DNA of 64,000 nucleotides from the NCBI GenBank assembly GCA_945947575.1, contig CAMEYM010000017.1, positions 1-64,000 of the forward strand, written 5' to 3'. The notes below the pieces were generated by a model. That model ran no database searches. It was given only the letters and a program-made list of their open reading frames with translations, and was not told the DNA's origin. The translations under genes were made by a program, and so were the position numbers. This DNA is from Rhizobium sp. Q54 (GTDB taxonomy: Bacteria > Pseudomonadota > Alphaproteobacteria > UBA2966 > CAIVPW01). Shown one piece after another: positions 1 through 64,000 of this stretch (its first letter is position 1; the number at the start of each line of letters is the position of its first letter).

Positions 1-340
1 GGTGGTAGCGCGTCAGCAGCATCGGCAGGCTCGCCGGCTGCACACCCTTTGCTGCCCAGGCGCGAGCATCAGCGACGAGCACCGTCATCAGCGCGTCGGC
101 GCCGCCCGGGTTGAGCTTCGCCAGGGTCTGGCACGCCGTGCAGAATTGCGGATTGCTCGGATCGGGGCTGCGCCCTGCGAACGTCATCACCGCGCGCCCA
201 AGACCGTGCAGCGGCGCGTTGCACATCTTGCAGCGCGGTGCGCCCGGCACGTACTTGAACAGCTGCCGCGCGCGCTTGAGGTCGATTGCCTGTCCGGCCA
301 GGATCTTGGCCCACACCGGCGATTGCTGCAGATCGCTCAT
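1..340 (-). CDS. N-terminal part of a degenerate adenylate/guanylate cyclase-like protein (runs off the window)
   Basis: The first 113 codons are visible on the minus strand; the rest lies beyond base 1. Residues about 35-70 hold the cysteine pattern PRCKMCNAP ... NPQFC.AC, typical of the zinc-ribbon-like N-terminal region found in front of some class III cyclases. After it, at residues about 79-87, such proteins read GGAE...FADVRGST, where the Asp is the metal-binding residue of the cyclase core. Here the line reads GGADALMTVLVADARAWAAKG: the Asp is kept but the RGST part is lost. I infer a divergent or inactive paralogue. The ATG at 338-340 is the only good start. The catalytic domain is out of view. 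Confidence 0.6.
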   Translation of the reverse strand, partial: MSDLQQSPVWAKILAGQAIDLKRARQLFKYVPGAPRCKMCNAPLHGLGRAVMTFAGRSPDPSNPQFCTACQTLAKLNPGGADALMTVLVADARAWAAKGVQPASLPMLLTRYH

Positions 341-708
341 CGCCGCCAGTATAGCGGCTGGCGGCCTGGTGGGCGCTCGGGGGCGCCCGCGCCACACGGG
401 GGCGCCCCCAGACAGCGCCCCGCTTGACCGCGCATGCGCAAGGGTACGCGCTGAACGGCGAGTCGATGGCGTCCGCAGCTCTGGCGGTTCGCGCGGCGCG
501 TGCGTGCCGCGCGTGTGATGGCACTCACAGTAACCGGCGGTTGCGGTCCAGCGTCCGGCGCGAAGTGGAGTGGGCACCGTCACGTTCGGGTGTGCCCAAC
601 CGGGCAACCCCTGCACGGGCGATTCGGCGGAGTTAGGTACTCCGCCCGTTCACCGCGCTCGCTATTCGTATTGGTTGCGGCGGCTTGGGCCGCAGTGGGA
701 GCGCCGAG
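341..708. other. Intergenic stretch with two hairpins
   Basis: No convincing gene is seen in these 368 bases. A perfect 8-bp inverted repeat (GGCGGAGT / ACTCCGCC, 5-nt loop) lies at 626-646, and a 6-bp one (TGCGGC / GCCGCA, 7-nt loop) at 676-694. Both are downstream of the minus-strand ArsR gene and could end the MoxR operon transcript, but neither has a T run. The stretch must also hold the promoter of the cyclase-like gene; I cannot point to it. Confidence 0.4.
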
Positions 709-1008
709 TTAGGCCGCGGGCTCTTTCGCGCGCCCGGTGGCGAGGCTGGTGCGGCGCGACAGCTCGGCGAGGTAGGCCTCGAGCACGTTGTGGTTGGCCG
801 AGAAGATGTGGCGCTGTCCCTGGCGGCGTACGCTCAGCAGGCCAACATCCTGCAGCACCTTGAGATGGTGCGACACCGTCGCCTGGCTGACCGGGCAGCG
901 CGCGGCGATATCGCCGCACGACAGCTCCGTCTCCGCGGCCACCATCTCGAGAATCTCGAAGCGCTGCGGGTCGGCAAGGGCCTTGGCGATGGCATGGAAG
1001 TCGTTCAT
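709..1008 (-). CDS. ArsR-family winged-helix transcriptional regulator
   Basis: A 99-residue protein with the complete ArsR fold. The helix-turn-helix runs over residues about 30-57 (CGDIAARCPVSQATVSHHLK, then VLQDVGLL) and is followed by the beta-wing VRRQGQRHIF. There is no ELCVCDL-type metal-binding motif in the recognition helix, so a metal sensor is not supported. Its ATG overlaps the stop of the upstream vWA-like gene (ATGA), so it is probably translated as the last gene of the MoxR/DUF58 operon. A regulator at the distal end of such an operon is unusual; it may autoregulate the operon or act elsewhere. Confidence 0.88.
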   Translation of the reverse strand: MNDFHAIAKALADPQRFEILEMVAAETELSCGDIAARCPVSQATVSHHLKVLQDVGLLSVRRQGQRHIFSANHNVLEAYLAELSRRTSLATGRAKEPAA

Positions 1009-3089
1009 CGCCCTTCGCGATACCACGCCCCGAGCAGGCTGCCTAGGAGCAGCGCGAGAGCCAGCAGAGCCGGGATCAACGGCGTCTCCCGCACTCCGGT
1101 AACAAAGTAGGAGTCGTTGTCGCGCAGCCCGATCCAGTTGCGGCCCGCCGCTTCGCGGTCGGCCGCCACCCGGCGCACTTCCGGGATGTCGCGCTCGTTC
1201 AGCCACACCACGGCGCCGCCAGCGGCATTGGCGATCGGCCCCAGGACGGCGTCGGTGGTGCGCAAGTCTTCGTTCTCTTTGGGGTTGAGCGCGCCCACTG
1301 CGGCGATCGCCGTCAACGTGCCGTCCGTGACGCGGTACAGGCCCGAATGCTCTACCTGGACGCTGGCCTGGGTCCGCCCGCCGGTCCCGGCTTCGAGGGC
1401 GACCGTTTGTTCCAGCCCATCCGGCCCGGTGACCGTCACGGTCGCCACCGGCATCTCCGCGAGCGTGCGGCGGCTGATCTCCAGCTTGTTGCCGACGCCG
1501 ACGGCGCGCAGCGCCTCCTCTTCGAGGTCGGGCTCCTTCATGAGCCAGTGCGACAGGCGGCGCAGCAGCTCGGCCTGGGGCCCGCCGCCCTCGATGCCGC
1601 GCGTCCACAACCATGCCTGGTCGGACAACAGCTGTGCGACGCGCCCCTCGCCGACACGATCGAGCACCAGCAGCGGCGCGCCGTTGTCGCCTTCCATGAC
1701 GACGTTGCCGCGGTTCGCCTGCGCCCCGATCAACCGGAACCAACGCCCCCACGTCGGCGTGGCGCCCGGCGCCAGCAGGTCCGATGTCACCGGATGCCGC
1801 GTGCCGAGGTTCGAAACTTTCGGGCGGAAGCCCGCGGTGAGGATGCGCCCCGTCGGCATGGCCGGCAGGATGTTGGCGATCGGCGTGCTGAACAGTGACA
1901 GCGCCGGCGTCGCGTCCTCCGGTCCCGCCGCTTCCAGCACCGCGCCGCCGTAGGCGACGTAGTCGGCGACGTTCTCGAGGTAGATGCGCGGGATGACGCC
2001 GCGCTGCGCGTAGCGATCGAAGATGATGAGGTCGAACTCGTCGAGCTTGTCCTCGAACAGCTGGCGCACCGGGAAGGCGATCAGCGACAGTTCACGGATC
2101 GGCGTCTGATCCTGCTTCTCCGGCGGCCGCAGAATGGTGAAGTGCACCAGGTCGACGCTTGGGTCCGCCTTGAGCAAGTTGCGCCAGGTGCGCTCGCCAT
2201 TGTGCGGCTCGCCGGAAACCAACAGCACGCGCAGCCGGTCGCGCACACCGTTGACGACCACCGCGGCGCGGTTGTTCATCAAGGTAAGCTCGGCACGCCC
2301 CGCGTCGGCGATCATCTCCAGCACCGTCGGGCCGCCATGCTCGATGGTGACCGGAATGTCGGTATCGGCGCCCACGGTCACCTGCGCGCGACGCTCGGCC
2401 GTGCCGTCGGTGAAGACTGTCAGATTGGTGCGCGTGCCCGCCGGCGCCGTCGCGTCCTCGACGCGGATCGTCATCGAAACCTGGCTGCCCACCACGCCGT
2501 AGGCCGGCGCCCGCACCACGACGACGCGGCGGTCGCCCTCGTTGCGATTGCCGGTCAGCAGCACGTGTACCGGCCCTTCGCCGGTGCCACGCCAGCCGCC
2601 CGAACGCACGACATCAGCGCCGGGCGCGTCGTGGACCTGGCCGTCGGTGACAAAGATCGCTCCCGCGACGCGCTCGGGTGGCACGTCGGAGAGGGCGCGT
2701 TCCATCGCCGTGAACAGCTTGGTGCCGTCGGCGTTGGCCTCGTCGCCGGCATGGATGACGCGCACCTCGAGATTGCCGAGCGCCTCCAACTGGCGCGTCA
2801 GCTCAGCGACTGCGGCTTCGGTGCGCGCCTTGCGGTCCCCGATGTTCTGCGAGAGCGATATGTCGGCGACGATGATGGCGACGTCGGTCAGCGTCTCCCG
2901 CTCCTCTTCCACCAGCGACGGATTGGCCAGCGCCGCCAGGCCGACCGCGAATGCGCCGGCGCGCAGCAGCAACCCGCGCGCCCGCTTGAACGCGCCGAAC
3001 AGCAGGAAGGCCGACGCCAGCGCGCCGATCACGAGGATCAGCGACCACGGCACCACTGGCGTCCATGCAACGCTCATGACGCCGTTCAT
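1005..3089 (-). CDS. Membrane-anchored vWA-like / glutamine-amidotransferase-like protein of a MoxR operon
   Basis: A 694-residue membrane protein. Two hydrophobic segments lie in the first 60 residues and one close to the C-terminus (LIPALLALALLLGSLLGAWY). Between residues about 67 and 160 the line VADISLSQN carries a DxSxS metal-site motif of von Willebrand A domains, and FVTDGQVHDAP fits the later strand. A middle region (DLIIFDRYAQRG, then VADYVAYGGAVL) resembles the class I glutamine-amidotransferase-like fold of COG5426 proteins, with no catalytic Cys visible. The gene overlaps both neighbours by ATGA. Proteins like this sit beside BatA/DUF4159 proteins in MoxR clusters and are thought to serve envelope or chaperone functions; the exact role is unknown. 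Confidence 0.75.
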   Translation of the reverse strand: MNGVMSVAWTPVVPWSLILVIGALASAFLLFGAFKRARGLLLRAGAFAVGLAALANPSLVEEERETLTDVAIIVADISLSQNIGDRKARTEAAVAELTRQLEALGNLEVRVIHAGDEANADGTKLFTAMERALSDVPPERVAGAIFVTDGQVHDAPGADVVRSGGWRGTGEGPVHVLLTGNRNEGDRRVVVVRAPAYGVVGSQVSMTIRVEDATAPAGTRTNLTVFTDGTAERRAQVTVGADTDIPVTIEHGGPTVLEMIADAGRAELTLMNNRAAVVVNGVRDRLRVLLVSGEPHNGERTWRNLLKADPSVDLVHFTILRPPEKQDQTPIRELSLIAFPVRQLFEDKLDEFDLIIFDRYAQRGVIPRIYLENVADYVAYGGAVLEAAGPEDATPALSLFSTPIANILPAMPTGRILTAGFRPKVSNLGTRHPVTSDLLAPGATPTWGRWFRLIGAQANRGNVVMEGDNGAPLLVLDRVGEGRVAQLLSDQAWLWTRGIEGGGPQAELLRRLSHWLMKEPDLEEEALRAVGVGNKLEISRRTLAEMPVATVTVTGPDGLEQTVALEAGTGGRTQASVQVEHSGLYRVTDGTLTAIAAVGALNPKENEDLRTTDAVLGPIANAAGGAVVWLNERDIPEVRRVAADREAAGRNWIGLRDNDSYFVTGVRETPLIPALLALALLLGSLLGAWYREGR

Positions 3090-5875
3090 TGGCCGAGCCG
3101 CTCCAAGATGGCAGGCGCGTGGACCTGGTCGGCCTTGTAGTTGCCGGTCAGCACGTACATGACGAGGTTGATGCCGAAGCGGAACGCCATCTCGCGCTGG
3201 CGCTCATCGCCGGTCTGCACGGTCGCCAGCGGCCAGCCGTCGGCGTCCAGCGCCCAGGCGGCAGCCCAGTCATTGGCCCCGATGATGATGGACGAAACGC
3301 CGTCATTGATGCCGCCGCCGTGCTGTACCACCCAGACGCGGCCGCCGGCGTAGCGGCCGGGGAACTCCTGCATCAGGTAGAACGCCTGGGTCAGCACGTG
3401 ACCGTCGGGCACGGGAATGAGCGGCGGAATGTCGAGCTGGGACAGCAGCGTGCGCAGCGCCAGAGTGCCGCGCCCCGTTCCGCCGAAGCCGCCTTCCGGC
3501 GCGTCGCGCGTGTCGAACAGGATGGTGCCGCCGGTCTTCATGTAGTTGTCGACCTTGGCCAGCGCCGTGTCGGTCAGTCGCTGCTCGGTGCCGGTGATCG
3601 GCCAGTAGAGCAGGGGGAAGAACGCGATCTCGTGGCGCTCGATATCGACGCCGACCGGCGCCGCACCTTCCACCGAGGTGCGCGCCGCCATGACGCGAGT
3701 CAGTCCGAGGAGGCCCGCCTCGCTCAGCTTGTCCACCTCGGCGTTGCCGGTGACGACGAACGCAAGGCGCGTCGCCAACGCGGCGTTGAGCGCGAACTGG
3801 TCGGCGATCTGGGGCGGCACCGCGGCGGGCGCCGCCGGCGTTTGCACCTGCGCGTGCGCAATGTCCGGCGCGGCCACCAAGCCCACGGCCAGCAGCACGA
3901 CGGCGGTCGCCGCGACCGCGCGGGCGCCGCCGCGGAACATGCCCCGCAGCGCGAAGCTGGCGATCAGCTCGACCAGCGCCAGCAACAACGCCGTCGTCAG
4001 CAGCCACGGCATCAGGTTGCGCTCCCGGCTTTCGTTGAAGGCATCGAATGTGACCGACGCCGGCAGTCCGCTGATCGGCACCAGCCGCGGCAATGCGCCG
4101 CCCAGGTTGAATGCCTGGCGCGCCTCGTCGACGCCGTAATAGCCCGGCGGATGGCGCGGCCCGGGCCGCGTCGTCTCGAACGCGTCGCTTGCGATCGGCT
4201 GCGCCGCCGGGGATGGCTCGCCCAGCCGCCCGAAGCCGTCGAGCAGCGTCAGCGGCGGCAGAGTGACGCGGCTGCCCTCCGCCGCCACACCCTGTGACAG
4301 ACGCACCAGCGTGCGCAGCATGTCGACGAACAATCCCGACAACGGCAGGTCGGACCAGTCGGCATTGGCCGTCGTATGGAACAGCACGACCCAGCCGTCG
4401 CCGCGGCGCGCGCCAGTGACCAGCGGTGTGCCGTCCTCCAGCCGCGCCCACGTCTTCTCGCCGATGTCCAACGTCGGCTCGGCCAGCACCTGGCGATTGA
4501 CCCGCACCTCGGGCGGCACCGTCAGCGTCGCGAACGGGCTCGCCTCGGGGAACGGCGCCAGCTTGGCGGGTTGGGTCCAGGTCATGGCGCCACCGAGACT
4601 GCGCTCGCCTCGGCGCAAGCGCGCCGGCAGCAGGTCGTCGGTCTCCTGGGCGGTGCGCGGTCCGGCGAAGCGGATCAGCACGCCGCCGTCCGACACCCAG
4701 CGCTCCAGGCGCGTACGGTCGGAACCCACCAGGCGGCCGACGTCGGCCAGCACCATCACCGACATCTCGCGCTCCAGCAGCGACGCGACCGTGCCCGAGC
4801 GCACGTCCGCGTACGGTGTCAACGCGCGCTCCACATAGAAGAGGCCGGAAAGAAGCGGCTGGCCCGCCTCCAGCGCCTCGCCGGACACGAGTCCAACCGG
4901 CCGCCGCCGCCAGCGCTCATCCAGGAGCGCGACGGCCGCCGCCGAGCGTTGCGTCTCGATCTCGACGCGCATGACGCGATTGCGCAGCTCGGACGGCAGC
5001 TCGAGGACGAAATCCGCCGTGGCGGCGCCACCCGCGAACGCGACTTCCTGACGCGAGAGGAGCTGTCCGCGCTCGGCGCTCGCCCGCACCCAGACCGAGC
5101 CCGGACCGATGCTCGCGGCGCGCCGGATGGTGAAGGCGAGATCGGATCCCGCCAGCGCGGGCGGTGACAGCACCATGGCCAGCTCGCCGGCGCCATCCGC
5201 CAGCACGTGCAGCGTGCCGACCTGTTGCAGCGCCTCGGCCAGTTCGCGTGCCGTCGGGTCTTCGCCCGCACCCACGGCCGGCGTCGTCAGCCCATCGGTG
5301 AGCCAATACACTTCTGCCGGTCGCTCGATGGTCGCCGCGCGCAGCGCCACGATCGCCGCGGCGCGATCGACCGGCCACGACTTCGGCTCCAACGCCTGAA
5401 TTTCCTCGCGCGCCTCGCCTGCCGTCATCAATCCGCTCATGCGCAGCGGGGTGCCGTCGGCGAGGGGCGCGGTAGTGAGCAGGGCGACGGGACGGTTCTC
5501 GCGCTCCGCGCGCGCCAACAGGTTCAAGAGCGTATCGCGCCGCGCATTCCAGCGGTCGGCCGACGCCCACCCGTCGTCCACCACCAGCACGACGGTGCCC
5601 GAACCTTCCAGGCGCGCGCCCGGATTGAGAATGGGGCTCGCCAGCGCCAGGATCACCAGCGTCGCGACGACGGCGCGCAGCACAAGCAGCCACCACGGCG
5701 TCTTGGCCGGCGTCTCCTCGGGCGTCTGCAGGCCGAATAGCAGGCGGATGGCAGGGAAGTCGACGCGCTTCGGGCTGGGCGGCGTGATCCGCATGAGCCA
5801 GAGCAGGACGGGCAGGGCGGCCAGCGCGGCCAGCACCCACGGCGCCGCGAACGCGAGGTTGCCCAGAATCAGCAT
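3086..5875 (-). CDS. BatA-type N-terminal domain plus DUF4159 membrane protein
   Basis: A 929-residue protein. Residues 1-85 form a BatA/aerotolerance N-terminal region with two membrane segments (APWVLAALAALPVLLWLM and WWLLVLRAVVATLVILALA) around the family motif SPKRVDFPAIRLL. A vWA-like domain follows (VVLVVDDGWAS). Two more hydrophobic segments lie near residues 625-680. The C-terminal 220 residues match DUF4159 (VDIERHEIAFFPLLYWPI, then YMKTGGTILFDTRD). The architecture is the usual one for the large subunit of alphaproteobacterial MoxR-DUF58 operons. It lies 43 bases downstream of DUF58 and overlaps the next gene by ATGA. The molecular function is not established. Confidence 0.82.
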   Translation of the reverse strand: MLILGNLAFAAPWVLAALAALPVLLWLMRITPPSPKRVDFPAIRLLFGLQTPEETPAKTPWWLLVLRAVVATLVILALASPILNPGARLEGSGTVVLVVDDGWASADRWNARRDTLLNLLARAERENRPVALLTTAPLADGTPLRMSGLMTAGEAREEIQALEPKSWPVDRAAAIVALRAATIERPAEVYWLTDGLTTPAVGAGEDPTARELAEALQQVGTLHVLADGAGELAMVLSPPALAGSDLAFTIRRAASIGPGSVWVRASAERGQLLSRQEVAFAGGAATADFVLELPSELRNRVMRVEIETQRSAAAVALLDERWRRRPVGLVSGEALEAGQPLLSGLFYVERALTPYADVRSGTVASLLEREMSVMVLADVGRLVGSDRTRLERWVSDGGVLIRFAGPRTAQETDDLLPARLRRGERSLGGAMTWTQPAKLAPFPEASPFATLTVPPEVRVNRQVLAEPTLDIGEKTWARLEDGTPLVTGARRGDGWVVLFHTTANADWSDLPLSGLFVDMLRTLVRLSQGVAAEGSRVTLPPLTLLDGFGRLGEPSPAAQPIASDAFETTRPGPRHPPGYYGVDEARQAFNLGGALPRLVPISGLPASVTFDAFNESRERNLMPWLLTTALLLALVELIASFALRGMFRGGARAVAATAVVLLAVGLVAAPDIAHAQVQTPAAPAAVPPQIADQFALNAALATRLAFVVTGNAEVDKLSEAGLLGLTRVMAARTSVEGAAPVGVDIERHEIAFFPLLYWPITGTEQRLTDTALAKVDNYMKTGGTILFDTRDAPEGGFGGTGRGTLALRTLLSQLDIPPLIPVPDGHVLTQAFYLMQEFPGRYAGGRVWVVQHGGGINDGVSSIIIGANDWAAAWALDADGWPLATVQTGDERQREMAFRFGINLVMYVLTGNYKADQVHAPAILERLGQ

Positions 5876-5918
5876 GCGCGGCGATTAGACCAGAAAAGGG
5901 CCAAGCGTGAGGCCATCC

Positions 5919-6800
5919 CTACGCGTCCACCGCGGACAGCGTCTCGTACAGCGTGAGCAGCGGAACCTGGGCCGGCCGATCAGTGCGGTGCTGGGTGAAG
6001 GTCCAGCCGGCGGCGCCTGTAAGGTGCCGCAGCGCCTCGCGCTGGGCTGCAAGCTTGCCAAGGTACAGCTCGCGCAATCCCTCGACGCGGCTGACCACCA
6101 GGCGGCCTTCGCCTTCGACGCCTTCGAACTCCGTGCGTCCTTCGAACGGGAGATCTTCCTCGACGGGGTCGAGAACTTGTAGCAGGTGCCCGCCGATGCC
6201 GCGCGCGGCGTAGCCGCGGATGATCGATTCCATTTGCTGGGGCGGCGACAGGAAATCGCCGATGAACACCATCGTCGCAAACCGCGGCAGCTGCTCGATC
6301 GGTGGCAGGCTGGCGGTCGGCTTGTCGGCACGCGCCCGCGCGACCAGTGTCTCGGCAACGCGCGCCAGGGCGCCGCGGCCGCTGCCCGGCAGGCGACCCT
6401 CGCCCAGCAACGCGACGCGCTCGCCGCCACGAATCAGCAGCGCCGCCAGCGCCACCAGCAGCAGCGTCGCGCGATCGACCTTGGATGCTGGCGCGAACGC
6501 CGAGCGGAAATGCATGGACGGAGAGTTGTCGCGCCACAGCCAGACGCTCTGCGCCGCTTCCCATTCCTGCTGGCGCACGAACAGGCGATCCGACTTGGCC
6601 GACTGCCGCCAGTCGATGACGGTGGCGGCGTCGCCCTGCTCGTAGCGGCGGAACTGCCAGAAGCTTTCGCCGGGTCCAACGCGGCGGCGTCCGTGCACGC
6701 CCTGGGCGACCGTCATCGCCACGCGCTCTGCGGCCACCAGCAGCGGCGGCAGCGTCGAAGCAAGCTCTTCGGCGCGTTGACGGACCGCCGGATCGGCCAT
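5919..6800 (-). CDS. DUF58 domain protein
   Basis: A 293-residue soluble protein. The DUF58 signature is at residues about 36-80: RRRVGPGESFWQFRRYEQGD followed by IDWRQSAKSDRLFVRQ. DUF58 proteins have a vWA-related fold and nearly always accompany a MoxR-family AAA+ ATPase, as here: the moxR-like gene ends 13 bases upstream. The C-terminal half contains FIGDFLSPPQQMESIIRGYA, the expected vWA-like strand and helix. The pair probably acts as an ATP-driven chaperone module for metal-cofactor or envelope proteins; that is inferred from characterised MoxR systems, and no client is evident here. Confidence 0.88.
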   Translation of the reverse strand: MADPAVRQRAEELASTLPPLLVAAERVAMTVAQGVHGRRRVGPGESFWQFRRYEQGDAATVIDWRQSAKSDRLFVRQQEWEAAQSVWLWRDNSPSMHFRSAFAPASKVDRATLLLVALAALLIRGGERVALLGEGRLPGSGRGALARVAETLVARARADKPTASLPPIEQLPRFATMVFIGDFLSPPQQMESIIRGYAARGIGGHLLQVLDPVEEDLPFEGRTEFEGVEGEGRLVVSRVEGLRELYLGKLAAQREALRHLTGAAGWTFTQHRTDRPAQVPLLTLYETLSAVDA

Positions 6801-6813
6801 CGTGTCTACCGGC

Positions 6814-7833
6814 TCAGGTCAGAGGCTGGCAGAGGAGGGCGATCACGCTGTCGAGGGTGACGCCGTCAGCGCGCGCCGAGAAGTTGAGCGCCATGCGGTG
6901 ACGCAGCACCGGCGCGGCGAGCGCCAGCACGTCCTCGGCTGACGGCGACAGACGTCCGTCCATCAGCGCCCGTGCCCGCGCCGCCAGCATCAACGCTTGG
7001 CTCGCGCGCGGGCCGGGGCCCCACGCTACGTGTTTGCGCACTTGCTCCAGTGACGAGCTCTCGGGCCGGCCGTTGCGCACCAGGGTCAGGATGGCCTCGA
7101 CGACTTTGTCGCCGACAGGGATGCGGCGCACCAGACGCTGGGCGCTCTCGAACTCATCGGCGGTCATGGCCGCGCTGGGCTTCGCTTCCGACGAACCGGT
7201 CGTCGCGTGCAGCATCTGCCGCTCGGCGTCCAGATCCGGATACGTCACGTCCACCTGCAGCAGGAAGCGATCGAGCTGCGCTTCCGGCAGCGGATAGGTG
7301 CCCTCCTGCTCCAGCGGGTTCTGGGTCGCCAGCACATGGAATGGATGCGGCAGCGCGTGGCGGTGACCGCCGACCGAAACTTCGCGCTCTTGCATTGACT
7401 GCAGCAGCGCCGATTGCGTGCGCGGGCTGGCGCGGTTGATCTCGTCCGCCATCAGCAGCTGGCAGAACACGGGGCCCTGGATGAAGCGGAACGAGCGGCG
7501 GCCGCTCTCGGCCTCCTCCAGCACTTCCGAGCCGAGGATGTCGGCGGGCATCAGGTCCGGTGTGAACTGCACGCGCTTCGCCGTCAGGCCGAGCACGGTG
7601 CCGAGCGTCTCGACCAGACGCGTCTTGGCAAGGCCGGGCACGCCGATCAACAGCGCGTGGCCGCCGGCCAGGAGGGTGATGAGGGTTTCTTCGACCACCT
7701 GCTTCTGGCCGAAGATGACTTCGCCGATGCGGCGCTTGACCTCGACCAGGCGCGGGCCGACCTGCTCGACCTCGGCGACGGTGGCATCGGGGCCGGTCGC
7801 GGACCGGGCTGGAACTTCGTTGCGAATGCTCAC
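6814..7833 (-). CDS. MoxR-family AAA+ ATPase
   Basis: An AAA+ ATPase of 339 residues when started at GTG 7833. That start has GGAG eight to nine bases upstream and removes a low-complexity, Arg-rich extension given by a further-upstream start. Visible motifs are Walker A GVPGLAKTRL, Walker B LLMADEINRASPRTQ, and the MoxR-typical QNPLEQEGTYPLPEAQLDRF. It is the first gene of a minus-strand operon moxR - DUF58 - BatA/DUF4159 - vWA-like - arsR with short gaps or overlaps. MoxR ATPases act with vWA-domain partners as chaperones; the clients are not identifiable from this locus. Confidence 0.92.
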   Translation of the reverse strand: MSIRNEVPARSATGPDATVAEVEQVGPRLVEVKRRIGEVIFGQKQVVEETLITLLAGGHALLIGVPGLAKTRLVETLGTVLGLTAKRVQFTPDLMPADILGSEVLEEAESGRRSFRFIQGPVFCQLLMADEINRASPRTQSALLQSMQEREVSVGGHRHALPHPFHVLATQNPLEQEGTYPLPEAQLDRFLLQVDVTYPDLDAERQMLHATTGSSEAKPSAAMTADEFESAQRLVRRIPVGDKVVEAILTLVRNGRPESSSLEQVRKHVAWGPGPRASQALMLAARARALMDGRLSPSAEDVLALAAPVLRHRMALNFSARADGVTLDSVIALLCQPLT

Positions 7834-8230
7834 GGGGTACTCCGCGTCGGTTGTCGGGATCGTCGCAGGCGGTTCCCGGCTCCGCCGCGTTGGGGCGGCG
7901 CGCACGAACGATGGCCTTATCCGCCGCGGTCCCGGCTGGCCCAAGGTGTTCCAAGACCCGCCGGGAGAGCCCATTTTGTACCACGGCCGGGCCGGCCGAG
8001 TGGACTCACGAGTTGGTAAAGCAATGTTTCGCCGCCGCCTCCCCTACGACTCTTTTTTGGTGGAATCGGCCGATGTCCCCGGCGAGCATGGGTGGTAGGG
8101 CCTTCGCTTGGGGAGGTGCTTGCGGCAAATAGCCGGGCCTCGCGACCGGCGTCGTGCTCATCGAAGATAGGCCGCGCGTGCGCGCGTTCGGCGAAAGCGG
8201 CGCGGGGCGGATGTTCAGTCGATCAGCAGG
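7834..8230. other. Intergenic region upstream of the MoxR operon
   Basis: No gene is supported in these 397 bases. The stretch must hold the promoter of the MoxR operon and the end of the M48 peptidase transcript, but I found no clear promoter boxes, operator or T-tailed hairpin. Open frames crossing it have the composition of antisense shadows. Confidence 0.4.
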
Positions 8231-9010
8231 CTAGTCGAGGTTCAGGCGCCACTCGCGCTCATCGCGCGTCACGTCGATGGTGCGTGAGCGTTGGCGGTAG
8301 GTCTCCATCACCTCGGGCATGAGCTCCTGCAAGTTGGTGGCGCGATGGCCCGGCGCCGGATGGGTCGCCAGGAACTCCGGCGGAGCCTCGCCCATGTCCT
8401 CGAACTTCTGCCAGACGCGCACTGCGGCGCGCGGGTCATAGCCGGCGCGCGCCATGTAGCGCAGGCCGACGTCGTCGGCCTGGGCTTCCTGGTCGCGGCT
8501 GAACGGCAGCACGAGGCCCAGCGTCGCCGCCATGCCGGCGGCGCGCGCGATGTTCTGGTCGATGTCGAACGCGGCGCCCAGGATGCCGAGACCGAGTTCG
8601 AGCAACGTGCCGCGCTGCATCCGCTGGCGGCCGTGCTCCTGGGTGACGTGGGCAACTTCGTGGCCGATCACTGCCGCCAGCTCGTCGTCGGTCTTGGCGA
8701 CCTTGAATAGCCCGGCGTGCACGCCGATCTGGCCGCCCGGCAACGCGAACGCGTTGGGCGTGTCGTCGTCGATCACTGCGAATTGCCACTCGCGCGGATT
8801 CTGGTCGGCCGCTTCGAGGATGCGCTCAGCGACGCGTTCGACGCGGCGGTTGTAGGTCGCGTTGCGGGACACGCCCTTCTCGCGCAGGATTTGCTCCCAG
8901 GCGCCGTCCGCGCCGGACTGCGCGATCGCGGGGCTTGTGTTGAGCGCCAACGGCGCCACGAGTACTGCGGCCAGTGCCGCCGTTCGCATTGCGCGCAGAC
9001 CAAGCATCAT
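8231..9010 (-). CDS. Exported M48-family metalloprotease (BepA/LoiP-like)
   Basis: A 259-residue protein with an N-terminal signal peptide (hydrophobic core about residues 8-24, likely cleavage after SPAIA). The zinc motif HEVAH is at residues 117-121 and the third ligand is Glu175 in DQEAQADDVG, as expected for peptidase family M48B. PGGQIGVHAGLF just before it is the typical M48 substrate-cleft strand. Relatives are periplasmic and degrade or fold outer-membrane proteins; that role is inferred from family membership. There is no TPR domain, unlike full-length BepA. It is monocistronic as far as can be seen. Confidence 0.9.
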   Translation of the reverse strand: MMLGLRAMRTAALAAVLVAPLALNTSPAIAQSGADGAWEQILREKGVSRNATYNRRVERVAERILEAADQNPREWQFAVIDDDTPNAFALPGGQIGVHAGLFKVAKTDDELAAVIGHEVAHVTQEHGRQRMQRGTLLELGLGILGAAFDIDQNIARAAGMAATLGLVLPFSRDQEAQADDVGLRYMARAGYDPRAAVRVWQKFEDMGEAPPEFLATHPAPGHRATNLQELMPEVMETYRQRSRTIDVTRDEREWRLNLD

Positions 9011-9402
9011 GACGACGCACTCCAGGGGACCAGGGTGACGGTTGCCCTAGAGATGGCGTGCGGCGGCGCGCGGCGCCAGGGTCGCGCCCGAGGTACGCCT
9101 ACCGGTGGCGTGGCAACGTGTTGGGGTTAGGAAGGTCTGGCCGGCCCGTACCGGTTTCGGGATCACGCCGACCAGCAAGAGCCCGATCTCACGCCGAGGG
9201 TCTCGGCCCAACGCAAGGGACGCACGTCGAGGCCGCTGGTGACCGAAGGGACGCGCAGCGGGTGCGAGCGGTTCGCGAGCGGCCCGAACCGGGCCCTGCG
9301 CCGCCGTGCCGTCGAACCCGATTGGTGGTGGTGATCGTCGCAGTTCCCGGAATGCGCCGGGCTCCGGCAACCGGGAAAGAATGCTATCTCTTGCCGGACC
9401 GC
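9011..9402. other. Divergent intergenic region between the M48 peptidase and CoA pyrophosphatase genes
   Basis: These 392 bases separate two divergent genes and should contain both promoters. Long open frames cross it, including one in frame with the Nudix gene, but their translations are Arg/Gly/Pro-rich and show no domain. I see no hairpin terminator, riboswitch or clear promoter boxes. Confidence 0.4.
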
Positions 9403-9990
9403 ATGACCGAAGCGTTCCTCCTGCAAATCCGCGCACGGCTGCTGCCACTGGGGGTTGCCCCGTTGGCGCCGCGCGGCGGCGCCGCGGCCGCGGTGCTGGT
9501 GCCCCTCGTGCGCCGCGCCGGCACCCTGACGGTGTTGCTGACGGTGCGCTCCGCAACCCTGGCGGATCACGCCGGGCAGATCAGCCTGCCCGGCGGACGC
9601 GTCGACGCCGGCGACCGCGACCTCGTCGCCACCGCGCTGCGCGAGACCTGGGAAGAGGTCGGCATCGCCGCGCAACACGTCGATGTGATGGGATGCCTGC
9701 CCACCGTGTTCACCGGCACCGGCTTCGTCGTCACGCCGGTGGTGGGCGTCGTGCAGCCGCCGCCCGAATTGCGTCTCGCCGCCACAGAGGTCGAGGAGGT
9801 GTTCGAAGTGCCGCTCGCCTTCGTGCTCGATCGGGCCAACTACGTTTCGGAGTCCGCATTCCTGCGCGGCCGGCGGCGCGACTACCATGTGCTCTCCCAC
9901 GCTGGCCGCCGGATCTGGGGCGCGACTGCGGCTATCCTGCGCAGCCTGACCGACTTCGAGAATCCGCGGCAGCATCGCGAGGCGTCATGA
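9403..9990 (+). CDS. CoA pyrophosphatase-type Nudix hydrolase (NudL-like)
   Basis: A 195-residue Nudix protein. The region HAGQISLPGGRVDAGD, then ALRETWEEVGI (residues about 57-87) is the Nudix box with the UPF0035/NudL-type lead sequence. Members cleave coenzyme A to 4'-phosphopantetheine and 3',5'-ADP. The ATG at 9403 is chosen because the family begins shortly before this point and the upstream in-frame sequence is not conserved in character. The gene overlaps the next by ATGA and leads into the CCA-adding enzyme gene, an arrangement common in alphaproteobacteria. Confidence 0.87.
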   Translation: MTEAFLLQIRARLLPLGVAPLAPRGGAAAAVLVPLVRRAGTLTVLLTVRSATLADHAGQISLPGGRVDAGDRDLVATALRETWEEVGIAAQHVDVMGCLPTVFTGTGFVVTPVVGVVQPPPELRLAATEVEEVFEVPLAFVLDRANYVSESAFLRGRRRDYHVLSHAGRRIWGATAAILRSLTDFENPRQHREAS

Positions 9991-10271
9991 TCGGTCAGCT
10001 CCTGCGGTACGCGATCCTCTTTCTGCTGCCGTTCATCGTCTACGGCCTTTGGCTGGCCATCGCGCGGCGCCGCGCCCAGCAGCACGAGAACGAGCCGGGC
10101 TGGCGCGACGCGCCGCTCGTCTGGCTGACCGCAGCCGGCCTCGGCCTGGTGCTGGTCGGATTCGCGGTTGCCGCCCTCTTTGACGGCGGCGCCGCCGACT
10201 GCCGGTACATCCCCAGCCGCATCGTCGATGGCCAGTTGCTGCCGGCCGAGCTGCGGTGCGACGACACCTGA
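9987..10271 (+). CDS. Small DUF6111-like membrane protein
   Basis: A 94-residue protein with two predicted membrane helices: residues about 5-25 (LLRYAILFLLPFIVYGLWLA) and 46-66 (LVWLTAAGLGLVLVGFAVAA). The C-terminal tail has two Cys residues and the motif YIPSRIVDGQLLP, characteristic of small alphaproteobacterial proteins encoded between the CoA pyrophosphatase and CCA-adding enzyme genes (DUF6111). Translationally coupled to the Nudix gene by ATGA; seven bases precede the next start codon. Function unknown. Confidence 0.72.
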   Translation: MIGQLLRYAILFLLPFIVYGLWLAIARRRAQQHENEPGWRDAPLVWLTAAGLGLVLVGFAVAALFDGGAADCRYIPSRIVDGQLLPAELRCDDT

Positions 10272-10278
10272 ACCGGCG

Positions 10279-11511
10279 ATGACGCCGGCCGGCAAGCTGC
10301 CGCAGCAGCCGTGGATGGCTGCGCCCGCGCTGCGCGCGGTCATGGCCGCGCTCGCCGCCCGGGGCGGGACTGCCCGCTACGTCGGTGGCTGCGTGCGCAA
10401 CGCGCTGCTCGGCCGCGAGGTCAAGGAAATCGACATCGCCTCCGCCGACGCGCCCACCGCGGTGATCGAGCTGCTGGCCGCCGCCGGCATAAAGGCGATC
10501 CCGACCGGCATCGAACACGGCACCATCACCGCCGTCGCCCACGGAGTGCCGTTCGAGATCACGACGCTGCGGCGCGACGTCGAGACGATGGGTCGCAAGG
10601 CTGTCGTCGCCTTCACCGACGATTGGGCCGCCGACGCCGCGCGCCGCGACTTCACCATGAATGCGATCTACTGCGACGCCGACGGCACGCTCTATGACCC
10701 CACCGACGGTCTCGCGGATGCCCGCGCCGGGCGCGTCCGCTTCGTCGGCGCGGCGGAGCAGCGCATCCAGGAAGACTACCTGCGCATCCTGCGATTCTTC
10801 CGCATCTACGCGCACTATGGCCGCCCGCCCGCCGACGTTGCCGCGCTGCGCGCCTGCCGCCAGCACGCCAAGGGTCTCGCCATCCTCTCGGTCGAGCGCA
10901 TCGCCCACGAGCTCCTGCGCCTGTTGGCCGCGCCCGATCCCGCCACGGTGCTTACGCTGATGTCCGAGTACGAGGTGCTGGCGCAGGTGTTGCCGGAGGC
11001 GACCGATATCGACCGCTTGCGGGCGCTCGCGCGCGTCGATGGCGCCGATCCGCTGCCCTTGCGGCGGCTCGCCGCCGTGCTCGGTCTCGACGTCGCCAAG
11101 GCCGAGCGCGTTGCTACGCGCCTCAAGCTGTCGAGCCGCGCGCGCGCGCGCTTGGCCGCCGCCGCCTCGGGCGCGTTCGGTCAAGAGCCGAACGCCGCGA
11201 CCCAGCGCAACAACCTCTATCTGTTTGGAGCCGAATCGTTCATCGACCAGGTCTACCTGCGCTGGGCCGAAGCCGGTGGCCGCCCCGCCCAGGCTGCGTT
11301 CGCAGCGCTGATCGAGGACGCGCGCAGCTACGTGCGGCCCGTGTTCCCGCTGACCGGCGACGACGTGCTCGCGCTCGGCGTTGAGCGCGGCCCGCGCGTG
11401 GGTGAATTGCTGGGGTTGGTCGAGCGGTGGTGGGTGGAAGGCGGCTTTGCCGCCTCCCGGCCGGAATGCGTCGCGCGCTTGCGCGCGCTCACCAAGACAG
11501 AGCGAAGCTGA
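10279..11511 (+). CDS. cca: CCA-adding tRNA nucleotidyltransferase (class II)
   Basis: A 410-residue class II polymerase-beta-fold nucleotidyltransferase. YVGGCVRNALLGREVKEIDI (residues about 37-56) gives the GG and DxD-type active-site motifs, although the first Asp of DxD reads as Glu-Ile-Asp. RRDFTMNAIYCDADG and the ERIAHELLRLLAAPDP helical region follow in the usual order. It adds or repairs the 3'-CCA end of tRNAs; poly(A) polymerase homologues share the fold, but the genomic partner genes favour the CCA enzyme. It is the third gene of the nudL-like - DUF6111 - cca unit. Confidence 0.88.
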   Translation: MTPAGKLPQQPWMAAPALRAVMAALAARGGTARYVGGCVRNALLGREVKEIDIASADAPTAVIELLAAAGIKAIPTGIEHGTITAVAHGVPFEITTLRRDVETMGRKAVVAFTDDWAADAARRDFTMNAIYCDADGTLYDPTDGLADARAGRVRFVGAAEQRIQEDYLRILRFFRIYAHYGRPPADVAALRACRQHAKGLAILSVERIAHELLRLLAAPDPATVLTLMSEYEVLAQVLPEATDIDRLRALARVDGADPLPLRRLAAVLGLDVAKAERVATRLKLSSRARARLAAAASGAFGQEPNAATQRNNLYLFGAESFIDQVYLRWAEAGGRPAQAAFAALIEDARSYVRPVFPLTGDDVLALGVERGPRVGELLGLVERWWVEGGFAASRPECVARLRALTKTERS

Positions 11512-11538
11512 AGGCGCTCGCGACGCCGTAGCGTGTGG

Positions 11539-12033
11539 CTACTCGTCCTGCTCGGCTTCCGCGAGCACTTCCGACAGCGCGACCATGCGGGCGAGCTGAT
11601 CCAGACGCTTGCGGTCGACGCCGCGCACGTTGTGCAGCTGCTGCACGTGATGCAGCATCAGGTCGGTCCACGTCTCGATGCGCGGCGCCTTGGCGACCTT
11701 GCCCATCTTGCTCATCAGGTTGCGGCTCGAGATCGGCAGGGTGAGCGCGAGCGCATCCGCCTCCTCGAACCCGCACGCCACCAGGTCGGAAGCAAGGCGA
11801 ACCGCTTCGGTTCCGGACATCGAGCGCAGGTCGTACTTCGCGGCGATGCGGCGCAGGTCATAGACCTGGCGAGGATCGGGCACCGGCAGGCGGACCTCGG
11901 CCAACGCCTCGTGGTTGAGGCGCTCCTGGGCGACCGCCATGACGCGCGCCCGAGACTCCGGGCCACCCACGCCGGCCGTAGCCGTCGGGGTTACGCGCGT
12001 GTCCTTCGCCAATACGGTCGGGGTTCTGCTCAT
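11539..12033 (-). CDS. Unrecognised 164-residue cytoplasmic protein
   Basis: No family is recognised. The protein has a polar, Thr-rich start (about 25 residues) and then a mostly helical region containing YDLRRIAAKYDLRSMSG and LPISSRNLMSKMG. There is no signal peptide, membrane helix or cysteine cluster apart from one Cys. Codon composition matches its neighbours. It lies between cca (convergent, 27 bases away) and the helical-repeat gene on the same strand 192 bases upstream, so it is probably transcribed alone. Confidence 0.6.
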   Translation of the reverse strand: MSRTPTVLAKDTRVTPTATAGVGGPESRARVMAVAQERLNHEALAEVRLPVPDPRQVYDLRRIAAKYDLRSMSGTEAVRLASDLVACGFEEADALALTLPISSRNLMSKMGKVAKAPRIETWTDLMLHHVQQLHNVRGVDRKRLDQLARMVALSEVLAEAEQDE

Positions 12034-12225
12034 GGGGGGCGCCTGCTCCGGGGGTTAGACGCTGGCTCTTGTTGCTTCTCCTGCATTCAAGCGCCGTGCC
12101 ATCCCGAGACCCCGCAAAACCAGGCAATTCGCCATTCTGCGGCCAGCCTGAAAGGGTCGTTTCGGGTGCTTTCGGGTGCCGGGGGGCAGTTATTGCCTGT
12201 GGAGAACCCACAGCCGCCGCGGCCG

Positions 12226-13785
12226 TCAGGGCAGGGGCTGCTGGCGCGGGAAGGCGATCGACAGCAGGACCTTGGTGCGGTCGCCGCTGCTGAGCGTCGC
12301 GATCAGTTGCCCGGCCGCCTCGGCCTGGCGCCCGCGCGCCCGCAGTACGGCGAGGATGGCGCTGGCGCCCTGGCGCTGCCGCTCGGTCGCGATGGTGGCG
12401 ATCGCCTTGGCCGCTGCGTCGAGCAGCGCCGCATAGGCCTCGGGATCGTCCGTCGCCAGCATGGCGGCGCGCAGGAGGGTGTTGGCACGGTCGGCCGGGT
12501 CGCGCAGCGCCTGGACCAGCGCCACCGCCCGCGCCGTCTCCGCCATGCGGCCGAGATCGCGCACCGCCTCGCGCAGGGTTGGCGCGGCGACCGGCTCGGT
12601 GGCAGCCGCGAATTCGTCGAGGATGGCCAGCGCCGTGCGGCGGTCGCCGACGTCGATGCGCCGCGCCGCGATCGCCTCCAGGGTCGCATTGCGATCGGCG
12701 CGCTCGTTGATGCGCCGGGCCGTCGCCACCGCGCCGGCTCCATCGCCGGCCGCTGCCTGGGCGCGGGCGATGGCGTCATAGATGAGGCGCGGCAGACGCG
12801 CCGTCGTCACCGGGTCGCGCGCCGGCGGCGGATTGGTCACGGCCATCTCGGCGATCGCCAGGGCCTTGGCCACCTCGCCGCGCTCGGCCAGCACCGTGGC
12901 CAGCCGCACCATGCCGTCGCCGCGTGTCTCGCCTTCGCGGATCTCGGCGAGCATGCGCTCGGCCCCCGCCGTGTCGCCCTCGATCGCCATCGCCGTGGCG
13001 ATGTCCACCAGCGCGCTGTCCGAGTGATACGGGTTCTGCGACTGGCCGGCGATGTGCCGGGCGATGACGTACTCGCGGCGGCGGATGAAGCCGTCGATGA
13101 CGCCGCGCACCGCGAACTCGCGCAGGCCGATGACGTCGATGCGATCGCGCAGCGCCAATGCGGCGTCGAGGTAGCCACGTGCCACCAGCTCGCCCGCCAC
13201 CCAGCGCGCCACGTCGGGATTCCAGAACACCAGCTCGCCCGCCACATGGATGACGCGCTCCCACTGGTCGGTCTCGCCGTACGCCTCCAACAGGCTCTCG
13301 CGCAGCTCGTCGCCGAGCTGCAGGTTGGCTTCCGGCAGGAACGCCTCGACCACGGCGATGTCGCCGGCGTCCGCCGCCGCGATGGCGACCGTCGAGCGCG
13401 CGAACTCGCGCCGTAGCAGGTCCTGGATGCGATCCGCCGACTCGAGTCCCGCCGCAAAGGCGCCCGCATCCGCGTAGCCCTGCACCAGCATGACGCGCGC
13501 GTCGTCGCGCGCCTCCGCGTCGGCAATGGCGGCGACGATGTCCTCGCCTTGCCGCACCAACGCGAGCGCCGCGGCCGAGTCTCCGGCCGCGTTCAGGAGT
13601 TTCGCTGCTTCGCCGAGTCCGTTGATCTTGTCGGAGGCGTCCGGCCGCGCCATCACCTCGGCCACGACCGCGTCCATCAGGCAGGCGCGCGCCCGGCTCG
13701 CCAGGCAATCGGTAAGCGCGTCGCCGAACGCCGGAAAAGCGCTGAAAACCGCCAGTGCAAGCCCGAGAGCAAGGCCGTGCCTCAC
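12226..13785 (-). CDS. Exported helical-repeat (TPR-like) protein
   Basis: About 519 residues from the GTG at 13785, which gives a clean signal peptide (residues 1-20, ending SAFPAFG before DALTDCLASRARACL) and has GGTGA upstream. The rest is a long run of 30-40 residue helix pairs rich in Ala, such as ALALVRQGEDIVAAIADAEA and MLAEIREGETRGDGMVRLAT, typical of degenerate TPR or Sel1-like solenoids. It follows hemF in the same direction; the gap carries a near copy of the hemF 3' end. It is probably periplasmic and protein-binding, with unknown partners. Confidence 0.72.
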   Translation of the reverse strand: MRHGLALGLALAVFSAFPAFGDALTDCLASRARACLMDAVVAEVMARPDASDKINGLGEAAKLLNAAGDSAAALALVRQGEDIVAAIADAEARDDARVMLVQGYADAGAFAAGLESADRIQDLLRREFARSTVAIAAADAGDIAVVEAFLPEANLQLGDELRESLLEAYGETDQWERVIHVAGELVFWNPDVARWVAGELVARGYLDAALALRDRIDVIGLREFAVRGVIDGFIRRREYVIARHIAGQSQNPYHSDSALVDIATAMAIEGDTAGAERMLAEIREGETRGDGMVRLATVLAERGEVAKALAIAEMAVTNPPPARDPVTTARLPRLIYDAIARAQAAAGDGAGAVATARRINERADRNATLEAIAARRIDVGDRRTALAILDEFAAATEPVAAPTLREAVRDLGRMAETARAVALVQALRDPADRANTLLRAAMLATDDPEAYAALLDAAAKAIATIATERQRQGASAILAVLRARGRQAEAAGQLIATLSSGDRTKVLLSIAFPRQQPLP

Positions 13786-13858
13786 GGCCGCTTCACCACG
13801 GCCCGCGCGCACAGCGCGCTCGTCGCCCGCGAGGCGACACAAGAAGCCGCCCGACGCA

Positions 13859-14758
13859 TCACGGCCACTTCACCTCGGGCGGCAGGCTCATGAGGATCGC
13901 CTCGGTGTTGCCGCCGGTCTTCAGCCCGAATTGCGTGCCGCGGTCGTAGAGGAGGTTGAACTCCACATAGCGGCCGCGCCGTACCAGCTGGTGTTCACGC
14001 TGCGCCGCGGTCCACGGCTTGTTCATGTGGGCGCGCACGATCTGCGGGTACGTCGTCAGCAAGGCGCGTCCGACGTCCTGGGTGAAGGCGAAGTCGCGCT
14101 CCCAGTCGCCCGTCTCGAGGTTGTCGAAGAAGATGCCGCCGACGCCGCGCGGCTCCTTGCGGTGCGGCAGGTAGAAGTACTCGTCGCACCAGCGCTTGAA
14201 GCGCGCGTAGTACTCGCGGTCGTAGCGGTCGCACGCCTCGCGCAGCGAATCGTGGAACGTCGCCGTGTCGGCGTCGTTCGGGTAGATCGGCGTCATGTCG
14301 GCGCCGCCGCCGAACCACGACACGGTCGTGACGATGTTGCGCGTGTTCATGTGCACCGCCGGCACCAGCGGCGAGCGCATGTGCGCGACGAGGGAGATTC
14401 CGCACGCCCAGAAGCGCCGGTCCTGGGTGGCGCCGCGCATCTGGCGCGAGAACTCCTGGCTGAACTCCCCCATCACTTCGGAGAAGTTCACGCCGACCTT
14501 CTCGAACACGCGCCCGCGCATCAGCGACATCTCGCCGCCGCCGCCGCCGCCCGTCTCGCTCGGCCGCTCCCACGGGGTACGCACGAACCGGCCAGGGGCC
14601 AGTTCCTTGCCCGGCCCGCTCAGTTCGTCCTCGAGCTTCTCGAACTCGCGGCACAGGCGGTCGCGCAGTTCGCGGAACCAGGCCGCGCCGCGCCGCTTGC
14701 GCTCCTCGATGTCAGCTTCCGCCTTGGGGGGCACCGGGTCTTTCTCGACTACGCGCAT
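13859..14758 (-). CDS. hemF: Aerobic (oxygen-dependent) coproporphyrinogen III oxidase
   Basis: A 299-residue HemF. Family signatures are [20 protein letters not shown], then [19 protein letters not shown], and the C-terminal [18 protein letters not shown]. It converts coproporphyrinogen III to protoporphyrinogen IX with O2 in haem synthesis. The ATG at 14758 begins the conserved part; the longer upstream frame is unlikely. Lying head-to-head with petABC (192 bases apart) is apt, as the bc1 complex needs haem, but no shared control site is visible. The oxygen requirement points to an aerobic life style. Confidence 0.95.
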
Positions 14759-14950
14759 GGGCGGCAATCCAACTCGAGTCCGGCGTGCAGCGGGTGCGTC
14801 ATAGTGTTCCAGTCTAGCCGAAAGGCGGTCCAAAAAAGCCCGTCCGCTTAGGCACTTGTGTAGACAAGGCCAGCGGAAACATGAGAGTCTCCCGGCCGTG
14901 CGGGGCAAGCGCTAGCGAAGCGCCTCCGGGGCTCGGGGTAGGAGCAACGA

Positions 14951-15487
14951 ATGACGGCGGAGCCGAAAGGCGACGACGGCACCAGACGCGACTTCATCTA
15001 CATCGCGACGGGCGCATTTGCCACGGTTGGTGCGGGTATCGCCACGTGGCCGTTCATCGATCAGATGAATCCGGCGGCCGACGTTCTGGCGCTGGCGTCT
15101 CTCGAAGTCGATATCTCCGGCATCCAGCCGGGCCACGCGCTGACGGTGAAATGGCGGGGCAAGCCCGTCTTCATCCGCCACCGCACACCCGAAGAGATCA
15201 GCCAGGCGCGCGCGGTCAATGTCGCCGACCTGCGCGACCCGATGCGCGACGAAGACCGCGTCCAGCAGGACAAGTGGCTGATCGTCGTCGGCATCTGCAC
15301 GCACCTCGGCTGCATTCCGCTCGGGGTCAAGGAAACCGATCCCAAGGGCGACTTCGACGGCTATTTCTGCCCGTGTCACGGCTCGCACTACGACTCCTCG
15401 GCGCGCGTGCGCAAGGGTCCGGCGCCGCGCAACCTCGAGGTTCCGGCCTACGAGTTCCTGACGCCCACTCTCGTCAAGATCGGCTAG
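14951..15487 (+). CDS. petA: Ubiquinol-cytochrome c reductase, Rieske iron-sulfur subunit
   Basis: A 178-residue Rieske protein. A twin-arginine signal-anchor ([19 protein letters not shown]) keeps the N-terminus in the membrane, and the 2Fe-2S cluster is bound by CTHLGC and CPCHGSH (residues about 117-122 and 138-144). It transfers electrons from ubiquinol at the Qo site to cytochrome c1. GGAG lies seven bases before the ATG. It is the first gene of petABC, nine bases ahead of the cytochrome b gene. Confidence 0.97.
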
Positions 15488-15495
15488 GCAGCAGC

Positions 15496-16809
15496 ATGTC
15501 GGGCGAACCCCAGCACATCGACGATCTGCATCACGAGTTGAAGCTGCGCGGCGTGCTCGGCTGGATCGAGTACCGCCTGCCAGTCTTCAACTGGATCAAC
15601 AACGCCGTCGGCACCAACTACCCGACGCCGAAGAACCTCAACTACTTCTGGAATTTCGGCGCGCTCGCCGGCATCGCCCTGGTGATTCAGATCCTCACGG
15701 GCATCGTGCTCGCCGCGCACTACGTGCCGACCGTGGACGGCGCCTTTGCCTCCGTCGAGCGCATCATGCGCGACGTGAATTACGGCTGGCTGTTCCGCTA
15801 CGTCCACGCCAACGGCGCGTCGCTGTTCTTCGCCATCGTCTACGTGCACTTGTTCCGCAACCTCTACTACGGCTCGTACAAGTACCCGCGCGAGCTGTTG
15901 TGGTGGCTCGGCCTTATCATCCTCTTGCTCATGATCATCACTGCGTTCATGGGCTATGTGCTGCCCTGGGGCCAGATGAGCTATTGGGGCGCCACCGTCA
16001 TCACCAACCTGTTCGGCGCCATCCCCCTGATCGGCGACAACCTCGTGTTGTGGCTGTGGGGCGGCTACTCGGTCGGCGAGGCGCTGCTGCGCGGCTTCTA
16101 CAGCCTGCACTACCTGCTGGCGTTCGTGATCGCGGGCCTCGCCATCGTCCACATCTGGGCGCTGCACCAGCACCGTTCGAACAATCCCTTGGGCATCGAC
16201 ATCAAGGGTCCGCAGGACGTGCTGCCGTTCCACCCGTACTACACGACCAAGGATCTGTTCGGCCTCGGCATCTATCTGATCATCTTCGCCGCGCTCGTCT
16301 TCTACATGCCGAACGCGCTGGGCGAGCCGGACAACTACATCCCGGCCGATCCGCTGCAGACCCCCGCGCACATCGTGCCGGAATGGTACCTGCTGCCGTT
16401 CTACGCCATCCTGCGCGCCATTCCCGACAAGCTCGGTGGCGTCATGGCGCTGGCGGCAGCGCTGCTCGTGCTGTTCGCCGTGCCGTGGCTCGACACCTCG
16501 AAGGTGCGCTCGGCGCGCTTCCGCCCGATCTACAGGCAGCTGTTCTGGATCCTGGTCGCCGACGTGTTCCTGCTCGGCTATATCGGCGGCAGCCCGGCCG
16601 AGGGCATCTACATCCCGATCGGCCAGCTGGCGACCGCGTACTACTTCGCCCACTTCCTCATCCTGCTGCCCATCGTCGGTAAGCTCGAAAGTCCGAAGCC
16701 GCTACCGGACTCGATCGCCACGGCCGTGCTGGAAGAGAACAAGCGCAAGCGCGCCCGCAAGCTGCCCCAGGTCGGTGTGCAACCGACGAGTGCAGGAGGG
16801 CATCACTGA
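15496..16809 (+). CDS. petB: Cytochrome b subunit of the bc1 complex
   Basis: A 437-residue integral membrane protein with eight predicted helices, both cytochrome b domains in one chain as in proteobacterial bc1. Haem-ligand histidines occur in the pairs RYVHANG / VYVHLFRN and YSLHYLLAF / [10 protein letters not shown]. The Qo-site motif PEWY is present in [14 protein letters not shown]. It oxidises ubiquinol and passes electrons across the membrane to the Qi site. Its TGA overlaps the ATG of petC by one base, indicating translational coupling. Confidence 0.97.
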
Positions 16810-17558
16810 TGCGCCGCCTCGTCCTCGCTCTCGCCGTCCTGGTGCCGGGCCTCTCGTTCGCCGCCGGCGAAGCCGACGCGCCGAAGAACATCGAGTGGAC
16901 CTTCTCCGGTCCGTTCGGCACCTTTGATCTGCCCGCAGCGCGCCGCGGCCTGCAGGTCTATCTCGACGTGTGCAGCACCTGTCACTCGCTGCGCTACGTC
17001 GCCTATCGCAACCTCACCGAGATCGGTCTCACCGAGGACCAGGCCAAGGCGATCGCCGCCAGCCACGAGGTGCGCGATGGCCCCGACGAGACGGGCGCCT
17101 ACTTCATGCGCCCCGCTGGCCTTGCCGAGAAGTTCGTGCCGCCGTTCGCCAACGAGCAGGCGGCGCGCTTCGCCAACGGCGGCGCCTATCCGCCCGATCT
17201 GTCGCTGATGTACAAGGCGCGCCCCAACGGCGCGAACTACGTCTACTCGCTGCTCACCGGCTACGGCGAGCCGCCCGCCGACGTCGAGCTCGCCCCGGGC
17301 ATGAACTACAACCCGTACTTCCCGGGCCACCAGACTGCAATGCCGCAGCCGCTCCTGGACGACATCGTCCAGTACGCGGATGGCACGCCCGCCACCCTCG
17401 ACAACATGGCGCGCGACGTCGTGCAGTTCCTCGCCTGGGCCGCCGAGCCCAACCTGCCGACCCGCCATCGCATGGGCTTCGGCGTCCTGATCTACCTGAT
17501 CATCCTCGGCGGCCTCCTGTTCGCCGTGAAGAAGCAAGTCTGGCGCGACCAGCATTAG
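16809..17558 (+). CDS. petC: Cytochrome c1 of the bc1 complex
   Basis: A 249-residue exported cytochrome. An N-terminal signal peptide (RRLVLALAVLVPGLSFAAG) is followed by the haem-binding CSTCH at residues about 55-59 and the axial-methionine region PGMNYNPYFPGHQTAMPQPL. One C-terminal membrane anchor (GVLIYLIILGGLLFAV) precedes the basic tail KKQVWRDQH. It takes electrons from the Rieske protein and hands them to soluble or membrane cytochrome c. It is the last gene of petABC. Confidence 0.96.
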   Translation: MRRLVLALAVLVPGLSFAAGEADAPKNIEWTFSGPFGTFDLPAARRGLQVYLDVCSTCHSLRYVAYRNLTEIGLTEDQAKAIAASHEVRDGPDETGAYFMRPAGLAEKFVPPFANEQAARFANGGAYPPDLSLMYKARPNGANYVYSLLTGYGEPPADVELAPGMNYNPYFPGHQTAMPQPLLDDIVQYADGTPATLDNMARDVVQFLAWAAEPNLPTRHRMGFGVLIYLIILGGLLFAVKKQVWRDQH

Positions 17559-17623
17559 CCACACGAACACGAGAGGCTACTGGCGCCTGGCCAGAAACGC
17601 GCAGGACTGGTTTTCAACTACTC

Positions 17624-17895
17624 AGGGCACTATTTTTCGCGAATGACGCAGCGGAGCGTCTGATAGGGATGGCCGAACGGGAAGCCGCGCACAGGATCGA
17701 ATGGGATTCCCATGCGCTTCGGTCAAGCACTCGAGATGCGCGAATCGGACTCATGATGGGATTTTCGGTCAGCGTTGGCTTGATTGTCGGTGCCGTCATC
17801 TGCGCCTACCTTATCAGCCGGTGATCGGAACCGCGCTCGTTGGCACGTCGGCGCTTGGAGTCGTGAGTGCCTTCATTCGTGGCCGAGCGCGATAG
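17624..17895 (+). pseudogene. Frameshifted relic of a DUF2335 membrane-protein gene
   Basis: In one frame the bases read ALFFANDAAERLIG then MAEREAAHRIEWDS and a hydrophobic segment MMGFSVSVGLIVGAVICAYL before a stop at 17822-17824. In the frame one base back the text continues at once as VIGTALVGTSALGVVSAF followed by IRGRAR, stop 17893-17895. AERLI.MAEREAxHR, a helix, then a second helix ending in FIRGR is the order of DUF2335 proteins (small holin-like membrane proteins, some in prophages). The join fails at about 17815-17821 by a missing base (or two extra). The N-terminal part before 17624 is not evident, so this is probably a decayed gene. A sequencing error cannot be excluded for the frameshift alone. 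Confidence 0.6.
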
Positions 17896-18087
17896 GCGTC
17901 ACGGGGCGATTGTCGCCAACGTCCCTCTAGCCCCACCCCTGCATGTCCGCGTCGTCGCCATCGGCTCACCCAGCGCGACGAGTGGCTGGCCATGGAGACC
18001 CTGCGCCGCGGCCGCGTTGCGCTGTTTCCCGACGGACTCGGGGCCGCCATCGGCTAAACTCTGGCCGCTTCTCAGTACGGAGACGAC

Positions 18088-19008
18088 ATGGCATCGGCAC
18101 GGCAAGCGCAGGCGCCCCAAGGTGCTTCCAGGCGGCTGCTCGGAGTGATCGGCGGCTCGGGCCTCTACGAAGTGCCCGGACTCACCAATACGCGCTGGGA
18201 GAAGGTCTCCTCGCCGTTCGGCGAGCCGAGCGACGCGTTGCTGTTCGCCGAGCTCGGAGGTCAGCCGGTCGTCTTCCTGCCGCGCCACGGACGCGGCCAC
18301 AAGCACTCGCCGACCACCATCAACTACCGCGCCAACATCGACGCCCTGAAGCGCGTCGGCGTCACCGACCTGCTTTCACTTTCCGCCGTCGGCTCGTTCC
18401 GCGAGGAGCTGTCGCCCGGCACGTTCGTGGTGGTGGACCAGTTCATAGACCGCACGATCCAGCGCCAGAAGAGCTTCTTCGGCGAAGGCATGGTGGCCCA
18501 CGTCTCGATGGCGCACCCGGTCTGCGCCCGCGTCGGCGACGCCGCCTACAAGGCGGCCCAGGCCTACGGCCTCAAGGTCGTGCGGGGCGGCACGTATCTG
18601 GCGATGGAAGGCCCGCAGTTCTCGTCGCTCGCCGAGTCCGAGCTGTACCGGTCGTGGGGCTGCCATGTCATCGGCATGACCAACATGCCGGAGGCCAAGC
18701 TCGCCCGCGAAGCCGAGATTTGCTACGCCACCGTCGCCATGGTCACCGACTACGACTGCTGGCACCCCGATCATGATCACGTCCAGGTCGCCGACATCAT
18801 CCGCGTCCTGCTCGAGAACGCCCGCAACGCCTGCGAACTCGTGCGCGAGTACGTGCCGCTGATGAAGAACCGTCCGGCCGTATGCCCGCACGGCTGCGAC
18901 CGCGTCCTCGACACGGCGCTCATCACCGCACCGGCGGTGCGCGATCCCGCGGTGCTCAAGATGCTCGACGCGGTCGCCGGCCGCGCGCTCGCGGCACAAG
19001 CGAAGTAG
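18088..19008 (+). CDS. mtnP: S-methyl-5'-thioadenosine phosphorylase
   Basis: A 306-residue purine nucleoside phosphorylase-family enzyme. IGGSGLYEVPGL (residues about 21-32), LPRHGRGHKHSPTTINYRAN and the MEGPQFSS plus GMTNMPEAKLAREAEI segments identify the MTA phosphorylase branch. It splits 5'-methylthioadenosine into adenine and 5-methylthioribose-1-phosphate; many relatives also accept 5'-deoxyadenosine. It opens the cluster mtnP - apt - mtnA - aldolase/dehydrogenase: the next gene, apt, starts nine bases later and would salvage the adenine. Confidence 0.93.
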   Translation: MASARQAQAPQGASRRLLGVIGGSGLYEVPGLTNTRWEKVSSPFGEPSDALLFAELGGQPVVFLPRHGRGHKHSPTTINYRANIDALKRVGVTDLLSLSAVGSFREELSPGTFVVVDQFIDRTIQRQKSFFGEGMVAHVSMAHPVCARVGDAAYKAAQAYGLKVVRGGTYLAMEGPQFSSLAESELYRSWGCHVIGMTNMPEAKLAREAEICYATVAMVTDYDCWHPDHDHVQVADIIRVLLENARNACELVREYVPLMKNRPAVCPHGCDRVLDTALITAPAVRDPAVLKMLDAVAGRALAAQAK

Positions 19009-19017
19009 GGGATCAGA

Positions 19018-19677
19018 ATGGTAGCCAAGAAGCCGACCAAGAAGGCGCCCGTCGCCAAGAAGAAACCCGCCGCCAAGTCCGCCAAGGCCAAGCCGGTGCC
19101 GCGTCCGCGTCCGCGCCCGGTCGCCCACGCCGGCATCCCGGCGTCGCTGGTGCCACTTAAGGCGCGCATCCGCTCGATCCACGGCTATCCGAAGCCCGGC
19201 ATCATCTTCCGCGACATCACCACGCTGCTGCAGGACGCCTTCGGCTTCCGCAAGCTGGTCGATGATCTCGTCCAGCCCCACGCCGGCAGCCGCATCGACG
19301 CCGTCGCCGGCATCGAGGCGCGCGGCTTCATCATCGGCGGCGCCGTAGCGCACCAGCTCTCGGTCGGCTTCATCCCGGTGCGCAAGAACGGCAAGCTGCC
19401 GTGGGAGACGATCGGCGTCGACTACGAGCTCGAGTACGGCCGGGACCGCATCGAGATCCACAAGGACGCCATCACCAAGGGCCAGTCGGTTCTCTTGGTT
19501 GACGACCTCATCGCCACCGGCGGCACCGCCATCGCCGCCATCCAGCTGTTGCGCCAGGCCGGGGCCAACATCGTCGGCTGCTCGTTCGTCATCGACCTCC
19601 CCGACCTGGGCGGCCGCAAGCGCATCGAGAAGATGGGCGTGAACGTCCAGACCCTGGTTGAATTCGAAGGCGAGTAG
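19018..19677 (+). CDS. apt: Adenine phosphoribosyltransferase with a basic N-terminal tail
   Basis: A 219-residue APRT; usual bacterial forms have about 170-180 residues. The catalytic part starts near residue 45 ([20 protein letters not shown]), with the PRPP-binding loop [17 protein letters not shown] at about 160-176. It makes AMP from adenine and PRPP, recycling the adenine released by MtnP just upstream. The first 40 residues are almost all Lys, Ala, Pro and Arg ([20 protein letters not shown]), resembling histone-H1-like tails, and are unlike the rest of the protein. An internal start is not obvious, and GGGATCAG precedes the chosen ATG. Confidence 0.92.
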
Positions 19678-19727
19678 GGGGTTTGAATCCCGGCTGCAGG
19701 ACCCATATTCCACCACCCGTTGGCAGT

Positions 19728-19745
19728 GTCGCGCGGGAGCGCGAC
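19728..19745 (+). other. Perfect GC hairpin with GGGA tetraloop ahead of mtnA
   Basis: GTCGCGC, a GGGA (GNRA-type) loop and GCGCGAC form a perfect 7-bp stem in the 92-base gap between apt and mtnA, 24 bases before the mtnA ATG. There is no T run, so it is not a standard terminator. It could act as a processing or stability element that sets mtnA expression apart from apt, or be chance in GC-rich DNA. Confidence 0.4.
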
Positions 19746-19769
19746 CCACAGAAGCGGACCCCTTCGAGA

Positions 19770-20867
19770 ATGAAAGTAGGCGGGAAGCACTACCGGACGA
19801 TTTGGCCTGGCGAGGACGGCACCTCTGTCGAGATCATCGACCAGACGCGTCTGCCCCACGAGTTCGTCACCCTGCGCCTGCGTACGGTGGACGACGCCGT
19901 GCGTGCCATCCAGACGATGCAGGTGCGCGGCGCGCCGCTGATCGGCGCCACCGCCGCATACGGCCTGTGGCTCGCCCTGCGCGTCGATGCCAGCGACGAT
20001 TCGCTCGTCCGCGCCTACCAGATCCTGCTTGCCTCGCGCCCCACCGCCATCAATCTGCGCTGGGCGCTCGATCGCGTGCGCGCCCGTGTCCGCCCGCTGT
20101 TGCCATCGGCGCGCGTCCAGGCTGCCTTCGAGGAATCCGGCGTCCTCTGCGACGATGACGTCGCCACCTGCGAGGCCATCGGCCGCAACGGCCTGAAACT
20201 GTTCAAGCAGATCGCCACCAAGAAGGGCACGGTCGAGGTGCTGACCCACTGCAACGCCGGCTGGCTCGCCTGCGTCGATTGGGGCACCGCGCTGGCGCCC
20301 ATCTACATGGCCCACGACGCCGGCCTCGGCGTCCATGTGTGGGTGGATGAGACGCGTCCGCGCAACCAGGGCGCGTCGCTCACCGCCTGGGAGCTCGGCC
20401 GCCACGGCGTACCGCACACCGTGATCGCCGACAACGTCGGCGGCCACCTCATGCAGCACGGGCAGGTCGACCTTTGTATCGTCGGCACCGACCGCACCAC
20501 CGCGCGTGGCGACGTCTGCAACAAGATCGGCACCTACCTGAAAGCCTTGGCGGCGCACGACAACCGCGTGCCGTTCTACGTCGCGCTGCCGCACTCGACC
20601 ATCGACTGGACGATCCAGGACGGCGTCGCCGAGATCCCCATCGAGGAGCGCCCCGGCCACGAGCTCACGCGCATCACCGGCCGCGACGACGACGGCGGCC
20701 TCACCACCGTGCAGATCGTCCCCGACGGCACGCCGGCGGCGAACTTCGCCTTCGATGTGACGCCTGCCCGCCTCGTCACCGGCCTCATCACCGAGCGCGG
20801 CGTCTGCCAAGCGAGCGAAGAAGGCCTGCTCTCGCTCTACCCGGAACGCCGCGGCAAGGCCGCCTAA
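19770..20867 (+). CDS. mtnA: S-methyl-5-thioribose-1-phosphate isomerase
   Basis: A 365-residue eIF2B-related isomerase. The family motifs are [18 protein letters not shown] (residues about 55-72), the catalytic-Cys segment [19 protein letters not shown], and [19 protein letters not shown] with the catalytic Asp. It converts 5-methylthioribose-1-phosphate (or 5-deoxyribose-1-phosphate) to the ribulose form. The ATG at 19770 fits the family N-terminus ([11 protein letters not shown]); an upstream in-frame TTG is not preferred. No mtnB, mtnC or mtnD homologue follows; the next gene is a class II aldolase fused to a dehydrogenase. Confidence 0.94.
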
Positions 20868-21159
20868 GCAGGAGTAGCCGCACTCTGAGCCTGGCGAAGG
20901 GTGAGGCGCCGCTCTCCTTGATCTCCACCTTCAGCGCACTACATTCCGTATCGAACGGCTTGACGCTGAGTTCGGCATCGGCCGCTATGGATGGCCCAGA
21001 AATGCGCAGAAATACGAGAGAATTACGGCGTGGGATCGGGAGACGATACGCCCCCGAGGCAGCAGCTCCGCGAGAACTACGCATTGTAATGATTGGGTTT
21101 TCTCCCCGGGATACGGTGAATGTTCGTGCGTTGAGGTCGTTGGCGAGGAAGATGCCCGC
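20868..21159. repeat. Intergenic region containing a dispersed-repeat-like element
   Basis: No gene is seen in these 292 bases. At about 20885-20904 the text TGAGCCTGGCGAAGGGTGAG closely resembles the core of a palindromic intergenic repeat common in sphingomonads and other Proteobacteria (TGAGCCTGTCGAAGGATGAG type). I recognise it from memory of that element; only one half is evident here. The remainder, with a lower GC content around 21000-21100, probably holds the promoter of the aldolase/dehydrogenase gene. Confidence 0.4.
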
Positions 21160-23220
21160 ATGAAGTCCGCCTGGTCCGACAAGGAAGCGTCCGAGTACGT
21201 CGCGCGCTACGCCGACAAAGGCGTCAACCGCGACCTCGCGCTGCGCGTTTACACCACGCGGCTGTTGGGCCGCGACCCGCTGCTCGTCCTCCACGGCGGC
21301 GGCAATACCTCGGTGAAGACCACCATCCCCGACCTGCTCGGCGACAAGGTGAAGGTGCTCTGCGTGAAGGGCTCCGGCTGGGACATGGGCGAGATCGAGC
21401 CTGAGGGCCTGCCGGCCGTCCGCCTCGACCCGCTGCTGCGCCTGCGCGCCTTGGAACGCCTCACCGACGAAGACATGGTCGCCTTCCAGCGCGCCAACCT
21501 CCTGGACGCGTCCGCGCCCAACCCGTCCGTTGAGACCCTGCTGCACGCCTTCCTGCCCCAGGTCTACATCGACCACACGCACTCGACCGCGGTTCTCGCC
21601 GTCACCGACCAAGAGGACGACCATCCCCTGCTCGAAGAGGTCTACGGCAACCGCGTTGCGCTGGTGCCGTACGTGAAGCCCGGCTTCGATCTCGCCCAGG
21701 CCGCCGCGCGCGTCGCCGAGGCGAACCCGAAGGTCGAGGGGCTGATCCTGCGCAAGCACGGCATCTTCTCGTTCGGCGCCACCGCGCAGGAGTCCTACGA
21801 GCGCATGGTCGCGCTGGTGACCCTCGCCGAGCAGCGCCTCACCAAGGGACGCAAGAAGACTTTCGCCGCCGTCGCGCTGCCGGCCCCGGTCGCGTCGGCG
21901 GCCGACGTCGCGCCTGTCGTGCGCGGCATCCTGGCGCTGCAGCCCGCCGATGACGCCACCGAGCCGACCCGCTGGCTGCTCGCCTTCCGCACGTCCGCGG
22001 CGATCCGCGCCTACGTCGATGGCGCCGACCTCAGCCGCTACTCCCAGGTCGGCGTCGTCACGCCCGACCACACCATCCGCACCAAGAACTGGCCGCTGGT
22101 ATTGCCGGCCCCGGAAGCGGGCCTTGCTGGCTTCCCGATGGCGGCGTGGACCGCGGTCGAGGACTTCCAGGCGCGCTACCACGCCTACTTCGCCCGCCAC
22201 AATGGCAAGCGCGAGGCCGCCAAACAGGAGCTCGATGCCGCGCCGCGCGTCGTGCTCGTGCCGGGCCTCGGCCTGTTCGGCGCCGGCCGCTCCGCCTCCG
22301 CCGCTCACATCGCCGCCGACATCGCCGAGAACACGATTCGGGTGATTACCGACGCCGAGGCGATCGGCCGCTACCGCCCCGTGCCTGAGTCCGACATGTT
22401 CGACATGGAGTACTGGTCGCTCGAGCAGGCCAAGCTCGGCAAAGCCAAGGAGCCGCCGCTCGCCGGCCAGGTCGTCGTCGTCACCGGCGCCGGCAGCGGC
22501 ATCGGTGCCGCGGTGGCGCGCGCCTTCCATGCCGAAGGCGCTGCTGTCGTCGTGCTCGATCGCGACGGCCCGGCCGCTGCCACGGTCGCCGCCAAGTTCA
22601 AGGAGCGCGGTCTGGCGCTCGCTTGCGACGTCACCGAGCCCGACCTCGTGCGCGCCGCCTTCGACCGCGTCTGCACGGTGTTCGGGGGCATCGACGTGGT
22701 CGTCTCCAACGCCGGCGCCGCCTGGCAGGGCGCCATCGGCACGCTGCCCGACAAGACCCTGCGCGAGAGCTTCGAGCTCAACTTCTTCTCGCACCAGACG
22801 GTGGCGCAGAACGCCGTGCGCATCCTGCTCGCCCAGGGCACCGGCGGCTCCCTGCTGTTCAACGTCTCCAAGCAGGCCCTCAATCCGGGCCCCAATTTTG
22901 GCCCCTATGGCCTGCCTAAGGCCGCGCTCCTACTCCTTATGAAGCAGTACGCCCTCGAATACGGCGATCACGGTATCCGCGCCAACGCGGTCAATGCAGA
23001 TCGCGTGCGGACCAACCTGATGTCGCCGGAGTTGATGGAGCAGCGCGCCGCCGCGCGCGGCCTGACGGTCGAGGAATATCTGCGGGACGGCAACCTGTTG
23101 AAGCGGGAGGTGCTGGCCGAAGACGTAGCCCAGGCCTTCGTCAGCCTAGCTAAAGCTCGCAAGACGACCGCCGCGACCATCACGGTCGATGGCGGCAACA
23201 TCGCCGCCAGCCTGCGCTAG
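21160..23220 (+). CDS. Bifunctional class II aldolase / short-chain dehydrogenase
   Basis: A 686-residue fusion. The N-terminal class II aldolase part (about 1-420) has HGGGNTSVK at 45-53 and likely metal ligands His139, His141 (HTHST) and His200 (LRKHGIFSFG). The C-terminal short-chain dehydrogenase (about 434-686) has the NAD-binding TGAGSGIG at 442-449, NAGA at 517-520, Ser570 and YGLPK (Tyr583, Lys587). The layout matches RhaD/YuxG-type rhamnulose-1-phosphate aldolase/lactaldehyde dehydrogenases. Because it follows mtnP-apt-mtnA and no rhamnose genes are near, I infer it may cleave 5-methylthioribulose-1-phosphate to dihydroxyacetone phosphate plus methylthioacetaldehyde and then convert the aldehyde. 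GAGGAA precedes the ATG. Confidence 0.88.
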   Translation: MKSAWSDKEASEYVARYADKGVNRDLALRVYTTRLLGRDPLLVLHGGGNTSVKTTIPDLLGDKVKVLCVKGSGWDMGEIEPEGLPAVRLDPLLRLRALERLTDEDMVAFQRANLLDASAPNPSVETLLHAFLPQVYIDHTHSTAVLAVTDQEDDHPLLEEVYGNRVALVPYVKPGFDLAQAAARVAEANPKVEGLILRKHGIFSFGATAQESYERMVALVTLAEQRLTKGRKKTFAAVALPAPVASAADVAPVVRGILALQPADDATEPTRWLLAFRTSAAIRAYVDGADLSRYSQVGVVTPDHTIRTKNWPLVLPAPEAGLAGFPMAAWTAVEDFQARYHAYFARHNGKREAAKQELDAAPRVVLVPGLGLFGAGRSASAAHIAADIAENTIRVITDAEAIGRYRPVPESDMFDMEYWSLEQAKLGKAKEPPLAGQVVVVTGAGSGIGAAVARAFHAEGAAVVVLDRDGPAAATVAAKFKERGLALACDVTEPDLVRAAFDRVCTVFGGIDVVVSNAGAAWQGAIGTLPDKTLRESFELNFFSHQTVAQNAVRILLAQGTGGSLLFNVSKQALNPGPNFGPYGLPKAALLLLMKQYALEYGDHGIRANAVNADRVRTNLMSPELMEQRAAARGLTVEEYLRDGNLLKREVLAEDVAQAFVSLAKARKTTAATITVDGGNIAASLR

Positions 23221-23426
23221 TCCATTCGCCACTCCGCTCTCCTGCGACCGCCTGCCGCACCTACTGCCTCTGCGCCGGGCAGGGGTGCAACAACCCGCGC
23301 CATGTTCCTGTCTGCGCCCGCGCCTGTGGTGCGCGCGCAAAGGGGCCGGTTACAAGCCCGCGCCGGTCGTTCTGCCCTTGGCATGTTGCTTGCCATGCGT
23401 GGGACAGGGTCTTTGCGGAGTGTGCA

Positions 23427-23939
23427 ATGTCGAAGGTCATCTCGCGTAGGCAGGCACTGGTAGGCTTGGTCGCTGGTCTGGTCGTCGTCCCGTCCGTCTC
23501 CTTCGCGGCTCGCCGCCAGGACAACCCCACTGCGGCGCGGATCGAGGTGTCGGATCTCGTCGCCTTCGATCCGGTGGTTCGCCGCAATCCGGACGGCGCC
23601 TTCGCCCGCTTCAACCTCGCGTTCCGCACCGAGCCGCGCCACACGGGCCGCGTCTTCGAGCTGCTCGACGAGATCACGGCCCAGTCAGTGGCCGAGCTCG
23701 ACCTCATCTGGACCCGTGGCGTCGAGGGCCTGTCCTTGACCATGTTCAACGCCACCGTGCACCTGCACGAGTGCGCCCGCCTGTCCCAGCAGGCGCGCGG
23801 TCAGGAGTATGACGAGTTCGGTATCGTGGTCGAAAGCACCCACGGCTCGCTGCGCCGCCCGGCAGTCAGCGCCGCCAACGGTATCAGCGACTACCGGGTC
23901 ACCCCCACCGGCGTGCAGTGGGAGCGGCGCATCGCCTAG
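23427..23939 (+). CDS. Exported protein of unknown function, first of two tandem paralogues
   Basis: A 170-residue protein with a twin-arginine-like signal peptide (SRRQALVGLVAGLVVVPSVSFAA). The mature part is beta-rich and contains FDPVVRRNPDG, ARFNLAFR, ESTHGSLRR and DYRVTPTG. The same markers in the same order occur in the next gene, so the two arose by tandem duplication. No known domain is recognised. GGAG lies seven bases before the ATG. The 206-base gap from the aldolase/dehydrogenase gene suggests its own promoter. Confidence 0.7.
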   Translation: MSKVISRRQALVGLVAGLVVVPSVSFAARRQDNPTAARIEVSDLVAFDPVVRRNPDGAFARFNLAFRTEPRHTGRVFELLDEITAQSVAELDLIWTRGVEGLSLTMFNATVHLHECARLSQQARGQEYDEFGIVVESTHGSLRRPAVSAANGISDYRVTPTGVQWERRIA

Positions 23940-24035
23940 GCCCTCAATGCCGCTAACGCATTCATGATCAAGGAGTAACTGGCTGCGTCTGGATTGTGCG
24001 CCGGGAAGCGCGCACAATCGCCCGAGGAGAACTCG

Positions 24036-24545
24036 GTGGTCGCGGCTTTCAGTCGCCGGCAGATGTCAGCAATGGGGCTGGCGTGGGCCTTTGCCCCCGC
24101 GGCTGCGCGTGCGGTCTTGCCGAACGGCGCCGCCTCCACCCTTTCCTTCAACGTAGCGGATGTCGGCGGCTTCGATCCGATCGTGCGGCGCAACGCCGAC
24201 GGTGGCGTCGCCCGTCACAATCTCGGCCTGCGCCTCGACGACTCGGACACCCAGCGCTTCATCGGCCTTCTCGAGGATATGCGGCGCATCACCGTCGCCG
24301 AGTTCAGCGTGCGCTGGGAGACGCCGTCCGGCCCGCAGTCGCTGCGCATGTTCGACGCGTTCCTGCTGTCGTTCACTTACGTCTCTCTGTTCCAGGGTGG
24401 CCGCGGCCAGCCCTTCGACGAGTTCGCCATCGCCATCGAGAGCACCCACGGCAGCCTGCGCCGCCAGGAAGCACAGCAGACTCTGGTGGCCGACTACCGC
24501 GTCACCAGCGGCGGCGTCGTCGTCTGGAACCGCTACAACGGCTGA
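24036..24545 (+). CDS. Exported protein of unknown function, second of two tandem paralogues
   Basis: A 169-residue protein started at GTG 24036, with GAGGAG eight bases upstream. It has a twin-arginine-like signal (FSRRQMSAMGLAWAFAPAAA) and shares FDPIVRRNADG, ARHNLGLR, FDEFAIAIESTHGSLRR and DYRVTSGG with the preceding gene; the spacing between these markers is nearly identical. Identity looks moderate rather than recent. The pair ends seven bases from the convergent ychF gene. Function unknown. Confidence 0.7.
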   Translation: MVAAFSRRQMSAMGLAWAFAPAAARAVLPNGAASTLSFNVADVGGFDPIVRRNADGGVARHNLGLRLDDSDTQRFIGLLEDMRRITVAEFSVRWETPSGPQSLRMFDAFLLSFTYVSLFQGGRGQPFDEFAIAIESTHGSLRRQEAQQTLVADYRVTSGGVVVWNRYNG

Positions 24546-24551
24546 GCGCGG

Positions 24552-25652
24552 CTAGACCGCGAACTTGATCAGCAGCACGTCGCCGTCCTGGACGACGTAC
24601 TCCTTGCCCTCCGAGCGCATCTTGCCGGCGGCCCGCGCGGCGGGCTCTCCGCCGGCTTTCAGGTAGTCCTCGTAGGCGATGACCTCGGCGCGGATGAACC
24701 CGCGCTCCAGGTCCGAATGGATCTGCCCCGCGGCGCCCGGCGCCTTGGTGCCTTTTGGGATGGTCCAGGCGCGCGACTCCTTCGGCCCGGCCGTCAGGAA
24801 CGTGATGAGGCCCAACAGCGCGTAGCCGGCGCGGATGACGCGCGTCAGGCCTGTCTCCTGCAGACCGAGCGAGTTCAGGTACTCGCTCTGCTCTGCCGGA
24901 TCGCCGAGCAGGGCGACCTCCGCTTCCAGCGCCGCCGAGATCACGACGATGCCGCGTCCCTCGGCCTTGGCCTTGGCTTCCATCTTCTTGGTGTGCTCGT
25001 TGCCGTTGGCCGCGTCCTTCTCGGACACGTTGCACACGTAGAGAACCGGCTTCGCCGTCATCAGCCCGAGGGTCTTGGCGAGCGGCACCTCGTCGGAGGT
25101 GAGGCTCACACGGCCCGCCGGCGTGCCGGCGCGCAGAGCGTCGAGCATCTTGGCCACCAGCGGCAGTGTTGCCTTGGCCTCCTTGTCGCCGCCGCGCGCG
25201 CTCTTCTCGAGCGGTACCTTGCGGCGCTCCAGGCTGTCCATGTCGGCGAGCATCAGCTCCGTCTCGATGGTCTCGGAGTCGGCAACTGGGTCCACGCGCC
25301 CCGCCACGTGCACGACGTTGCCGTCCTCGAAGCAGCGCACGAGGTGCAGGACCGCGTCCACCTCGCGGATGTGGCCGAGGAACTGGTTGCCGAGACCTTC
25401 GCCCTGGCTCGCGCCCTTGACCAGCCCGGCGATGTCCACGAACGACAGCTGCGTCGGCACGACCTTGGCCGACTTCGCCAGCGCGGCGATCTTGTCGAGG
25501 CGCTCGTCCGGCACCGACACCTTGCCGACGTTTGGCTCGATGGTGGTGAACGGATAGTTGGCCGCCTGCGCCGCTTGGGTCGCGGTCAGCGCGTTGAAGA
25601 GGGTGGACTTGCCGACGTTCGGCAGTCCGACGATGCCGCAGGTGAATCCCAT
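24552..25652 (-). CDS. ychF: Ribosome-associated GTPase-family ATPase YchF
   Basis: A 366-residue OBG-family protein. It has GIVGLPNVGKSTLFNALT (P-loop) at residues about 6-23, FVDIAGLVKGASQGEGLGNQF, and the C-terminal TGS-like region ending DGDVLLIKFAV. YchF prefers ATP through a changed G4 motif and binds ribosomes; it affects stress and oxidative responses. It starts directly after the pth stop codon (no gap), as in many Proteobacteria, and ends the prs - rplY - pth - ychF operon. Confidence 0.96.
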   Translation of the reverse strand: MGFTCGIVGLPNVGKSTLFNALTATQAAQAANYPFTTIEPNVGKVSVPDERLDKIAALAKSAKVVPTQLSFVDIAGLVKGASQGEGLGNQFLGHIREVDAVLHLVRCFEDGNVVHVAGRVDPVADSETIETELMLADMDSLERRKVPLEKSARGGDKEAKATLPLVAKMLDALRAGTPAGRVSLTSDEVPLAKTLGLMTAKPVLYVCNVSEKDAANGNEHTKKMEAKAKAEGRGIVVISAALEAEVALLGDPAEQSEYLNSLGLQETGLTRVIRAGYALLGLITFLTAGPKESRAWTIPKGTKAPGAAGQIHSDLERGFIRAEVIAYEDYLKAGGEPAARAAGKMRSEGKEYVVQDGDVLLIKFAV

Positions 25653-26270
25653 CTACTCGCCGTCCTCTTCGTCGCTTGCCGCCCTCTTCGCCTTGGGGGG
25701 CTTGGTCAGCAGCGCGACTTTGTTGGTGAACTTGGCGTCGCCGCCCTCGGCTGCCAGCAGCGGCACCGCCTCGACCATCGCGTCGATCAGTGGTGCGAGC
25801 CACGTCTCGTCTTCTTCGTCGAAGCGCGCGTTGGTCAGATAGCGCGCCACCTGGTGGCGCTCGCCCGGGTGACCGACGCCGATGCGCACGCGCCGGAAGT
25901 CAGGCCCGAGGTGTCCTTCGATGCTGCGCAGGCCGTTGTGCCCGGCACTGCCGCCGCCCATCTTCGCCTTCAGCTTGCCCGGCGCGAGGTCGATCTCATC
26001 GTGGAAGACGATGATCGCGTCGCGCTCGATCTTGTGGAAGCGCGCCGCCTCCGACACCGCGACGCCCGAATTGTTCATGAAGGTCATCGGCTTCAGGGCG
26101 AGTGCGTCGACTCCGTCCACCCGTCCCTTGCTGACCAAGCCGTGAAAACGACTGCGCCACGGCTCGAAGCCGTGGCGCGCTACGATCTCGTCGATCACAC
26201 GGAAGCCGACGTTGTGCCGGGTATCGGCGTACTCGGGCCCAGGATTGCCGAGCCCGACCAGCAGCAACAT
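25653..26270 (-). CDS. pth: Peptidyl-tRNA hydrolase
   Basis: A 205-residue Pth. LLVGLGNPGPEYADTRHNVGF (first 23 residues) includes the catalytic His in TRHNVG; FMNNSG and HDEIDLAPGKLKAKMGGG are also family signatures. The last 15 residues form an acidic/basic tail not needed for the fold. It releases peptides from peptidyl-tRNAs that drop off the ribosome. It lies 21 bases downstream of rplY, a standard alphaproteobacterial order. Confidence 0.97.
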   Translation of the reverse strand: MLLLVGLGNPGPEYADTRHNVGFRVIDEIVARHGFEPWRSRFHGLVSKGRVDGVDALALKPMTFMNNSGVAVSEAARFHKIERDAIIVFHDEIDLAPGKLKAKMGGGSAGHNGLRSIEGHLGPDFRRVRIGVGHPGERHQVARYLTNARFDEEDETWLAPLIDAMVEAVPLLAAEGGDAKFTNKVALLTKPPKAKRAASDEEDGE

Positions 26271-26291
26271 CGCGGCCGGAAAAGAAGCCCC

Positions 26292-27077
26292 CTACTTCTT
26301 TTCCTTGGCGGGTGCGGCGGCCTTGCCACCGGCGGCCTTGGCGTCGCCGCCGGCCTTCGCGCCGCCGGCGGCCTTGGCGTCGCCACCAGCGGCGGCAGCG
26401 CCCTCGGCGCCCGGCGCGGCAGCGCCCTCGGCACCTTCGACGCCTTCTTCGGCAGCCGGAGCGCCAGCAGCGGCCTTGGCCTTCGCGGCGGCTTCGAGCG
26501 CTTCGTCGCGCACGGCAGTCGGCGCCGTGATCGAGGCGACGGTGAAGTCGCGATGCAGGGTGGGCTTCACGCCCGGCGGCATCTCGACCTTGCTGATGTG
26601 CAGCGAATCACCGATGTCGAGGCCGGCCAGGTTGATGACGATGCGTTCCGGGATGGCGTCGGCGTTGCACGTCACTTCGATGGTGTGGCGCACGACGTTG
26701 ACGATGCCGCCGCGCTTCAGGCCCGGTGCTTCGCTTTCGCCGACGAACGCAACCGGCACCGCCAGGCGCACCGTCGAACCGGCGACCAGGCGCTGGAAGT
26801 CGACGTGGACCGGCTTGTCCGACACCGGATCGAGCTGCACGTCGCGCGGCAGCACGCGCACGTTGCCGCTCTTGGTGGCCAGCACGAAGACGCGGTTGGA
26901 GAAACCGCCCTTCTGGTATTCCTTGCGCACGATGAACTCATCGACGGCGACGAACTCGTTGTCCTTGGCTCCGCCGTAGACGACGCCCGGGATCAGGCCC
27001 TTGCGGCGCAGTGCGCGGCTGGCTCCACGGCCCGCGCCTTCGCGCGCATCAGCCTTGAGTTGGACGACTTCGACCAT
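26292..27077 (-). CDS. rplY: Ribosomal protein bL25 (CTC form) with Ala/Gly-rich tail
   Basis: A 261-residue long-form bL25. The N-terminal 5S-rRNA-binding domain (LKADAREGAGRGASRALRRK, then GLIPGVVYGG) is followed by the CTC beta domain (VEVTCNADAIPERIVINLAG; DSLHISKVEMPPGVKP). From residue about 198 on the protein is nearly only Ala, Gly, Glu and Lys, with AAGGDAKAAGGAKAGGDAK-type repeats. Such tails vary strongly between species and are probably disordered. Second gene of the prs operon. Confidence 0.95.
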   Translation of the reverse strand: MVEVVQLKADAREGAGRGASRALRRKGLIPGVVYGGAKDNEFVAVDEFIVRKEYQKGGFSNRVFVLATKSGNVRVLPRDVQLDPVSDKPVHVDFQRLVAGSTVRLAVPVAFVGESEAPGLKRGGIVNVVRHTIEVTCNADAIPERIVINLAGLDIGDSLHISKVEMPPGVKPTLHRDFTVASITAPTAVRDEALEAAAKAKAAAGAPAAEEGVEGAEGAAAPGAEGAAAAGGDAKAAGGAKAGGDAKAAGGKAAAPAKEKK

Positions 27078-27100
27078 CTTCGTGCCCTCGGTTCCTAGTT

Positions 27101-28030
27101 CTAATCAAACAAGCTCGAAACTGACGATTCTGTATTCACCCGCGTCATCGCCTCGGACAGCAGCGGTGCGACCGAGATGCGGCGCACGCGATCCTGCTCC
27201 CCCGTCGAATGCGGCGCGATGCTGTCGGTGGTCACCAGCATCTCCAGCGCCGATTTGCGGATGCGGTCCACTGCACCGTTGGAGAGGACGCCGTGGCTGG
27301 CATAGGCCACCACCGACGCCGCACCTGCATCCCTCAGGGCATTGGCCGCGTTGCAAAGGGTTCCGGCCGAATCGACCATGTCATCGACTATCAGGCAGTT
27401 CCTGCCTTTGACTTCGCCGATGATGTTGACGACTTCCGAAATGCCCGCGCGTTCGCGGCGCTTATCGATGATTGCAAGGTCTGCGTCAAGGCGCTTAGCC
27501 AGGGCGCGGGCCCGGTAAACCCCCCCTACGTCAGGGGAAACGAAGATGAAGTCGCGCCCTGAATACGTCTTTTCGATATCCCGCGCGAATACCGGGGCGG
27601 CGAACAGGTTATCGGTCGGAATGTCGAAAAAACCCTGAATCTGGCCGGCGTGCAGATCGAGGGTTAAGACGCGGTCGGCCCCGGCCTCGGTGATCAGGTT
27701 GGCCACCAGCTTGGCCGAAATGGGGGTGCGGGGCCCCGGTTTGCGGTCCTGGCGGGCGTAGCCGTAGTAGGGGATGACCGCCGTGATGCGCCGCGCCGAG
27801 GCCCGTTTCAGGGCATCGATGCAGATCAGCAGCTCCATCAGGTTGTCGTTGGCCGGGAACGACGTCGACTGGATGATGAAGACGTCCTCGCCGCGGACGT
27901 TCTCATGGATCTCGACCCAGATCTCCATGTCCGCGAACCGGCTGATGTCGGCCCGGGTCAGGGGCATCTGCAGGTAGCTCGAGATGGCCTGCGCCAACGG
28001 CGGATTGCTGTTGCCGGCAAGGATTTTCAT
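27101..28030 (-). CDS. prs: Ribose-phosphate pyrophosphokinase
   Basis: A 309-residue PRPP synthase. The catalytic flexible-loop region [38 protein letters not shown] and the PRPP-binding loop [18 protein letters not shown] are all intact. It makes PRPP from ribose-5-phosphate and ATP for nucleotide, His and Trp synthesis; apt at 19 kb uses its product. It starts the prs - rplY - pth - ychF operon, 110 bases downstream of pgeF in the same direction. Confidence 0.97.
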
Positions 28031-28140
28031 AGCCTGGCCACTCGGGACGGGGGCGGAGAGAGCGGGGGGTCGAGCGCGGCCGGACCATACCCCGCGCCCC
28101 CCGCGGCTGGCAACGCGACCTTCCGCCCTTCTCGGCGCCC

Positions 28141-28950
28141 CTAGGCGCCCTCTTCCGCCACCAGGATGGCCGACATCTGGCGTCCCACGTCTTTCTCGCC
28201 CATCAGCGTTGAGCGGCGGTGGCTGAAGAAGCGCCCGGCGTTGGAAAGCGTGTCGAGCTCCAGCACCTCGATGCGCCGCAGGCCCGCCCGGATCAGGTGG
28301 GAGCCGACGTACTCGGGCAGGTCGAACTGGTACTTGGCATCGTCCTTGGGCGAAAGCGTGAAGAAGGAGGCGCTCGCCGGATCGCTCGCCATGAACTCGG
28401 CGTGGAACTCCTGCCCGACCTCATAGGACGGCTGCGAGATCGTCGGCCCGACCACCGCCGTCATCCGATCGGCGCGGGCGCGCAGTCCCTCCATTGCCGC
28501 GACGGTCGCCTCGACCACGCCGCTCAGCGCGCCGCGCCAGCCCGCGTGCACCGCCGCGACGACGCCTGCCGCGAGATCGGCGAGCAGGACCGGCGCGCAA
28601 TCCGCGGTGAGCACGCCGACCGCGAGGCCCGGCACCCGAGTCACCAGCGCGTCGCACTCCGGCGGTTGCGTGCCGGCCGGCCACGGCGCGGTCACTTCGA
28701 CCACTGCGACGCCGTGCACCTGCTTGGCGGTGACGAGCTTCGCCGAGGCGATGCCGAGCTGGTGCGCGATGCGGCCGCGATTCTCCGCCACCGCCTCAGC
28801 GCGGTCACCGCTGGCGATGCTGCAGTTCAGGCTCGCATAGCCACCGCTGGAAATGCCGCCGATTCGCGAAAAGAATCCGTGCCGCATCCCGCGGTAGCCG
28901 CGCAGGCTCTCGGCTTGGATCATCGGCGCGCCGGCGGCGGGCTCGATCAT
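28141..28950 (-). CDS. pgeF: Purine nucleoside phosphorylase / laccase-domain protein (PgeF/YfiH type)
   Basis: A 269-residue DUF152 protein. The zinc-site motifs [15 protein letters not shown] and [13 protein letters not shown] appear in order (residues about 90-165), with the C-terminal FFSHRRST. Members have been described as polyphenol oxidases, as adenosine/purine phosphorylases, and as editing enzymes for peptidoglycan precursors (PgeF); the sequence alone does not decide. The ATG at 28950 overlaps the stop of the methyltransferase gene, showing coupling within lgt - midA-like - pgeF. Confidence 0.9.
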
Positions 28951-30062
28951 TGGAATCCGGCGATGTCGTCGAGGTCGGGGTGGGCGAGGGCCACCACCTT
29001 GAACAGGCCGCCCATGGCGTGCGGCCCGACCAGGCGATTGAGGGCCGCGGCAATCTCGTCGCGTTGCTCGGGTGTCGCGACACGCGACAGCACGGTGGCG
29101 CGCTCGGCGATGCCGATGGTGCGCAGGAACTCCCCCTGAGTGCGCGGTCCCCACACGTGCGCACCGGCCTCGCGCGCCGCCTGTGCGACCATCGCGAAGT
29201 CTACGTGCGCACAGATGTCGGCGGTGCCGGGTGCGTCCAGCACCGGATGGCTGCGGTGGCGCAACACGGCTTGCAGCGTGTCGCGCGCGCCGAACTCGGC
29301 GTTTCCGTAGTCGATGATCAGAGCGCCGCCACCTTCGGCCGCGACGCGCGCGCCGATCGCGGTGGCGAGGTTGATCGCCGCCGGCGATACCTCGGCCACG
29401 CTCTCCAGTGGCGCCGTCTCGCGCACGCTGGCCGGGATCAGCGCCGAGGCAGGCGACGGCCCGCGCGTCAGCACGAAGCGCAAGGCGCCGTCTGGCCCGG
29501 CGTCCACCAGCCGCTCGCACCATCCGGCGAGGGTGCGCACGAATTGGCGGATGGGCAGGGCATCGAACAGCTCATTCGCGATGAGCAGCAACGGCCCGCG
29601 CGACGGCACGTCGGCAAAGCTCGAGTGCCAGCGAATGTTCCAGCCCGATTCCGCCAGCGCGCGCCGCTGCACCAGTTGCAATGGCGCGCTGACGTCGACC
29701 AGGTGTACGGTCGCAGCGTCGCGGAAACCCGGTACCGTGGAAGCGGCGCGGAGCAGGTCGCGCATCAGCACGCCGCGACCCGGCCCGATCTCGACCAGGT
29801 GCACGCCGCTCGGACGGCCCATGCGCGTCCAGGTGTCGGCCATCCACGCGCCGATCAGCTCGCCGAACATCTGGCTCACTTCGGGGGCGGTGATGAAGTC
29901 GCCGCTCTGGCCGAACGGCTGCTGCGCCACGTAGTAGCCGTGGCGCGGGTGCGTCAGCACCTCGGTCATATACGTCTCGACGGTCAGCGGTCCGAGCGCG
30001 CGGATGCGCCGCGCAAGGTGCTCCCCGAGAGAGTCCGCCTCGCCGGTGGCGCCCGGAGACAT
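28947..30062 (-). CDS. SAM-dependent methyltransferase of the MidA/NDUFAF7 family
   Basis: A 371-residue protein. The family N-terminus PLTVETYMTEVLTHPRHGYY (residues about 25-44) is followed by GDFITAPEVSQMFGELIGAW and the SAM-binding VHLVEIGPGRGVLMRDLLRA. NELFDALPIRQF continues the family pattern. The eukaryotic homologue NDUFAF7 methylates an arginine of a complex I subunit; a similar role in NADH dehydrogenase assembly is likely but unproved here. The ATG at 30062 follows the lgt stop by ten bases. Confidence 0.9.
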   Translation of the reverse strand: MSPGATGEADSLGEHLARRIRALGPLTVETYMTEVLTHPRHGYYVAQQPFGQSGDFITAPEVSQMFGELIGAWMADTWTRMGRPSGVHLVEIGPGRGVLMRDLLRAASTVPGFRDAATVHLVDVSAPLQLVQRRALAESGWNIRWHSSFADVPSRGPLLLIANELFDALPIRQFVRTLAGWCERLVDAGPDGALRFVLTRGPSPASALIPASVRETAPLESVAEVSPAAINLATAIGARVAAEGGGALIIDYGNAEFGARDTLQAVLRHRSHPVLDAPGTADICAHVDFAMVAQAAREAGAHVWGPRTQGEFLRTIGIAERATVLSRVATPEQRDEIAAALNRLVGPHAMGGLFKVVALAHPDLDDIAGFQ

Positions 30063-30072
30063 GGATGCCTGG

Positions 30073-30870
30073 CTAGGCTGCACTGCGGGCCCGCACGAGT
30101 AGCGCTGCGCCGAGGAGTACCAGAGGGACGCTGAGCCATTGGCCGAGCGTGGTGCCCGCCGCGAGGAATCCGATCTGGCCGTCCGGCTCGCGGAACAATT
30201 CGACAAAGATGCGGCTCGCCGCGTAGCCGAGCAGGAATACGCCAGAGACGACGCCGGGTCGCGCGCGCACCTTCGGGTTGTTGTAGAGCCACTGCAGCAC
30301 GACCAGCAGCACCGCGCCTTCGAGGAACGCCTCGTAAATCTGGCTGGGATGGCGCGGCGCCGGACCCGCGCCGGGGAACACCATCGCCCACGGCACGTCG
30401 GTGGCTCGGCCCCACAGCTCGGCGTTGATGAAGTTGGCGAGGCGGCCAAAGAAGAGTCCGATCGGCACCACCGAGGTGATCAGGTCGGCGACGCGCAGCA
30501 GCTCCAATCCGCGTTGGCGGGAGAACACGATGAGCGCGACGACGACGCCGATCAGACCGCCGTGGAACGACATGCCGCCGCGCCACAGGAACAACGCCTC
30601 CAGCGGCCGCTCCAGGTAGAACGACGGATTGTAGAAGAGCACGTAGCCGAGCCGGCCACCGACGATCACAGCGACAATCGCCCACACCAGGAAATCGTCG
30701 GCGTCGTTGCGCCGCATCGGCGCGTCGGCGTTGCGCCGGATGTGCCACAGCACGATGCGCCAGCCGGTCAGCAGGCCGGCGATGTAGGCGAGGGCGTACC
30801 AGCGGATGGCGATCGGACCGATCTGGATCGCGATCGGGTCGATCATCGGATAGCTAAGGGCGAGGAGCAT
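30073..30870 (-). CDS. lgt: Prolipoprotein diacylglyceryl transferase
   Basis: A 265-residue membrane enzyme with about seven helices. The Lgt hallmarks are IRWYALAYIAGLLTGWR, the catalytic MSFHGGLIGVV, and the signature GLFFGRLANFINAELWGR (residues about 140-158). It transfers diacylglycerol to the lipobox Cys of lipoprotein precursors. The ATG at 30870 has GGAGAG four to nine bases upstream. A second ATG 24 bases later (IDPIAIQ) is also possible. It is divergent from ubiK and heads the lgt - midA-like - pgeF unit. Confidence 0.96.
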   Translation of the reverse strand: MLLALSYPMIDPIAIQIGPIAIRWYALAYIAGLLTGWRIVLWHIRRNADAPMRRNDADDFLVWAIVAVIVGGRLGYVLFYNPSFYLERPLEALFLWRGGMSFHGGLIGVVVALIVFSRQRGLELLRVADLITSVVPIGLFFGRLANFINAELWGRATDVPWAMVFPGAGPAPRHPSQIYEAFLEGAVLLVVLQWLYNNPKVRARPGVVSGVFLLGYAASRIFVELFREPDGQIGFLAAGTTLGQWLSVPLVLLGAALLVRARSAA

Positions 30871-30948
30871 TCTCTCCGTACATTTGCATACCGGGGCCCC
30901 CGGCCCAACCCTTGCCTTGGTGGCGGGTGGGGCCACATAGTTGGCGTC

Positions 30949-31245
30949 ATGCAATCCGAAAAGACTTTCCTGGATGATCTCGCCCGCCTCGCCACCGGCG
31001 CGGTCGGCGCCCTCGGCGACGTCAAAGGCGAGGTCGAGGCTCGCGTGCGTGCGCAGCTCGAACGCATCCTCGCCCGCATGAACCTGCCGACCCGCGAGGA
31101 ACTCGACGCCGTCAAAGAGCTCGCCGCCGCGGCCCGCGCCGAAGCCGACGCGCTCAAGAAGCGCGTCGCCGTGCTCGAGGGGAAGAAGGCGAAGGCCTCG
31201 GCTGCCAAGGCATCGACGGCCAAGTCCGCGCGGTCCCGCCCCTAG
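30949..31245 (+). CDS. ubiK: UbiK-type ubiquinone biosynthesis accessory factor (BMFP domain)
   Basis: A 98-residue protein, mostly helical. An amphipathic N-terminal region (EKTFLDDLARLATGAVGALG) and a coiled coil (ELDAVKELAAAARAEADALK, then KRVAVLEGKK) match the BMFP family. UbiK supports assembly of the aerobic ubiquinone-biosynthesis complex. The last 18 residues are a basic Ala/Ser/Lys tail. Divergent from lgt with a 78-base shared promoter region, a familiar alphaproteobacterial layout; ubiquinone also feeds the bc1 complex encoded at 15 kb. Confidence 0.87.
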   Translation: MQSEKTFLDDLARLATGAVGALGDVKGEVEARVRAQLERILARMNLPTREELDAVKELAAAARAEADALKKRVAVLEGKKAKASAAKASTAKSARSRP

Positions 31246-31424
31246 CTCGCCTCGCGGCGGCGCCTGCGCGCCCGCCCAAGGAATTTCTGTGGACAACTGC
31301 CGGTTTCCCGCAGGCAGTGCTTGCGCGCGCCTTCCCCATTTGGCAGGGTACATTTGGTTGTAGTTGAGGCCGCGCGGGCCACAAGCAGTTGATGGCCCTA
31401 GGTGCGGCCTTCCAGGAGGGCACC

Positions 31425-31928
31425 ATGGCTTGGCTTGCCGAATCCTCGCGTACCCCCCAGCAGAATCCCGTCGATGCCTTGGAGCAGATCGTCTCGGCTA
31501 ATGAGTGGCCGTTCGAGCGCCTGGGGGAGGACGAGATAGCCTTTGGCGTGGGCGGCTCCCATGCCCAATACCAGCTGTGGTTCGGCTGGCACGAGGACGC
31601 CAGCGCCCTCGAGTTCCGCTGCGCTTTCGACCTCGCCACCCCCGATCGCCGCTACACCGAGATCTGCGAAGTGTTGGCCCGCGTCAACGAGCAGCTGTGG
31701 ATTGGCCACTTCGAAGCGAGCCCGAGCGACTCCCAGGTCACCTTCCGCCACACGATGCTGATTGGCGCCGGCCCCAAGGAAGCGCAGCCGAACCTGGAGT
31801 CCCTCGTCGAGGTCGCCCTGTCCGCGTGTGAGCGCTGCTACCCGGCGTTCATGCTCCTCCTATGGGGCGGCAAGAAGCCCGAGGAAGCGGTCGCGGCGGC
31901 CATGCTAGAGACGGTCGGCGAAGCCTAG
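31425..31928 (+). CDS. YbjN-domain protein
   Basis: A 167-residue YbjN/DUF1790-like protein. The region from PVDALEQIVSANEWPFERLG onward, with EICEVLARVNEQLWIGHFEA and HTMLIGAGPKEA, matches the alphaproteobacterial YbjN group, which has a type III secretion chaperone-like fold. The start at ATG 31425 is fixed by CCAGGAGG nine bases upstream. It lies 21 bases ahead of proC and is a constant neighbour of it in this class. Function is not established; E. coli YbjN affects motility and stress. Confidence 0.85.
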   Translation: MAWLAESSRTPQQNPVDALEQIVSANEWPFERLGEDEIAFGVGGSHAQYQLWFGWHEDASALEFRCAFDLATPDRRYTEICEVLARVNEQLWIGHFEASPSDSQVTFRHTMLIGAGPKEAQPNLESLVEVALSACERCYPAFMLLLWGGKKPEEAVAAAMLETVGEA

Positions 31929-31949
31929 CTTCCAAGCCAGGTCAGCAAG

Positions 31950-32771
31950 GTGTCACCCGCACGCCGCCGCATCCTGCTCGTCGGCTGCGGCAAGATGGGC
32001 CAAGCGCTTGGCCGCGGTTGGCTGGCGCGCGGCCAGAGCGCCTCCGGGCTGATGGCCATCGAGCCGAACGACGTCACCGCCCGCGCCGCCAAGGACGCCG
32101 GCATTCCCACCGTGCGCTCGCTCGCCCGGGTCGATGCCGCGTTCCAGCCCGACTGGGTGGTGCTGGCCGTCAAGCCTCAGGTCGCGGCTTCGACGCTCAC
32201 CGACTACGCGCGCTTCGCCCAGCCGGCGACGTTCGTCTCGATCATCGCCGGCGTACGCATCTCGTCCTTGCGCACGTTCTTGGGGCCGAAGGCCGCTGTG
32301 ATTCGCGCCATGCCCAACACCGCCGCCGCCGTCGGCCGTGGCATGACGGTGGCAATCGCCGGCGCCGGCGTCAGCACCTCGGCGCGCAGCGAATGCACCG
32401 CTCTGCTCGACGCCGTCGGTGACGTCGCCTGGGTCGAGGATGAAGCCCTGATGGATGCCGTCACCGCGGTGTCCGGTTCCGGCCCCGCCTACGTGTTCCT
32501 GCTCATCGAATGCCTCGCCGAGGCCGGCGTGAAGGCAGGCCTCGCGCCGCAGCTCGCGCAGCGGCTGGCGCGCCAGACCATCATCGGCGCCGGCGAACTC
32601 GCCCGCCTGACGCCCGAGAGCAACGCCCAGACGCTGCGCCAGAATGTCACCAGCCCCGGCGGCACGACCGAGGCCGCCCTCAAGGTCCTGATGGGCGAGG
32701 GCGGCCTGCAGCGCCTCATGACCGAAGCCGTCGCCGCCGCCGCCGCTCGCAGCCGCGACCTCGCCGGCTAA
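31950..32771 (+). CDS. proC: Pyrroline-5-carboxylate reductase
   Basis: A 273-residue enzyme starting at GTG. The dinucleotide-binding motif LVGCGKMGQALGRGW lies at residues about 9-23, AMPNTAAAVGRGMT at about 112-125, and the PROSITE-type signature AVSGSGPAYVFLLIECLAEA at about 170-189. It reduces pyrroline-5-carboxylate to proline with NAD(P)H. The gene is co-oriented with and 21 bases after the YbjN gene, so probably co-transcribed. Confidence 0.95.
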   Translation: MSPARRRILLVGCGKMGQALGRGWLARGQSASGLMAIEPNDVTARAAKDAGIPTVRSLARVDAAFQPDWVVLAVKPQVAASTLTDYARFAQPATFVSIIAGVRISSLRTFLGPKAAVIRAMPNTAAAVGRGMTVAIAGAGVSTSARSECTALLDAVGDVAWVEDEALMDAVTAVSGSGPAYVFLLIECLAEAGVKAGLAPQLAQRLARQTIIGAGELARLTPESNAQTLRQNVTSPGGTTEAALKVLMGEGGLQRLMTEAVAAAAARSRDLAG

Positions 32772-32971
32772 CGCCTCTGTGAGAAGAATCACACGCGCCG
32801 CCAGCGCGTGGTTGTGGTGCTCGACGTCCGCGCGAGCCAAGCGCTCCGCGCCTTTCGCGCGTGGCCGCCGCACCGCCGCACAACCTGCAGTGAATCACAT
32901 CGCGCCGTGGTTGCCGTTGCGTGCGCGTACCTACGCCCTACCCTGAGCGTCACCAGCAAGGGGGCCTGCCC

Positions 32972-33673
32972 ATGTTGTCGGGAAATCTGTCGGAGCTTGT
33001 GCTTGCGGCCGGCGCGCTCGGCGTCGCTGCGTATGGCCTGGTCGAGGCGTTCAAGTGGGCGTGGATCGGGCTGATCGGCTTCGGCAAGGTCGAGGCCGAA
33101 GTCGGCTCGCCGTTCGCCGCGCAGTTGATGACGGCATACGGCAACGAATACCCGGCCTTGCTCGCCGCGCAGTACCGCAACGGCCGCAGCAAGGGCGAGC
33201 TGGCCAAGACTCTGCGCCAAGGCATCCGCATCGGCCTGACCAAAGACAACGCGCCTGCGGCCGCGCTAGCGCTCGGTGGCACCCTCGTCACCGCTACGGC
33301 CCTGGCCCAGGCCGCGGCGGCGGTTGCGTCCAGCGCCGACGGCGCCTTGCCGCCCGAGCATCGCGCCACTCTCGGCCGCTTCGAACTGGCGATCGACGCC
33401 CGCATCGAGTCGGCGTTGGGGCTCGCCGAAAGCGTCTACGTCGGCGGCGCCCGTCTGCACGCGATGGGTGCGGCGCTGTTGCTCGCCATCGTTGCCGCCG
33501 CCTCGATCGAAACCGCCACCAACGCCTCGGCGTGGTTGTTCGGCATGAGCGCTGAACGGTGGGTGACCGCGCTCGTCGTCGGCATCGTCGCCGTGCCGCT
33601 CGCCCCCGTGGCGAACGATCTCGCCGGGGCGCTGCAGGCCGTCACGAAGGCGCTGCGCCAGAAGTCCGCATGA
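32972..33673 (+). CDS. Unrecognised membrane protein
   Basis: A 233-residue protein. Hydrophobic stretches lie at residues about 8-33 (LVLAAGALGVAAYGLVEAF), 90-112 (APAAALALGGTLVTATALAQ), 165-190 and 195-215. The middle is polar and contains AYGNEYPALLAAQYRNGRSK. GGGGG lies about eight bases before the ATG. Its stop overlaps the start of the alpha/beta hydrolase gene (ATGA), so the two probably form a unit. No family recognised. Confidence 0.65.
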   Translation: MLSGNLSELVLAAGALGVAAYGLVEAFKWAWIGLIGFGKVEAEVGSPFAAQLMTAYGNEYPALLAAQYRNGRSKGELAKTLRQGIRIGLTKDNAPAAALALGGTLVTATALAQAAAAVASSADGALPPEHRATLGRFELAIDARIESALGLAESVYVGGARLHAMGAALLLAIVAAASIETATNASAWLFGMSAERWVTALVVGIVAVPLAPVANDLAGALQAVTKALRQKSA

Positions 33674-34470
33674 AGTTCGTCCTCGACTTTCGCACCAGCG
33701 ACCGCGGTGGTGCGGTCGTGCCGGGGCGGCTGTCGTCGCCGACTGCGAACGGTCATGCTGCCCTTGACCAGCTGCGCGCCGCCGGGCGCATTGCCTTTCT
33801 CGTCCATGGCTTCAACGTCACCCGCCCACACGGGCTGGAGCGCCTCGGCCGCTTTGCCGACCAGCTCGCGCACTGCCTCGACTGGGCCTTGGTCAGCGTG
33901 GTGTGGCCGGGCGACGCGTGGATCCCCGGCATCAACTACGTCGTCGAGGGTCGCGACGCCGACGACACGGCGGCCGAGTTTGCCAAGTTCCTGCGCGACG
34001 GATTGCCGGCGCGCCCCACGCTGTCGTTCGCGACCCACAGCCTCGGCGCACGCGTCGCGCTCGAGACTCTGCGCCGTCTCGGCGATGAGTTTGAAGTCGG
34101 CCAGTTGTGCCTGATGGCGTCCGCCGTGGACGACGACTGCCTCTCCGACATCTACAGCGACGTCACGTCGCGTGCGCGCCGCGTCGCCGTGCTGTCCTCG
34201 GTCGAGGATAACGTGCTGCGCTCGGCGTATCCGCTCGGCGACCTGTTTCAGGCATTCCTATTCCCGACCACCGACAAGCCGGGCGTCGCGCTCGGCTACC
34301 AGGGGCCGCGCCCGGTCGCAGGTTTGGCCCATTTGGCGATTCCGCAAGTGCGCGCGGCCGGCCACGGCGACTACCTGCCGGCCTTCGGCGCGCCGCTGAA
34401 TGCCGAGCAGGCGTCAGCCGCCGGGTTCGCGGACGATGTGCTGATCGGCGCCTCCCCGGTCTACCGCTGA
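33670..34470 (+). CDS. Alpha/beta-hydrolase-fold protein (DUF900-like)
   Basis: A 266-residue protein. IAFLVHGFNVTRPHGLERLG (residues about 41-60) has the oxyanion-strand HGFN typical of DUF900-type hydrolases, and LSFATHSLGARVALETL has a nucleophile-elbow-like turn reading T-H-S-L-G, consistent with GxSxG-type elbows in which the first Gly is replaced. A His near the C-terminus (GHGDYLPAF) could complete a triad. Coupled by ATGA to the membrane protein upstream. Substrate unknown. Confidence 0.7.
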   Translation: MKFVLDFRTSDRGGAVVPGRLSSPTANGHAALDQLRAAGRIAFLVHGFNVTRPHGLERLGRFADQLAHCLDWALVSVVWPGDAWIPGINYVVEGRDADDTAAEFAKFLRDGLPARPTLSFATHSLGARVALETLRRLGDEFEVGQLCLMASAVDDDCLSDIYSDVTSRARRVAVLSSVEDNVLRSAYPLGDLFQAFLFPTTDKPGVALGYQGPRPVAGLAHLAIPQVRAAGHGDYLPAFGAPLNAEQASAAGFADDVLIGASPVYR

Positions 34471-34536
34471 GGCACTTGGGTGCCCTGGGAGTCGCCCGGA
34501 TACCGCCCGCGCCGCGCTTGGGCTAGGCTTCCTTCC

Positions 34537-35178
34537 ATGGCGACGCCCCGCAAGTCCCGCAAAGCTGCTGCGCTGCCGCGCGATCCGCGCAGCGCCGCGA
34601 TCGCTGCCATGCTGCGCGTCGCCCACAACGTCGGATGGAAAGGTGCGACTCTCGCTGCCATCGCTTCCGAGGCGGAGATTCCCTTGGACGAGTTGCAGGC
34701 GATGTTCACGTCGCGCGCCGCCATGGTCGCCGCATTGATGGGCGACATCGACCACGAGATGCTGGCGCGCGTCGGCAGCACGGATTCCGACGACTCGGTG
34801 CGCGACCGCCTGTTCGGCGTCGTCATGGCGCGCCTCGATGCGCTCAAGCTCCATCGCGGCGCCGTTGTGTCCATCCTGCGCGGCGCCGTGCTCGACCCCG
34901 TCACCGCGGTGACGCTGGCCTGTGCCTCGCGCCGCTCGCTGTCGTGGATGCTGGCCGCAGCGGGCATCGGCCACACCGGCATCGATGGCGAAGTGAAGAT
35001 GCAGGGCCTGAGTGCCCTGTATGCGTCTGTGCAGTGGGTTTGGATGCGCGACGAGTCCGAGGATATGGCGGCCACCATGGCGCACCTCGATCGCCAGCTC
35101 CGCCGCGCCGAGAGCTTGGCGCAGGTGTTGCGACGCTCGGTACGCGCAAAGCCTTCGCGCAAACCCGCCCGCGCCTGA
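34537..35178 (+). CDS. TetR-like transcriptional regulator
   Basis: A 213-residue helical protein. Residues about 14-62 fit a TetR N-terminal HTH (IAAMLRVAHNVGWKGATLAA, then IASEAEIPLDELQAMFTSRA). The C-terminal ligand-binding part is less standard and resembles COQ9-like TetR relatives in its AGIGHTGIDGE helix region. The tail is Lys/Arg/Ala-rich. It lies 66 bases after the hydrolase gene and 10 before the DUF1295 gene, so it may regulate this short run. Assignment rests on the HTH region. Confidence 0.65.
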   Translation: MATPRKSRKAAALPRDPRSAAIAAMLRVAHNVGWKGATLAAIASEAEIPLDELQAMFTSRAAMVAALMGDIDHEMLARVGSTDSDDSVRDRLFGVVMARLDALKLHRGAVVSILRGAVLDPVTAVTLACASRRSLSWMLAAAGIGHTGIDGEVKMQGLSALYASVQWVWMRDESEDMAATMAHLDRQLRRAESLAQVLRRSVRAKPSRKPARA

Positions 35179-35188
35179 GTCGCCCCCG

Positions 35189-35998
35189 ATGACCGCCGCC
35201 GCCGTCCTCATCGCCGCCGTGACGATGGTGCTGGCGCTCGCTCTCGCGATGAGTCTCGCCTGGCGTATCTGGTTCCAGACGCGCAACGCCGGCTGGATCG
35301 ATGTCGCTTGGACGATCGCCGTCGGCGCCACCGCGTTCGTCGCCGCGTTCGTGCCGCTCGGCGCCGAGCCTCGGCGCGGCGCGCTGATCGGTGCGGCGGT
35401 GGCGGCATGGACCGCGCGCCTCGCGCCGCATCTCATCGCGCGCACGCGCGTGCGCTCCGACGACCCCCGTTACCACGTCCTGATCCGCCACTGGGGCGCC
35501 GACGCACCTCGGCGCATGTTCGGTGTGTGCATGGTGCTGGCCCTGTGCGGGTTGCCGCTGGTGCTGGCGGTGTGGCTTGCGGCCCACAACGCCACCGGTC
35601 CGCTTGGGCTGCGCGACGCGGTCGGTACTGCGTTCATCGTGGCCGGCGTTGCCGGCGCGGCGCTCGCCGATCGCCAGCTGCATCGCTTCCGCGAGCACTC
35701 CGGCGGCGCCGTGTGCGAGCGTGGCCTGTGGCGCTACTCGCGCCATCCCAACTACTTCTTCGAGTTCCTCGTCTGGTGCGCCTATCCGGTGTTCGCCATC
35801 CAGATGGGAGCGCCGTGGGGCTGGCTCGCCCTTGCCGCGCCCCTCACCATGTACTTCCTGCTCGTGCACGTCTCCGGCATCCCGCCGGTGGAGCGGCACA
35901 TGCTGCGTACGCGCGGCGACGCCTATGAGGGCTACATCGCCCGCACCAGCGCGTTCATGCCGCTTCCCTTGGGACGCAGTCCGCCGCCGGATCGCTAG
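35189..35998 (+). CDS. DUF1295 membrane protein (steroid 5-alpha-reductase-like)
   Basis: A 269-residue protein with six to seven membrane helices. The DUF1295 signature is in the C-terminal half: FREHSGGAVCERGLWRYSRH followed by PNYFFEFLVW (residues about 171-200), then IPPVERHMLRTRGDAYEGY. These enzymes are related to steroid 5-alpha-reductases and isoprenylcysteine methyltransferases; bacterial substrates are mostly unknown, though some family members act on fatty-acid or sterol-like lipids. Starts ten bases after the TetR-like gene. Confidence 0.85.
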   Translation: MTAAAVLIAAVTMVLALALAMSLAWRIWFQTRNAGWIDVAWTIAVGATAFVAAFVPLGAEPRRGALIGAAVAAWTARLAPHLIARTRVRSDDPRYHVLIRHWGADAPRRMFGVCMVLALCGLPLVLAVWLAAHNATGPLGLRDAVGTAFIVAGVAGAALADRQLHRFREHSGGAVCERGLWRYSRHPNYFFEFLVWCAYPVFAIQMGAPWGWLALAAPLTMYFLLVHVSGIPPVERHMLRTRGDAYEGYIARTSAFMPLPLGRSPPPDR

Positions 35999-36000
35999 CC

Positions 36001-36435
36001 CTACAACACCACGTCGAAGTGTCCGCGCCAGGCGGAGTGGTGCTCGAACTCGGGCCCGTGCGACCACGCCAGCATCAGATGCGTCCGCGCGCCGGCACGG
36101 AGGTCGGCGGCGTAGGGAGCGCCGCCGACCTCCGGCAGGCTGAACGCCGCACGCGACATTCCGCCCATGAACATGCCCGCCACGTCGGCGAGGCCGCTCC
36201 GGCCGCCGAGCGCCTCGATCGGCGCATGCTCGGGCACCAGCGCGACATGGACCTCCGCCACCGACGCCGATCCCGCAACCGCGGCGATGACGAAGCGGGT
36301 GCCTTCGAGGGAGCGGGCGTCGTTGAAGCCGACCGCCAGCCAGCCGCGCGTCGGCGCCGTCAGCGTGCCGCGCAAGCGTCCGCCCGCGTGGGCCCAGGTG
36401 AACGTCATGCCGCCCTCGGCGATGCTGCCTGCCAT
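36001..36435 (-). CDS. DOMON-domain protein
   Basis: A 144-residue, beta-rich protein matching a DOMON domain: FTWAHAGGRLRGTLTAPTRG, then WLAVGFNDARSLEGTRFVIA and a later HLMLAWSHGPEFEHHSAWRG. DOMON domains bind haem or sugars and are usually extracytoplasmic, but no signal peptide is present. It is divergent from a MarR gene across a 61-base gap containing a perfect palindrome, so the MarR protein probably controls it. Confidence 0.72.
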   Translation of the reverse strand: MAGSIAEGGMTFTWAHAGGRLRGTLTAPTRGWLAVGFNDARSLEGTRFVIAAVAGSASVAEVHVALVPEHAPIEALGGRSGLADVAGMFMGGMSRAAFSLPEVGGAPYAADLRAGARTHLMLAWSHGPEFEHHSAWRGHFDVVL

Positions 36436-36462
36436 TGTCCGACTCCCGCTGCGCTGGTAGAA

Positions 36463-36477
36463 GTCAAGTCACTTGAC
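36463..36477. promoter_or_regulatory. Palindromic operator candidate between DOMON and MarR genes
   Basis: GTCAAGT-C-ACTTGAC is a perfect 7-bp inverted repeat with a one-base centre, 20 bases before the marR GTG and 28 bases before the DOMON ATG. The size and position fit a MarR-type binding site controlling both divergent promoters. Binding is inferred. Confidence 0.65.
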
Positions 36478-36496
36478 GATAGGGAGAGATGCCGAG

Positions 36497-36934
36497 GTGG
36501 TCAAGCGGCTTGACGAACCCATCGACCACATCGGCTGGGACCTTTGGCAGGCAGCCGCCGTGTGGCAGAGCCGCTTCCAGTCGGACATGGTCGCCGCGGG
36601 CCACGCCTGGTTCGCGGAAGCGCGCGGCGGCGTGCTCGCCCACCTCGATCGCACCGGCAATCGCCAGTCGGATGTCGCGACGCGCATGGGCGTCTCCAAG
36701 CAGGCGGTCCAGCAGCTCGTCGATGGCCTGGTCGCGGACGGCGTCGTCGAGCGCCGCGCCGACCCTACGGATGCCCGCGCCCGCTGGGTCGTGCTGACGG
36801 CGCGCGGCCGTGCGGTCCATGCGGACGCCGACCGCATCAAGCGCGCCATCGAGTCCGAGTGGCAGAAGCGCCTAGGCAAGTCGGCCTTCGCCGCCCTTCG
36901 CCGCGCCCTGCGGGACATCGGCCGCCCTCAATAG
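36497..36934 (+). CDS. MarR-family regulator
   Basis: A 145-residue MarR protein from GTG 36497. The winged helix is residues about 50-100: LDRTGNRQSDVATRMGVSKQ, then AVQQLVDGLVADGVVERRAD followed by DARARWVVLTARGRAV. It is divergent from the DOMON gene, with the palindrome GTCAAGTCACTTGAC between them, the classic arrangement of an autoregulated MarR repressor and its target. The start is less certain: GGGAG lies about 11-15 bases upstream, and an in-frame TTG eight codons earlier would put the start inside the palindrome. Confidence 0.85.
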   Translation: MVKRLDEPIDHIGWDLWQAAAVWQSRFQSDMVAAGHAWFAEARGGVLAHLDRTGNRQSDVATRMGVSKQAVQQLVDGLVADGVVERRADPTDARARWVVLTARGRAVHADADRIKRAIESEWQKRLGKSAFAALRRALRDIGRPQ

Positions 36935-37030
36935 GTTAGGCGGTCAAATCGGAGTGACGAGGGCCCCGGCCCCTTGCCCGGGGTCAGCCTGAAGCCTAGC
37001 CTCCGGCCAGATTTCCTAGGGGAGGTTTCC

Positions 37031-38167
37031 ATGCTTCGTCGTTCATTCCTGGCCGGCTTGGCCGGCGCCGCCGCACTCGCGTCGGCAGCTCGCGCGCAAC
37101 AGGCTCCGGCACCCGCAGCGGGCGGCGGTGCGGCGGCTCCTGCTGCTCCGGCCGCACCCGCGGCGCCTGCGGCACCGCTGGTGCTGCGTCCGGGCGCCAA
37201 GCGCATTGCCATTGCCAGCGGCATCCTGCCTACCGAGGCGATGATCGAGGGCAACAACGGCGATCCGGGCATGAACGCCTTCCTCGTCGAGCTGAAGGCC
37301 CAGGGCCTTGTGCCCGGCCAGGACGTCGCCATCGAGCGCCATTCGGGCGCCCAGTGGAACACCGTGCGCCGCCTGCAGGGCAACCGTTGGAATGCCCTCG
37401 GCGTCACCATCGCCGGCACCAAGCCGGACGTGCTGTTCACCACTTCGAGCTTTGTCGCGCGCGGCGCCGCCACCAATCCGGAGACCGCTCCGCAGACCGT
37501 GGTCATCCTGGGCGACGCCGCCGGCACCGGCCTCATCACCAACATGGCCAAGCCGGGCGCCAACATGACCGGCGTGTCCGGCTCCGCCGGTGCCGCCCGC
37601 GAAGGCATGAAGATCGACCTGCTCAAGGAGGCAGTGCCTGCCGCAATGCGCGTCGCCTACCTGATGAAGAGTCAGGCGATCTCGCCGACTCCGTGGGGCC
37701 AGGCCCAGCTCGCCGCCGCCCGCGCCCAGCGCCAAGGCGTCACGGTTACTCCGGCCTTCATCGACGATCTGCTCGATGACGCCGGTCTCGACGCCACCGC
37801 GCACCTGCGCGCTCTTCTCGAGGCGCAGCGCGCCGGCGCCCAGGGCCTCGTCGTCGCCGAGATGCTCGACCTGTCCGAGTACAGCGCCATGCTTGGCAGC
37901 TACGCGCTCGCCGCCAAGCTGCCCGCCATCGGCTCGACCCGCGACTTCGTCGTCAACGGCGGCCTCGCCAGCTACGGCGCCAACTACAACGACATGTACA
38001 AGAGCGCGGCGCAGCTCGTCGCCCGCATCGTCAAGGGCGAGAAGGCCGGCGACATCGCCGTCGTGCAGGCGCAGCCCGAGCTCGTCATCAGCCAGCGCAA
38101 CGCCCGCCACCTCGGCGTGACGCTGCCGCAGCCGTTCGTGGCCAAGGCCAAAGAAGTGCTGATGTAA
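37031..38167 (+). CDS. ABC transporter substrate-binding protein (ABC_sub_bind type)
   Basis: A 378-residue exported protein. The signal peptide (RRSFLAGLAGAAALASAARA) carries a twin Arg; an Ala/Pro low-complexity linker (residues about 24-50) follows. The mature part shows the PF04392-like pattern NAFLVELKAQGLVPGQDVAI at about 88-107 and the closing LVARIVKGEKAGDIAV ... QPFVAKAKEVLM. Such proteins bind small solutes, but no permease or ATPase gene is adjacent, so it is an orphan subunit. GGGGAGG lies five to eleven bases before the ATG. A strong terminator follows. Confidence 0.85.
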   Translation: MLRRSFLAGLAGAAALASAARAQQAPAPAAGGGAAAPAAPAAPAAPAAPLVLRPGAKRIAIASGILPTEAMIEGNNGDPGMNAFLVELKAQGLVPGQDVAIERHSGAQWNTVRRLQGNRWNALGVTIAGTKPDVLFTTSSFVARGAATNPETAPQTVVILGDAAGTGLITNMAKPGANMTGVSGSAGAAREGMKIDLLKEAVPAAMRVAYLMKSQAISPTPWGQAQLAAARAQRQGVTVTPAFIDDLLDDAGLDATAHLRALLEAQRAGAQGLVVAEMLDLSEYSAMLGSYALAAKLPAIGSTRDFVVNGGLASYGANYNDMYKSAAQLVARIVKGEKAGDIAVVQAQPELVISQRNARHLGVTLPQPFVAKAKEVLM

Positions 38168-38191
38168 CGCTGCCACAGTTCCAATAGTTGA

Positions 38192-38228
38192 AACGGGGAC
38201 CGGCTCGCTGCCGGTCCCCGTTGTGTTT
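38192..38228 (+). terminator. Rho-independent terminator after the substrate-binding protein gene
   Basis: A perfect 13-bp stem (AACGGGGACCGGC / GCCGGTCCCCGTT) with a 5-base loop TCGCT is followed by TTGTGTTT. It starts 24 bases after the stop codon and isolates this gene from the ECF sigma operon that begins 45 bases further on. Confidence 0.85.
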
Positions 38229-38272
38229 CGCAGCGCTCGGATCGAGATTTGGCAACGGGGAGGGAATACCGA

Positions 38273-38876
38273 GTGTCTGCGCTCCTGCGGCCGGACCAAG
38301 GGTCGGCGCGGCCTCTCCATGAGGTCGGCGCCATCGCCGAGCTTGGGCGCCTCATGGCGCAGGCCCAGGGGGGGCGACCGTGTCGCCTACCGTATGTTGC
38401 TCGATCGGCTGGTGCCGCTCCTGCGGCGCTTCGTCGCCCGACAGCTGCGCAACCCGAGCGACGTGGACGAAGTGGTGCAGGACACGCTCCTGACGGTCCA
38501 CACCGCCCGCCACACCTATGACCCCAGCCGGCCGTTCTTGCCGTGGCTGATCGCCATTGCCAGGCGCCGCGTCATCGACCGTTTGCGCAAACAGGGGCGG
38601 GGTTCCGCCCTGGAGGTAGATATCGCCGCCTACGCTGAAACCTTTTTGGTCGAGCCGGCGAACCTATCTGAAGGGGACTGGAGTCCGCGGGCGCTGCAGG
38701 AGGCGATCGACGCGCTGCCAGAAGTGCAGCGGCAGGCGGTCACCATGCTCAAGCTCAAGGAGATGTCTCTGAAGGAGGCCTCGGTTGCGTCCGGATTCAC
38801 GGTGGCGGCTCTCAAGGTGGCGACGCATCGCGCCATTAAGCGGCTGCGCGACCGTTTGCTGGGTACCCCGTCATGA
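38273..38876 (+). CDS. ECF sigma factor, reading frame broken at a G7 tract
   Basis: A GTG start at 38273 has a strong GGGGAGGG eight bases before it and reads VSALLRPDQG ... AELGRLMAQAQGG to a run of seven G at 38368-38374. There the ECF text continues only in the next frame: DRVAYRMLLDRLVPLLRRFV, DEVVQDTLLTVHTARHTY (region 2), then ALPEVQRQAVTMLKLKEMSL (region 4), ending at 38876. With six G the frames join as the standard AQAQGGDRVAYR. So the gene has one extra G: a sequencing error, a real inactivating change, or a slippage switch. The stop overlaps the anti-sigma gene by ATGA. An alternative short start after the tract would lose the N-terminal helix. Confidence 0.8.
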
Positions 38877-39511
38877 GCACGGCGTTGATCGAGTCGCTTG
38901 TCGCGGGCGCAACTCCCGTCCGCCGCCTGCGCGCCTCGTGGTTGCGCGCCGCGCAATGGCTGGCGTTCGCCACGATCATGCTCGTGGTGTTCTCGCTATC
39001 GCATTCTTTCCGCTACAACATCGAGCACTGCCTGCGCGCGCCGCTATGGTTGGCGATGTGCATCGGTGCGGTGACGACGGCGGCACTCGCGGCGGTCGCT
39101 GCATTGGAGCTCGGTGTGCCGGGTCGATCCCGCTTGTGGGCGCTGCTGCCATTGCCGACCCTGGCGGTGTGGACCTCTGCCATTGTCACGCGCGAGCGCT
39201 GGATCGACACCAGCCGCGACGCGTTGGGCTGGCCCGGCATTGCCGACTGCCTGGCGACCGTCGTCTTGATCGGCGTTCCGCTCGGGATCGCCATGACCAT
39301 CATGCTGCGCCGCGCCGCAGTGCTGCAACCCGCGCTTACGGCCATGCTGGGCGGGATCGCGGTGGCCGGAGTGGTCTCGGCCGCCTTGCACATCTTCCAT
39401 CCGTTGCACGCCACGCTTTGGCTCGTTCTGTCCAATGCCGGCGTCGCGGCACTGTTTGCAGGTCTCGGACTCTTGCTTGCGCCGCGCCTGCTCGCTCCGA
39501 CGGCGCGGTAA
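38873..39511 (+). CDS. NrsF/DUF1109-family anti-sigma factor
   Basis: A 212-residue protein with six predicted membrane helices, for example LAFATIMLVVFSLSHSF and LWLVLSNAGVAALFAGLGLL. The family fits DUF1109 (NrsF): a short cytoplasmic N-terminus (STALIESLVAGATPVRRL) before the helices. NrsF proteins hold a cognate ECF sigma factor at the membrane and release it on metal or oxidative stress, as with SigF-NrsF of Caulobacter. Overlap of its ATG with the sigma stop supports pairing. Confidence 0.82.
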   Translation: MSTALIESLVAGATPVRRLRASWLRAAQWLAFATIMLVVFSLSHSFRYNIEHCLRAPLWLAMCIGAVTTAALAAVAALELGVPGRSRLWALLPLPTLAVWTSAIVTRERWIDTSRDALGWPGIADCLATVVLIGVPLGIAMTIMLRRAAVLQPALTAMLGGIAVAGVVSAALHIFHPLHATLWLVLSNAGVAALFAGLGLLLAPRLLAPTAR

Positions 39512-39548
39512 GCCCGTACACACTCACGCCAACGACGAGGACGTACCT

Positions 39549-40406
39549 ATGAAGTGGATTCTTCCGATACTGGTTGCCGCGCTGCTTTGGCCGGCCGCAG
39601 CTTTGGCGCAGGCCAAGGAATTTCAGGACTGCCCCGAGTGCCCGAAGATGGTCGAGGTCCCGGCCGGCAAGATGATGCGCAGCGACAAGTTCGGAGCACC
39701 CGAATTCGAGGTGACCATCGCCAAGCCGTTCGCGGTCGGCAAGTTCGAGGTCACGTGGGCCGAGTTCGATGTCTTCGTCGACGCCACCAAGCGCGAAGGC
39801 AAGGGCTGCAACTGGTTCTCCCTGGTCGGTCCGCGCCCGCAGGCGGACAAGGATTGGAACGCAGCGTTCGACGAAGCGGTGCACATCCAGGACGAGACCG
39901 AGCCGGTGCTCTGCGTCAGCTGGGACGACGCCAAGGCCTATGTCGTCTGGCTCGCCGAGAAGGCCGGCAAGAAGTATCGCCTGCTCACCGAGGCCGAGTG
40001 GGAGTGGGCGGCGCGCGCCGGCAGCCCCAACAACTCCGCCTGGTGGACTACCGCCAACACGCCGCAGTTCGAGATGGCCAACTGCGCCGACTGCCCGGGC
40101 ATCGACACCATGGGCCGCGAAGACTGGCTGTTCACCTTCCCGGTCGGCAAGTACCAGCCGAACAAGTATGGCCTCTACGATATGCCGGGCAACGCCGCGG
40201 AATGGGTCGAGGACTGCGTAAACCCGTCCCTAGCGAATGCGCCCAAGGACGGCACCGCCTGGACCCAAGGCAACTGCAACCAGCGCATCGTGCGCGGCGG
40301 CAGCTGGCACCACGAGCGCGCGTTCCTGGCCGGCTTCCGCCAGCCGACGCCCGCGACCCTGCGTATCAACGACATCGGCTTCCGCGTCGCCCGCGATCTC
40401 GAATAG
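39549..40406 (+). CDS. Exported SUMF1/FGE-fold protein lacking the FGE cysteines
   Basis: A 285-residue exported protein with a signal peptide (KWILPILVAALLWPAAALAQ). The formylglycine-generating-enzyme fold is clear: MVEVPAGKMMRSDKFG, VGKFEVTWAEFDVFV, YRLLTEAEWEWAARAG, YGLYDMPGNAAEWVEDC and IVRGGSWHHERAFL. Genuine FGEs carry two catalytic Cys in the last segment (SYHCHKSYC-like); here that stretch reads SWHHERAFL, so sulfatase maturation is unlikely. Four Cys near residues 28-31 and 182-185 (DCPECP, CADC) could form disulfides. It is 37 bases after the anti-sigma gene and probably in the ECF regulon. Confidence 0.85.
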   Translation: MKWILPILVAALLWPAAALAQAKEFQDCPECPKMVEVPAGKMMRSDKFGAPEFEVTIAKPFAVGKFEVTWAEFDVFVDATKREGKGCNWFSLVGPRPQADKDWNAAFDEAVHIQDETEPVLCVSWDDAKAYVVWLAEKAGKKYRLLTEAEWEWAARAGSPNNSAWWTTANTPQFEMANCADCPGIDTMGREDWLFTFPVGKYQPNKYGLYDMPGNAAEWVEDCVNPSLANAPKDGTAWTQGNCNQRIVRGGSWHHERAFLAGFRQPTPATLRINDIGFRVARDLE

Positions 40407-40416
40407 CGCACCCATG

Positions 40417-40440
40417 CCCTCCCGCCTCACGGCGGGAGGG
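40417..40440. terminator. Bidirectional hairpin terminator
   Basis: A perfect 10-bp stem CCCTCCCGCC / GGCGGGAGGG with a TCAC loop sits between the convergent SUMF1-like and Cys-rich genes, 10 bases from either stop. On the plus strand it is followed by TTGGTGTGT, a weak T tract. Confidence 0.7.
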
Positions 40441-40450
40441 TTGGTGTGTA

Positions 40451-40690
40451 CTAGTCGCTGAGGACCTTGGTTGCGGGCCGTGGCGCGCAGCAGTCGCCCT
40501 CGGCCTGCATGGGTGGACAAAGCATCGTGCCGTACGAGCAGTACACGCAGCAGTCGCCGTGCTTCGGCCTCAGCAGGGCGCCGCAACTCCTGCAGTCGTA
40601 GAAGAACTGGCAGTAGTCCGTCGGCATGATCTCTTCATGCCGGGTGCCGCATTCCGGGCAGGTCAGGACCGAGCGCAGTTCCACGGCCAT
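40451..40690 (-). CDS. Small cysteine-rich (zinc-ribbon-like) protein
   Basis: A 79-residue protein with 11 Cys residues. LTCPECGTRHEEIMPTDYCQ, CRSCGALLRPK and GDCCVYCSYGTMLCP are conserved in a family of small Cys-rich proteins in Proteobacteria, often next to mercury, thiol or copper genes. The CxxC pairs suggest zinc or other soft-metal binding. It lies head-to-tail downstream of ccdA on the same strand (57 bases), so metal or thiol redox chemistry is likely but unproved. Confidence 0.75.
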   Translation of the reverse strand: MAVELRSVLTCPECGTRHEEIMPTDYCQFFYDCRSCGALLRPKHGDCCVYCSYGTMLCPPMQAEGDCCAPRPATKVLSD

Positions 40691-40747
40691 GGGCGGGCAA
40701 TGCCCGTTCCACCGCTGGAAGGTCCAATCAACTCGCGGTGTAGTCCG

Positions 40748-41464
40748 CTAGTAGCGGGTGGCGAGGTTGAGCAGCCACTCCGGGGTGAGGGCAATCAGCC
40801 ATGTCTGCACGTCGCGCTCGAAGCCGGTGATGATGCTGATGCCGACGATCAGCACCACCGCGCCGAACACCATCTTCACGCCGCGCCCCGAGGCGGCAAT
40901 CTTGCCGCGCCAGCGCAATAACAGCTCGCGCGACAGCGAGCCGAGGATCAACAGCGGCAAAGCCGCGCCGATTCCGAACAGCGCCATGGTCAGGGCGACT
41001 TCGCCGAGGTTCTCGCCGCGGCTCGCCATGATCGAGGCGGCGCCCAGGGTAGGACCGACGCACGGGACCCACACCACGCCGAGCAGCAGGCCAATGACGA
41101 GCTGCCCCTGCCAGCCCTCGGGCGTCACCTTCTGCATCCAGCCGTCCGCCATCGAGCCCAAGCCGGATCCTGCCAGCGCCAGGCGCTGTTGCAGCGGCGA
41201 GCTCAGCAACACGAGGCCGAGGACGATCAAGATGCTGCCCGCGATGTACTGGAACAGCTCGGCGTCCAGCCCGATGCCGAAGCCGATGGTGGCGACGAAC
41301 AGTCCGACGCCGACGAACGAAACGATCAGTCCGCCGGCCAGGGCGAACGGGCCATAGCGATGCGCGCCCGCGGCGCTCGCCACCACGATGGGCAAGAGCG
41401 GCAGTACGCACGGATTGATGATGGTAAGCACCCCGGCAAGGAAGCCGAGGAAATAGGTAGTCAT
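40748..41464 (-). CDS. CcdA/DsbD-type thiol-disulfide transmembrane carrier
   Basis: A 238-residue protein with six predicted helices. The reactive cysteines sit in NPCVLPLLPIVV (residues about 18-29) and WVPCVGPTLGAA (about 115-126), the hallmark pair of CcdA proteins. It passes reducing equivalents from cytoplasmic thioredoxin to the periplasm, for cytochrome c or metal-site maintenance. The thioredoxin-like exported protein gene directly upstream gives a split DsbD-like pair. Confidence 0.9.
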   Translation of the reverse strand: MTTYFLGFLAGVLTIINPCVLPLLPIVVASAAGAHRYGPFALAGGLIVSFVGVGLFVATIGFGIGLDAELFQYIAGSILIVLGLVLLSSPLQQRLALAGSGLGSMADGWMQKVTPEGWQGQLVIGLLLGVVWVPCVGPTLGAASIMASRGENLGEVALTMALFGIGAALPLLILGSLSRELLLRWRGKIAASGRGVKMVFGAVVLIVGISIITGFERDVQTWLIALTPEWLLNLATRY

Positions 41465-41542
41465 GTGACCTCGCTCACGCGCCCGCCGCGGCCACGGCCG
41501 CGACAGGCGCTATGAGTAAGTTCGCTGCGTGCGGGCGTTTGG

Positions 41543-41932
41543 TTACAGCCCGGTCGCCAGCAGGTCGAGGATCGGGCCCTCTTGGGTTGCGCCGGCCGAG
41601 CGGCCGGTTTCTTTGGTGCCCTTGAACACGACGAGGGTCGACTGGCGCTGGGCGTTGAACTTGCGCACCAGGTCCTTCTGGGTGTCCCAGTCGATGTTGA
41701 AGGTGACGACGTCCTTGTACTTGTCGCTGGCCAATGCCTTGGCAAGGATCGGACGCTGCGCCGCGCACTGCGGGCACCAGTCGGCATGGACCTGGACCAG
41801 GATGGTCTTGTTCGCCGCCTGCGCAGCCGTGAAGGCCGCGTCGTCGAACACGACCGGCGCAATAGCGATCGCGGCCGCGATCGGCGAGAGCAAGAAGGCG
41901 AGAACGGTGGCAATCAGAGTACGCCGCAACAT
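41543..41932 (-). CDS. Exported thioredoxin-like protein
   Basis: A 129-residue protein from the ATG at 41932, chosen because GGGGAGG lies nine bases before it; a GTG-type start earlier is less good. A signal peptide (RRTLIATVLAFLLSPIAAA) is followed by a thioredoxin domain with the active site ADWCPQCAAQRPI (residues about 54-66) and the cis-Pro-type segment RQSTLVVFKG, in which the usual cis-Pro position reads Ser-Thr. It probably receives electrons from the CcdA protein encoded 78 bases downstream. Confidence 0.88.
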   Translation of the reverse strand: MLRRTLIATVLAFLLSPIAAAIAIAPVVFDDAAFTAAQAANKTILVQVHADWCPQCAAQRPILAKALASDKYKDVVTFNIDWDTQKDLVRKFNAQRQSTLVVFKGTKETGRSAGATQEGPILDLLATGL

Positions 41933-42101
41933 GTGGTGACCTCCCCTAGGCATCGAAAAGCATGCGCCCGCACGATGCGGACTTCATGGGCCGGAGTGTC
42001 GCCAGAATGGCTGCTCCCTGCAATTCAGCTTTGCGCGAGCGACACCGGTCGCGGTCTATTCCAGTAACGTATTGATATAGCCAGTAAATCCAGGACGCGG
42101 C

Positions 42102-43547
42102 TCAGCGGAGCGCTTCGTATAGCGCCGCCGGTGTGCGGAAGTCGGGGCCGGCGAGTGCGCCGAGGGCGTCGTCCACGTACTCGGGCCGCCGCATGCCGTT
42201 GAGCACGCACGTGATGCCGGGGGTATGGAGGAGGGCGGCCATCGCCTTCTGCGACAGGGACCAGCCCCGCACCTCCGCCGGCAGGTACGCGTCGAGAATC
42301 TTGTGCAGCCCGGCGTTGGCGGCACGGCCGCGCGCCGCGGCCTCGGTGCCGAGCGCCGCCATCAGCAGGTTGAGCTCGCCCGTGTATTCCGCCGCCCACG
42401 TCTGGAAGGCCGCCGCCTGGGCTTCCTTGACGCCCGCTGCGGCCTCGCGCAAACTCAGACCGAACTGCGCATGCACTTGCGCCTCGACCTGCCGCCACTG
42501 CTGCAGGTTCTGGGCGCTGCGCGCCGCTGTCACCAGCTGCGCGCCCCAGGCGACTCCCTTGCGTGGCGCGCGCGCCTCGAGCGCGGCCACCTTCGCCATT
42601 TGATCAGCGACCGTCGCTGGCGTCGCCGGCACGACGCCGTCGGCCAGGCGAACCAGGCGCTCGTCCTTGTAAGCATTGAGCGGGCGGTTAGCGAGCACGG
42701 CCAGGTTCTTCGCGCTTGCGTACGTCAGCGCCGGCAGCGTGCCGCCGGCGTTGTTCGCAGTGAGCATGGGACCGCTCTCGTAGAGATTGGCCGGCAGTTG
42801 CACCACGGCAAAGTGGTGCTGCGGCGTGATGCGCTCGGCGATGTCGTGCATGCGGTCGAGGGACGTCGCCTCCGGGTCGTCGGGCGCCGCGCCGAACGTG
42901 TTCGACGACACGCCGTACCAGGCGATGCGGCCGCGCTGGACCTCGTCCTCGAGCTGAACGAAGGCGCTGGCGATGCGGCGATAGAACTCGTCGCGCAACA
43001 CGCCGAGGTTCCCGGTCTGCTTGCGCTTCACCGCGTCGGAGAAGAAGTACTCCGGGTTGTGCAGCAGGTAGACGTCGATGGTCTTCAGGTGCAACCGGTC
43101 CAGGGAGCGCGCCAGCTGATCCGCCACGAACCCGGGATGCAGGCAATGCCAGCACCCGTCCATGTACTTCACCATGTCGCCGAACGGCTGGCCCTCGCGC
43201 TCGCGGGCGCGCGACAGCGCCAGCGCCTGGCCCTGCACGTAGCCGACCTTGGAGACGACGATCGTCTCCTCGCGCGGGCGCGCGGCGAGTACGGCGCCGA
43301 TGGTGCGCTCGCTCGATCCGTCGGTGTAGTTGGTGGACGTGTCGATCAGATTGACGCCGCGATCGATGGATCGCGCCAGCGCCGCGGCGTGCTCGGGCGT
43401 GCGCTCGTCCACCCGGTATGTGCCGAAGCCGAGCGCCGAGGTGACCAATCCGGTGCGGCCGAACGTCCGGTAGGCGAAAGCAGGCAGGCCCGCCGCACGC
43501 CCGCGCTCCGCCGCTCGTTGCGTCCCCGCCGCGGTGGCGCCGCTCAT
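42102..43547 (-). CDS. Aldo/keto reductase with long C-terminal extension
   Basis: A 481-residue protein; typical members have 300-340. The AKR barrel (residues about 22-330) has GFGTYRVDERTP, the catalytic Asp and Tyr in NLIDTSTNYTDGSSERTIG, Lys in IVVSKVGYVQG and His in DVYLLHNPEYFF. A conserved CWHCLHPGFVADQLARSLD segment occurs in this large subgroup. The extension (about 330-481) is helical and ends PGITCVLNGMRRPEYVDDAL, the usual AKR terminal helix, so the extra residues lie inside the fold. It overlaps the propeller gene by ATGA. Confidence 0.85.
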   Translation of the reverse strand: MSGATAAGTQRAAERGRAAGLPAFAYRTFGRTGLVTSALGFGTYRVDERTPEHAAALARSIDRGVNLIDTSTNYTDGSSERTIGAVLAARPREETIVVSKVGYVQGQALALSRAREREGQPFGDMVKYMDGCWHCLHPGFVADQLARSLDRLHLKTIDVYLLHNPEYFFSDAVKRKQTGNLGVLRDEFYRRIASAFVQLEDEVQRGRIAWYGVSSNTFGAAPDDPEATSLDRMHDIAERITPQHHFAVVQLPANLYESGPMLTANNAGGTLPALTYASAKNLAVLANRPLNAYKDERLVRLADGVVPATPATVADQMAKVAALEARAPRKGVAWGAQLVTAARSAQNLQQWRQVEAQVHAQFGLSLREAAAGVKEAQAAAFQTWAAEYTGELNLLMAALGTEAAARGRAANAGLHKILDAYLPAEVRGWSLSQKAMAALLHTPGITCVLNGMRRPEYVDDALGALAGPDFRTPAALYEALR

Positions 43548-44794
43548 CGCGGCAGCCTGTCCGCCGACAGGATCTGGCGCCAGGTCGCGCCGCCGTCGCG
43601 CGACTCGAACACCGTGGCGCGGGGGCCGGAGAGGAAGACGTGCCGGGCGTCGATGCGGCTCCACACCATATGGGTTGGCAGACCGCGCTCGCGCGCATAC
43701 TCGCCCGGCAGCCTTGCCTTGGTCTGCCAGGTGCGGCCGCCATCGCGGCTCTCCGTGATGCTGTCGTCCGTGGCGCCGAGCAGGTGCAGCCCCGCGGCGT
43801 CGTGCGGATCGAAGGTGGCGACGTTCATGCGCGCCGTTCGCGTGAGGGTGACTCCGCCGTCCGCCGACCAGTAGCCGGCGTTGCTCGACGCCGTCGCGTA
43901 CACGCGCAAGGCGTTGCGCGGCGCGACAGCCAGCTCCAGCAGCGCCTGCTCGCGCGGGTCCGCGCTCATGCCGCGCAGGGACGCCGACCACGTGCGGCCG
44001 CCGTCGGTGGAGCGCAACACGCCGCGCTGAGGCGCTTCGCCGAAGTTGCCCGGGCCCCCGGCCGGCAGCTTGGCAAAGGTGCCCGCGACAATAACATTGG
44101 GGTTGGCTTCGTCGATGCGCAGCGCCACGACGCGCAGGTCGGAAATATAGAGCGCGTCGAGCTCGCGCCACGTCGCGCCGCCATCGGTGGTCTTGTAGAT
44201 CGAGCCGCGCGTGTTGAAGTACGTCCCGCTCGCGCACACCGGCGGCGGATTGGAGCAAGGACCGCCGTTGACACCCACGTACATCGTGTTGAAGTCGGTG
44301 GGGTCGATGGCGAGAGTGACCGCGGCCGTGTTCATGCTCGGCCCGACCCGCTGCGTCCACGTCGCGGCGCCGTCGTTCGAGCAGTACACGCCGTTGGTGC
44401 CGGCGCTGGTCGGCGAGCTCAGCAGCCCAGGCCCGCCGGCGCGCGCGATGCAGAGCTGGGCCGGGCTCTTGGCGTTGATGACCGTCTCGTAGAACTCCTC
44501 GAAGCAGGGCAGGCCCGAGCCGTCGTTGCGCGCCCACGCCTTGAGGCCCGCGTCGGCGCGCAGCCAGGTCGCGCCGCCGTCGACCGATTTGAAGAAGCCT
44601 TCCTGCTCGACGCCGACGTACAGGATGCGGTCATCGGTCGGGTCTACCGCGAACGAACGCTGGGTGCGCTGCGGGAACGAGTGCGGCACGCACGCAAGGG
44701 CCTGCACCCGCGGCGGGCCGCCGGGTGCCTGGCCGGTGGCCGGGACGGGCAGTGCTGCCAGCGCGAACACGAGGGCGGCGGCCGCGCGCCGCAC
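43544..44794 (-). CDS. Exported Asp-box (BNR/Ycf48-like) beta-propeller
   Basis: A 416-residue exported protein beginning with GTG directly beside the upstream stop. A signal peptide (AAAALVFALAALPVPATGQ) precedes seven Asp-box repeats: SVDGGATW, SNDGAATW, TTDGGATW, STDGGRTW, SADGGVTL, SRDGGRTW and SRDGGATW. This fits a seven-bladed BNR/sortilin-like propeller. Members are found among sialidases, Ycf48 assembly factors and many unknown exported proteins; catalytic sialidase residues are not evident. Part of the M48 - propeller - AKR operon. Confidence 0.85.
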   Translation of the reverse strand: MRRAAAALVFALAALPVPATGQAPGGPPRVQALACVPHSFPQRTQRSFAVDPTDDRILYVGVEQEGFFKSVDGGATWLRADAGLKAWARNDGSGLPCFEEFYETVINAKSPAQLCIARAGGPGLLSSPTSAGTNGVYCSNDGAATWTQRVGPSMNTAAVTLAIDPTDFNTMYVGVNGGPCSNPPPVCASGTYFNTRGSIYKTTDGGATWRELDALYISDLRVVALRIDEANPNVIVAGTFAKLPAGGPGNFGEAPQRGVLRSTDGGRTWSASLRGMSADPREQALLELAVAPRNALRVYATASSNAGYWSADGGVTLTRTARMNVATFDPHDAAGLHLLGATDDSITESRDGGRTWQTKARLPGEYARERGLPTHMVWSRIDARHVFLSGPRATVFESRDGGATWRQILSADRLPR

Positions 44795-46198
44795 CTACCG
44801 CACCACCTTGACGACGTCGCCGGCCTTGAGGATGGCGCCCGGAGGCAGGTCGTTGAGGCGCAACAGCCAGTCGAGCCCGCGCGGCATATCCATCTGCGCC
44901 GCCACCGCATCCAGCGTCGTCGCTGTGCTCACCGCGTGCATGTGGATGCGCACGGGTTGCCACGCCTGCGCCTCGGCCGCTGAGATGCGCCGGAAGCTGA
45001 TGATGGACGACCGCGACGCCGCCACTTCCGCCTCGCTGAACGGCTCGCTCTGGGCAAAGTGGAAGCGCATAACGCGGTCGTTGGCGGTGCGGATCGCGCC
45101 CAGGATGAAGTACTCGCGCTTCGCCTCGTTGCCGCTGGCGGCATTGGCCATTGCGGCGCGCAGGCCGTCGATGTATCCGGTCTCCACGGAGTTGAAGTGG
45201 GTATCGGGCGCAACGACGCTGCGCAGGTAGTCGCCCATCTCCATCTCGGCCAGCATGCGCCGCGCATCGATCTGCAGCAGCGCGCCGCGCGGCCCGTCCG
45301 CTGCGATGCCATTGCCCATGCGGAACTGGTAGCCGTCCGGTACGTCGAAGGTGATGCGGGTGGCGGCGTCCACATAGCGCGAGCGGCTCACCATGCCTTG
45401 GGCGGGGCGGAAGCCGAAGACCATGTTGTCGATGGCGGCGCGGTGCTCGGCGCGCCCGTCGTACCACCGAGCGGAGCGCGCGCTCAATGGCAGCCCGGCG
45501 AGCGCCGCGTCGAGCAGCGCCAGCCGCTCGGCGACGGTCGCCTGCGCCTCGGTCTCGCCGTTGGGGTGCAGGCGCATGCCGACGTCGACCTCGAAGGTCA
45601 GTTGCGCGTCCATGGTCTTCAGGAACTGTGCCTGTGCCGCCGGGTCGTAGCCCGCGGCCGCGAGGATCTGCACGCTGATGGCGTCCGCGGCGATCTCCTG
45701 CTCATGATTCAAGGCATTGGCCGCGATCGTGATCTCGCGGCGCGGCCGGTCGGAAAAGGCGGCCAGCAAGCTCGCCCGGTGCGAGCCATGGCGCAGGATT
45801 ACGTGGCCCATCTCATGGGCCAGCACCGCTGCGACCTCCGCCTCGCTGTTGGCGAGCGCCAGGATGGCGCGGCTGACGTAGACGAACCCGCCCGGCTGGG
45901 CGAACGCCAGGACGCCCGGCGTGTCGAGCACGGTGAAGGTGAACTGGAATGCCGCCGCGTCACTGTTTGCCGCCGCGATCAGCCGCGCCCCGATGCCCGC
46001 GATGTATGCTTGCAGCACGCGGTCCGGGTACTCGCCACCGAGCTGGGCGACAAGCGCTGCGTGGCTGCGCGCCGACTCGCGCATCTCCATCTCCGGCGTG
46101 ACGCCGTCGATCGACGCAACGTCGGCAGCATGGGTGGCGCCGGCGAGGCTCGCCCACGCCAGTGCCAGCACTATCACGAGGAGTCGGCCCACTCTCAT
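44795..46198 (-). CDS. Exported M48-family metalloprotease with LysM-like C-terminus
   Basis: A 467-residue protein from ATG 46198 with a signal peptide (LLVIVLALAWASLAGATHAA). The zinc motif HEMGH is at residues about 142-146, with the third ligand in NHEQEIAADAIS. The long middle part has no recognised domain. The last 45 residues (DAVAAQMDMPRGLDWLLRLN, then AILKAGDVVKVVR) resemble a LysM domain, which would bind peptidoglycan. It is the second M48 peptidase in this window and the first gene of a three-gene minus-strand operon. Confidence 0.87.
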   Translation of the reverse strand: MRVGRLLVIVLALAWASLAGATHAADVASIDGVTPEMEMRESARSHAALVAQLGGEYPDRVLQAYIAGIGARLIAAANSDAAAFQFTFTVLDTPGVLAFAQPGGFVYVSRAILALANSEAEVAAVLAHEMGHVILRHGSHRASLLAAFSDRPRREITIAANALNHEQEIAADAISVQILAAAGYDPAAQAQFLKTMDAQLTFEVDVGMRLHPNGETEAQATVAERLALLDAALAGLPLSARSARWYDGRAEHRAAIDNMVFGFRPAQGMVSRSRYVDAATRITFDVPDGYQFRMGNGIAADGPRGALLQIDARRMLAEMEMGDYLRSVVAPDTHFNSVETGYIDGLRAAMANAASGNEAKREYFILGAIRTANDRVMRFHFAQSEPFSEAEVAASRSSIISFRRISAAEAQAWQPVRIHMHAVSTATTLDAVAAQMDMPRGLDWLLRLNDLPPGAILKAGDVVKVVR

Positions 46199-46251
46199 TC
46201 GCGCCCTAGCCGAGGGTACCGTCCCCGCCAAGATACCGTAGGATACGGGCG

Positions 46252-46725
46252 ATGGCAGCGCGCATTCGCCGCATCGTCCTCGCGCTCGGAGTCTTGTTCG
46301 CCGCGCCGCCTGCGCTGGCCAAGGACGTCACCGCCGAGGTGGTGCGCGAAACCGACCTCGACGAGCGCCTCGTGCTGGCCTGCCGCGCCTATTGCCTCGG
46401 CAACCGGGCCGGCGCCACCCTCAACCAAGTGACGGTGGTCCGCGCAACGGCCAGTACGTTCCGCGTCGCCGGCCGCGCCTCGCTGCGCAACCAGCAGTTC
46501 GTCGAGCCGCAGGTACTGTTTGGAGCTGCGGTCGGCGGCTTCGACCTGTTTCACTACATCGTCACGATCGATGCGGTCGGCACCCTCGACGGGAACACCT
46601 GCAACCTGCGGATCGACCGCGTCCAGGTCCTCGACGACCGTCTCAACCTCACCGATGTCGCCCGCCGCGAAGAGGGCAAGATCTACGCCGTGCCCAACTG
46701 CCAGAGATTTCTGGCCGGACTCTAG
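46252..46725 (+). CDS. Exported protein of unknown function
   Basis: A 157-residue protein with a signal peptide (RRIVLALGVLFAAPPALA). The mature part is mainly beta and has three or four Cys residues (CRAYCLG, TCNLRIDR, NCQRFLAG) that may form disulfides. No family recognised. It starts 53 bases from the divergent M48 gene. Its TAG overlaps the stop of the sensor kinase on the other strand by four bases. Confidence 0.68.
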   Translation: MAARIRRIVLALGVLFAAPPALAKDVTAEVVRETDLDERLVLACRAYCLGNRAGATLNQVTVVRATASTFRVAGRASLRNQQFVEPQVLFGAAVGGFDLFHYIVTIDAVGTLDGNTCNLRIDRVQVLDDRLNLTDVARREEGKIYAVPNCQRFLAGL

Positions 46726-48050
46726 ACCGGCAGCCGCAGCTGGGCGCGCAGGCCGCCCATGGGTGCGGTGTCGAGGATGATGTCGCCGCCGTGGCTGCGC
46801 ACCACGTCGCGGGCGATGGCGAGGCCAAGCCCCAATCCGCTCGCCGAGCGCGGCCGGGTCTCGTCGAGGCGGCGGTAGGGCTGGAACACCACCTCGCGTT
46901 TCTCGGGCGGGATGCCGGGGCCGTCGTCGTCCACCAGGATCTCGATGGTGTTGCCGACGCGCGCCGCGCTGATGGCGATGCGGCTCGCGTACTGCCGCGC
47001 GTTGTCCACCAGGTTGGTCATGCAGCGCAGGAATGCGTTGGGATGCAGCGGCACGACCAGGTTGCCGCTGGTGGCTAGCTCGACCCGCGCGCCCTGCCGG
47101 CGCGCGTTGTTGACGACCTGGTTCAGCAGGCGCGGCAGGTCGGTCTCCACCGCCACCTCGGTGTCCTGGTTGCGGGCGAAGGCGAGGTAGCCGTTGACCA
47201 TCGCCTCCATCTCGTCCACGTCGGACTTGAGATTCGCGGTCGATGGCGACTCGGACAGCATGGCGATCTGCAGGCGCATACGCGTCAGCGGCGTGCGCAG
47301 GTCGTGGGAGACTCCGGCGAGCATTTCGGTGCGCTGGGCGACGAAGCGGCGCAGGCGCCCGCGCATGGTGTTAAACGCCGCCGCCGCCTGGCGCACCTCG
47401 ACCGCGCCCCAGCCCTTGAAGTCGGCGACGTCGCGGCCCTTGCCGAACGCGTCGGCGGCTTCCGCCAACCGGCGGATGGGCCGGATTTGGTTGCGCAGGA
47501 AGATGAGCGCTATCGACAGCAGGATGAGACTCGCGCCGACCATGGCGAGCACGAAGTAGGTCGTGGTGGCGCTGGTCAGACGGTCCTTGTGCACCCGCGC
47601 CACGGCGACGCCGGCCTCGGTCTGCATGCGAATGTCGATGTAGTCACCGCGCTGCGCGGTGTCGATCTGGAAGGGTACGGTCAGGCGTTCGGTCAACGCC
47701 TGGGTCAGGTTCTGGTCGAGGATGCGGTTCTGCACCGCCCGCGCTGGCGCCGGCCGCAGCTCGGCATAGTCCTCGACGAAGAAGGTGATGAGTAGCTGGT
47801 TGCGCACGCTTTCCACGTACGCGTTGAGCTGGCCGGCGCGCTGCAGGTTGTCGAAGTTGGCGAGCAGCACCGCGATATCGCCGGCAACGCCCAGGGCCAG
47901 TCGCCGCGTCACCGAGTCCCAGTGCCGCTCGTAGAAGAACGTCGTCGCGATCATCAGCAGCAGCACCATGGGCGCAACGATGATGACGATGGCGCGCCCC
48001 ATCAGGGTGCGCGGCGAGAGCTTCTTTAGGAAACTGCCTACCGGATCCAT
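46722..48050 (-). CDS. EnvZ-like sensor histidine kinase
   Basis: A 442-residue kinase. A membrane helix near residues 18-38 (IVIIVAPMVLLLMIATTFFY), a periplasmic domain, a second helix at about 165-185, then HAMP. The phosphoacceptor box is AGVSHDLRTPLTRMRLQIAM (residues about 243-262), and ATP-binding motifs DDDGPGIPPEKR and ASGLGLGLAIARDVV follow. It phosphorylates the OmpR-like regulator encoded 24 bases upstream. The order marR - ompR - envZ divergent from ilvE is widespread in alphaproteobacteria. Confidence 0.92.
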   Translation of the reverse strand: MDPVGSFLKKLSPRTLMGRAIVIIVAPMVLLLMIATTFFYERHWDSVTRRLALGVAGDIAVLLANFDNLQRAGQLNAYVESVRNQLLITFFVEDYAELRPAPARAVQNRILDQNLTQALTERLTVPFQIDTAQRGDYIDIRMQTEAGVAVARVHKDRLTSATTTYFVLAMVGASLILLSIALIFLRNQIRPIRRLAEAADAFGKGRDVADFKGWGAVEVRQAAAAFNTMRGRLRRFVAQRTEMLAGVSHDLRTPLTRMRLQIAMLSESPSTANLKSDVDEMEAMVNGYLAFARNQDTEVAVETDLPRLLNQVVNNARRQGARVELATSGNLVVPLHPNAFLRCMTNLVDNARQYASRIAISAARVGNTIEILVDDDGPGIPPEKREVVFQPYRRLDETRPRSASGLGLGLAIARDVVRSHGGDIILDTAPMGGLRAQLRLPV

Positions 48051-48074
48051 CGAGTCCCAGAGTCTATCGGGCGA

Positions 48075-48770
48075 TCAGTCGGGCCAGAGGACGTAGCCCT
48101 CGCCCCACACGGTCTTGAGGTAGCGCGGGTTGCGTGGATCGGGCTCGATCTTACGGCGCAGGCGGGCGATGTGCACGTCCACGGAACGCTCGGCTACCAT
48201 CGTGCCGCTCGCCGCGACGCCCTGGACGATCGCCATGCGCGACAGGAGCGACCGTCCGTTGCCACCGAGGAGCTTCAGCAGCGCCGTCTCGGCGGTGGTC
48301 AGGTGCACCGGCTCGCCGCCGCGTGTGAGCTCGCCGCGGCCCACGTCGAACGTGTGCTCGCCCAGGCGCAGCACGGGCATCGCTTCGGTCTTCTGCACGC
48401 GGCGCAGCACGGCTGCGGCGCGCAGCAACAGCTCGCGCGGCTCGAATGGCTTGGCCAGATAGTCGTCGGCGCCGGCCTCCAGGCCCGCGATGCGGTCGTC
48501 GGCCTCGCCGCGCGCCGTCAGCAGCAGGATGGGAGTCTGCAGGGTGCCGCGCACCGAACGCGTGAACGAGATGCCGTCCTCGCCCGGCATGGTCACGTCC
48601 AGCACCATCAGATCGAACGCCAACGACGCCATGCGCTCGCGCGCCTCGGCGGCATTACTGGCGGTGGTGACGCGATAGCCGTTCTTGGCGAGGTACTGGC
48701 GCAGCAGGTCGCGCAAGCGCGTATCGTCGTCGACGACCAGAACGTGGGGCTGCAGGGTAGGGTCGTTCAC
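48075..48770 (-). CDS. OmpR-family response regulator (PetR-like)
   Basis: A 231-residue regulator starting at GTG, which overlaps the marR stop (GTGA). The receiver domain has the acidic pair VLVVDDD and the phosphorylated Asp in LMVLDVTMPGEDG (residue about 57), with the switch Thr in LLLTARGEADD and Lys in DDYLAKPFEPREL. A winged-helix DNA-binding domain closes it (ERSVDVHIARLRRKIEPDPR). In Rhodobacter the homologous PetR, with PetP, is required for cytochrome expression; the same role here is inference. Confidence 0.92.
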   Translation of the reverse strand: MNDPTLQPHVLVVDDDTRLRDLLRQYLAKNGYRVTTASNAAEARERMASLAFDLMVLDVTMPGEDGISFTRSVRGTLQTPILLLTARGEADDRIAGLEAGADDYLAKPFEPRELLLRAAAVLRRVQKTEAMPVLRLGEHTFDVGRGELTRGGEPVHLTTAETALLKLLGGNGRSLLSRMAIVQGVAASGTMVAERSVDVHIARLRRKIEPDPRNPRYLKTVWGEGYVLWPD

Positions 48771-49465
48771 TTCCGCCGCGCCGGAGGCGCGCTAGCGCGC
48801 CGAGCGCGCGCCTCGCGTAGGCGGTTTGCGGCGCGCTGCTGGTACGCCTGCTCGAGGGAATCCACCGCGGCGACGAACGAGGCGCGCTTCTCGGTTGCGC
48901 GTTCGGCGAACGCGCTGCGCCGTGCCGCGGCGCGCTCCAGCCGCTCGCGATCGGCGGGCTCGACCATCGCCAGGAGCACTCTCTGCCATCCCTCGATGGC
49001 GTCGGCGCCGACCGCGGCGAAGGCGCGCGACAGGCGTTCCTGCTGGACGGCCGACAAAGTCTGCTCCAGCTCGAATCCGCCGTTGGTGAGAGTGAGCGGC
49101 CTCCGCCGCTGATCGCCCTCGTCGCGTGACTGCTGCACTAGGCGGCGCTCGACCACATCCTTCAGCACGCGCGCCAAGCTCTGCTTGGAGATGCGCAGGA
49201 CGGCGAGCAGCTCGGCCACCGTGATGCCCGGGTTGCGCCCAACGAAGTGCAGGACCCGGTGGTGCGCACGGCCAAGGCCGAGTCGCGCCAGCATCTCGTC
49301 GGGCCCCGCTGTCATGTCGCGATAGGCGAAGAACAAGAGCTCGATTGCCTGGCGCAGGTCCTCCTCGGCAAAGCCGTGACGAGACGTGAAACGGGCCGGC
49401 AAGTCGTTGTCGGGCAGGGGCTCCGTTAGCGCCCAGCGCGTGCGGCCGGTTTTTATGTCAACCAT
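48767..49465 (-). CDS. MarR-family regulator (PetP-like)
   Basis: A 232-residue MarR protein with N- and C-terminal additions to the usual 140-160 residues. The winged helix is GITVAELLAVLRISKQSLAR, then VLKDVVERRLVQQSRDEGDQ and RRRPLTLT (residues about 104-155). The C-terminal 35 residues are very basic and helical. The ATG at 49465 is inside a perfect 21-bp operator, suggesting autorepression. It leads the marR - ompR - envZ operon; PetP proteins of Rhodobacter have this position next to PetR. Confidence 0.88.
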   Translation of the reverse strand: MVDIKTGRTRWALTEPLPDNDLPARFTSRHGFAEEDLRQAIELLFFAYRDMTAGPDEMLARLGLGRAHHRVLHFVGRNPGITVAELLAVLRISKQSLARVLKDVVERRLVQQSRDEGDQRRRPLTLTNGGFELEQTLSAVQQERLSRAFAAVGADAIEGWQRVLLAMVEPADRERLERAAARRSAFAERATEKRASFVAAVDSLEQAYQQRAANRLREARARRASAPPARRK

Positions 49466-49474
49466 GTTGACATA
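49454..49474. promoter_or_regulatory. Perfect 21-bp palindromic operator over the marR start codon
   Basis: TATGTCAAC - CAT - GTTGACATA, nine-base arms with a 3-base centre. The centre CAT is the marR start codon on the other strand. It lies between marR and the divergent ilvE, and the right arm contains TTGACA, a possible ilvE -35 box. This is a textbook MarR site; repression of both genes is inferred. Confidence 0.8.
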
Positions 49475-49501
49475 TCTTATGCGGTTCGGTACGACTCGCA
49501 A
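49474..49501 (-). promoter_or_regulatory. Sigma-70-type promoter candidate for the marR-ompR-envZ operon
   Basis: Read on the minus strand, TTGCGA (49501-49496), a 16-base spacer and TAAGAT (49479-49474) match -35/-10 boxes. Transcription would start about 49467, inside the palindromic operator and only a few bases from the ATG, giving a nearly leaderless message. Confidence 0.5.
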
Positions 49502-49537
49502 CAGAATTCATTCCGAAACTTGCGCGGGAACATTCCG

Positions 49538-50425
49538 ATGGCAGCGGTGGCACCGTACGACGACCGCGATGGCGTGATCTGGCAAGACGGGCACATGGTG
49601 CCGTGGCGCGACGCGCGCCTGCACGTCCTGACGCACGGCCTGCACTACGCATCCGGCGTGTTCGAAGGAGAGCGCGCCTACAACGGCCGCATCTTCAAGC
49701 TCGCCGAGCACACCGATCGCTTGTTCGCATCCGCCAAGATCATGGGGTTCTCCCTGCCCTACGACGCCAAGACGCTCAACGACGCGTGCTACGCGGTGAT
49801 GAAGGCGAACGGCATCGTCGACGGCTACGTGCGCCCGGTGGCGTGGCGCGGCTCCGAGATGATGGCGGTGTCCGCGCAGCAGACGCGCATCCATATGGCG
49901 ATCGCCGCGTGGAGTTGGCCGTCGTACTTCGGCCAGGAGGCGCGCCAGAAGGGCATCCGCCTGAAGACAGCGCCGTGGCGCCGTCCCGCGCCCGATACCG
50001 CGCCGGTGCACGCCAAGGCGGCGGGCCTGTACATGATCTGCACCCTGTCCAAGCACGCCGTGGAGCGCGAGGGCTACACCGACGCCATGATGCTCGATTA
50101 CCGCGGACTGGTGGCCGAGGCGACCGGCGCCAACATCTTCTTCGGCATCGACGGTAAGCTGCACACGCCGACGCCGGACTGCTTCCTCAACGGCATCACG
50201 CGCCAGACCGTCATCGCGCTCGCCAAGAAGCGCGGCATGACCGTGGTCGAGCGCGCCATCAAGCCCGAAGAGATCGCCAACGCCACCGAAGCATTCCTCA
50301 CCGGCACCGCCGCCGAGGTGACGCCGATCGGCAGCATCGACCAGCACACCTACCAAGTCGGCCCGATGACCAAGAAGCTCATCGAGGACTACGACGCGCT
50401 GGTGCGCGACAAGGTTCCGGCCTAA
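49538..50425 (+). CDS. ilvE: Branched-chain amino acid aminotransferase
   Basis: A 295-residue class IV PLP enzyme from ATG 49538. THGLHYASGVFEGERAYNGR (residues about 33-52), the catalytic-Lys region YMICTLSKHAVEREG and the class signature EATGANIFFGIDGKLHTPTP are present. It makes or degrades Leu, Ile and Val. Divergent from the MarR-OmpR-EnvZ operon over a 72-base gap with a perfect palindrome, so MarR control is plausible. The neighbourhood is typical for alphaproteobacteria. Confidence 0.94.
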   Translation: MAAVAPYDDRDGVIWQDGHMVPWRDARLHVLTHGLHYASGVFEGERAYNGRIFKLAEHTDRLFASAKIMGFSLPYDAKTLNDACYAVMKANGIVDGYVRPVAWRGSEMMAVSAQQTRIHMAIAAWSWPSYFGQEARQKGIRLKTAPWRRPAPDTAPVHAKAAGLYMICTLSKHAVEREGYTDAMMLDYRGLVAEATGANIFFGIDGKLHTPTPDCFLNGITRQTVIALAKKRGMTVVERAIKPEEIANATEAFLTGTAAEVTPIGSIDQHTYQVGPMTKKLIEDYDALVRDKVPA

Positions 50426-50485
50426 CACGTTCCGCTTCCGCGCTGCCTCTGGCGGCCCAACGATCGACGCACGCGCGGGTTGATC

Positions 50486-51136
50486 GTGGCCGCCGCACCC
50501 CAACGCGAAGTCCGTGCCTTCAAGACCCAGGCCGCGTTCGAGGCGTGGCTGGCGAAGCACCACGCCAAGACCGACAGCATCTGGCTGCGCTACTTCAAGA
50601 AGGCGTCGGGTAAGCCGACCGTCACCTATGCCGAGGCCCTCGATGTGGCCCTCTGCTACGGGTGGATCGACGGCCAGCGCAAGTCGCTCGATGAAGAATC
50701 ATTTGTGCAGCTCTACACGCCGCGCCGTAAGCGCAGCCTGTGGTCGAAGATCAACAAGGGCCATGTCGCTTGCCTGATCGAGTCGGGCCGCATGCAACCG
50801 GCCGGCCTCGCCGAGGTCGAGCGTGCCAAGGCCGACGGCCGCTGGGACCAAGCCTACGGCAACGCCAAGGACATCGAAATCCCGGCAGACTTCCTGCGCG
50901 CCCTCGCCCAGGACAAAAAGGCGAAGGCGTTCTTCGCGACTCTGAACAGGACCAACACGTACGCCATCGCCTGGCGCCTCGCGACCGCCAAGAAGGCGGA
51001 AACCCGCGCCCGGCGCATGGCCGCGATCCTCGCCTGGCTGGCCGCCGGCAAGCCGCCGCACCCGCAAGCGGAGCCGCGGAAGAAAAAAGCAGAAAAGGTT
51101 GTCGAAAAGCGTCCGCGCCGAACGACTAACCGGTGA
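50486..51136 (+). CDS. YdeI/OmpD-associated family protein
   Basis: About 216 residues from GTG 50486; a TTG six bases earlier is possible, and no strong ribosome-binding site decides. SIWLRYFKKASGKPTVTYAE, then ALDVALCYGWIDGQRKSLDE and YTPRRKRSLWSKINK (residues about 35-92) define the YdeI/OmpdA family (DUF1905-linked). The C-terminal tail is Lys/Arg-rich (RKKKAEKVVEKRPRRTTNR). Function is not established. It starts about 60 bases after ilvE and ends 38 bases before the YCII gene. Confidence 0.85.
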   Translation: MAAAPQREVRAFKTQAAFEAWLAKHHAKTDSIWLRYFKKASGKPTVTYAEALDVALCYGWIDGQRKSLDEESFVQLYTPRRKRSLWSKINKGHVACLIESGRMQPAGLAEVERAKADGRWDQAYGNAKDIEIPADFLRALAQDKKAKAFFATLNRTNTYAIAWRLATAKKAETRARRMAAILAWLAAGKPPHPQAEPRKKKAEKVVEKRPRRTTNR

Positions 51137-51174
51137 TCGCGAGCCTGGCGCTCGCGTCATCCGCGGATGAACCT

Positions 51175-51525
51175 ATGCGCTACCTGTGCCTGATCTACGA
51201 CGAGGAAAAGAAACAAGCCGGCATGTCGAAGGCCGATGGCGAGGCGATGATGAGCGAGTACGGCGTCTTTACGGACTCGATCAAGAAGAGCGGCCACTTC
51301 GTCGGCGGGGAGGCGCTGCAGCCGACCAGCTCGGCCACCACCGTGCGCGTCCGCAACGGAAAGATGTCGTCCACCGACGGCCCGTTCGCCGAGACCAAGG
51401 AGCAGCTCGGCGGCTACTACCTGATCAACGCCAAGGATCTCAACGACGCGATGAAGGTGGCCTCCCGCATCCCCGCGGCCAAGTACGGCAGCGTCGAGGT
51501 GCGGCCTATCCTCGAAATCATGTAG
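51175..51525 (+). CDS. YCII/DGPF-domain protein paired with an ECF42 sigma factor
   Basis: A 116-residue protein. MRYLCLIYDEEKK at the start and STDGPFAETKEQLGGYYLI (with the DGPF motif) identify the DGPF branch of the YCII-related family. Genes of this kind sit directly before ECF42 sigma factor genes, as here (17 bases), and belong to that sigma factor's regulon. The biochemical role is unknown. Confidence 0.88.
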   Translation: MRYLCLIYDEEKKQAGMSKADGEAMMSEYGVFTDSIKKSGHFVGGEALQPTSSATTVRVRNGKMSSTDGPFAETKEQLGGYYLINAKDLNDAMKVASRIPAAKYGSVEVRPILEIM

Positions 51526-51542
51526 CCCCAAGGAGTGCGAGC

Positions 51543-52778
51543 GTGGCCGAGGACGCGTCAGCGGAAGTCGCCGCGGTCTACCGCGCCGACAAGGCCCGCG
51601 TCCTCGCCACCCTCATCCGCCTGCTCGGCGACTTCGATCTCGCCGAGGAGGCGCTGCACGACGCCTTCATGGCCGCGGTCGACCAGTGGCCGCGCGACGG
51701 CACTCCCGCCAGTCCGCGCGCCTGGCTGGTGTCCGCCGGCCGCTTCAAGGCCATCGACCGCTTGCGCCGGCGCGCCCGCTTCGACGCGTCGCTCGGCGAG
51801 ATCGCCGATCGTCTCACCGCCGACGCCGGAGCAGCGAGTGAGCAGGACGACATCGAGGACGACCGCCTGCGCCTCGTCTTCACCTGCTGCCATCCGGCGC
51901 TGACACCCGACGCACAGGTGGCGCTGACCCTGCGCGAGATATGCGGCCTCACTACCGAAGAGATCGCGCGCGCGTTCCTGACGCGTCCGCCGACCGTCGC
52001 CCAGCGCATCGTGCGCGCCAAGTCCAAGATCCGCGATGCGCGTATCCCCTACCAGGTGCCCGAGCGCGACGAGCTGCCGCGGCGCCTCGATGCGGTACTC
52101 CACGTCGTCTACCTGGTGTTCAACGAAGGCTACGCCGCGTCATCAGGCGGCTCGCTCACCCGGCTGGACCTGTCCAGCGAGGCGATCCGCCTCGGCCGCC
52201 TGGTGGTGGATCTGCTGCCCGACGCCGAAGCCATCGGATTGCTCGCGCTGATGCTGCTGACCGAATCGCGCCGGCCCGCGCGTACGACAGCGGCCGGCGA
52301 GGTCGTTCTGCTCGATGAGCAGGATCGCTCGTGCTGGGACCACACCCTCATCGCGGAGGGCCGCACCCTGGTCGAGCGCGCTCTCGGCCAGCGCCGCATC
52401 GGGCCGTACGCGCTGCAGGCGGCCATCGCTGCCGTGCATGCCGAGGCCGCTCACGCTGCCGCGACCGACTGGGCGCAGATCGTCGGCCTGTACGACGTGC
52501 TGGTGCTCGCCGATCCCTCGCCGGTGATCGAACTCAATCGAGCTGCCGCCATCGCGATGCGCGACGGAGCCGCCGCCGGCCTCACGCGTCTCGAGCAGTT
52601 GATGGCGCGCGGCGATCTACACGACTACTGCCCGGCCCACGCCACCCGCGCTGAGCTGTGCCGCCGCCTCGGTCGTGTCGCCGATGCGCGCGAGTCCTAC
52701 GAGCGCGCCCTTTTGCTCACCCTGCAGGAGCCGGAGCGGCGCCTCTACGAGCGCCGTCTTGCGGAGTTGCGGAAATAG
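51543..52778 (+). CDS. ECF42-type RNA polymerase sigma factor
   Basis: A 411-residue protein from GTG 51543 with AAGGAG seven bases upstream. Sigma region 2 (RVLATLIRLLGDFDLAEEAL, then HDAFMAAVDQWPRDGTPASP) and region 4 (TLREICGLTTEEIARAFLTR) occupy the first 170 residues. The long C-terminal part is TPR-like, with the conserved LYDVLVLADPSPVIELNRAA, typical of ECF42. No anti-sigma gene is present, as usual for this group; the C-terminal extension is thought to control activity. Confidence 0.92.
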   Translation: MAEDASAEVAAVYRADKARVLATLIRLLGDFDLAEEALHDAFMAAVDQWPRDGTPASPRAWLVSAGRFKAIDRLRRRARFDASLGEIADRLTADAGAASEQDDIEDDRLRLVFTCCHPALTPDAQVALTLREICGLTTEEIARAFLTRPPTVAQRIVRAKSKIRDARIPYQVPERDELPRRLDAVLHVVYLVFNEGYAASSGGSLTRLDLSSEAIRLGRLVVDLLPDAEAIGLLALMLLTESRRPARTTAAGEVVLLDEQDRSCWDHTLIAEGRTLVERALGQRRIGPYALQAAIAAVHAEAAHAAATDWAQIVGLYDVLVLADPSPVIELNRAAAIAMRDGAAAGLTRLEQLMARGDLHDYCPAHATRAELCRRLGRVADARESYERALLLTLQEPERRLYERRLAELRK

Positions 52779-52887
52779 GGCCGCCACCAAGTTCGGCGGC
52801 ACGGGAAGCAGTCCGCTTCGCGCGCTCCGCGCCTGCACCCAGGCGACAATCGCATCGCGCCTATCGGCGGCGGTACGGCCATCGGCA

Positions 52888-53691
52888 CTAGCGGCGCCGG
52901 TACAACCAAAGCGTGAGCGGCGCCAGGGTGACGGTCAGCAGCGCCGGCGCCAGCAGGGCGAGGCCGATCTCAGCCATCGTCACGCCGCCGCCCATCAGGC
53001 CGCGCATCGCGGTCGTCATCAGCGACACCGGATTGGCCTCGACAAAGACGCGCAGCCAGCCCGGCATGGTGGAGGGATCGACCATGATGTTGGAGGCGAA
53101 TACGAGCGGCATGATGCCGGTGAAGGCCATGGTCATTACGGTGCTGGGCGTCTTCATGACGAGTCCGAGCACCAGGAAGATCCAGCCGATACCGAAGCCG
53201 ATGAACAGCAGCAGCGCGAACGCGCCGACCACGCCAAGCACGCCTGCCTCCGGCCGGTAGCCGAGCAGCACGCCGATGATCAGGATGATCAGCGACGCGA
53301 TCAGATGGCGCAGCACGTCACCCACCATCAGTCCGGCGAACGGCGACAGCGACCAGATGGGCAGCGAGCGGAAGCGGTCGAACAGCCCTTTTCCCAGGTC
53401 GGTCGACAGGCCCATGCCCGAGTACATCGAGTTGAACACCACGGTCTGCACCAGGATGCCGGGCAGAAACGTCTGCACGTACTCCTTGGGCGAGCCGGCC
53501 AGTGCGCCACCGAACACGAACGTGAACAGCAACGTGAACATGATCGGCGTCATGACGAGGTCGAACATCTGCTCGGGCACGTGCTTGAACTTCAGCACCG
53601 CGCGCCAGCCGAACGCCATCGCATTGGACAGCGCGCTCGCTTGGGGCGGCCGCGCCGTGCGGATCACGGCGGTGGTGGCTTGGGTGTTCAT
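52888..53691 (-). CDS. ABC-2-type permease (DrrB-like)
   Basis: A 267-residue permease with six helices. The family pattern is NAMAFGWRAVLKFKHVPEQM, IMFTLLFTFVFGGALAG and MTMAFTGIMPLVFASNIMVD followed by PSTMPGWLRVFVEANPVS. It works with the ATPase encoded just upstream (ATGA overlap) to export drugs, antibiotics or lipids. Convergent with the ECF42 gene, 109 bases away. Confidence 0.9.
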   Translation of the reverse strand: MNTQATTAVIRTARPPQASALSNAMAFGWRAVLKFKHVPEQMFDLVMTPIMFTLLFTFVFGGALAGSPKEYVQTFLPGILVQTVVFNSMYSGMGLSTDLGKGLFDRFRSLPIWSLSPFAGLMVGDVLRHLIASLIILIIGVLLGYRPEAGVLGVVGAFALLLFIGFGIGWIFLVLGLVMKTPSTVMTMAFTGIMPLVFASNIMVDPSTMPGWLRVFVEANPVSLMTTAMRGLMGGGVTMAEIGLALLAPALLTVTLAPLTLWLYRRR

Positions 53692-54674
53692 GGCTTGGCT
53701 CCCGTCGCGCTCGTCACCGCGCCTTTGCCGGTGAGAGCAAAGAAGACTTCATCGAGGCTCGGCGCCGCCATGGCGAAGCCCTCGACCTCGATGCCGGCTT
53801 GGGTCAGCGCGGCGATTGCCTCGCTGGCGTGAGCTGGCGATTGCGTCTTGACCGCCAGCACAGCGCCCTCGGCGCTGCGCTGCGGCGCCGTGCCGACCAC
53901 TTGGGCCAGCACGCTTGCCGCCGCTTCGATCTGCGCCGCCTGGGCAACCGTCACGTGCAAAAAGCCGGAACCGACCTTGGCCTTCAGTTCGCGGCTGGTG
54001 CCCTCGGCGATCTTCCGGCCATGGTCGATCACCGCGATACGCGCCGCCAGCTGGTCTGCTTCCTCCAGGTACTGCGTCGTCAGCAGGATGGTGACGCCCG
54101 CGTCAGCGAGCTCGCGGATCATCGCCCACACGCTCTTGCGCGCGTTGGGGTCGAGGCCCGTGGTCGGCTCGTCGAGGAACAGAACGTCCGGCGTCACCAC
54201 GAGCGACGCCGCGACGTCGAGCTTGCGCCGCATGCCGCCGGAATAGTCCTTCACCTGCTTGCTCGCCGAGTCGCTCAGCTCGAAGGCGTGCAGGAGCTCG
54301 TCGGCACGTGCGCGCGCGGCGCCGCCGCGGAAGCCCCACAGTTTGGCGAGCAGCATCAGGTTCTCGCGCCCGGTCAGGTCCTCGTCGAGCGACGCGAACT
54401 GCCCCGTCATGGCGATGGAGCGGCGCACTTCATGCGGCGCGCTGACAATGTCGTGGCCGTTGACCTGCGCCTCCCCCGAGTCGGGGTGCAGCAGCGTCGC
54501 CAACATGCGCAGCAGCGTCGTCTTGCCGGCGCCGTTCGGCCCAAGAACTCCGAAGATCATGCCGCGCGGCACGGCGAGGTCGATGCCGTCGACGGCGCGC
54601 AACCCGCCGAACGTCTTCACCAATCCGCGCGCCGAGATCGCCAGCGCGACGGGTTGTTCCGGCGTGTGTTTCAT
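53688..54674 (-). CDS. ABC transporter ATPase (DrrA-like)
   Basis: A 328-residue ATPase. Walker A GPNGAGKTTLLRML (residues about 44-57), Q-loop TGQFASLDEDLTGRENL, signature YSGGMRRKLDVAASL, Walker B VLFLDEPTTGLD and the H-loop region TTQYLEEADQLAARI are intact. The C-terminal 80 residues match the DrrA-type DUF4162 extension. It powers the permease downstream. Resistance to hydrophobic compounds is likely; no specific substrate can be named. Confidence 0.93.
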   Translation of the reverse strand: MKHTPEQPVALAISARGLVKTFGGLRAVDGIDLAVPRGMIFGVLGPNGAGKTTLLRMLATLLHPDSGEAQVNGHDIVSAPHEVRRSIAMTGQFASLDEDLTGRENLMLLAKLWGFRGGAARARADELLHAFELSDSASKQVKDYSGGMRRKLDVAASLVVTPDVLFLDEPTTGLDPNARKSVWAMIRELADAGVTILLTTQYLEEADQLAARIAVIDHGRKIAEGTSRELKAKVGSGFLHVTVAQAAQIEAAASVLAQVVGTAPQRSAEGAVLAVKTQSPAHASEAIAALTQAGIEVEGFAMAAPSLDEVFFALTGKGAVTSATGAKP

Positions 54675-54852
54675 GGCGAGCCCTCCCAGGCCGCTACGGG
54701 GCGCCTTAGCTAGAACAAAGAGCGAACACGGTCAAGCACCAGGGTGCCTGTCGCGCGTTGCAGCCAAGTGACGGTGCCTGCGGATACCTAGGCGCTCGCG
54801 GGCAGGGCGTCCAGCATGGTCCTCGGCGCCCGCGTTTGATTACGGCAGAGTG

Positions 54853-54873
54853 ATACAGCATACTGTGCCGTAT
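54853..54873. promoter_or_regulatory. Imperfect inverted repeat at the antitoxin start (operator candidate)
   Basis: ATACAGCA - 5 bases - TGCCGTAT, arms matching at seven of eight positions, ends at the first bases of the antitoxin ATG (54872). Position and symmetry fit autoregulation by the ribbon-helix-helix antitoxin. Confidence 0.55.
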
Positions 54874-55078
54874 GTCGGATACGCAGAAAGTTACGGCCCA
54901 CGTGCCGGTGGAGCTGCTGCGGCGCGCCAAGGCCGCTACCGGCAAGGGCACGACCGAGACCATTCGCCTTGGGTTGGACCTCCTTGCGGCAAGCAAGGCC
55001 GCGCAGGAGGTGCGCCGCCTGCGCGGCACCGTGCGCCTCGATCTCGACCTCACAGAACTGAGGAGCGACCGCCGGTGA
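54872..55078 (+). CDS. Ribbon-helix-helix antitoxin (VapB type)
   Basis: A 68-residue protein. KVTAHVPVELLRRAKAATGK then TTETIRLGLDLLAASKAA gives the short beta strand and two helices of ribbon-helix-helix repressors, which bind DNA as dimers. The acidic/basic C-terminus (RLDLDLTELRSDRR) would wrap the toxin. The stop overlaps the toxin start (GTGA). Autorepression at the inverted repeat around the start codon is likely. Confidence 0.82.
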   Translation: MSDTQKVTAHVPVELLRRAKAATGKGTTETIRLGLDLLAASKAAQEVRRLRGTVRLDLDLTELRSDRR

Positions 55079-55449
55079 TCGCCGTCGACACCAGCACCCT
55101 GGTGGCCTTCCTCGCCGGCGACTCGGGCCGTGACGTAGAAGCGCTCGATTCGGCGCTGGCGCTTGCGCAGGCCCTGTTGCCGCCGGTCGTGGTGACGGAG
55201 ACGCTCAGTGCCGCGAACGCGCCCGCGCGCATGCGAGAGCTGCTGGCGGCACTCCCCATGCTTGCCCTCACGGACGGCTACTGGGATCGGGCCGGCGCCC
55301 TTCGTCGTCGCGTGCTCGCCAAGGGACACAAGGCGGCACTGGCCGACACGCTCATCGCACAAGCGTGCATCGATCACGAAGTGGCGTTGCTGACGCGCGA
55401 CGCGGACTTCAGGCGATTCGCCAAGGTCGGCGGCCTGGCGCTCGCCTAA
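55075..55449 (+). CDS. PIN-domain ribonuclease toxin (VapC type)
   Basis: A 124-residue PIN domain beginning with GTG. The acidic metal-site residues appear in order: IAVDTSTLVAFLAG (Asp5), VVTETL (Glu about 42), KAALADTLIAQACIDH (Asp about 91) and LLTRDADFRRFAKVGGL (Asp about 109). Such toxins cut tRNA or rRNA when free of antitoxin. Together with the upstream RHH antitoxin this is a complete type II module. Confidence 0.86.
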   Translation: MIAVDTSTLVAFLAGDSGRDVEALDSALALAQALLPPVVVTETLSAANAPARMRELLAALPMLALTDGYWDRAGALRRRVLAKGHKAALADTLIAQACIDHEVALLTRDADFRRFAKVGGLALA

Positions 55450-55466
55450 TCATTGCCGTCGCGCCG

Positions 55467-57323
55467 CTACTCCGCCGCCGAGCGCTCCGTCGCGCCGCCG
55501 GTTTGGACGCGCCACTGGGCGGCATAGGCGCCGCCGCGCGCCACCAGCTCCGCATGCGCGCCGTGTTCGACGACGCGGCCCTGGTCCAGCACGGCGATCT
55601 GGTCGGCGCCGACGATGGTCGATAGCCGGTGCGCGATCATGATGACCGTGCGGTTGTGGGCGATGCGCTCCAGCGACTTCTGGATGGCCGCCTCGGTCTC
55701 GTTGTCCACCGCGCTGGTCGCCTCGTCGAGCACCAGGATGGCGGGGTCTTTCAGCAGCGCGCGCGCCAGCGACAGGCGCTGGCGCTGTCCGCCCGACAGG
55801 CGCTGGCCGCGCTCGCCGACGATGGTGTCGAGGCCCTGGGGCAGCCGCTCCAGGAACTCCCACGCCTCCGCCGCCTTGGCGGCAGCGATCACCTCCGCCT
55901 CGCTGGCGTCGTGCCTGCCGTACAGGATGTTCTCGCGCGCCGTGCCCTCGAACAGGAACACGTCCTGGCTGACGAGCGCGATGGCGCCGCGCAGCTCGGC
56001 GAGCTTTAGGTCGCGGATGTCGATGCCGTCGATGGTGATGCGCCCCGCCTGGGGCTGGTAGAAGCGCAAGATCAGCTTGATGAGTGTCGACTTGCCGGCT
56101 CCGGTCGCGCCCACGAGCGCCAGCGTGCTGCCCGCCGGCACCTGCAGCGTCACGTCCTCGACCGCACCCTGGTTGCCGGCGCCGTAGCGAAACGACAATC
56201 CCTCGATGCCCACCGCGCCGCGGCCCTCTCCGGTGTTCATGGGGCGGGGCAGGGTGCGCGTACCGGTGTCCTGCACGCCGATCGGCGTCTCGATCAAGTC
56301 GAGGATGCGCCGCGTGCTCGCCATGGCGCGCGCGTACAGGTCGATGATCTGTGCCATGCCCGTCAGCGGCCACAGGAGGCGCTGGGTCAGGAACACCAGC
56401 ACGCCGTACGCACCGACGTTCATGGTGCCGTCAAGGGTCTGCAGGCCGCCCACCACGAAGGTGAACAGGAATCCGGTGAGGATCGCCATGCGCACCACCG
56501 GGATGAACGCCGACGACACCGCGATCGCCTTGCGGTTGGCGTCCACGTACGCCTCGCTCTCCTGGCGCAGGCGCTCGGTCTCGCGCAGCTCGGCCGTGAA
56601 GCTCTTGATGGTGGCGATGCCGGCCAGGTTGTTGGTTAGCCGGGTGGCGATGCTGCCCACCCGTGCGCGCACGTCGGCATACAGGGGGGCGGCCTTGCCC
56701 TCGAACAGGAAGGCGCCCCACAGAATCAGCGGCACGGGCGTGAACGCCAGCAACGCCACCAACGGCGAGATGATGAAGAACACCGCGCCGATCGCCACGA
56801 CCGACACGAAGATCTGGATCATGCCGTTTGCGCCGCCGTCCAGGAACCGCTCGAGCTGATTGATGTCGTCGTTCATCACCGACACCAGCTCGCCCGAGCT
56901 GCGCGTATCGAAGAACGCCATGTCGAGCTTCTGCACATGCGCGTAGGAATCGAGGCGCAGGTCCGCCTGCAGCCGCTGCGCCAGGTTGCGCCAGACGATC
57001 TGGTAGCCGTACTCGGCGAGCGACTCGCCCACCCAGATGAAGAACGTCAGAATCGCCAGCGCCGTCAGCTGGTGGTAGGGCGACTCCAGCCCGAACCAGC
57101 GCGCCAGGAAGCTCTGCTCCTGGCTCACCACCACGTCGATGGCGACGCCGATCAGGATCTCCGGCGCGATATCGAACAGCTTGTTGGCGGTGGACAACAG
57201 CGTCGCCAGCACCACGCGCCCGCGATAGCGGCGCGCATAGCGCAACAGGCGCCCCAGGGCGCCAAAGGACGAAGTCTTGGGATCGGCCATGAGCCGCGCC
57301 TTGTAGCGCGAATCGGCCTTCAC
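55467..57323 (-). CDS. MsbA/LmrA-like ABC exporter (fused membrane and ATPase domains)
   Basis: A 618-residue half-transporter. The membrane domain (about 25-340) has six helices; the ATPase domain has Walker A VGATGAGKSTLIKLIL (residues about 397-412), Q-loop VSQDVFLFEGTARENILYG, signature LSGGQRQRLSLARALL and Walker B AILVLDEATSAVD. It would export lipids, lipopolysaccharide precursors or drugs as a homodimer. The GTG at 57323 is preceded by AAGGT; an ATG 33 bases later is an alternative. It is convergent with vapC, 17 bases apart. Confidence 0.92.
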   Translation of the reverse strand: MKADSRYKARLMADPKTSSFGALGRLLRYARRYRGRVVLATLLSTANKLFDIAPEILIGVAIDVVVSQEQSFLARWFGLESPYHQLTALAILTFFIWVGESLAEYGYQIVWRNLAQRLQADLRLDSYAHVQKLDMAFFDTRSSGELVSVMNDDINQLERFLDGGANGMIQIFVSVVAIGAVFFIISPLVALLAFTPVPLILWGAFLFEGKAAPLYADVRARVGSIATRLTNNLAGIATIKSFTAELRETERLRQESEAYVDANRKAIAVSSAFIPVVRMAILTGFLFTFVVGGLQTLDGTMNVGAYGVLVFLTQRLLWPLTGMAQIIDLYARAMASTRRILDLIETPIGVQDTGTRTLPRPMNTGEGRGAVGIEGLSFRYGAGNQGAVEDVTLQVPAGSTLALVGATGAGKSTLIKLILRFYQPQAGRITIDGIDIRDLKLAELRGAIALVSQDVFLFEGTARENILYGRHDASEAEVIAAAKAAEAWEFLERLPQGLDTIVGERGQRLSGGQRQRLSLARALLKDPAILVLDEATSAVDNETEAAIQKSLERIAHNRTVIMIAHRLSTIVGADQIAVLDQGRVVEHGAHAELVARGGAYAAQWRVQTGGATERSAAE

Positions 57324-57348
57324 CGCACCTTGGGTGGCGGGGATCGCG

Positions 57349-57376
57349 CGGCCGAGGCGCGCAGGCGCCTCGGCCG
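57349..57376 (-). terminator. Strong GC hairpin after the DUF1344 gene
   Basis: A perfect 12-bp stem (CGGCCGAGGCGC / GCGCCTCGGCCG, 4-base loop) begins nine bases after the DUF1344 stop on the minus strand. It lacks a T run, so termination or transcript stabilisation are both possible. Confidence 0.5.
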
Positions 57377-57385
57377 GAGGTATGC

Positions 57386-57766
57386 CTAGTTGGCGGGGCC
57401 GATCTTGACGACCGTCGCCGTGTTGCCCGTCGTCTCCAAGGTCAGGGTGACGCTCTGGCCCGGCGTCACGTTGGCGACGTCGAGGTTGTCGGCGAACGCA
57501 TACGTCTGGCCGTTGTCGAGCATCAACGTGTGCGCTTCCTTGTTGATCGACTGAATTTTGCCGATCATTGAAGACGCGTTGACGATGACGCGTGGGCCCT
57601 CTGCGTTCGGGTTGCCTAGCGGCGTCGCGCCGCCGATCGCGGCAGGTGCGCCGGGGGCGACGATGGCGCCGCCGCCGGCGAGCGCCGGCCCGGCCAGTGC
57701 CGCGGCCAGTGCTGCGGCGATTGCCAATTCCCGCGCAAAGCGCGAGCGACCGTTGTCATGGGACAT
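57386..57766 (-). CDS. Exported DUF1344-type protein
   Basis: A 126-residue exported protein from ATG 57766. A signal peptide (RFARELAIAAALAAALAGPA) is followed by a Gly/Ala/Pro-rich linker and a small beta domain: MIGKIQSINKEAHTLMLDNG, then QTYAFADNLDVANVTPGQSV, matching DUF1344. Function unknown. It lies downstream of the DUF1259 gene on the same strand (46-base gap), so may share its promoter. Confidence 0.75.
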   Translation of the reverse strand: MSHDNGRSRFARELAIAAALAAALAGPALAGGGAIVAPGAPAAIGGATPLGNPNAEGPRVIVNASSMIGKIQSINKEAHTLMLDNGQTYAFADNLDVANVTPGQSVTLTLETTGNTATVVKIGPAN

Positions 57767-57812
57767 GGATTGACCTCGATGGGTTGGAAGGACTGGGGAT
57801 CGAATCGTCGTC

Positions 57813-58727
57813 CTAGCGTTCGGCTGCCTGCTGCGTCGGCAGCTGGTCGAGCGCCTTGCGCAAAGCGCCGGCGATCTGCTCGGGCGCGCCGACACCCCAG
57901 AAATGCATGAACGCGAGCCGCGGCTCCTCGTCCAGCATGTGGCTGTGCAGGGCGGTGACGTCGATGCCGTTGTCGCGCAGCGTGCGCATCACCGGCGCGA
58001 CCTCTTTTTCGGCGAGCACGAAGTCGCCGGTGGTCGCTACCTTGCCGCCGCCTGCATCCTGGAAGTTGATGGCGATGCCGGCGCCGTGCGCCGTGCCGAC
58101 GTGCACGCCGTGGTGCGCCTCGATGCTCTCGGCGCGCGCCACGTTGTACTTGTAGATGACGCCGTCGAGCGTGCCCTTGCGCCCCATGGCCGTGGCGATC
58201 TTGTCGACGTCGAAGCCGGGGTTGGCCGGCGCGGCGGCAGCGGCAGCAGCGGCGGGGGGCTGCAGAGGCGTCTTGCTCAGCGCCATCGCCGCCTTCAGCG
58301 TCGTCGCCAGCTTGACCGCGTCGCCGTGCCCCTCGACGTGCATGTACATCGGGAAGGGATCGGCGCGCAGCAGGTGGTTATGGATGGCCGTGACCTCGAC
58401 GCCGCCTTCCAGCAGGCGCTTCATCACCGGCCCGATCTCGTCTTGGGTCAGCACCAAGTCGCCCATCACCGTCGCGTCGGCACCGGTGGTCGGCTGGAAC
58501 GCGAGCCACGAGCCGAGCGCCAGGCCCGCCTTCACCTCGACGCCGTCGAGCATCACCTTGAGGTCCGAGCGCGGGAATGAGAATCGCTTTACCCCGCTGG
58601 CCTGGTCGGCGCCGTCGCGCCCCATTTCCTGGTTGACCTTGGCCCAGTCGGGCGCAGCGCTCGCGGGCAGGGAAGCGAGGGAGATCAGAGCCGTGGTGGC
58701 AAGAATCGTGGGAAGCAAGCGGAACAT
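57813..58727 (-). CDS. Exported DUF1259 (LppY/LpqO-like) protein with two repeats
   Basis: A 304-residue protein. A signal peptide (LLPTILATTALISLASLPAS) leads two copies of a DUF1259 domain, at about 25-160 and 175-300. Paired markers are GDLVLTQDEIGPVMKRLLEG with ITAIHNHLL-like VTAIHNHLL, and GDFVLAEKEVAPVMRTLRDN with VTALHSHML. Each has an H-x-H-x-L motif that could bind metal. Function unknown; relatives often neighbour chromate or redox genes, as the ChrB-domain gene 4 kb away here. Confidence 0.85.
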   Translation of the reverse strand: MFRLLPTILATTALISLASLPASAAPDWAKVNQEMGRDGADQASGVKRFSFPRSDLKVMLDGVEVKAGLALGSWLAFQPTTGADATVMGDLVLTQDEIGPVMKRLLEGGVEVTAIHNHLLRADPFPMYMHVEGHGDAVKLATTLKAAMALSKTPLQPPAAAAAAAAPANPGFDVDKIATAMGRKGTLDGVIYKYNVARAESIEAHHGVHVGTAHGAGIAINFQDAGGGKVATTGDFVLAEKEVAPVMRTLRDNGIDVTALHSHMLDEEPRLAFMHFWGVGAPEQIAGALRKALDQLPTQQAAER

Positions 58728-58753
58728 GGTTCCTCCAAATCATCCCCCGATGA

Positions 58754-58951
58754 TCAGCGCTCAATGACGCGTACCAGCCAATAGATGCCCGACAGTCCGA
58801 TCAGCACGAACACCACATCGTCGAGCGGATCCCAGACCTTCTCCAGCACCAGGTCGAGGATGTTCACGTCCGTGACGAAATACGCCCAGGCGAATGCGCC
58901 GACGATCAGGAACGCGAACGCGATCCAGTCGAGCACCGTCTGCGGCCGCAC
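58754..58951 (-). CDS. Small DUF378-like membrane protein
   Basis: A 65-residue protein, starting at GTG next to the upstream stop codon. Two helices, LDWIAFAFLIVGAFAWAYFV and DVVFVLIGLSGIYWLVRVI, with DLVLEKVWDPLD between, match the DUF378 pattern of a helical hairpin. Role unknown. It lies between the DUF1080-like and DUF1259 genes on the same strand and is probably co-transcribed. Confidence 0.78.
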   Translation of the reverse strand: MRPQTVLDWIAFAFLIVGAFAWAYFVTDVNILDLVLEKVWDPLDDVVFVLIGLSGIYWLVRVIER

Positions 58952-59638
58952 CTACAGCTCCTTGATGACCAGGTTGTCGAACGACGTCTTGGCGTCCGCC
59001 TTGGTCCACAAGCCCACTGCGCCGGCCTCCTTGAATGTGCCGTCGCGCAGCGTCGTCAGCTTGTCGCCGTTGATGTAGCCCTCGATCTGGTCGCCGCGCT
59101 GGACGACGCGCATGGTGAACCACTCGCCGGTGCCGACCTTCAGGTTGTCGGCCGAACTCAGCTGCTGGCGCTTGCCGTCCTTGACGTAATAGATGCGGAA
59201 GTTGTGCTCGAGCGGGTTGTAGCGGGCGACGTAGTAGTTGTCCTGATCGCGCGCCCGCCAGATCAGTCCGCCGCCCTGGTCGATGTCGCCATCGTTGGCA
59301 CGGATCGCGACCGACACGTCGATGTCGCGCGCCTTGCTCTCGGGCAGCCAGGCGATGTTGAAGGTGTTGAGCGCCGTGACGCGCGCCAGGATGCCGGTCG
59401 CCTCGGGCTCGATCAGGCTGAACACCTTGGTGTCACCCTTCGGGCCCTTGGCGTCCTCTACGATCCAGCGCGCCCGCTTGTCGCCGCCGTGGGTGGCGGT
59501 CAACTGCCAGCCGGCGGGAACTTGCCCCGCCTTGCCCTCATCGAAATCGATGGTGCGGTCGGCGGCGGCCGCCGCGTTGCTCACTGCGAGCGCGGCGATG
59601 GCTGTCATCGCCATCGGAAGGAACCGGGTTTGGCGCAC
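58952..59638 (-). CDS. Exported DUF1080 / LamG-like protein
   Basis: A 228-residue exported protein with a signal peptide (FLPMAMTAIAALAVSNAAAA). The mature jelly-roll domain shows VSVAIRANDGDIDQGGGLIW, then DNYYVARYNPLEHNFRIYYV and IEGYINGDKLTTLRDGTFKE, a DUF1080/concanavalin-like pattern. Such domains bind or cleave carbohydrates; no catalytic residues are obvious. It begins the minus-strand run DUF1080-like - DUF378 - DUF1259 - DUF1344. Confidence 0.8.
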   Translation of the reverse strand: MRQTRFLPMAMTAIAALAVSNAAAAADRTIDFDEGKAGQVPAGWQLTATHGGDKRARWIVEDAKGPKGDTKVFSLIEPEATGILARVTALNTFNIAWLPESKARDIDVSVAIRANDGDIDQGGGLIWRARDQDNYYVARYNPLEHNFRIYYVKDGKRQQLSSADNLKVGTGEWFTMRVVQRGDQIEGYINGDKLTTLRDGTFKEAGAVGLWTKADAKTSFDNLVIKEL

Positions 59639-59724
59639 GTTGCCTCCTACGGAGTTTCATCAGACATAGGCGTGGCGGGCGCGCGTCACATCGTGCCCTC
59701 TGCATACCTCCGATGCAGTGCCCG

Positions 59725-60288
59725 CTACTGGATGCCCCGCTCGGCCCACACCTCGCAGATGCGCAGGAAGTCATCGAAGTATTTGCGGCACCAGTCCCAG
59801 GTCATGTCCTTGCCCTGGTAGACGGCCTGCACGTAGTCCACGACCAACTCGATATCGGTGGGCGATAGCATGCGCTGTGGCGCGCGCAGGGGCCGCTGGT
59901 TCTCGGGGATGTCGGCGGCGACCTTGCCCCAGCACGGGTAGGCAGTGGTCCAGGCATCGCCACGGTACATCGGCATGATGTTGACGCCGCTGCTGATACG
60001 CCCACACGAGATCATCATGACCATCTCGTCACGTGTCATCGTGCTGGCTACCAACGCGTTGCCGCCGTACTCCAACTTGGTGCCGTCGTTCAGGGTGCTG
60101 TACGGGTGGTCCGCGGGCTTACCGCGCCCCGCCCAGCCGTGGCAGCTGTCGCACTCATAGTCGCGGCTCTTGTAGAGGGACTGACCCTTCTCGATGCGAA
60201 CCTCGTCGATTGCCTGCTGTGCGGCGAGGGGCATGGGCAGGGCGAGCAGTCCCAGCGCGACGAGTAGAATCGTTTTCGCAATTCTCAC
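59725..60288 (-). CDS. Exported c-type cytochrome
   Basis: A 187-residue protein from GTG 60288, which has GGAG eight bases upstream. A signal peptide (RIAKTILLVALGLLALPMPL) precedes one haem motif YECDSCHGWAGRG (residues about 49-61). A Met in VNIMPMYRG could be the second haem ligand. The C-terminal half (WDWCRKYFDDFLRICEVWAE) contains two further Cys. Single-haem, class I-like; electron partners are unknown. Confidence 0.82.
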   Translation of the reverse strand: MRIAKTILLVALGLLALPMPLAAQQAIDEVRIEKGQSLYKSRDYECDSCHGWAGRGKPADHPYSTLNDGTKLEYGGNALVASTMTRDEMVMMISCGRISSGVNIMPMYRGDAWTTAYPCWGKVAADIPENQRPLRAPQRMLSPTDIELVVDYVQAVYQGKDMTWDWCRKYFDDFLRICEVWAERGIQ

Positions 60289-60517
60289 GATGGTCACTCC
60301 TGCTGGGGCATGTTGTGACGCCCAAGGTACGCCATCCCGGCGCACGCGGGGCCGCGATGAGGTCTTGGTGCACCAGAAACCTTGCCCCAAGGACTCCAAG
60401 CGCCGCATTGGCGCACCGTCCGCCCGGGGGCGCGCCGTGGCAGAGGAGCTACCTCGGCGGGGTGCTAAGCTCCTCGCTCTGCTCGAAACAGGATCTGAGG
60501 AACGGCCGAGAGCTGGA

Positions 60518-61027
60518 ATGTTTCGCTGGATTGGCGTTCTCGTTCTGACCCAGGCTGCGCTCGCCGCGGCACCGGCGCACGCCGGCCCGTTCGATGACGG
60601 CATCGACGCGTACTATCAGAACGATTTCGCCAAGGCGCTGCGGCTGTGGCTCCCGCTGGCGGAGGATGGCAACCCCAATGCGCAGAACAACCTCGGTGCG
60701 ATGCACGAGAATGGCCAGGGTATCGCCGCGGATATGCAGGAGGCCGCGCGCTGGTATCGGCGCGCCGCGGAACAGGCGCACACGGATGCGCAAATGAATC
60801 TCGGACGCCTGTACTCCACCGGCCAGGGGGTTCCGCAGGACCTGGTCCGCGCGCATATGTGGCTCACAATCTCGACCGACCGCTCGATGGGCGGCATGCT
60901 GTGGGGAGCGCCCGATGCGTTGGCCGCCCGCGATGCGATTGCCGCCAAGCTCACGCCCGAGCAATTGACGCGCGCGCGCGTGATGGCAAGACGCTGCGTC
61001 GAGTCGAACTATTGGGAATGCAATTGA
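60518..61027 (+). CDS. Exported Sel1-repeat protein
   Basis: A 169-residue exported protein. A signal peptide (WIGVLVLTQAALAAAPAHAG) is followed by two to three Sel1 repeats: PLAEDGNPNAQNNLGAMHEN, then GQGIAADMQEAARWYRRAAE and TDAQMNLGRLYSTGQGVPQD. Sel1 repeats mediate protein contacts. Its end overlaps the start of the YVTN propeller gene by ten bases, so it begins a three-gene unit. Confidence 0.85.
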   Translation: MFRWIGVLVLTQAALAAAPAHAGPFDDGIDAYYQNDFAKALRLWLPLAEDGNPNAQNNLGAMHENGQGIAADMQEAARWYRRAAEQAHTDAQMNLGRLYSTGQGVPQDLVRAHMWLTISTDRSMGGMLWGAPDALAARDAIAAKLTPEQLTRARVMARRCVESNYWECN

Positions 61028-62031
61028 ACCGCCTGCGCGCGGCAATCCTCGCCGCGCTGGTCACGGCCGTCCTTGTGCCGCCGCCAGCCAACGCCGCACC
61101 GGCGTTGCGCAAGGTTGCGGAGGTCGACCTGCCGGGCCCGCCCGGTCAGCGGTTCGATTACATGCGCATCGACGACGCCGGCCGGCGCCTGTTCGTCACC
61201 CACCTGGGCGCCGGGCAAATCTATGTCGTTTCTCTCAGCGACCTGTCTGTGGCGGGTACCGTTGCCGGGACGCCGCGAGTCGAAGACGTCGCCCACGTGC
61301 CGGAGCTGAACCGCCTATACAGCTCCAACTGGGGCGACAACACCATCGGCGTCGTCGACTTGGCGACGCTGACCGTGGTGGAACGCATTCCCACCGCGAA
61401 CAAGCCGGACGGCATCGAATACGCCGCGGCCGCAGGCAAGGTCTACGTGTCGAATGAGCTGGCGCGCGTCGTCTCCGTCATCGACGTCCGCTCGAACCAG
61501 ACCGTGAAGACCATCCGCTTTCCCAGCGAGACGGGGATGCCGCGCTACGACGCGGTCGCCGGCAAGGTCTATGTCAACCTCCAGGACGTCGACATGATTG
61601 CCGTGATCGACGTGCATACCGACGCCGTCGAGGCAGAGATCGCCCTGCCCGGCTGCAACGGGAACCACGGCATGGCGTTCGACGTCGCCAAGCGACGCGC
61701 ATTCGCTGCGTGCGCGGGCAACAACGTCCTCGTCGTTGTCGATCTCGACCGCCGCCAGGTCATCGGGCGATTCAATATCGGCCGGGGTTCCGACTTCGTC
61801 GATTTCGACGCGGCCCTCGGCCGCATCTACGTGCCGTGCAGCGACGGCACCCTGGCGATCATCCAGCAGGAGGACGCCGATCACTACCGCGCCCTCGACC
61901 CCCTCGCTGTATCGCCCGGCGTGCACACCGTCGCGGTCGACCCAACCACGCACCGCGTCTATGTGGCTGAGCAGATCGCCGGCGGGCGGGCGGTGGCGCG
62001 CCTCGTGGTCTATGAGCCGGTGACCCCATGA
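61018..62031 (+). CDS. Exported YVTN-type seven-bladed propeller
   Basis: A 337-residue protein with a signal peptide (LRAAILAALVTAVLVPPPAN). Repeats of about 40 residues such as RLYSSNWGDNTIGVVDLATL, KVYVSNELARVVSVIDVRSN and KVYVNLQDVDMIAVIDVHTD mark a YVTN/NHL-like beta-propeller. Such proteins act as extracytoplasmic binding scaffolds; some sit next to redox enzymes. The ATG overlaps the Sel1 gene, and its stop overlaps the ChrB-domain start by ATGA. Confidence 0.87.
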   Translation: MQLNRLRAAILAALVTAVLVPPPANAAPALRKVAEVDLPGPPGQRFDYMRIDDAGRRLFVTHLGAGQIYVVSLSDLSVAGTVAGTPRVEDVAHVPELNRLYSSNWGDNTIGVVDLATLTVVERIPTANKPDGIEYAAAAGKVYVSNELARVVSVIDVRSNQTVKTIRFPSETGMPRYDAVAGKVYVNLQDVDMIAVIDVHTDAVEAEIALPGCNGNHGMAFDVAKRRAFAACAGNNVLVVVDLDRRQVIGRFNIGRGSDFVDFDAALGRIYVPCSDGTLAIIQQEDADHYRALDPLAVSPGVHTVAVDPTTHRVYVAEQIAGGRAVARLVVYEPVTP

Positions 62032-62453
62032 AGTGGATCACGCGCGAGCGCCCGAAGATCGACCGCGTCGCCTGTCCGTGGCTGGTTGCCCGCTTCATCG
62101 ACAAAGACGCTGAGTTCCTCTACGTGCCCCGCGACCGCGTCATGGCGGTCGCCTCGGAGATCGGAGCCATCCCCTACGACGTGCCCAACGTCGAGCTCGG
62201 CCACTCGGGCGAGTTGTGCAGCTTCGATGCCTTCTTGAAGAAGTACGATCTGCGTGAACCCGCACTGCACAGGCTCGCCATCATCGTGCGTGCCGCCGAC
62301 ACCGATCGGCTGGACTTGTCGCCACAGGCGCCGGGCCTGCTCGCCATCTCCTACGGCCTCTCGGCGAACTTCCGTGACGACCACGAGATGCTGCGCCACG
62401 GCATGGTTGTCTACGACGCGCTCTATTCGTGGGTGCGCTCGTCCGGCAGTTGA
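62028..62453 (+). CDS. ChrB C-terminal-domain (chromate resistance-type) protein
   Basis: A 141-residue protein. MKWITRERPKIDRVACPWLV, then ARFIDKDAEFLYVPRDRVMA and GHSGELCSFDAFLKKYDL match the chromate-resistance ChrB domain without the N-terminal regulatory part. The Cys of DRVACPWL and the HSGELCSF Cys are conserved in the family. No ChrA transporter is next to it. It ends convergent with, and overlaps by 31 bases, an MFS transporter gene. Confidence 0.85.
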   Translation: MKWITRERPKIDRVACPWLVARFIDKDAEFLYVPRDRVMAVASEIGAIPYDVPNVELGHSGELCSFDAFLKKYDLREPALHRLAIIVRAADTDRLDLSPQAPGLLAISYGLSANFRDDHEMLRHGMVVYDALYSWVRSSGS

Positions 62454-63598
62454 ACGCGGCGGAACGAGGCGAGCAGCGCCAGGTCGTAAGCGATCTTCAG
62501 GGCGCCGCACACAATAAGCGGCCATCCGAACGCAGTCAGCGCCAACAGGTAACCGGCAAGGGCCGGACTCGCGGCCGCGGCCAGGCTGCGCGGCACCATC
62601 GTCAGGCTCGCGGCGGCGGGGCGCTCCGGCGGTGTCACCACCGCCATCACGAACGCGCTGCGCGTCGGCACATCCATCTGTGACAACAGGGCGCGCAGCA
62701 GCAGGAACGTCACGGCGAGCCACAACGTCGGTGCCAGGGCTGCCCCGATCAGCAATCCGCTCGACGGCAGGTGCGTGAACACCATCGTGTTGATCAGGCC
62801 GAAGCGGCGCGCGACCACCGGCGCCAGCGCTAGCGACAGCGCGTTGAGCACGTTGATACACAAGAACAGCGTCGCTGCGGCGGTCAACGACAGGTCGAAC
62901 GCCGCGAACAGCCACAGAGCCAGGATCGATTGCACGATGAACCCGCCGGCGAACGCGTCGATGCTGAACAGCGCCGCCAGGCGAAGGACGTTGTGGCGTG
63001 ACGGGCCCAGTCCGCCGGTAGGACGCTGCGCCGCGGTCGGCGCCCGCAGCATCGGCCGGTACAAGAACAGCACCGCGGCACCGAGTACGGCGTAGAAGGC
63101 GAACATCGCCCGCATCGCCGCCAGTGGCTCCGCGTCGAGCGCTGGTCCCAGCAAGGCAGGCAAGGCAGAGAACTGCGCTCCCGCGGCGCCGGCCAGTGCG
63201 CCGATGACGTGATAGCGGCTGAACATTGCCGTGCGCTGCGCGGCCGGCACCGCGTCGCCCAGGGACGCCTCCTCGAGCGGCCGGAACACGGTCACGTCGC
63301 CGCCGGAAGGGTTCACCGTGCCGACTGCTGCCACCACGAGAAGCGGCCAATAGTCGCCCAAGCTCGCCAGGCCGATGCCGGTCAGCACCATCAGCACGGC
63401 CGCTGCAACCAGCAACACACCCATGCCGGTGCGGTGCGCAAGCGAACCCGCGGCCGCAGTCAAAGCCGCCGATCCGAACAGCGCGGCGCTGGCGAGGGCG
63501 CCGACCTCGAACGGCCCAAAGCCGAGCGCCAGAAGGTAGGCCGGCAGCAGGATACTCACGTATCCATCGCCGAAAGCGCGCGTACCCTTGGCAAGCAT
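62423..63598 (-). CDS. MFS transporter
   Basis: A 391-residue transporter with 12 predicted helices, ATG at 63598 chosen because the N-terminal helix starts soon after (GYVSILLPAYLLALGFGPFE). A GTG one codon earlier is possible. Helix 2-3 loop SLAHRTGMGVLLVA resembles the MFS A motif. Homologues often adjoin ChrB-domain or DUF2892 genes. Substrate unknown. Its 3' end overlaps the ChrB-domain gene on the other strand. Confidence 0.88.
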   Translation of the reverse strand: MLAKGTRAFGDGYVSILLPAYLLALGFGPFEVGALASAALFGSAALTAAAGSLAHRTGMGVLLVAAAVLMVLTGIGLASLGDYWPLLVVAAVGTVNPSGGDVTVFRPLEEASLGDAVPAAQRTAMFSRYHVIGALAGAAGAQFSALPALLGPALDAEPLAAMRAMFAFYAVLGAAVLFLYRPMLRAPTAAQRPTGGLGPSRHNVLRLAALFSIDAFAGGFIVQSILALWLFAAFDLSLTAAATLFLCINVLNALSLALAPVVARRFGLINTMVFTHLPSSGLLIGAALAPTLWLAVTFLLLRALLSQMDVPTRSAFVMAVVTPPERPAAASLTMVPRSLAAAASPALAGYLLALTAFGWPLIVCGALKIAYDLALLASFRRVQLPDERTHE

Positions 63599-63672
63599 CA
63601 CTCGCCGGACATCGCCCCTCCCGGTGGTGCCCGGTGGTTCCTCTCCAGCCACCCTCGGTGGTGCCGGGAGGC

Positions 63673-63891
63673 TTAGGCGGCTTTGGAGGTGTCGCCCGGT
63701 CGAGTCGACAGCCCCAGCACCCGATAGAGCGGGCACCAGCCGATCAGGCTGGTCGCCAGGAACACGACGGCGAGGATGCCCAGGATGATCGCCAGCGTGC
63801 CGGTGATCGTGCCGGTGAAGTACAGGACGGCGATGACGACGACGATCGCCAGCCGCGCCATGCGGTCGACGTTACCCATGTTCTTGATCAT
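63673..63891 (-). CDS. DUF2892 inner-membrane protein
   Basis: A 72-residue protein. MIKNMGNVDRMARLAIVVVI, then TGTLAIILGILAVVFLATSL and IGWCPLYRVLGLST match DUF2892 (as in the YgaP C-terminus), with two helices and the conserved GWCPLY. Members are often linked to rhodanese or sulfur/metal-stress genes. It lies 74 bases upstream of the MFS gene on the same strand. Confidence 0.9.
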   Translation of the reverse strand: MIKNMGNVDRMARLAIVVVIAVLYFTGTITGTLAIILGILAVVFLATSLIGWCPLYRVLGLSTRPGDTSKAA

Positions 63892-63920
63892 GGCAGTGTT
63901 CCTTCGTTCCTTGCGCAGTT

Positions 63921-64000
63921 CTACGCCAGCCACTGAACCAGTAAGACGACGCCCGTGATCGCGCCGAGACAGACCGCACACACGACGGCGAGCTTGAGGG
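63921..64000 (-). CDS. C-terminus of an unidentified membrane protein (runs off the window)
   Basis: The last 25 residues before a TAG at 63921-63923 read as one hydrophobic helix, LAVVCAVCLGAITGVVLLVQ then WLA. It is upstream of the DUF2892 gene in the same direction, 29 bases away, and probably in the same unit. Nothing more can be said. Confidence 0.5.
   Translation of the reverse strand, partial: LKLAVVCAVCLGAITGVVLLVQWLA

Follow-up and report, generated by a model that had tools for sequence, protein, structure and literature searches.

A 21-bp perfect palindrome centred on the start codon of a marR gene is, in our judgement, probably an operator dedicated to the MarR protein that this gene encodes, through which the protein would repress its own mRNA, predicted to be leaderless, and would also control the facing ilvE gene. 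The palindrome is exact and present in a single copy, it is conserved with the start codon at its dyad, its bases are constrained at the level of DNA, and an aminotransferase gene is its partner in two classes.

The palindrome and the genes around it

In the window (the whole stretch of DNA that was analysed, 64 kb in length), the exact palindrome TATGTCAAC-CAT-GTTGACATA (in full, TATGTCAACCATGTTGACATA) occupies positions 49454-49474 and, as a proposed MarR operator, is assigned to neither strand. Two 9-bp arms flank a 3-bp centre, CAT (49463-49465), which is the initiator ATG of marR on the minus strand; the dyad axis, at 49464, falls on the middle base of that codon. The initial annotation of this DNA, which had described exact nine-base arms with the marR start codon as their centre, was correct in this respect. 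At up to three mismatches the palindrome occurs once in the window, against no match in 100 shuffles, and the genome-wide motif search proposed in the same annotation returned just this one copy in 2.49 Mb at the same tolerance.

The marR gene (48767-49465, minus strand) encodes a protein of 232 aa, labelled PetP-like, that matches our class-wide profile A1 as well as the MarR winged-helix domain (PF12802, MarR_2; E 1.4e-15, 57.6 bits, cutoff 27). Downstream, on the same strand, are a gene for an OmpR-family response regulator, which overlaps the marR stop codon (48075-48770; Pfam Response_reg and Trans_reg_C), and one for an EnvZ-like sensor histidine kinase (46722-48050; HAMP, HisKA and HATPase_c). 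OmpR and EnvZ are the best NCBIfam matches of this pair, with scores below the equivalog cutoffs (226.6 against 331 bits for OmpR, 228.3 against 415 for EnvZ), and by this measure the two proteins are related to OmpR and EnvZ, not equivalogs; the pair resembles EnvZ/OmpR, and perhaps also EssS/EssR of Brucella.

On the plus strand and divergent from marR lies ilvE (49538-50425), with 72 bp between the two start codons. Its product is a class IV branched-chain amino acid aminotransferase (PRK07544 equivalog; Pfam Aminotran_4) that exceeds the equivalog cutoffs of both NF005726 (507.7 against 396 bits) and TIGR01122 (303 against 245.55). Further along, 51133-52778 holds a small ORF that we take to be of DGPF type, followed by what is presumably an ECF-sigma-like ORF of the kind often paired with DGPF.

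Conservation within the class

The MarR protein was first searched for in 60 relatives together with the window's own genome, and a 28-member profile (A1) was then run on 289 genomes sampled evenly across the class. Of these, 145 gave a match with an E of 1e-30 or better, and 143 of the 145 matched loci, including the window's own, were analysed (G097 and G219 were left out). Taking as a site any stretch between about -250 and +80 relative to the gene start that departs from the two 9-bp arms by at most five mismatches, we find one in 114 of the 143 class loci; dinucleotide shuffles of the same stretches give 0.8%. The start codon is exactly central to the best site, and in frame, in 96 of the 143, and there are 28 loci in which the site is kept at up to five mismatches with the start codon elsewhere (L257 counts as non-centred here, despite a centred site 77 nt further along). 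No site at this tolerance was found in 29 of the 143, of which 22 still have ilvE beside marR. Within the genus, all five members (the window's own genome and four others; L002-L006) have the exact palindrome, with the start codon and TAAGA intact.

After clustering at 70% identity, 49 of 77 representatives are centred, as are 46 of the 80 named loci, a set skewed towards Rhodospirillales because it was ranked by similarity. A phylum-wide sample of 150 genomes contributed 17 new class loci, all with a site at up to four mismatches, five of them centred. The initial annotation had staked its reading on conservation of the palindrome among relatives, and conserved it is; its view of an operator-like site belonging to the adjacent MarR and facing ilvE likewise extends to most of the class, a divergent ilvE adjoining marR in 135 of the 143 loci. 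The ompR gene lies downstream in 126.

Dependence of the operator on the adjacency of ilvE was considered and rejected. Loci with and without the operator number 113 and 22 where ilvE is adjacent and 1 and 7 where it is not (Fisher p 5e-5), but the tree offers just three independent pairs and the association is not significant given relatedness.

The site outside the class and its aminotransferase partner

The phylum-wide sample of 150 genomes also gave eight MarR loci outside the window's class. The class holding one of these was surveyed in 229 genomes, of which 14 matched with an E of 1e-25 or better, and the outside-class set then comprised 20 loci (L305-L324). The exact core GTCAAY-ATG-NNTGAC stands at the gene start in 19 of the 20, L323 being the exception, and in 16 another GTCA-N7-TGAC stands 41-48 bp upstream. 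The 20 loci gave no OmpR match; the OmpR-kinase pair is seen in the window's class only and does not belong to the core that is conserved outside it.

The long divergent ORF is an aminotransferase gene in 18 of the 20 loci, 16 of which were identified by Pfam or NCBIfam scans, the other two being 96-97% identical to one of these. Some of the partners are IlvE-like and of class IV (L310 and L315 pass the TIGR01122 cutoff); others belong to class I/II and lack meaningful similarity to the first group, the two groups coming from unrelated Pfam families. As both occupy the same slot beside the same regulator, this is the strongest hint that the regulator may serve a transamination step. Of the coupling to branched-chain amino acid metabolism proposed for a putative petP/petR-like system, the metabolic link is strengthened, as the aminotransferase partner recurs in another class, even as a member of an unrelated family; the OmpR-kinase pair is absent from the core there. 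Of the two loci that differ, L323 has no long divergent ORF. The divergent neighbour in L305 (712-1311) is not an aminotransferase and has no NCBIfam match at E 1e-30; judging by eye, we take it to resemble a glutathione S-transferase.

Candidate promoters on either side of the proposed operator

For marR we identify a candidate -10 element, TAAGAT (49474-49479, minus strand), which takes in the last base of the palindrome, and a candidate -35 element, TTGCGA (49496-49501, minus strand), with a 16-nt spacer. For ilvE the corresponding candidates are TTGACA (49467-49472, plus strand), within one operator arm, and TACGAC (49490-49495, plus strand), 17 nt from it. The promoter strings of the initial annotation, TTGCGA-16-TAAGAT for marR and TTGACA for ilvE, are thus present as described. 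A generic sigma-70 scan found no promoters and reported neither the marR nor the ilvE candidate, so the case for them lies in conservation, not in consensus strength. Among 92 centred class loci, TTGC-type tetramers peak at offsets -27/-28. The best -10-like register, whose signal consists in part of operator bases, ends 5 nt before the ATG in these 92 loci and 6 nt before it in the 19 loci outside the class, and in three of the loci (L314, L315 and L318) a perfect TATAAT stands at that register.

In the window TAAGAT ends 8 nt before the A of the marR ATG, and from the position of the -10 element the leader is predicted to be 0-3 nt long. Centred starts are preceded by weak Shine-Dalgarno pairing, with a median of -1.7 kcal/mol and 14 of 92 reaching -4 or lower, compared with that of ilvE starts (median -5.7 kcal/mol; 90 of 133 at -4 or lower), a comparison biased towards ilvE by taking the best of several ilvE starts. 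On the basis of promoter geometry and weak Shine-Dalgarno pairing together, we predict that the marR transcript is leaderless; the nearly leaderless mRNA suggested earlier for the window thus stands as a prediction, with the same type of register in both classes.

Is ilvE under the control of the site at all? It is conceivable, if in our view unlikely, that the operator is real and serves autoregulation only, with ilvE a stable neighbour that it does not control. Consistent with this, ilvE has a housekeeping role of its own, and part of the outside-class loci have the core site, with the same arm asymmetry, in the absence of an adjacent IlvE-type gene. We have for this reason rejected the asymmetry of the arms (GTCAA on the left in 113 of 120 sites, CTGAC on the right in 103 of 120) as evidence for a -35 element of ilvE: the left arm is the same where ilvE is not adjacent, so a TTGAC arm by itself says nothing on ilvE. 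Several observations, however, speak against an uninvolved neighbour. Of 120 ilvE-facing sites in the class, 113 show TTGAC when read in the direction of ilvE, and a TA follows exactly 17 bp on in 87; the ilvE start lies a median of 80 bp from the site; and the divergent slot is filled by an aminotransferase gene in the 18 of 20 loci of another class described above, from two Pfam families unrelated to each other. We therefore favour an operator that would serve both genes.

A different regulator might recognise the site, for instance the OmpR-like protein of the operon rather than MarR. The presence of ompR downstream in most class loci would accord with this, as would a GTAAC box found upstream at a fixed spacing (GTANCA, offset -17, 50 of 120). 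In the window, GTAACATT, upstream of the palindrome, may possibly be a box for the OmpR protein; on the ilvE strand the same stretch reads TGn-TAC, 17 bp from TTGAC, and may instead be an extended -10-like element. Outside the class, however, 19 of 20 loci keep the exact site by marR with no ompR match, and OmpR-type regulators usually bind direct repeats, according to the part of the source available (PMC9275681), whereas a palindrome fits a MarR dimer. We consider recognition by the OmpR-like protein very unlikely, and recognition by MarR remains the preferred reading.

Constraint on the DNA rather than the protein

If the MarR operator extends into the coding sequence, one of its arms is read as the first codons of the gene. 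Across 48 centred and 14 non-centred representatives, GTCA (positions 4-7) and TGAC (positions 15-18) are invariant or nearly so. Among the non-centred representatives the T and G of the central ATG drop to background, and where the ATG has been lost from the site the arms GTCAA/CTGAC are still kept. Codon choice in the coding arm is strongly skewed. All 46 centred genes with Ile4 encode it by ATA, which accounts for 59 of the 765 Ile codons in the remainder of these genes; Ala2 is encoded by GCT in all 49 cases (88 of 1414 elsewhere), and Asp3 by GAC in 87 of 88. As the sites had been picked by matching, the codon test was repeated with gene starts taken from the protein profile alone, omitting any search for sites. 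ATA then encodes Ile4 in 39 of 41 genes, and the nine non-coding bases before the ATG match the left arm at up to two mismatches in 66 of 99, though the test is not wholly independent, profile A1 having been built from palindrome-bearing loci. Covariation between the arms is weak, as expected when most positions never vary; only the pair 3/19 varies much (p about 0.01-0.02, uncorrected over ten pairs and with relatedness ignored). Because the coding arm forces rare codons, selection, as read from these alignments, is acting on the DNA for the operator and not on the protein. In this deeply conserved arrangement the first codons of a protein double as a regulatory DNA site, and it follows that selection on the operator dictates both codon choice and the N-terminal peptide.

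Two explanations for the conserved bases that do without an operator can be set against these data. As RNA, the palindrome could fold into a hairpin, sequester the AUG in the loop and so control translation of marR; for the window the computed fold is a 9-bp stem closed by a 3-nt AUG loop, at -9.2 kcal/mol (z -1.86; 8 of 200 shuffles did equally well). We regard this as extremely unlikely, because a transcript begun at the ATG or close to it would be missing the left arm, mismatches in the outer arms are frequent outside the genus (TAAGTCA...TGACATA), and a hairpin fails to explain the 28 loci with the arms kept and the gene start elsewhere. That the bases are conserved for an N-terminal peptide M-[AVT]-D-[IV]-K needed by the protein, as the D at the third residue of 88 of the 92 centred genes might suggest, is scarcely credible given the near-exclusive use of rare synonymous codons, the conservation of the non-coding left arm, the retention of the arms where the gene starts elsewhere, and the variable linker that follows the tag (19-55 residues from Met to the YRD motif in 87 genes).

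Number of targets per genome

A scan of the 289 genomes with the class-wide pattern at up to two mismatches gave 62 sites in 58 genomes. Assigned by hand, 46 of these are at this marR and 16 elsewhere, the latter equal in number to the 16 sites of a reversed-pattern control. In the window's own genome the relaxed class core, again at up to two mismatches, gave 12 sites against 14 for the reversed control, with a single perfect one, at 49454-49474. A wider regulon is thus rejected at the stringency used, at which there is no excess over controls; looser or diverged sites lie beyond it.

A model for the proposed operator

We propose that a MarR dimer would sit on the GTCA/TGAC half-sites with its dyad axis at the middle base of its own ATG. 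So placed, it would extend over the -10 region, the point where transcription begins and the first four codons of marR, and by covering these MarR would shut off its own operon, which in the window's class would be the marR-ompR-envZ-like operon with its predicted leaderless transcript. The bound dimer would also cover the putative -35 element of the divergent ilvE. A ligand, probably a metabolite of transamination (an amino acid or a 2-keto acid), would release MarR and thereby derepress both sides. A sequence search of solved structures with the MarR protein returned remote MarR chains only (best 42 bits), and no hint as to the ligand comes from them for that reason. The repeated pairing with aminotransferases gives this MarR regulator a concrete class of candidate ligands, and suggests a route by which amino-acid metabolism could feed an EnvZ/OmpR-like system.

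A more general reading may be put forward tentatively, as one that is possible but that we would not yet favour. It holds that a MarR subfamily found in two or more classes of a single phylum has merged operator and initiator codon, such that a single 21-bp element would provide the edge of the -10 region, the point where transcription begins, the start codon of a leaderless message, the first codons and the site of repression; in the window's class it would double as the -35 element of the divergent aminotransferase gene. The regulator would have essentially one target region per genome and would sense a metabolite of transamination; in the window's class it would have been combined with a two-component system of envelope type, and amino-acid status would thereby be linked to signalling through that system. 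Since unrelated partner enzymes occupy the same slot, the regulator would on this reading follow the reaction and not the lineage of the enzyme.

Relation to known systems

MarR-family autorepressors with palindromic operators in divergent intergenic regions are a general paradigm. The system in the window is similar in having a winged-helix MarR domain, a palindrome between divergent genes and a tight local regulon. It differs in that the dyad lies on the regulator's own start codon, with one half of the site in codons 2-4, in the predicted leaderless transcript and in its occurrence in two classes. No description of this operator was found in the full-text literature searched, whose coverage excludes most subscription journals.

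PetR of Rhodobacter capsulatus is reportedly the subject of work by Tokito and Daldal in 1992 and is said to be encoded upstream of the cytochrome bc1 operon. PetP is the name given to the MarR neighbour of PetR. From the sections of the sources available, PetP/PetR likewise includes an alphaproteobacterial response regulator, with a different neighbour: the cytochrome bc1 operon for PetR, ilvE for the system in the window. PetR is described there as a response regulator required for cytochrome bc1 expression in R. capsulatus (PMC9603854). Other literature matches to petP/petR (PMC10141476 and PMC9252766) concern, in the excerpts at hand, an unrelated cyanobacterial pair and were set aside.

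Among two-component systems, the envelope-stress system EssS-EssR of Brucella combines, as the window does, an EnvZ/CpxA-like kinase with an OmpR-type regulator, but the portion of the source available mentions neither MarR nor ilvE (PMC10746171). CenR, of the CenK-CenR system, is likewise of OmpR type and alphaproteobacterial, and regulates the cell envelope; the excerpt available gives its motif as a direct repeat, TGA-N8-TGA (PMC9275681), whereas the site in the window is a palindrome.

Variation in start codon and proposed operator

On a quick tree of 81 sequences the start codon has moved into or out of the site in at least ten changes of state, and in the loci counted these moves came without loss of the arms. 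Because lineages have repeatedly moved the start codon out of the operator, a natural experiment is available. In L182 and L188 the arms are intact and the operator-centred ATG opens an ORF of only seven codons, MADIKNA, also seen in L041/L042; this ORF overlaps with a marR start that lies a few bases further on.

Five loci from Azospirillum and Nitrospirillum (L074, L076, L077, L082 and L084) have no IlvE match beside marR and a poor operator (6-9 mismatches); L074 and L076 have TATGTCTGA...CTGTCCTA in common, which perhaps reflects a shifted specificity. In L174 (the same place as L031 and L043) there are three tandem degenerate copies of the operator, a near-perfect one lacking the ATG about 50 nt upstream and decayed ones down to the present start codon, and in L220 and L222 a second operator-like copy lies 23-25 bp downstream.
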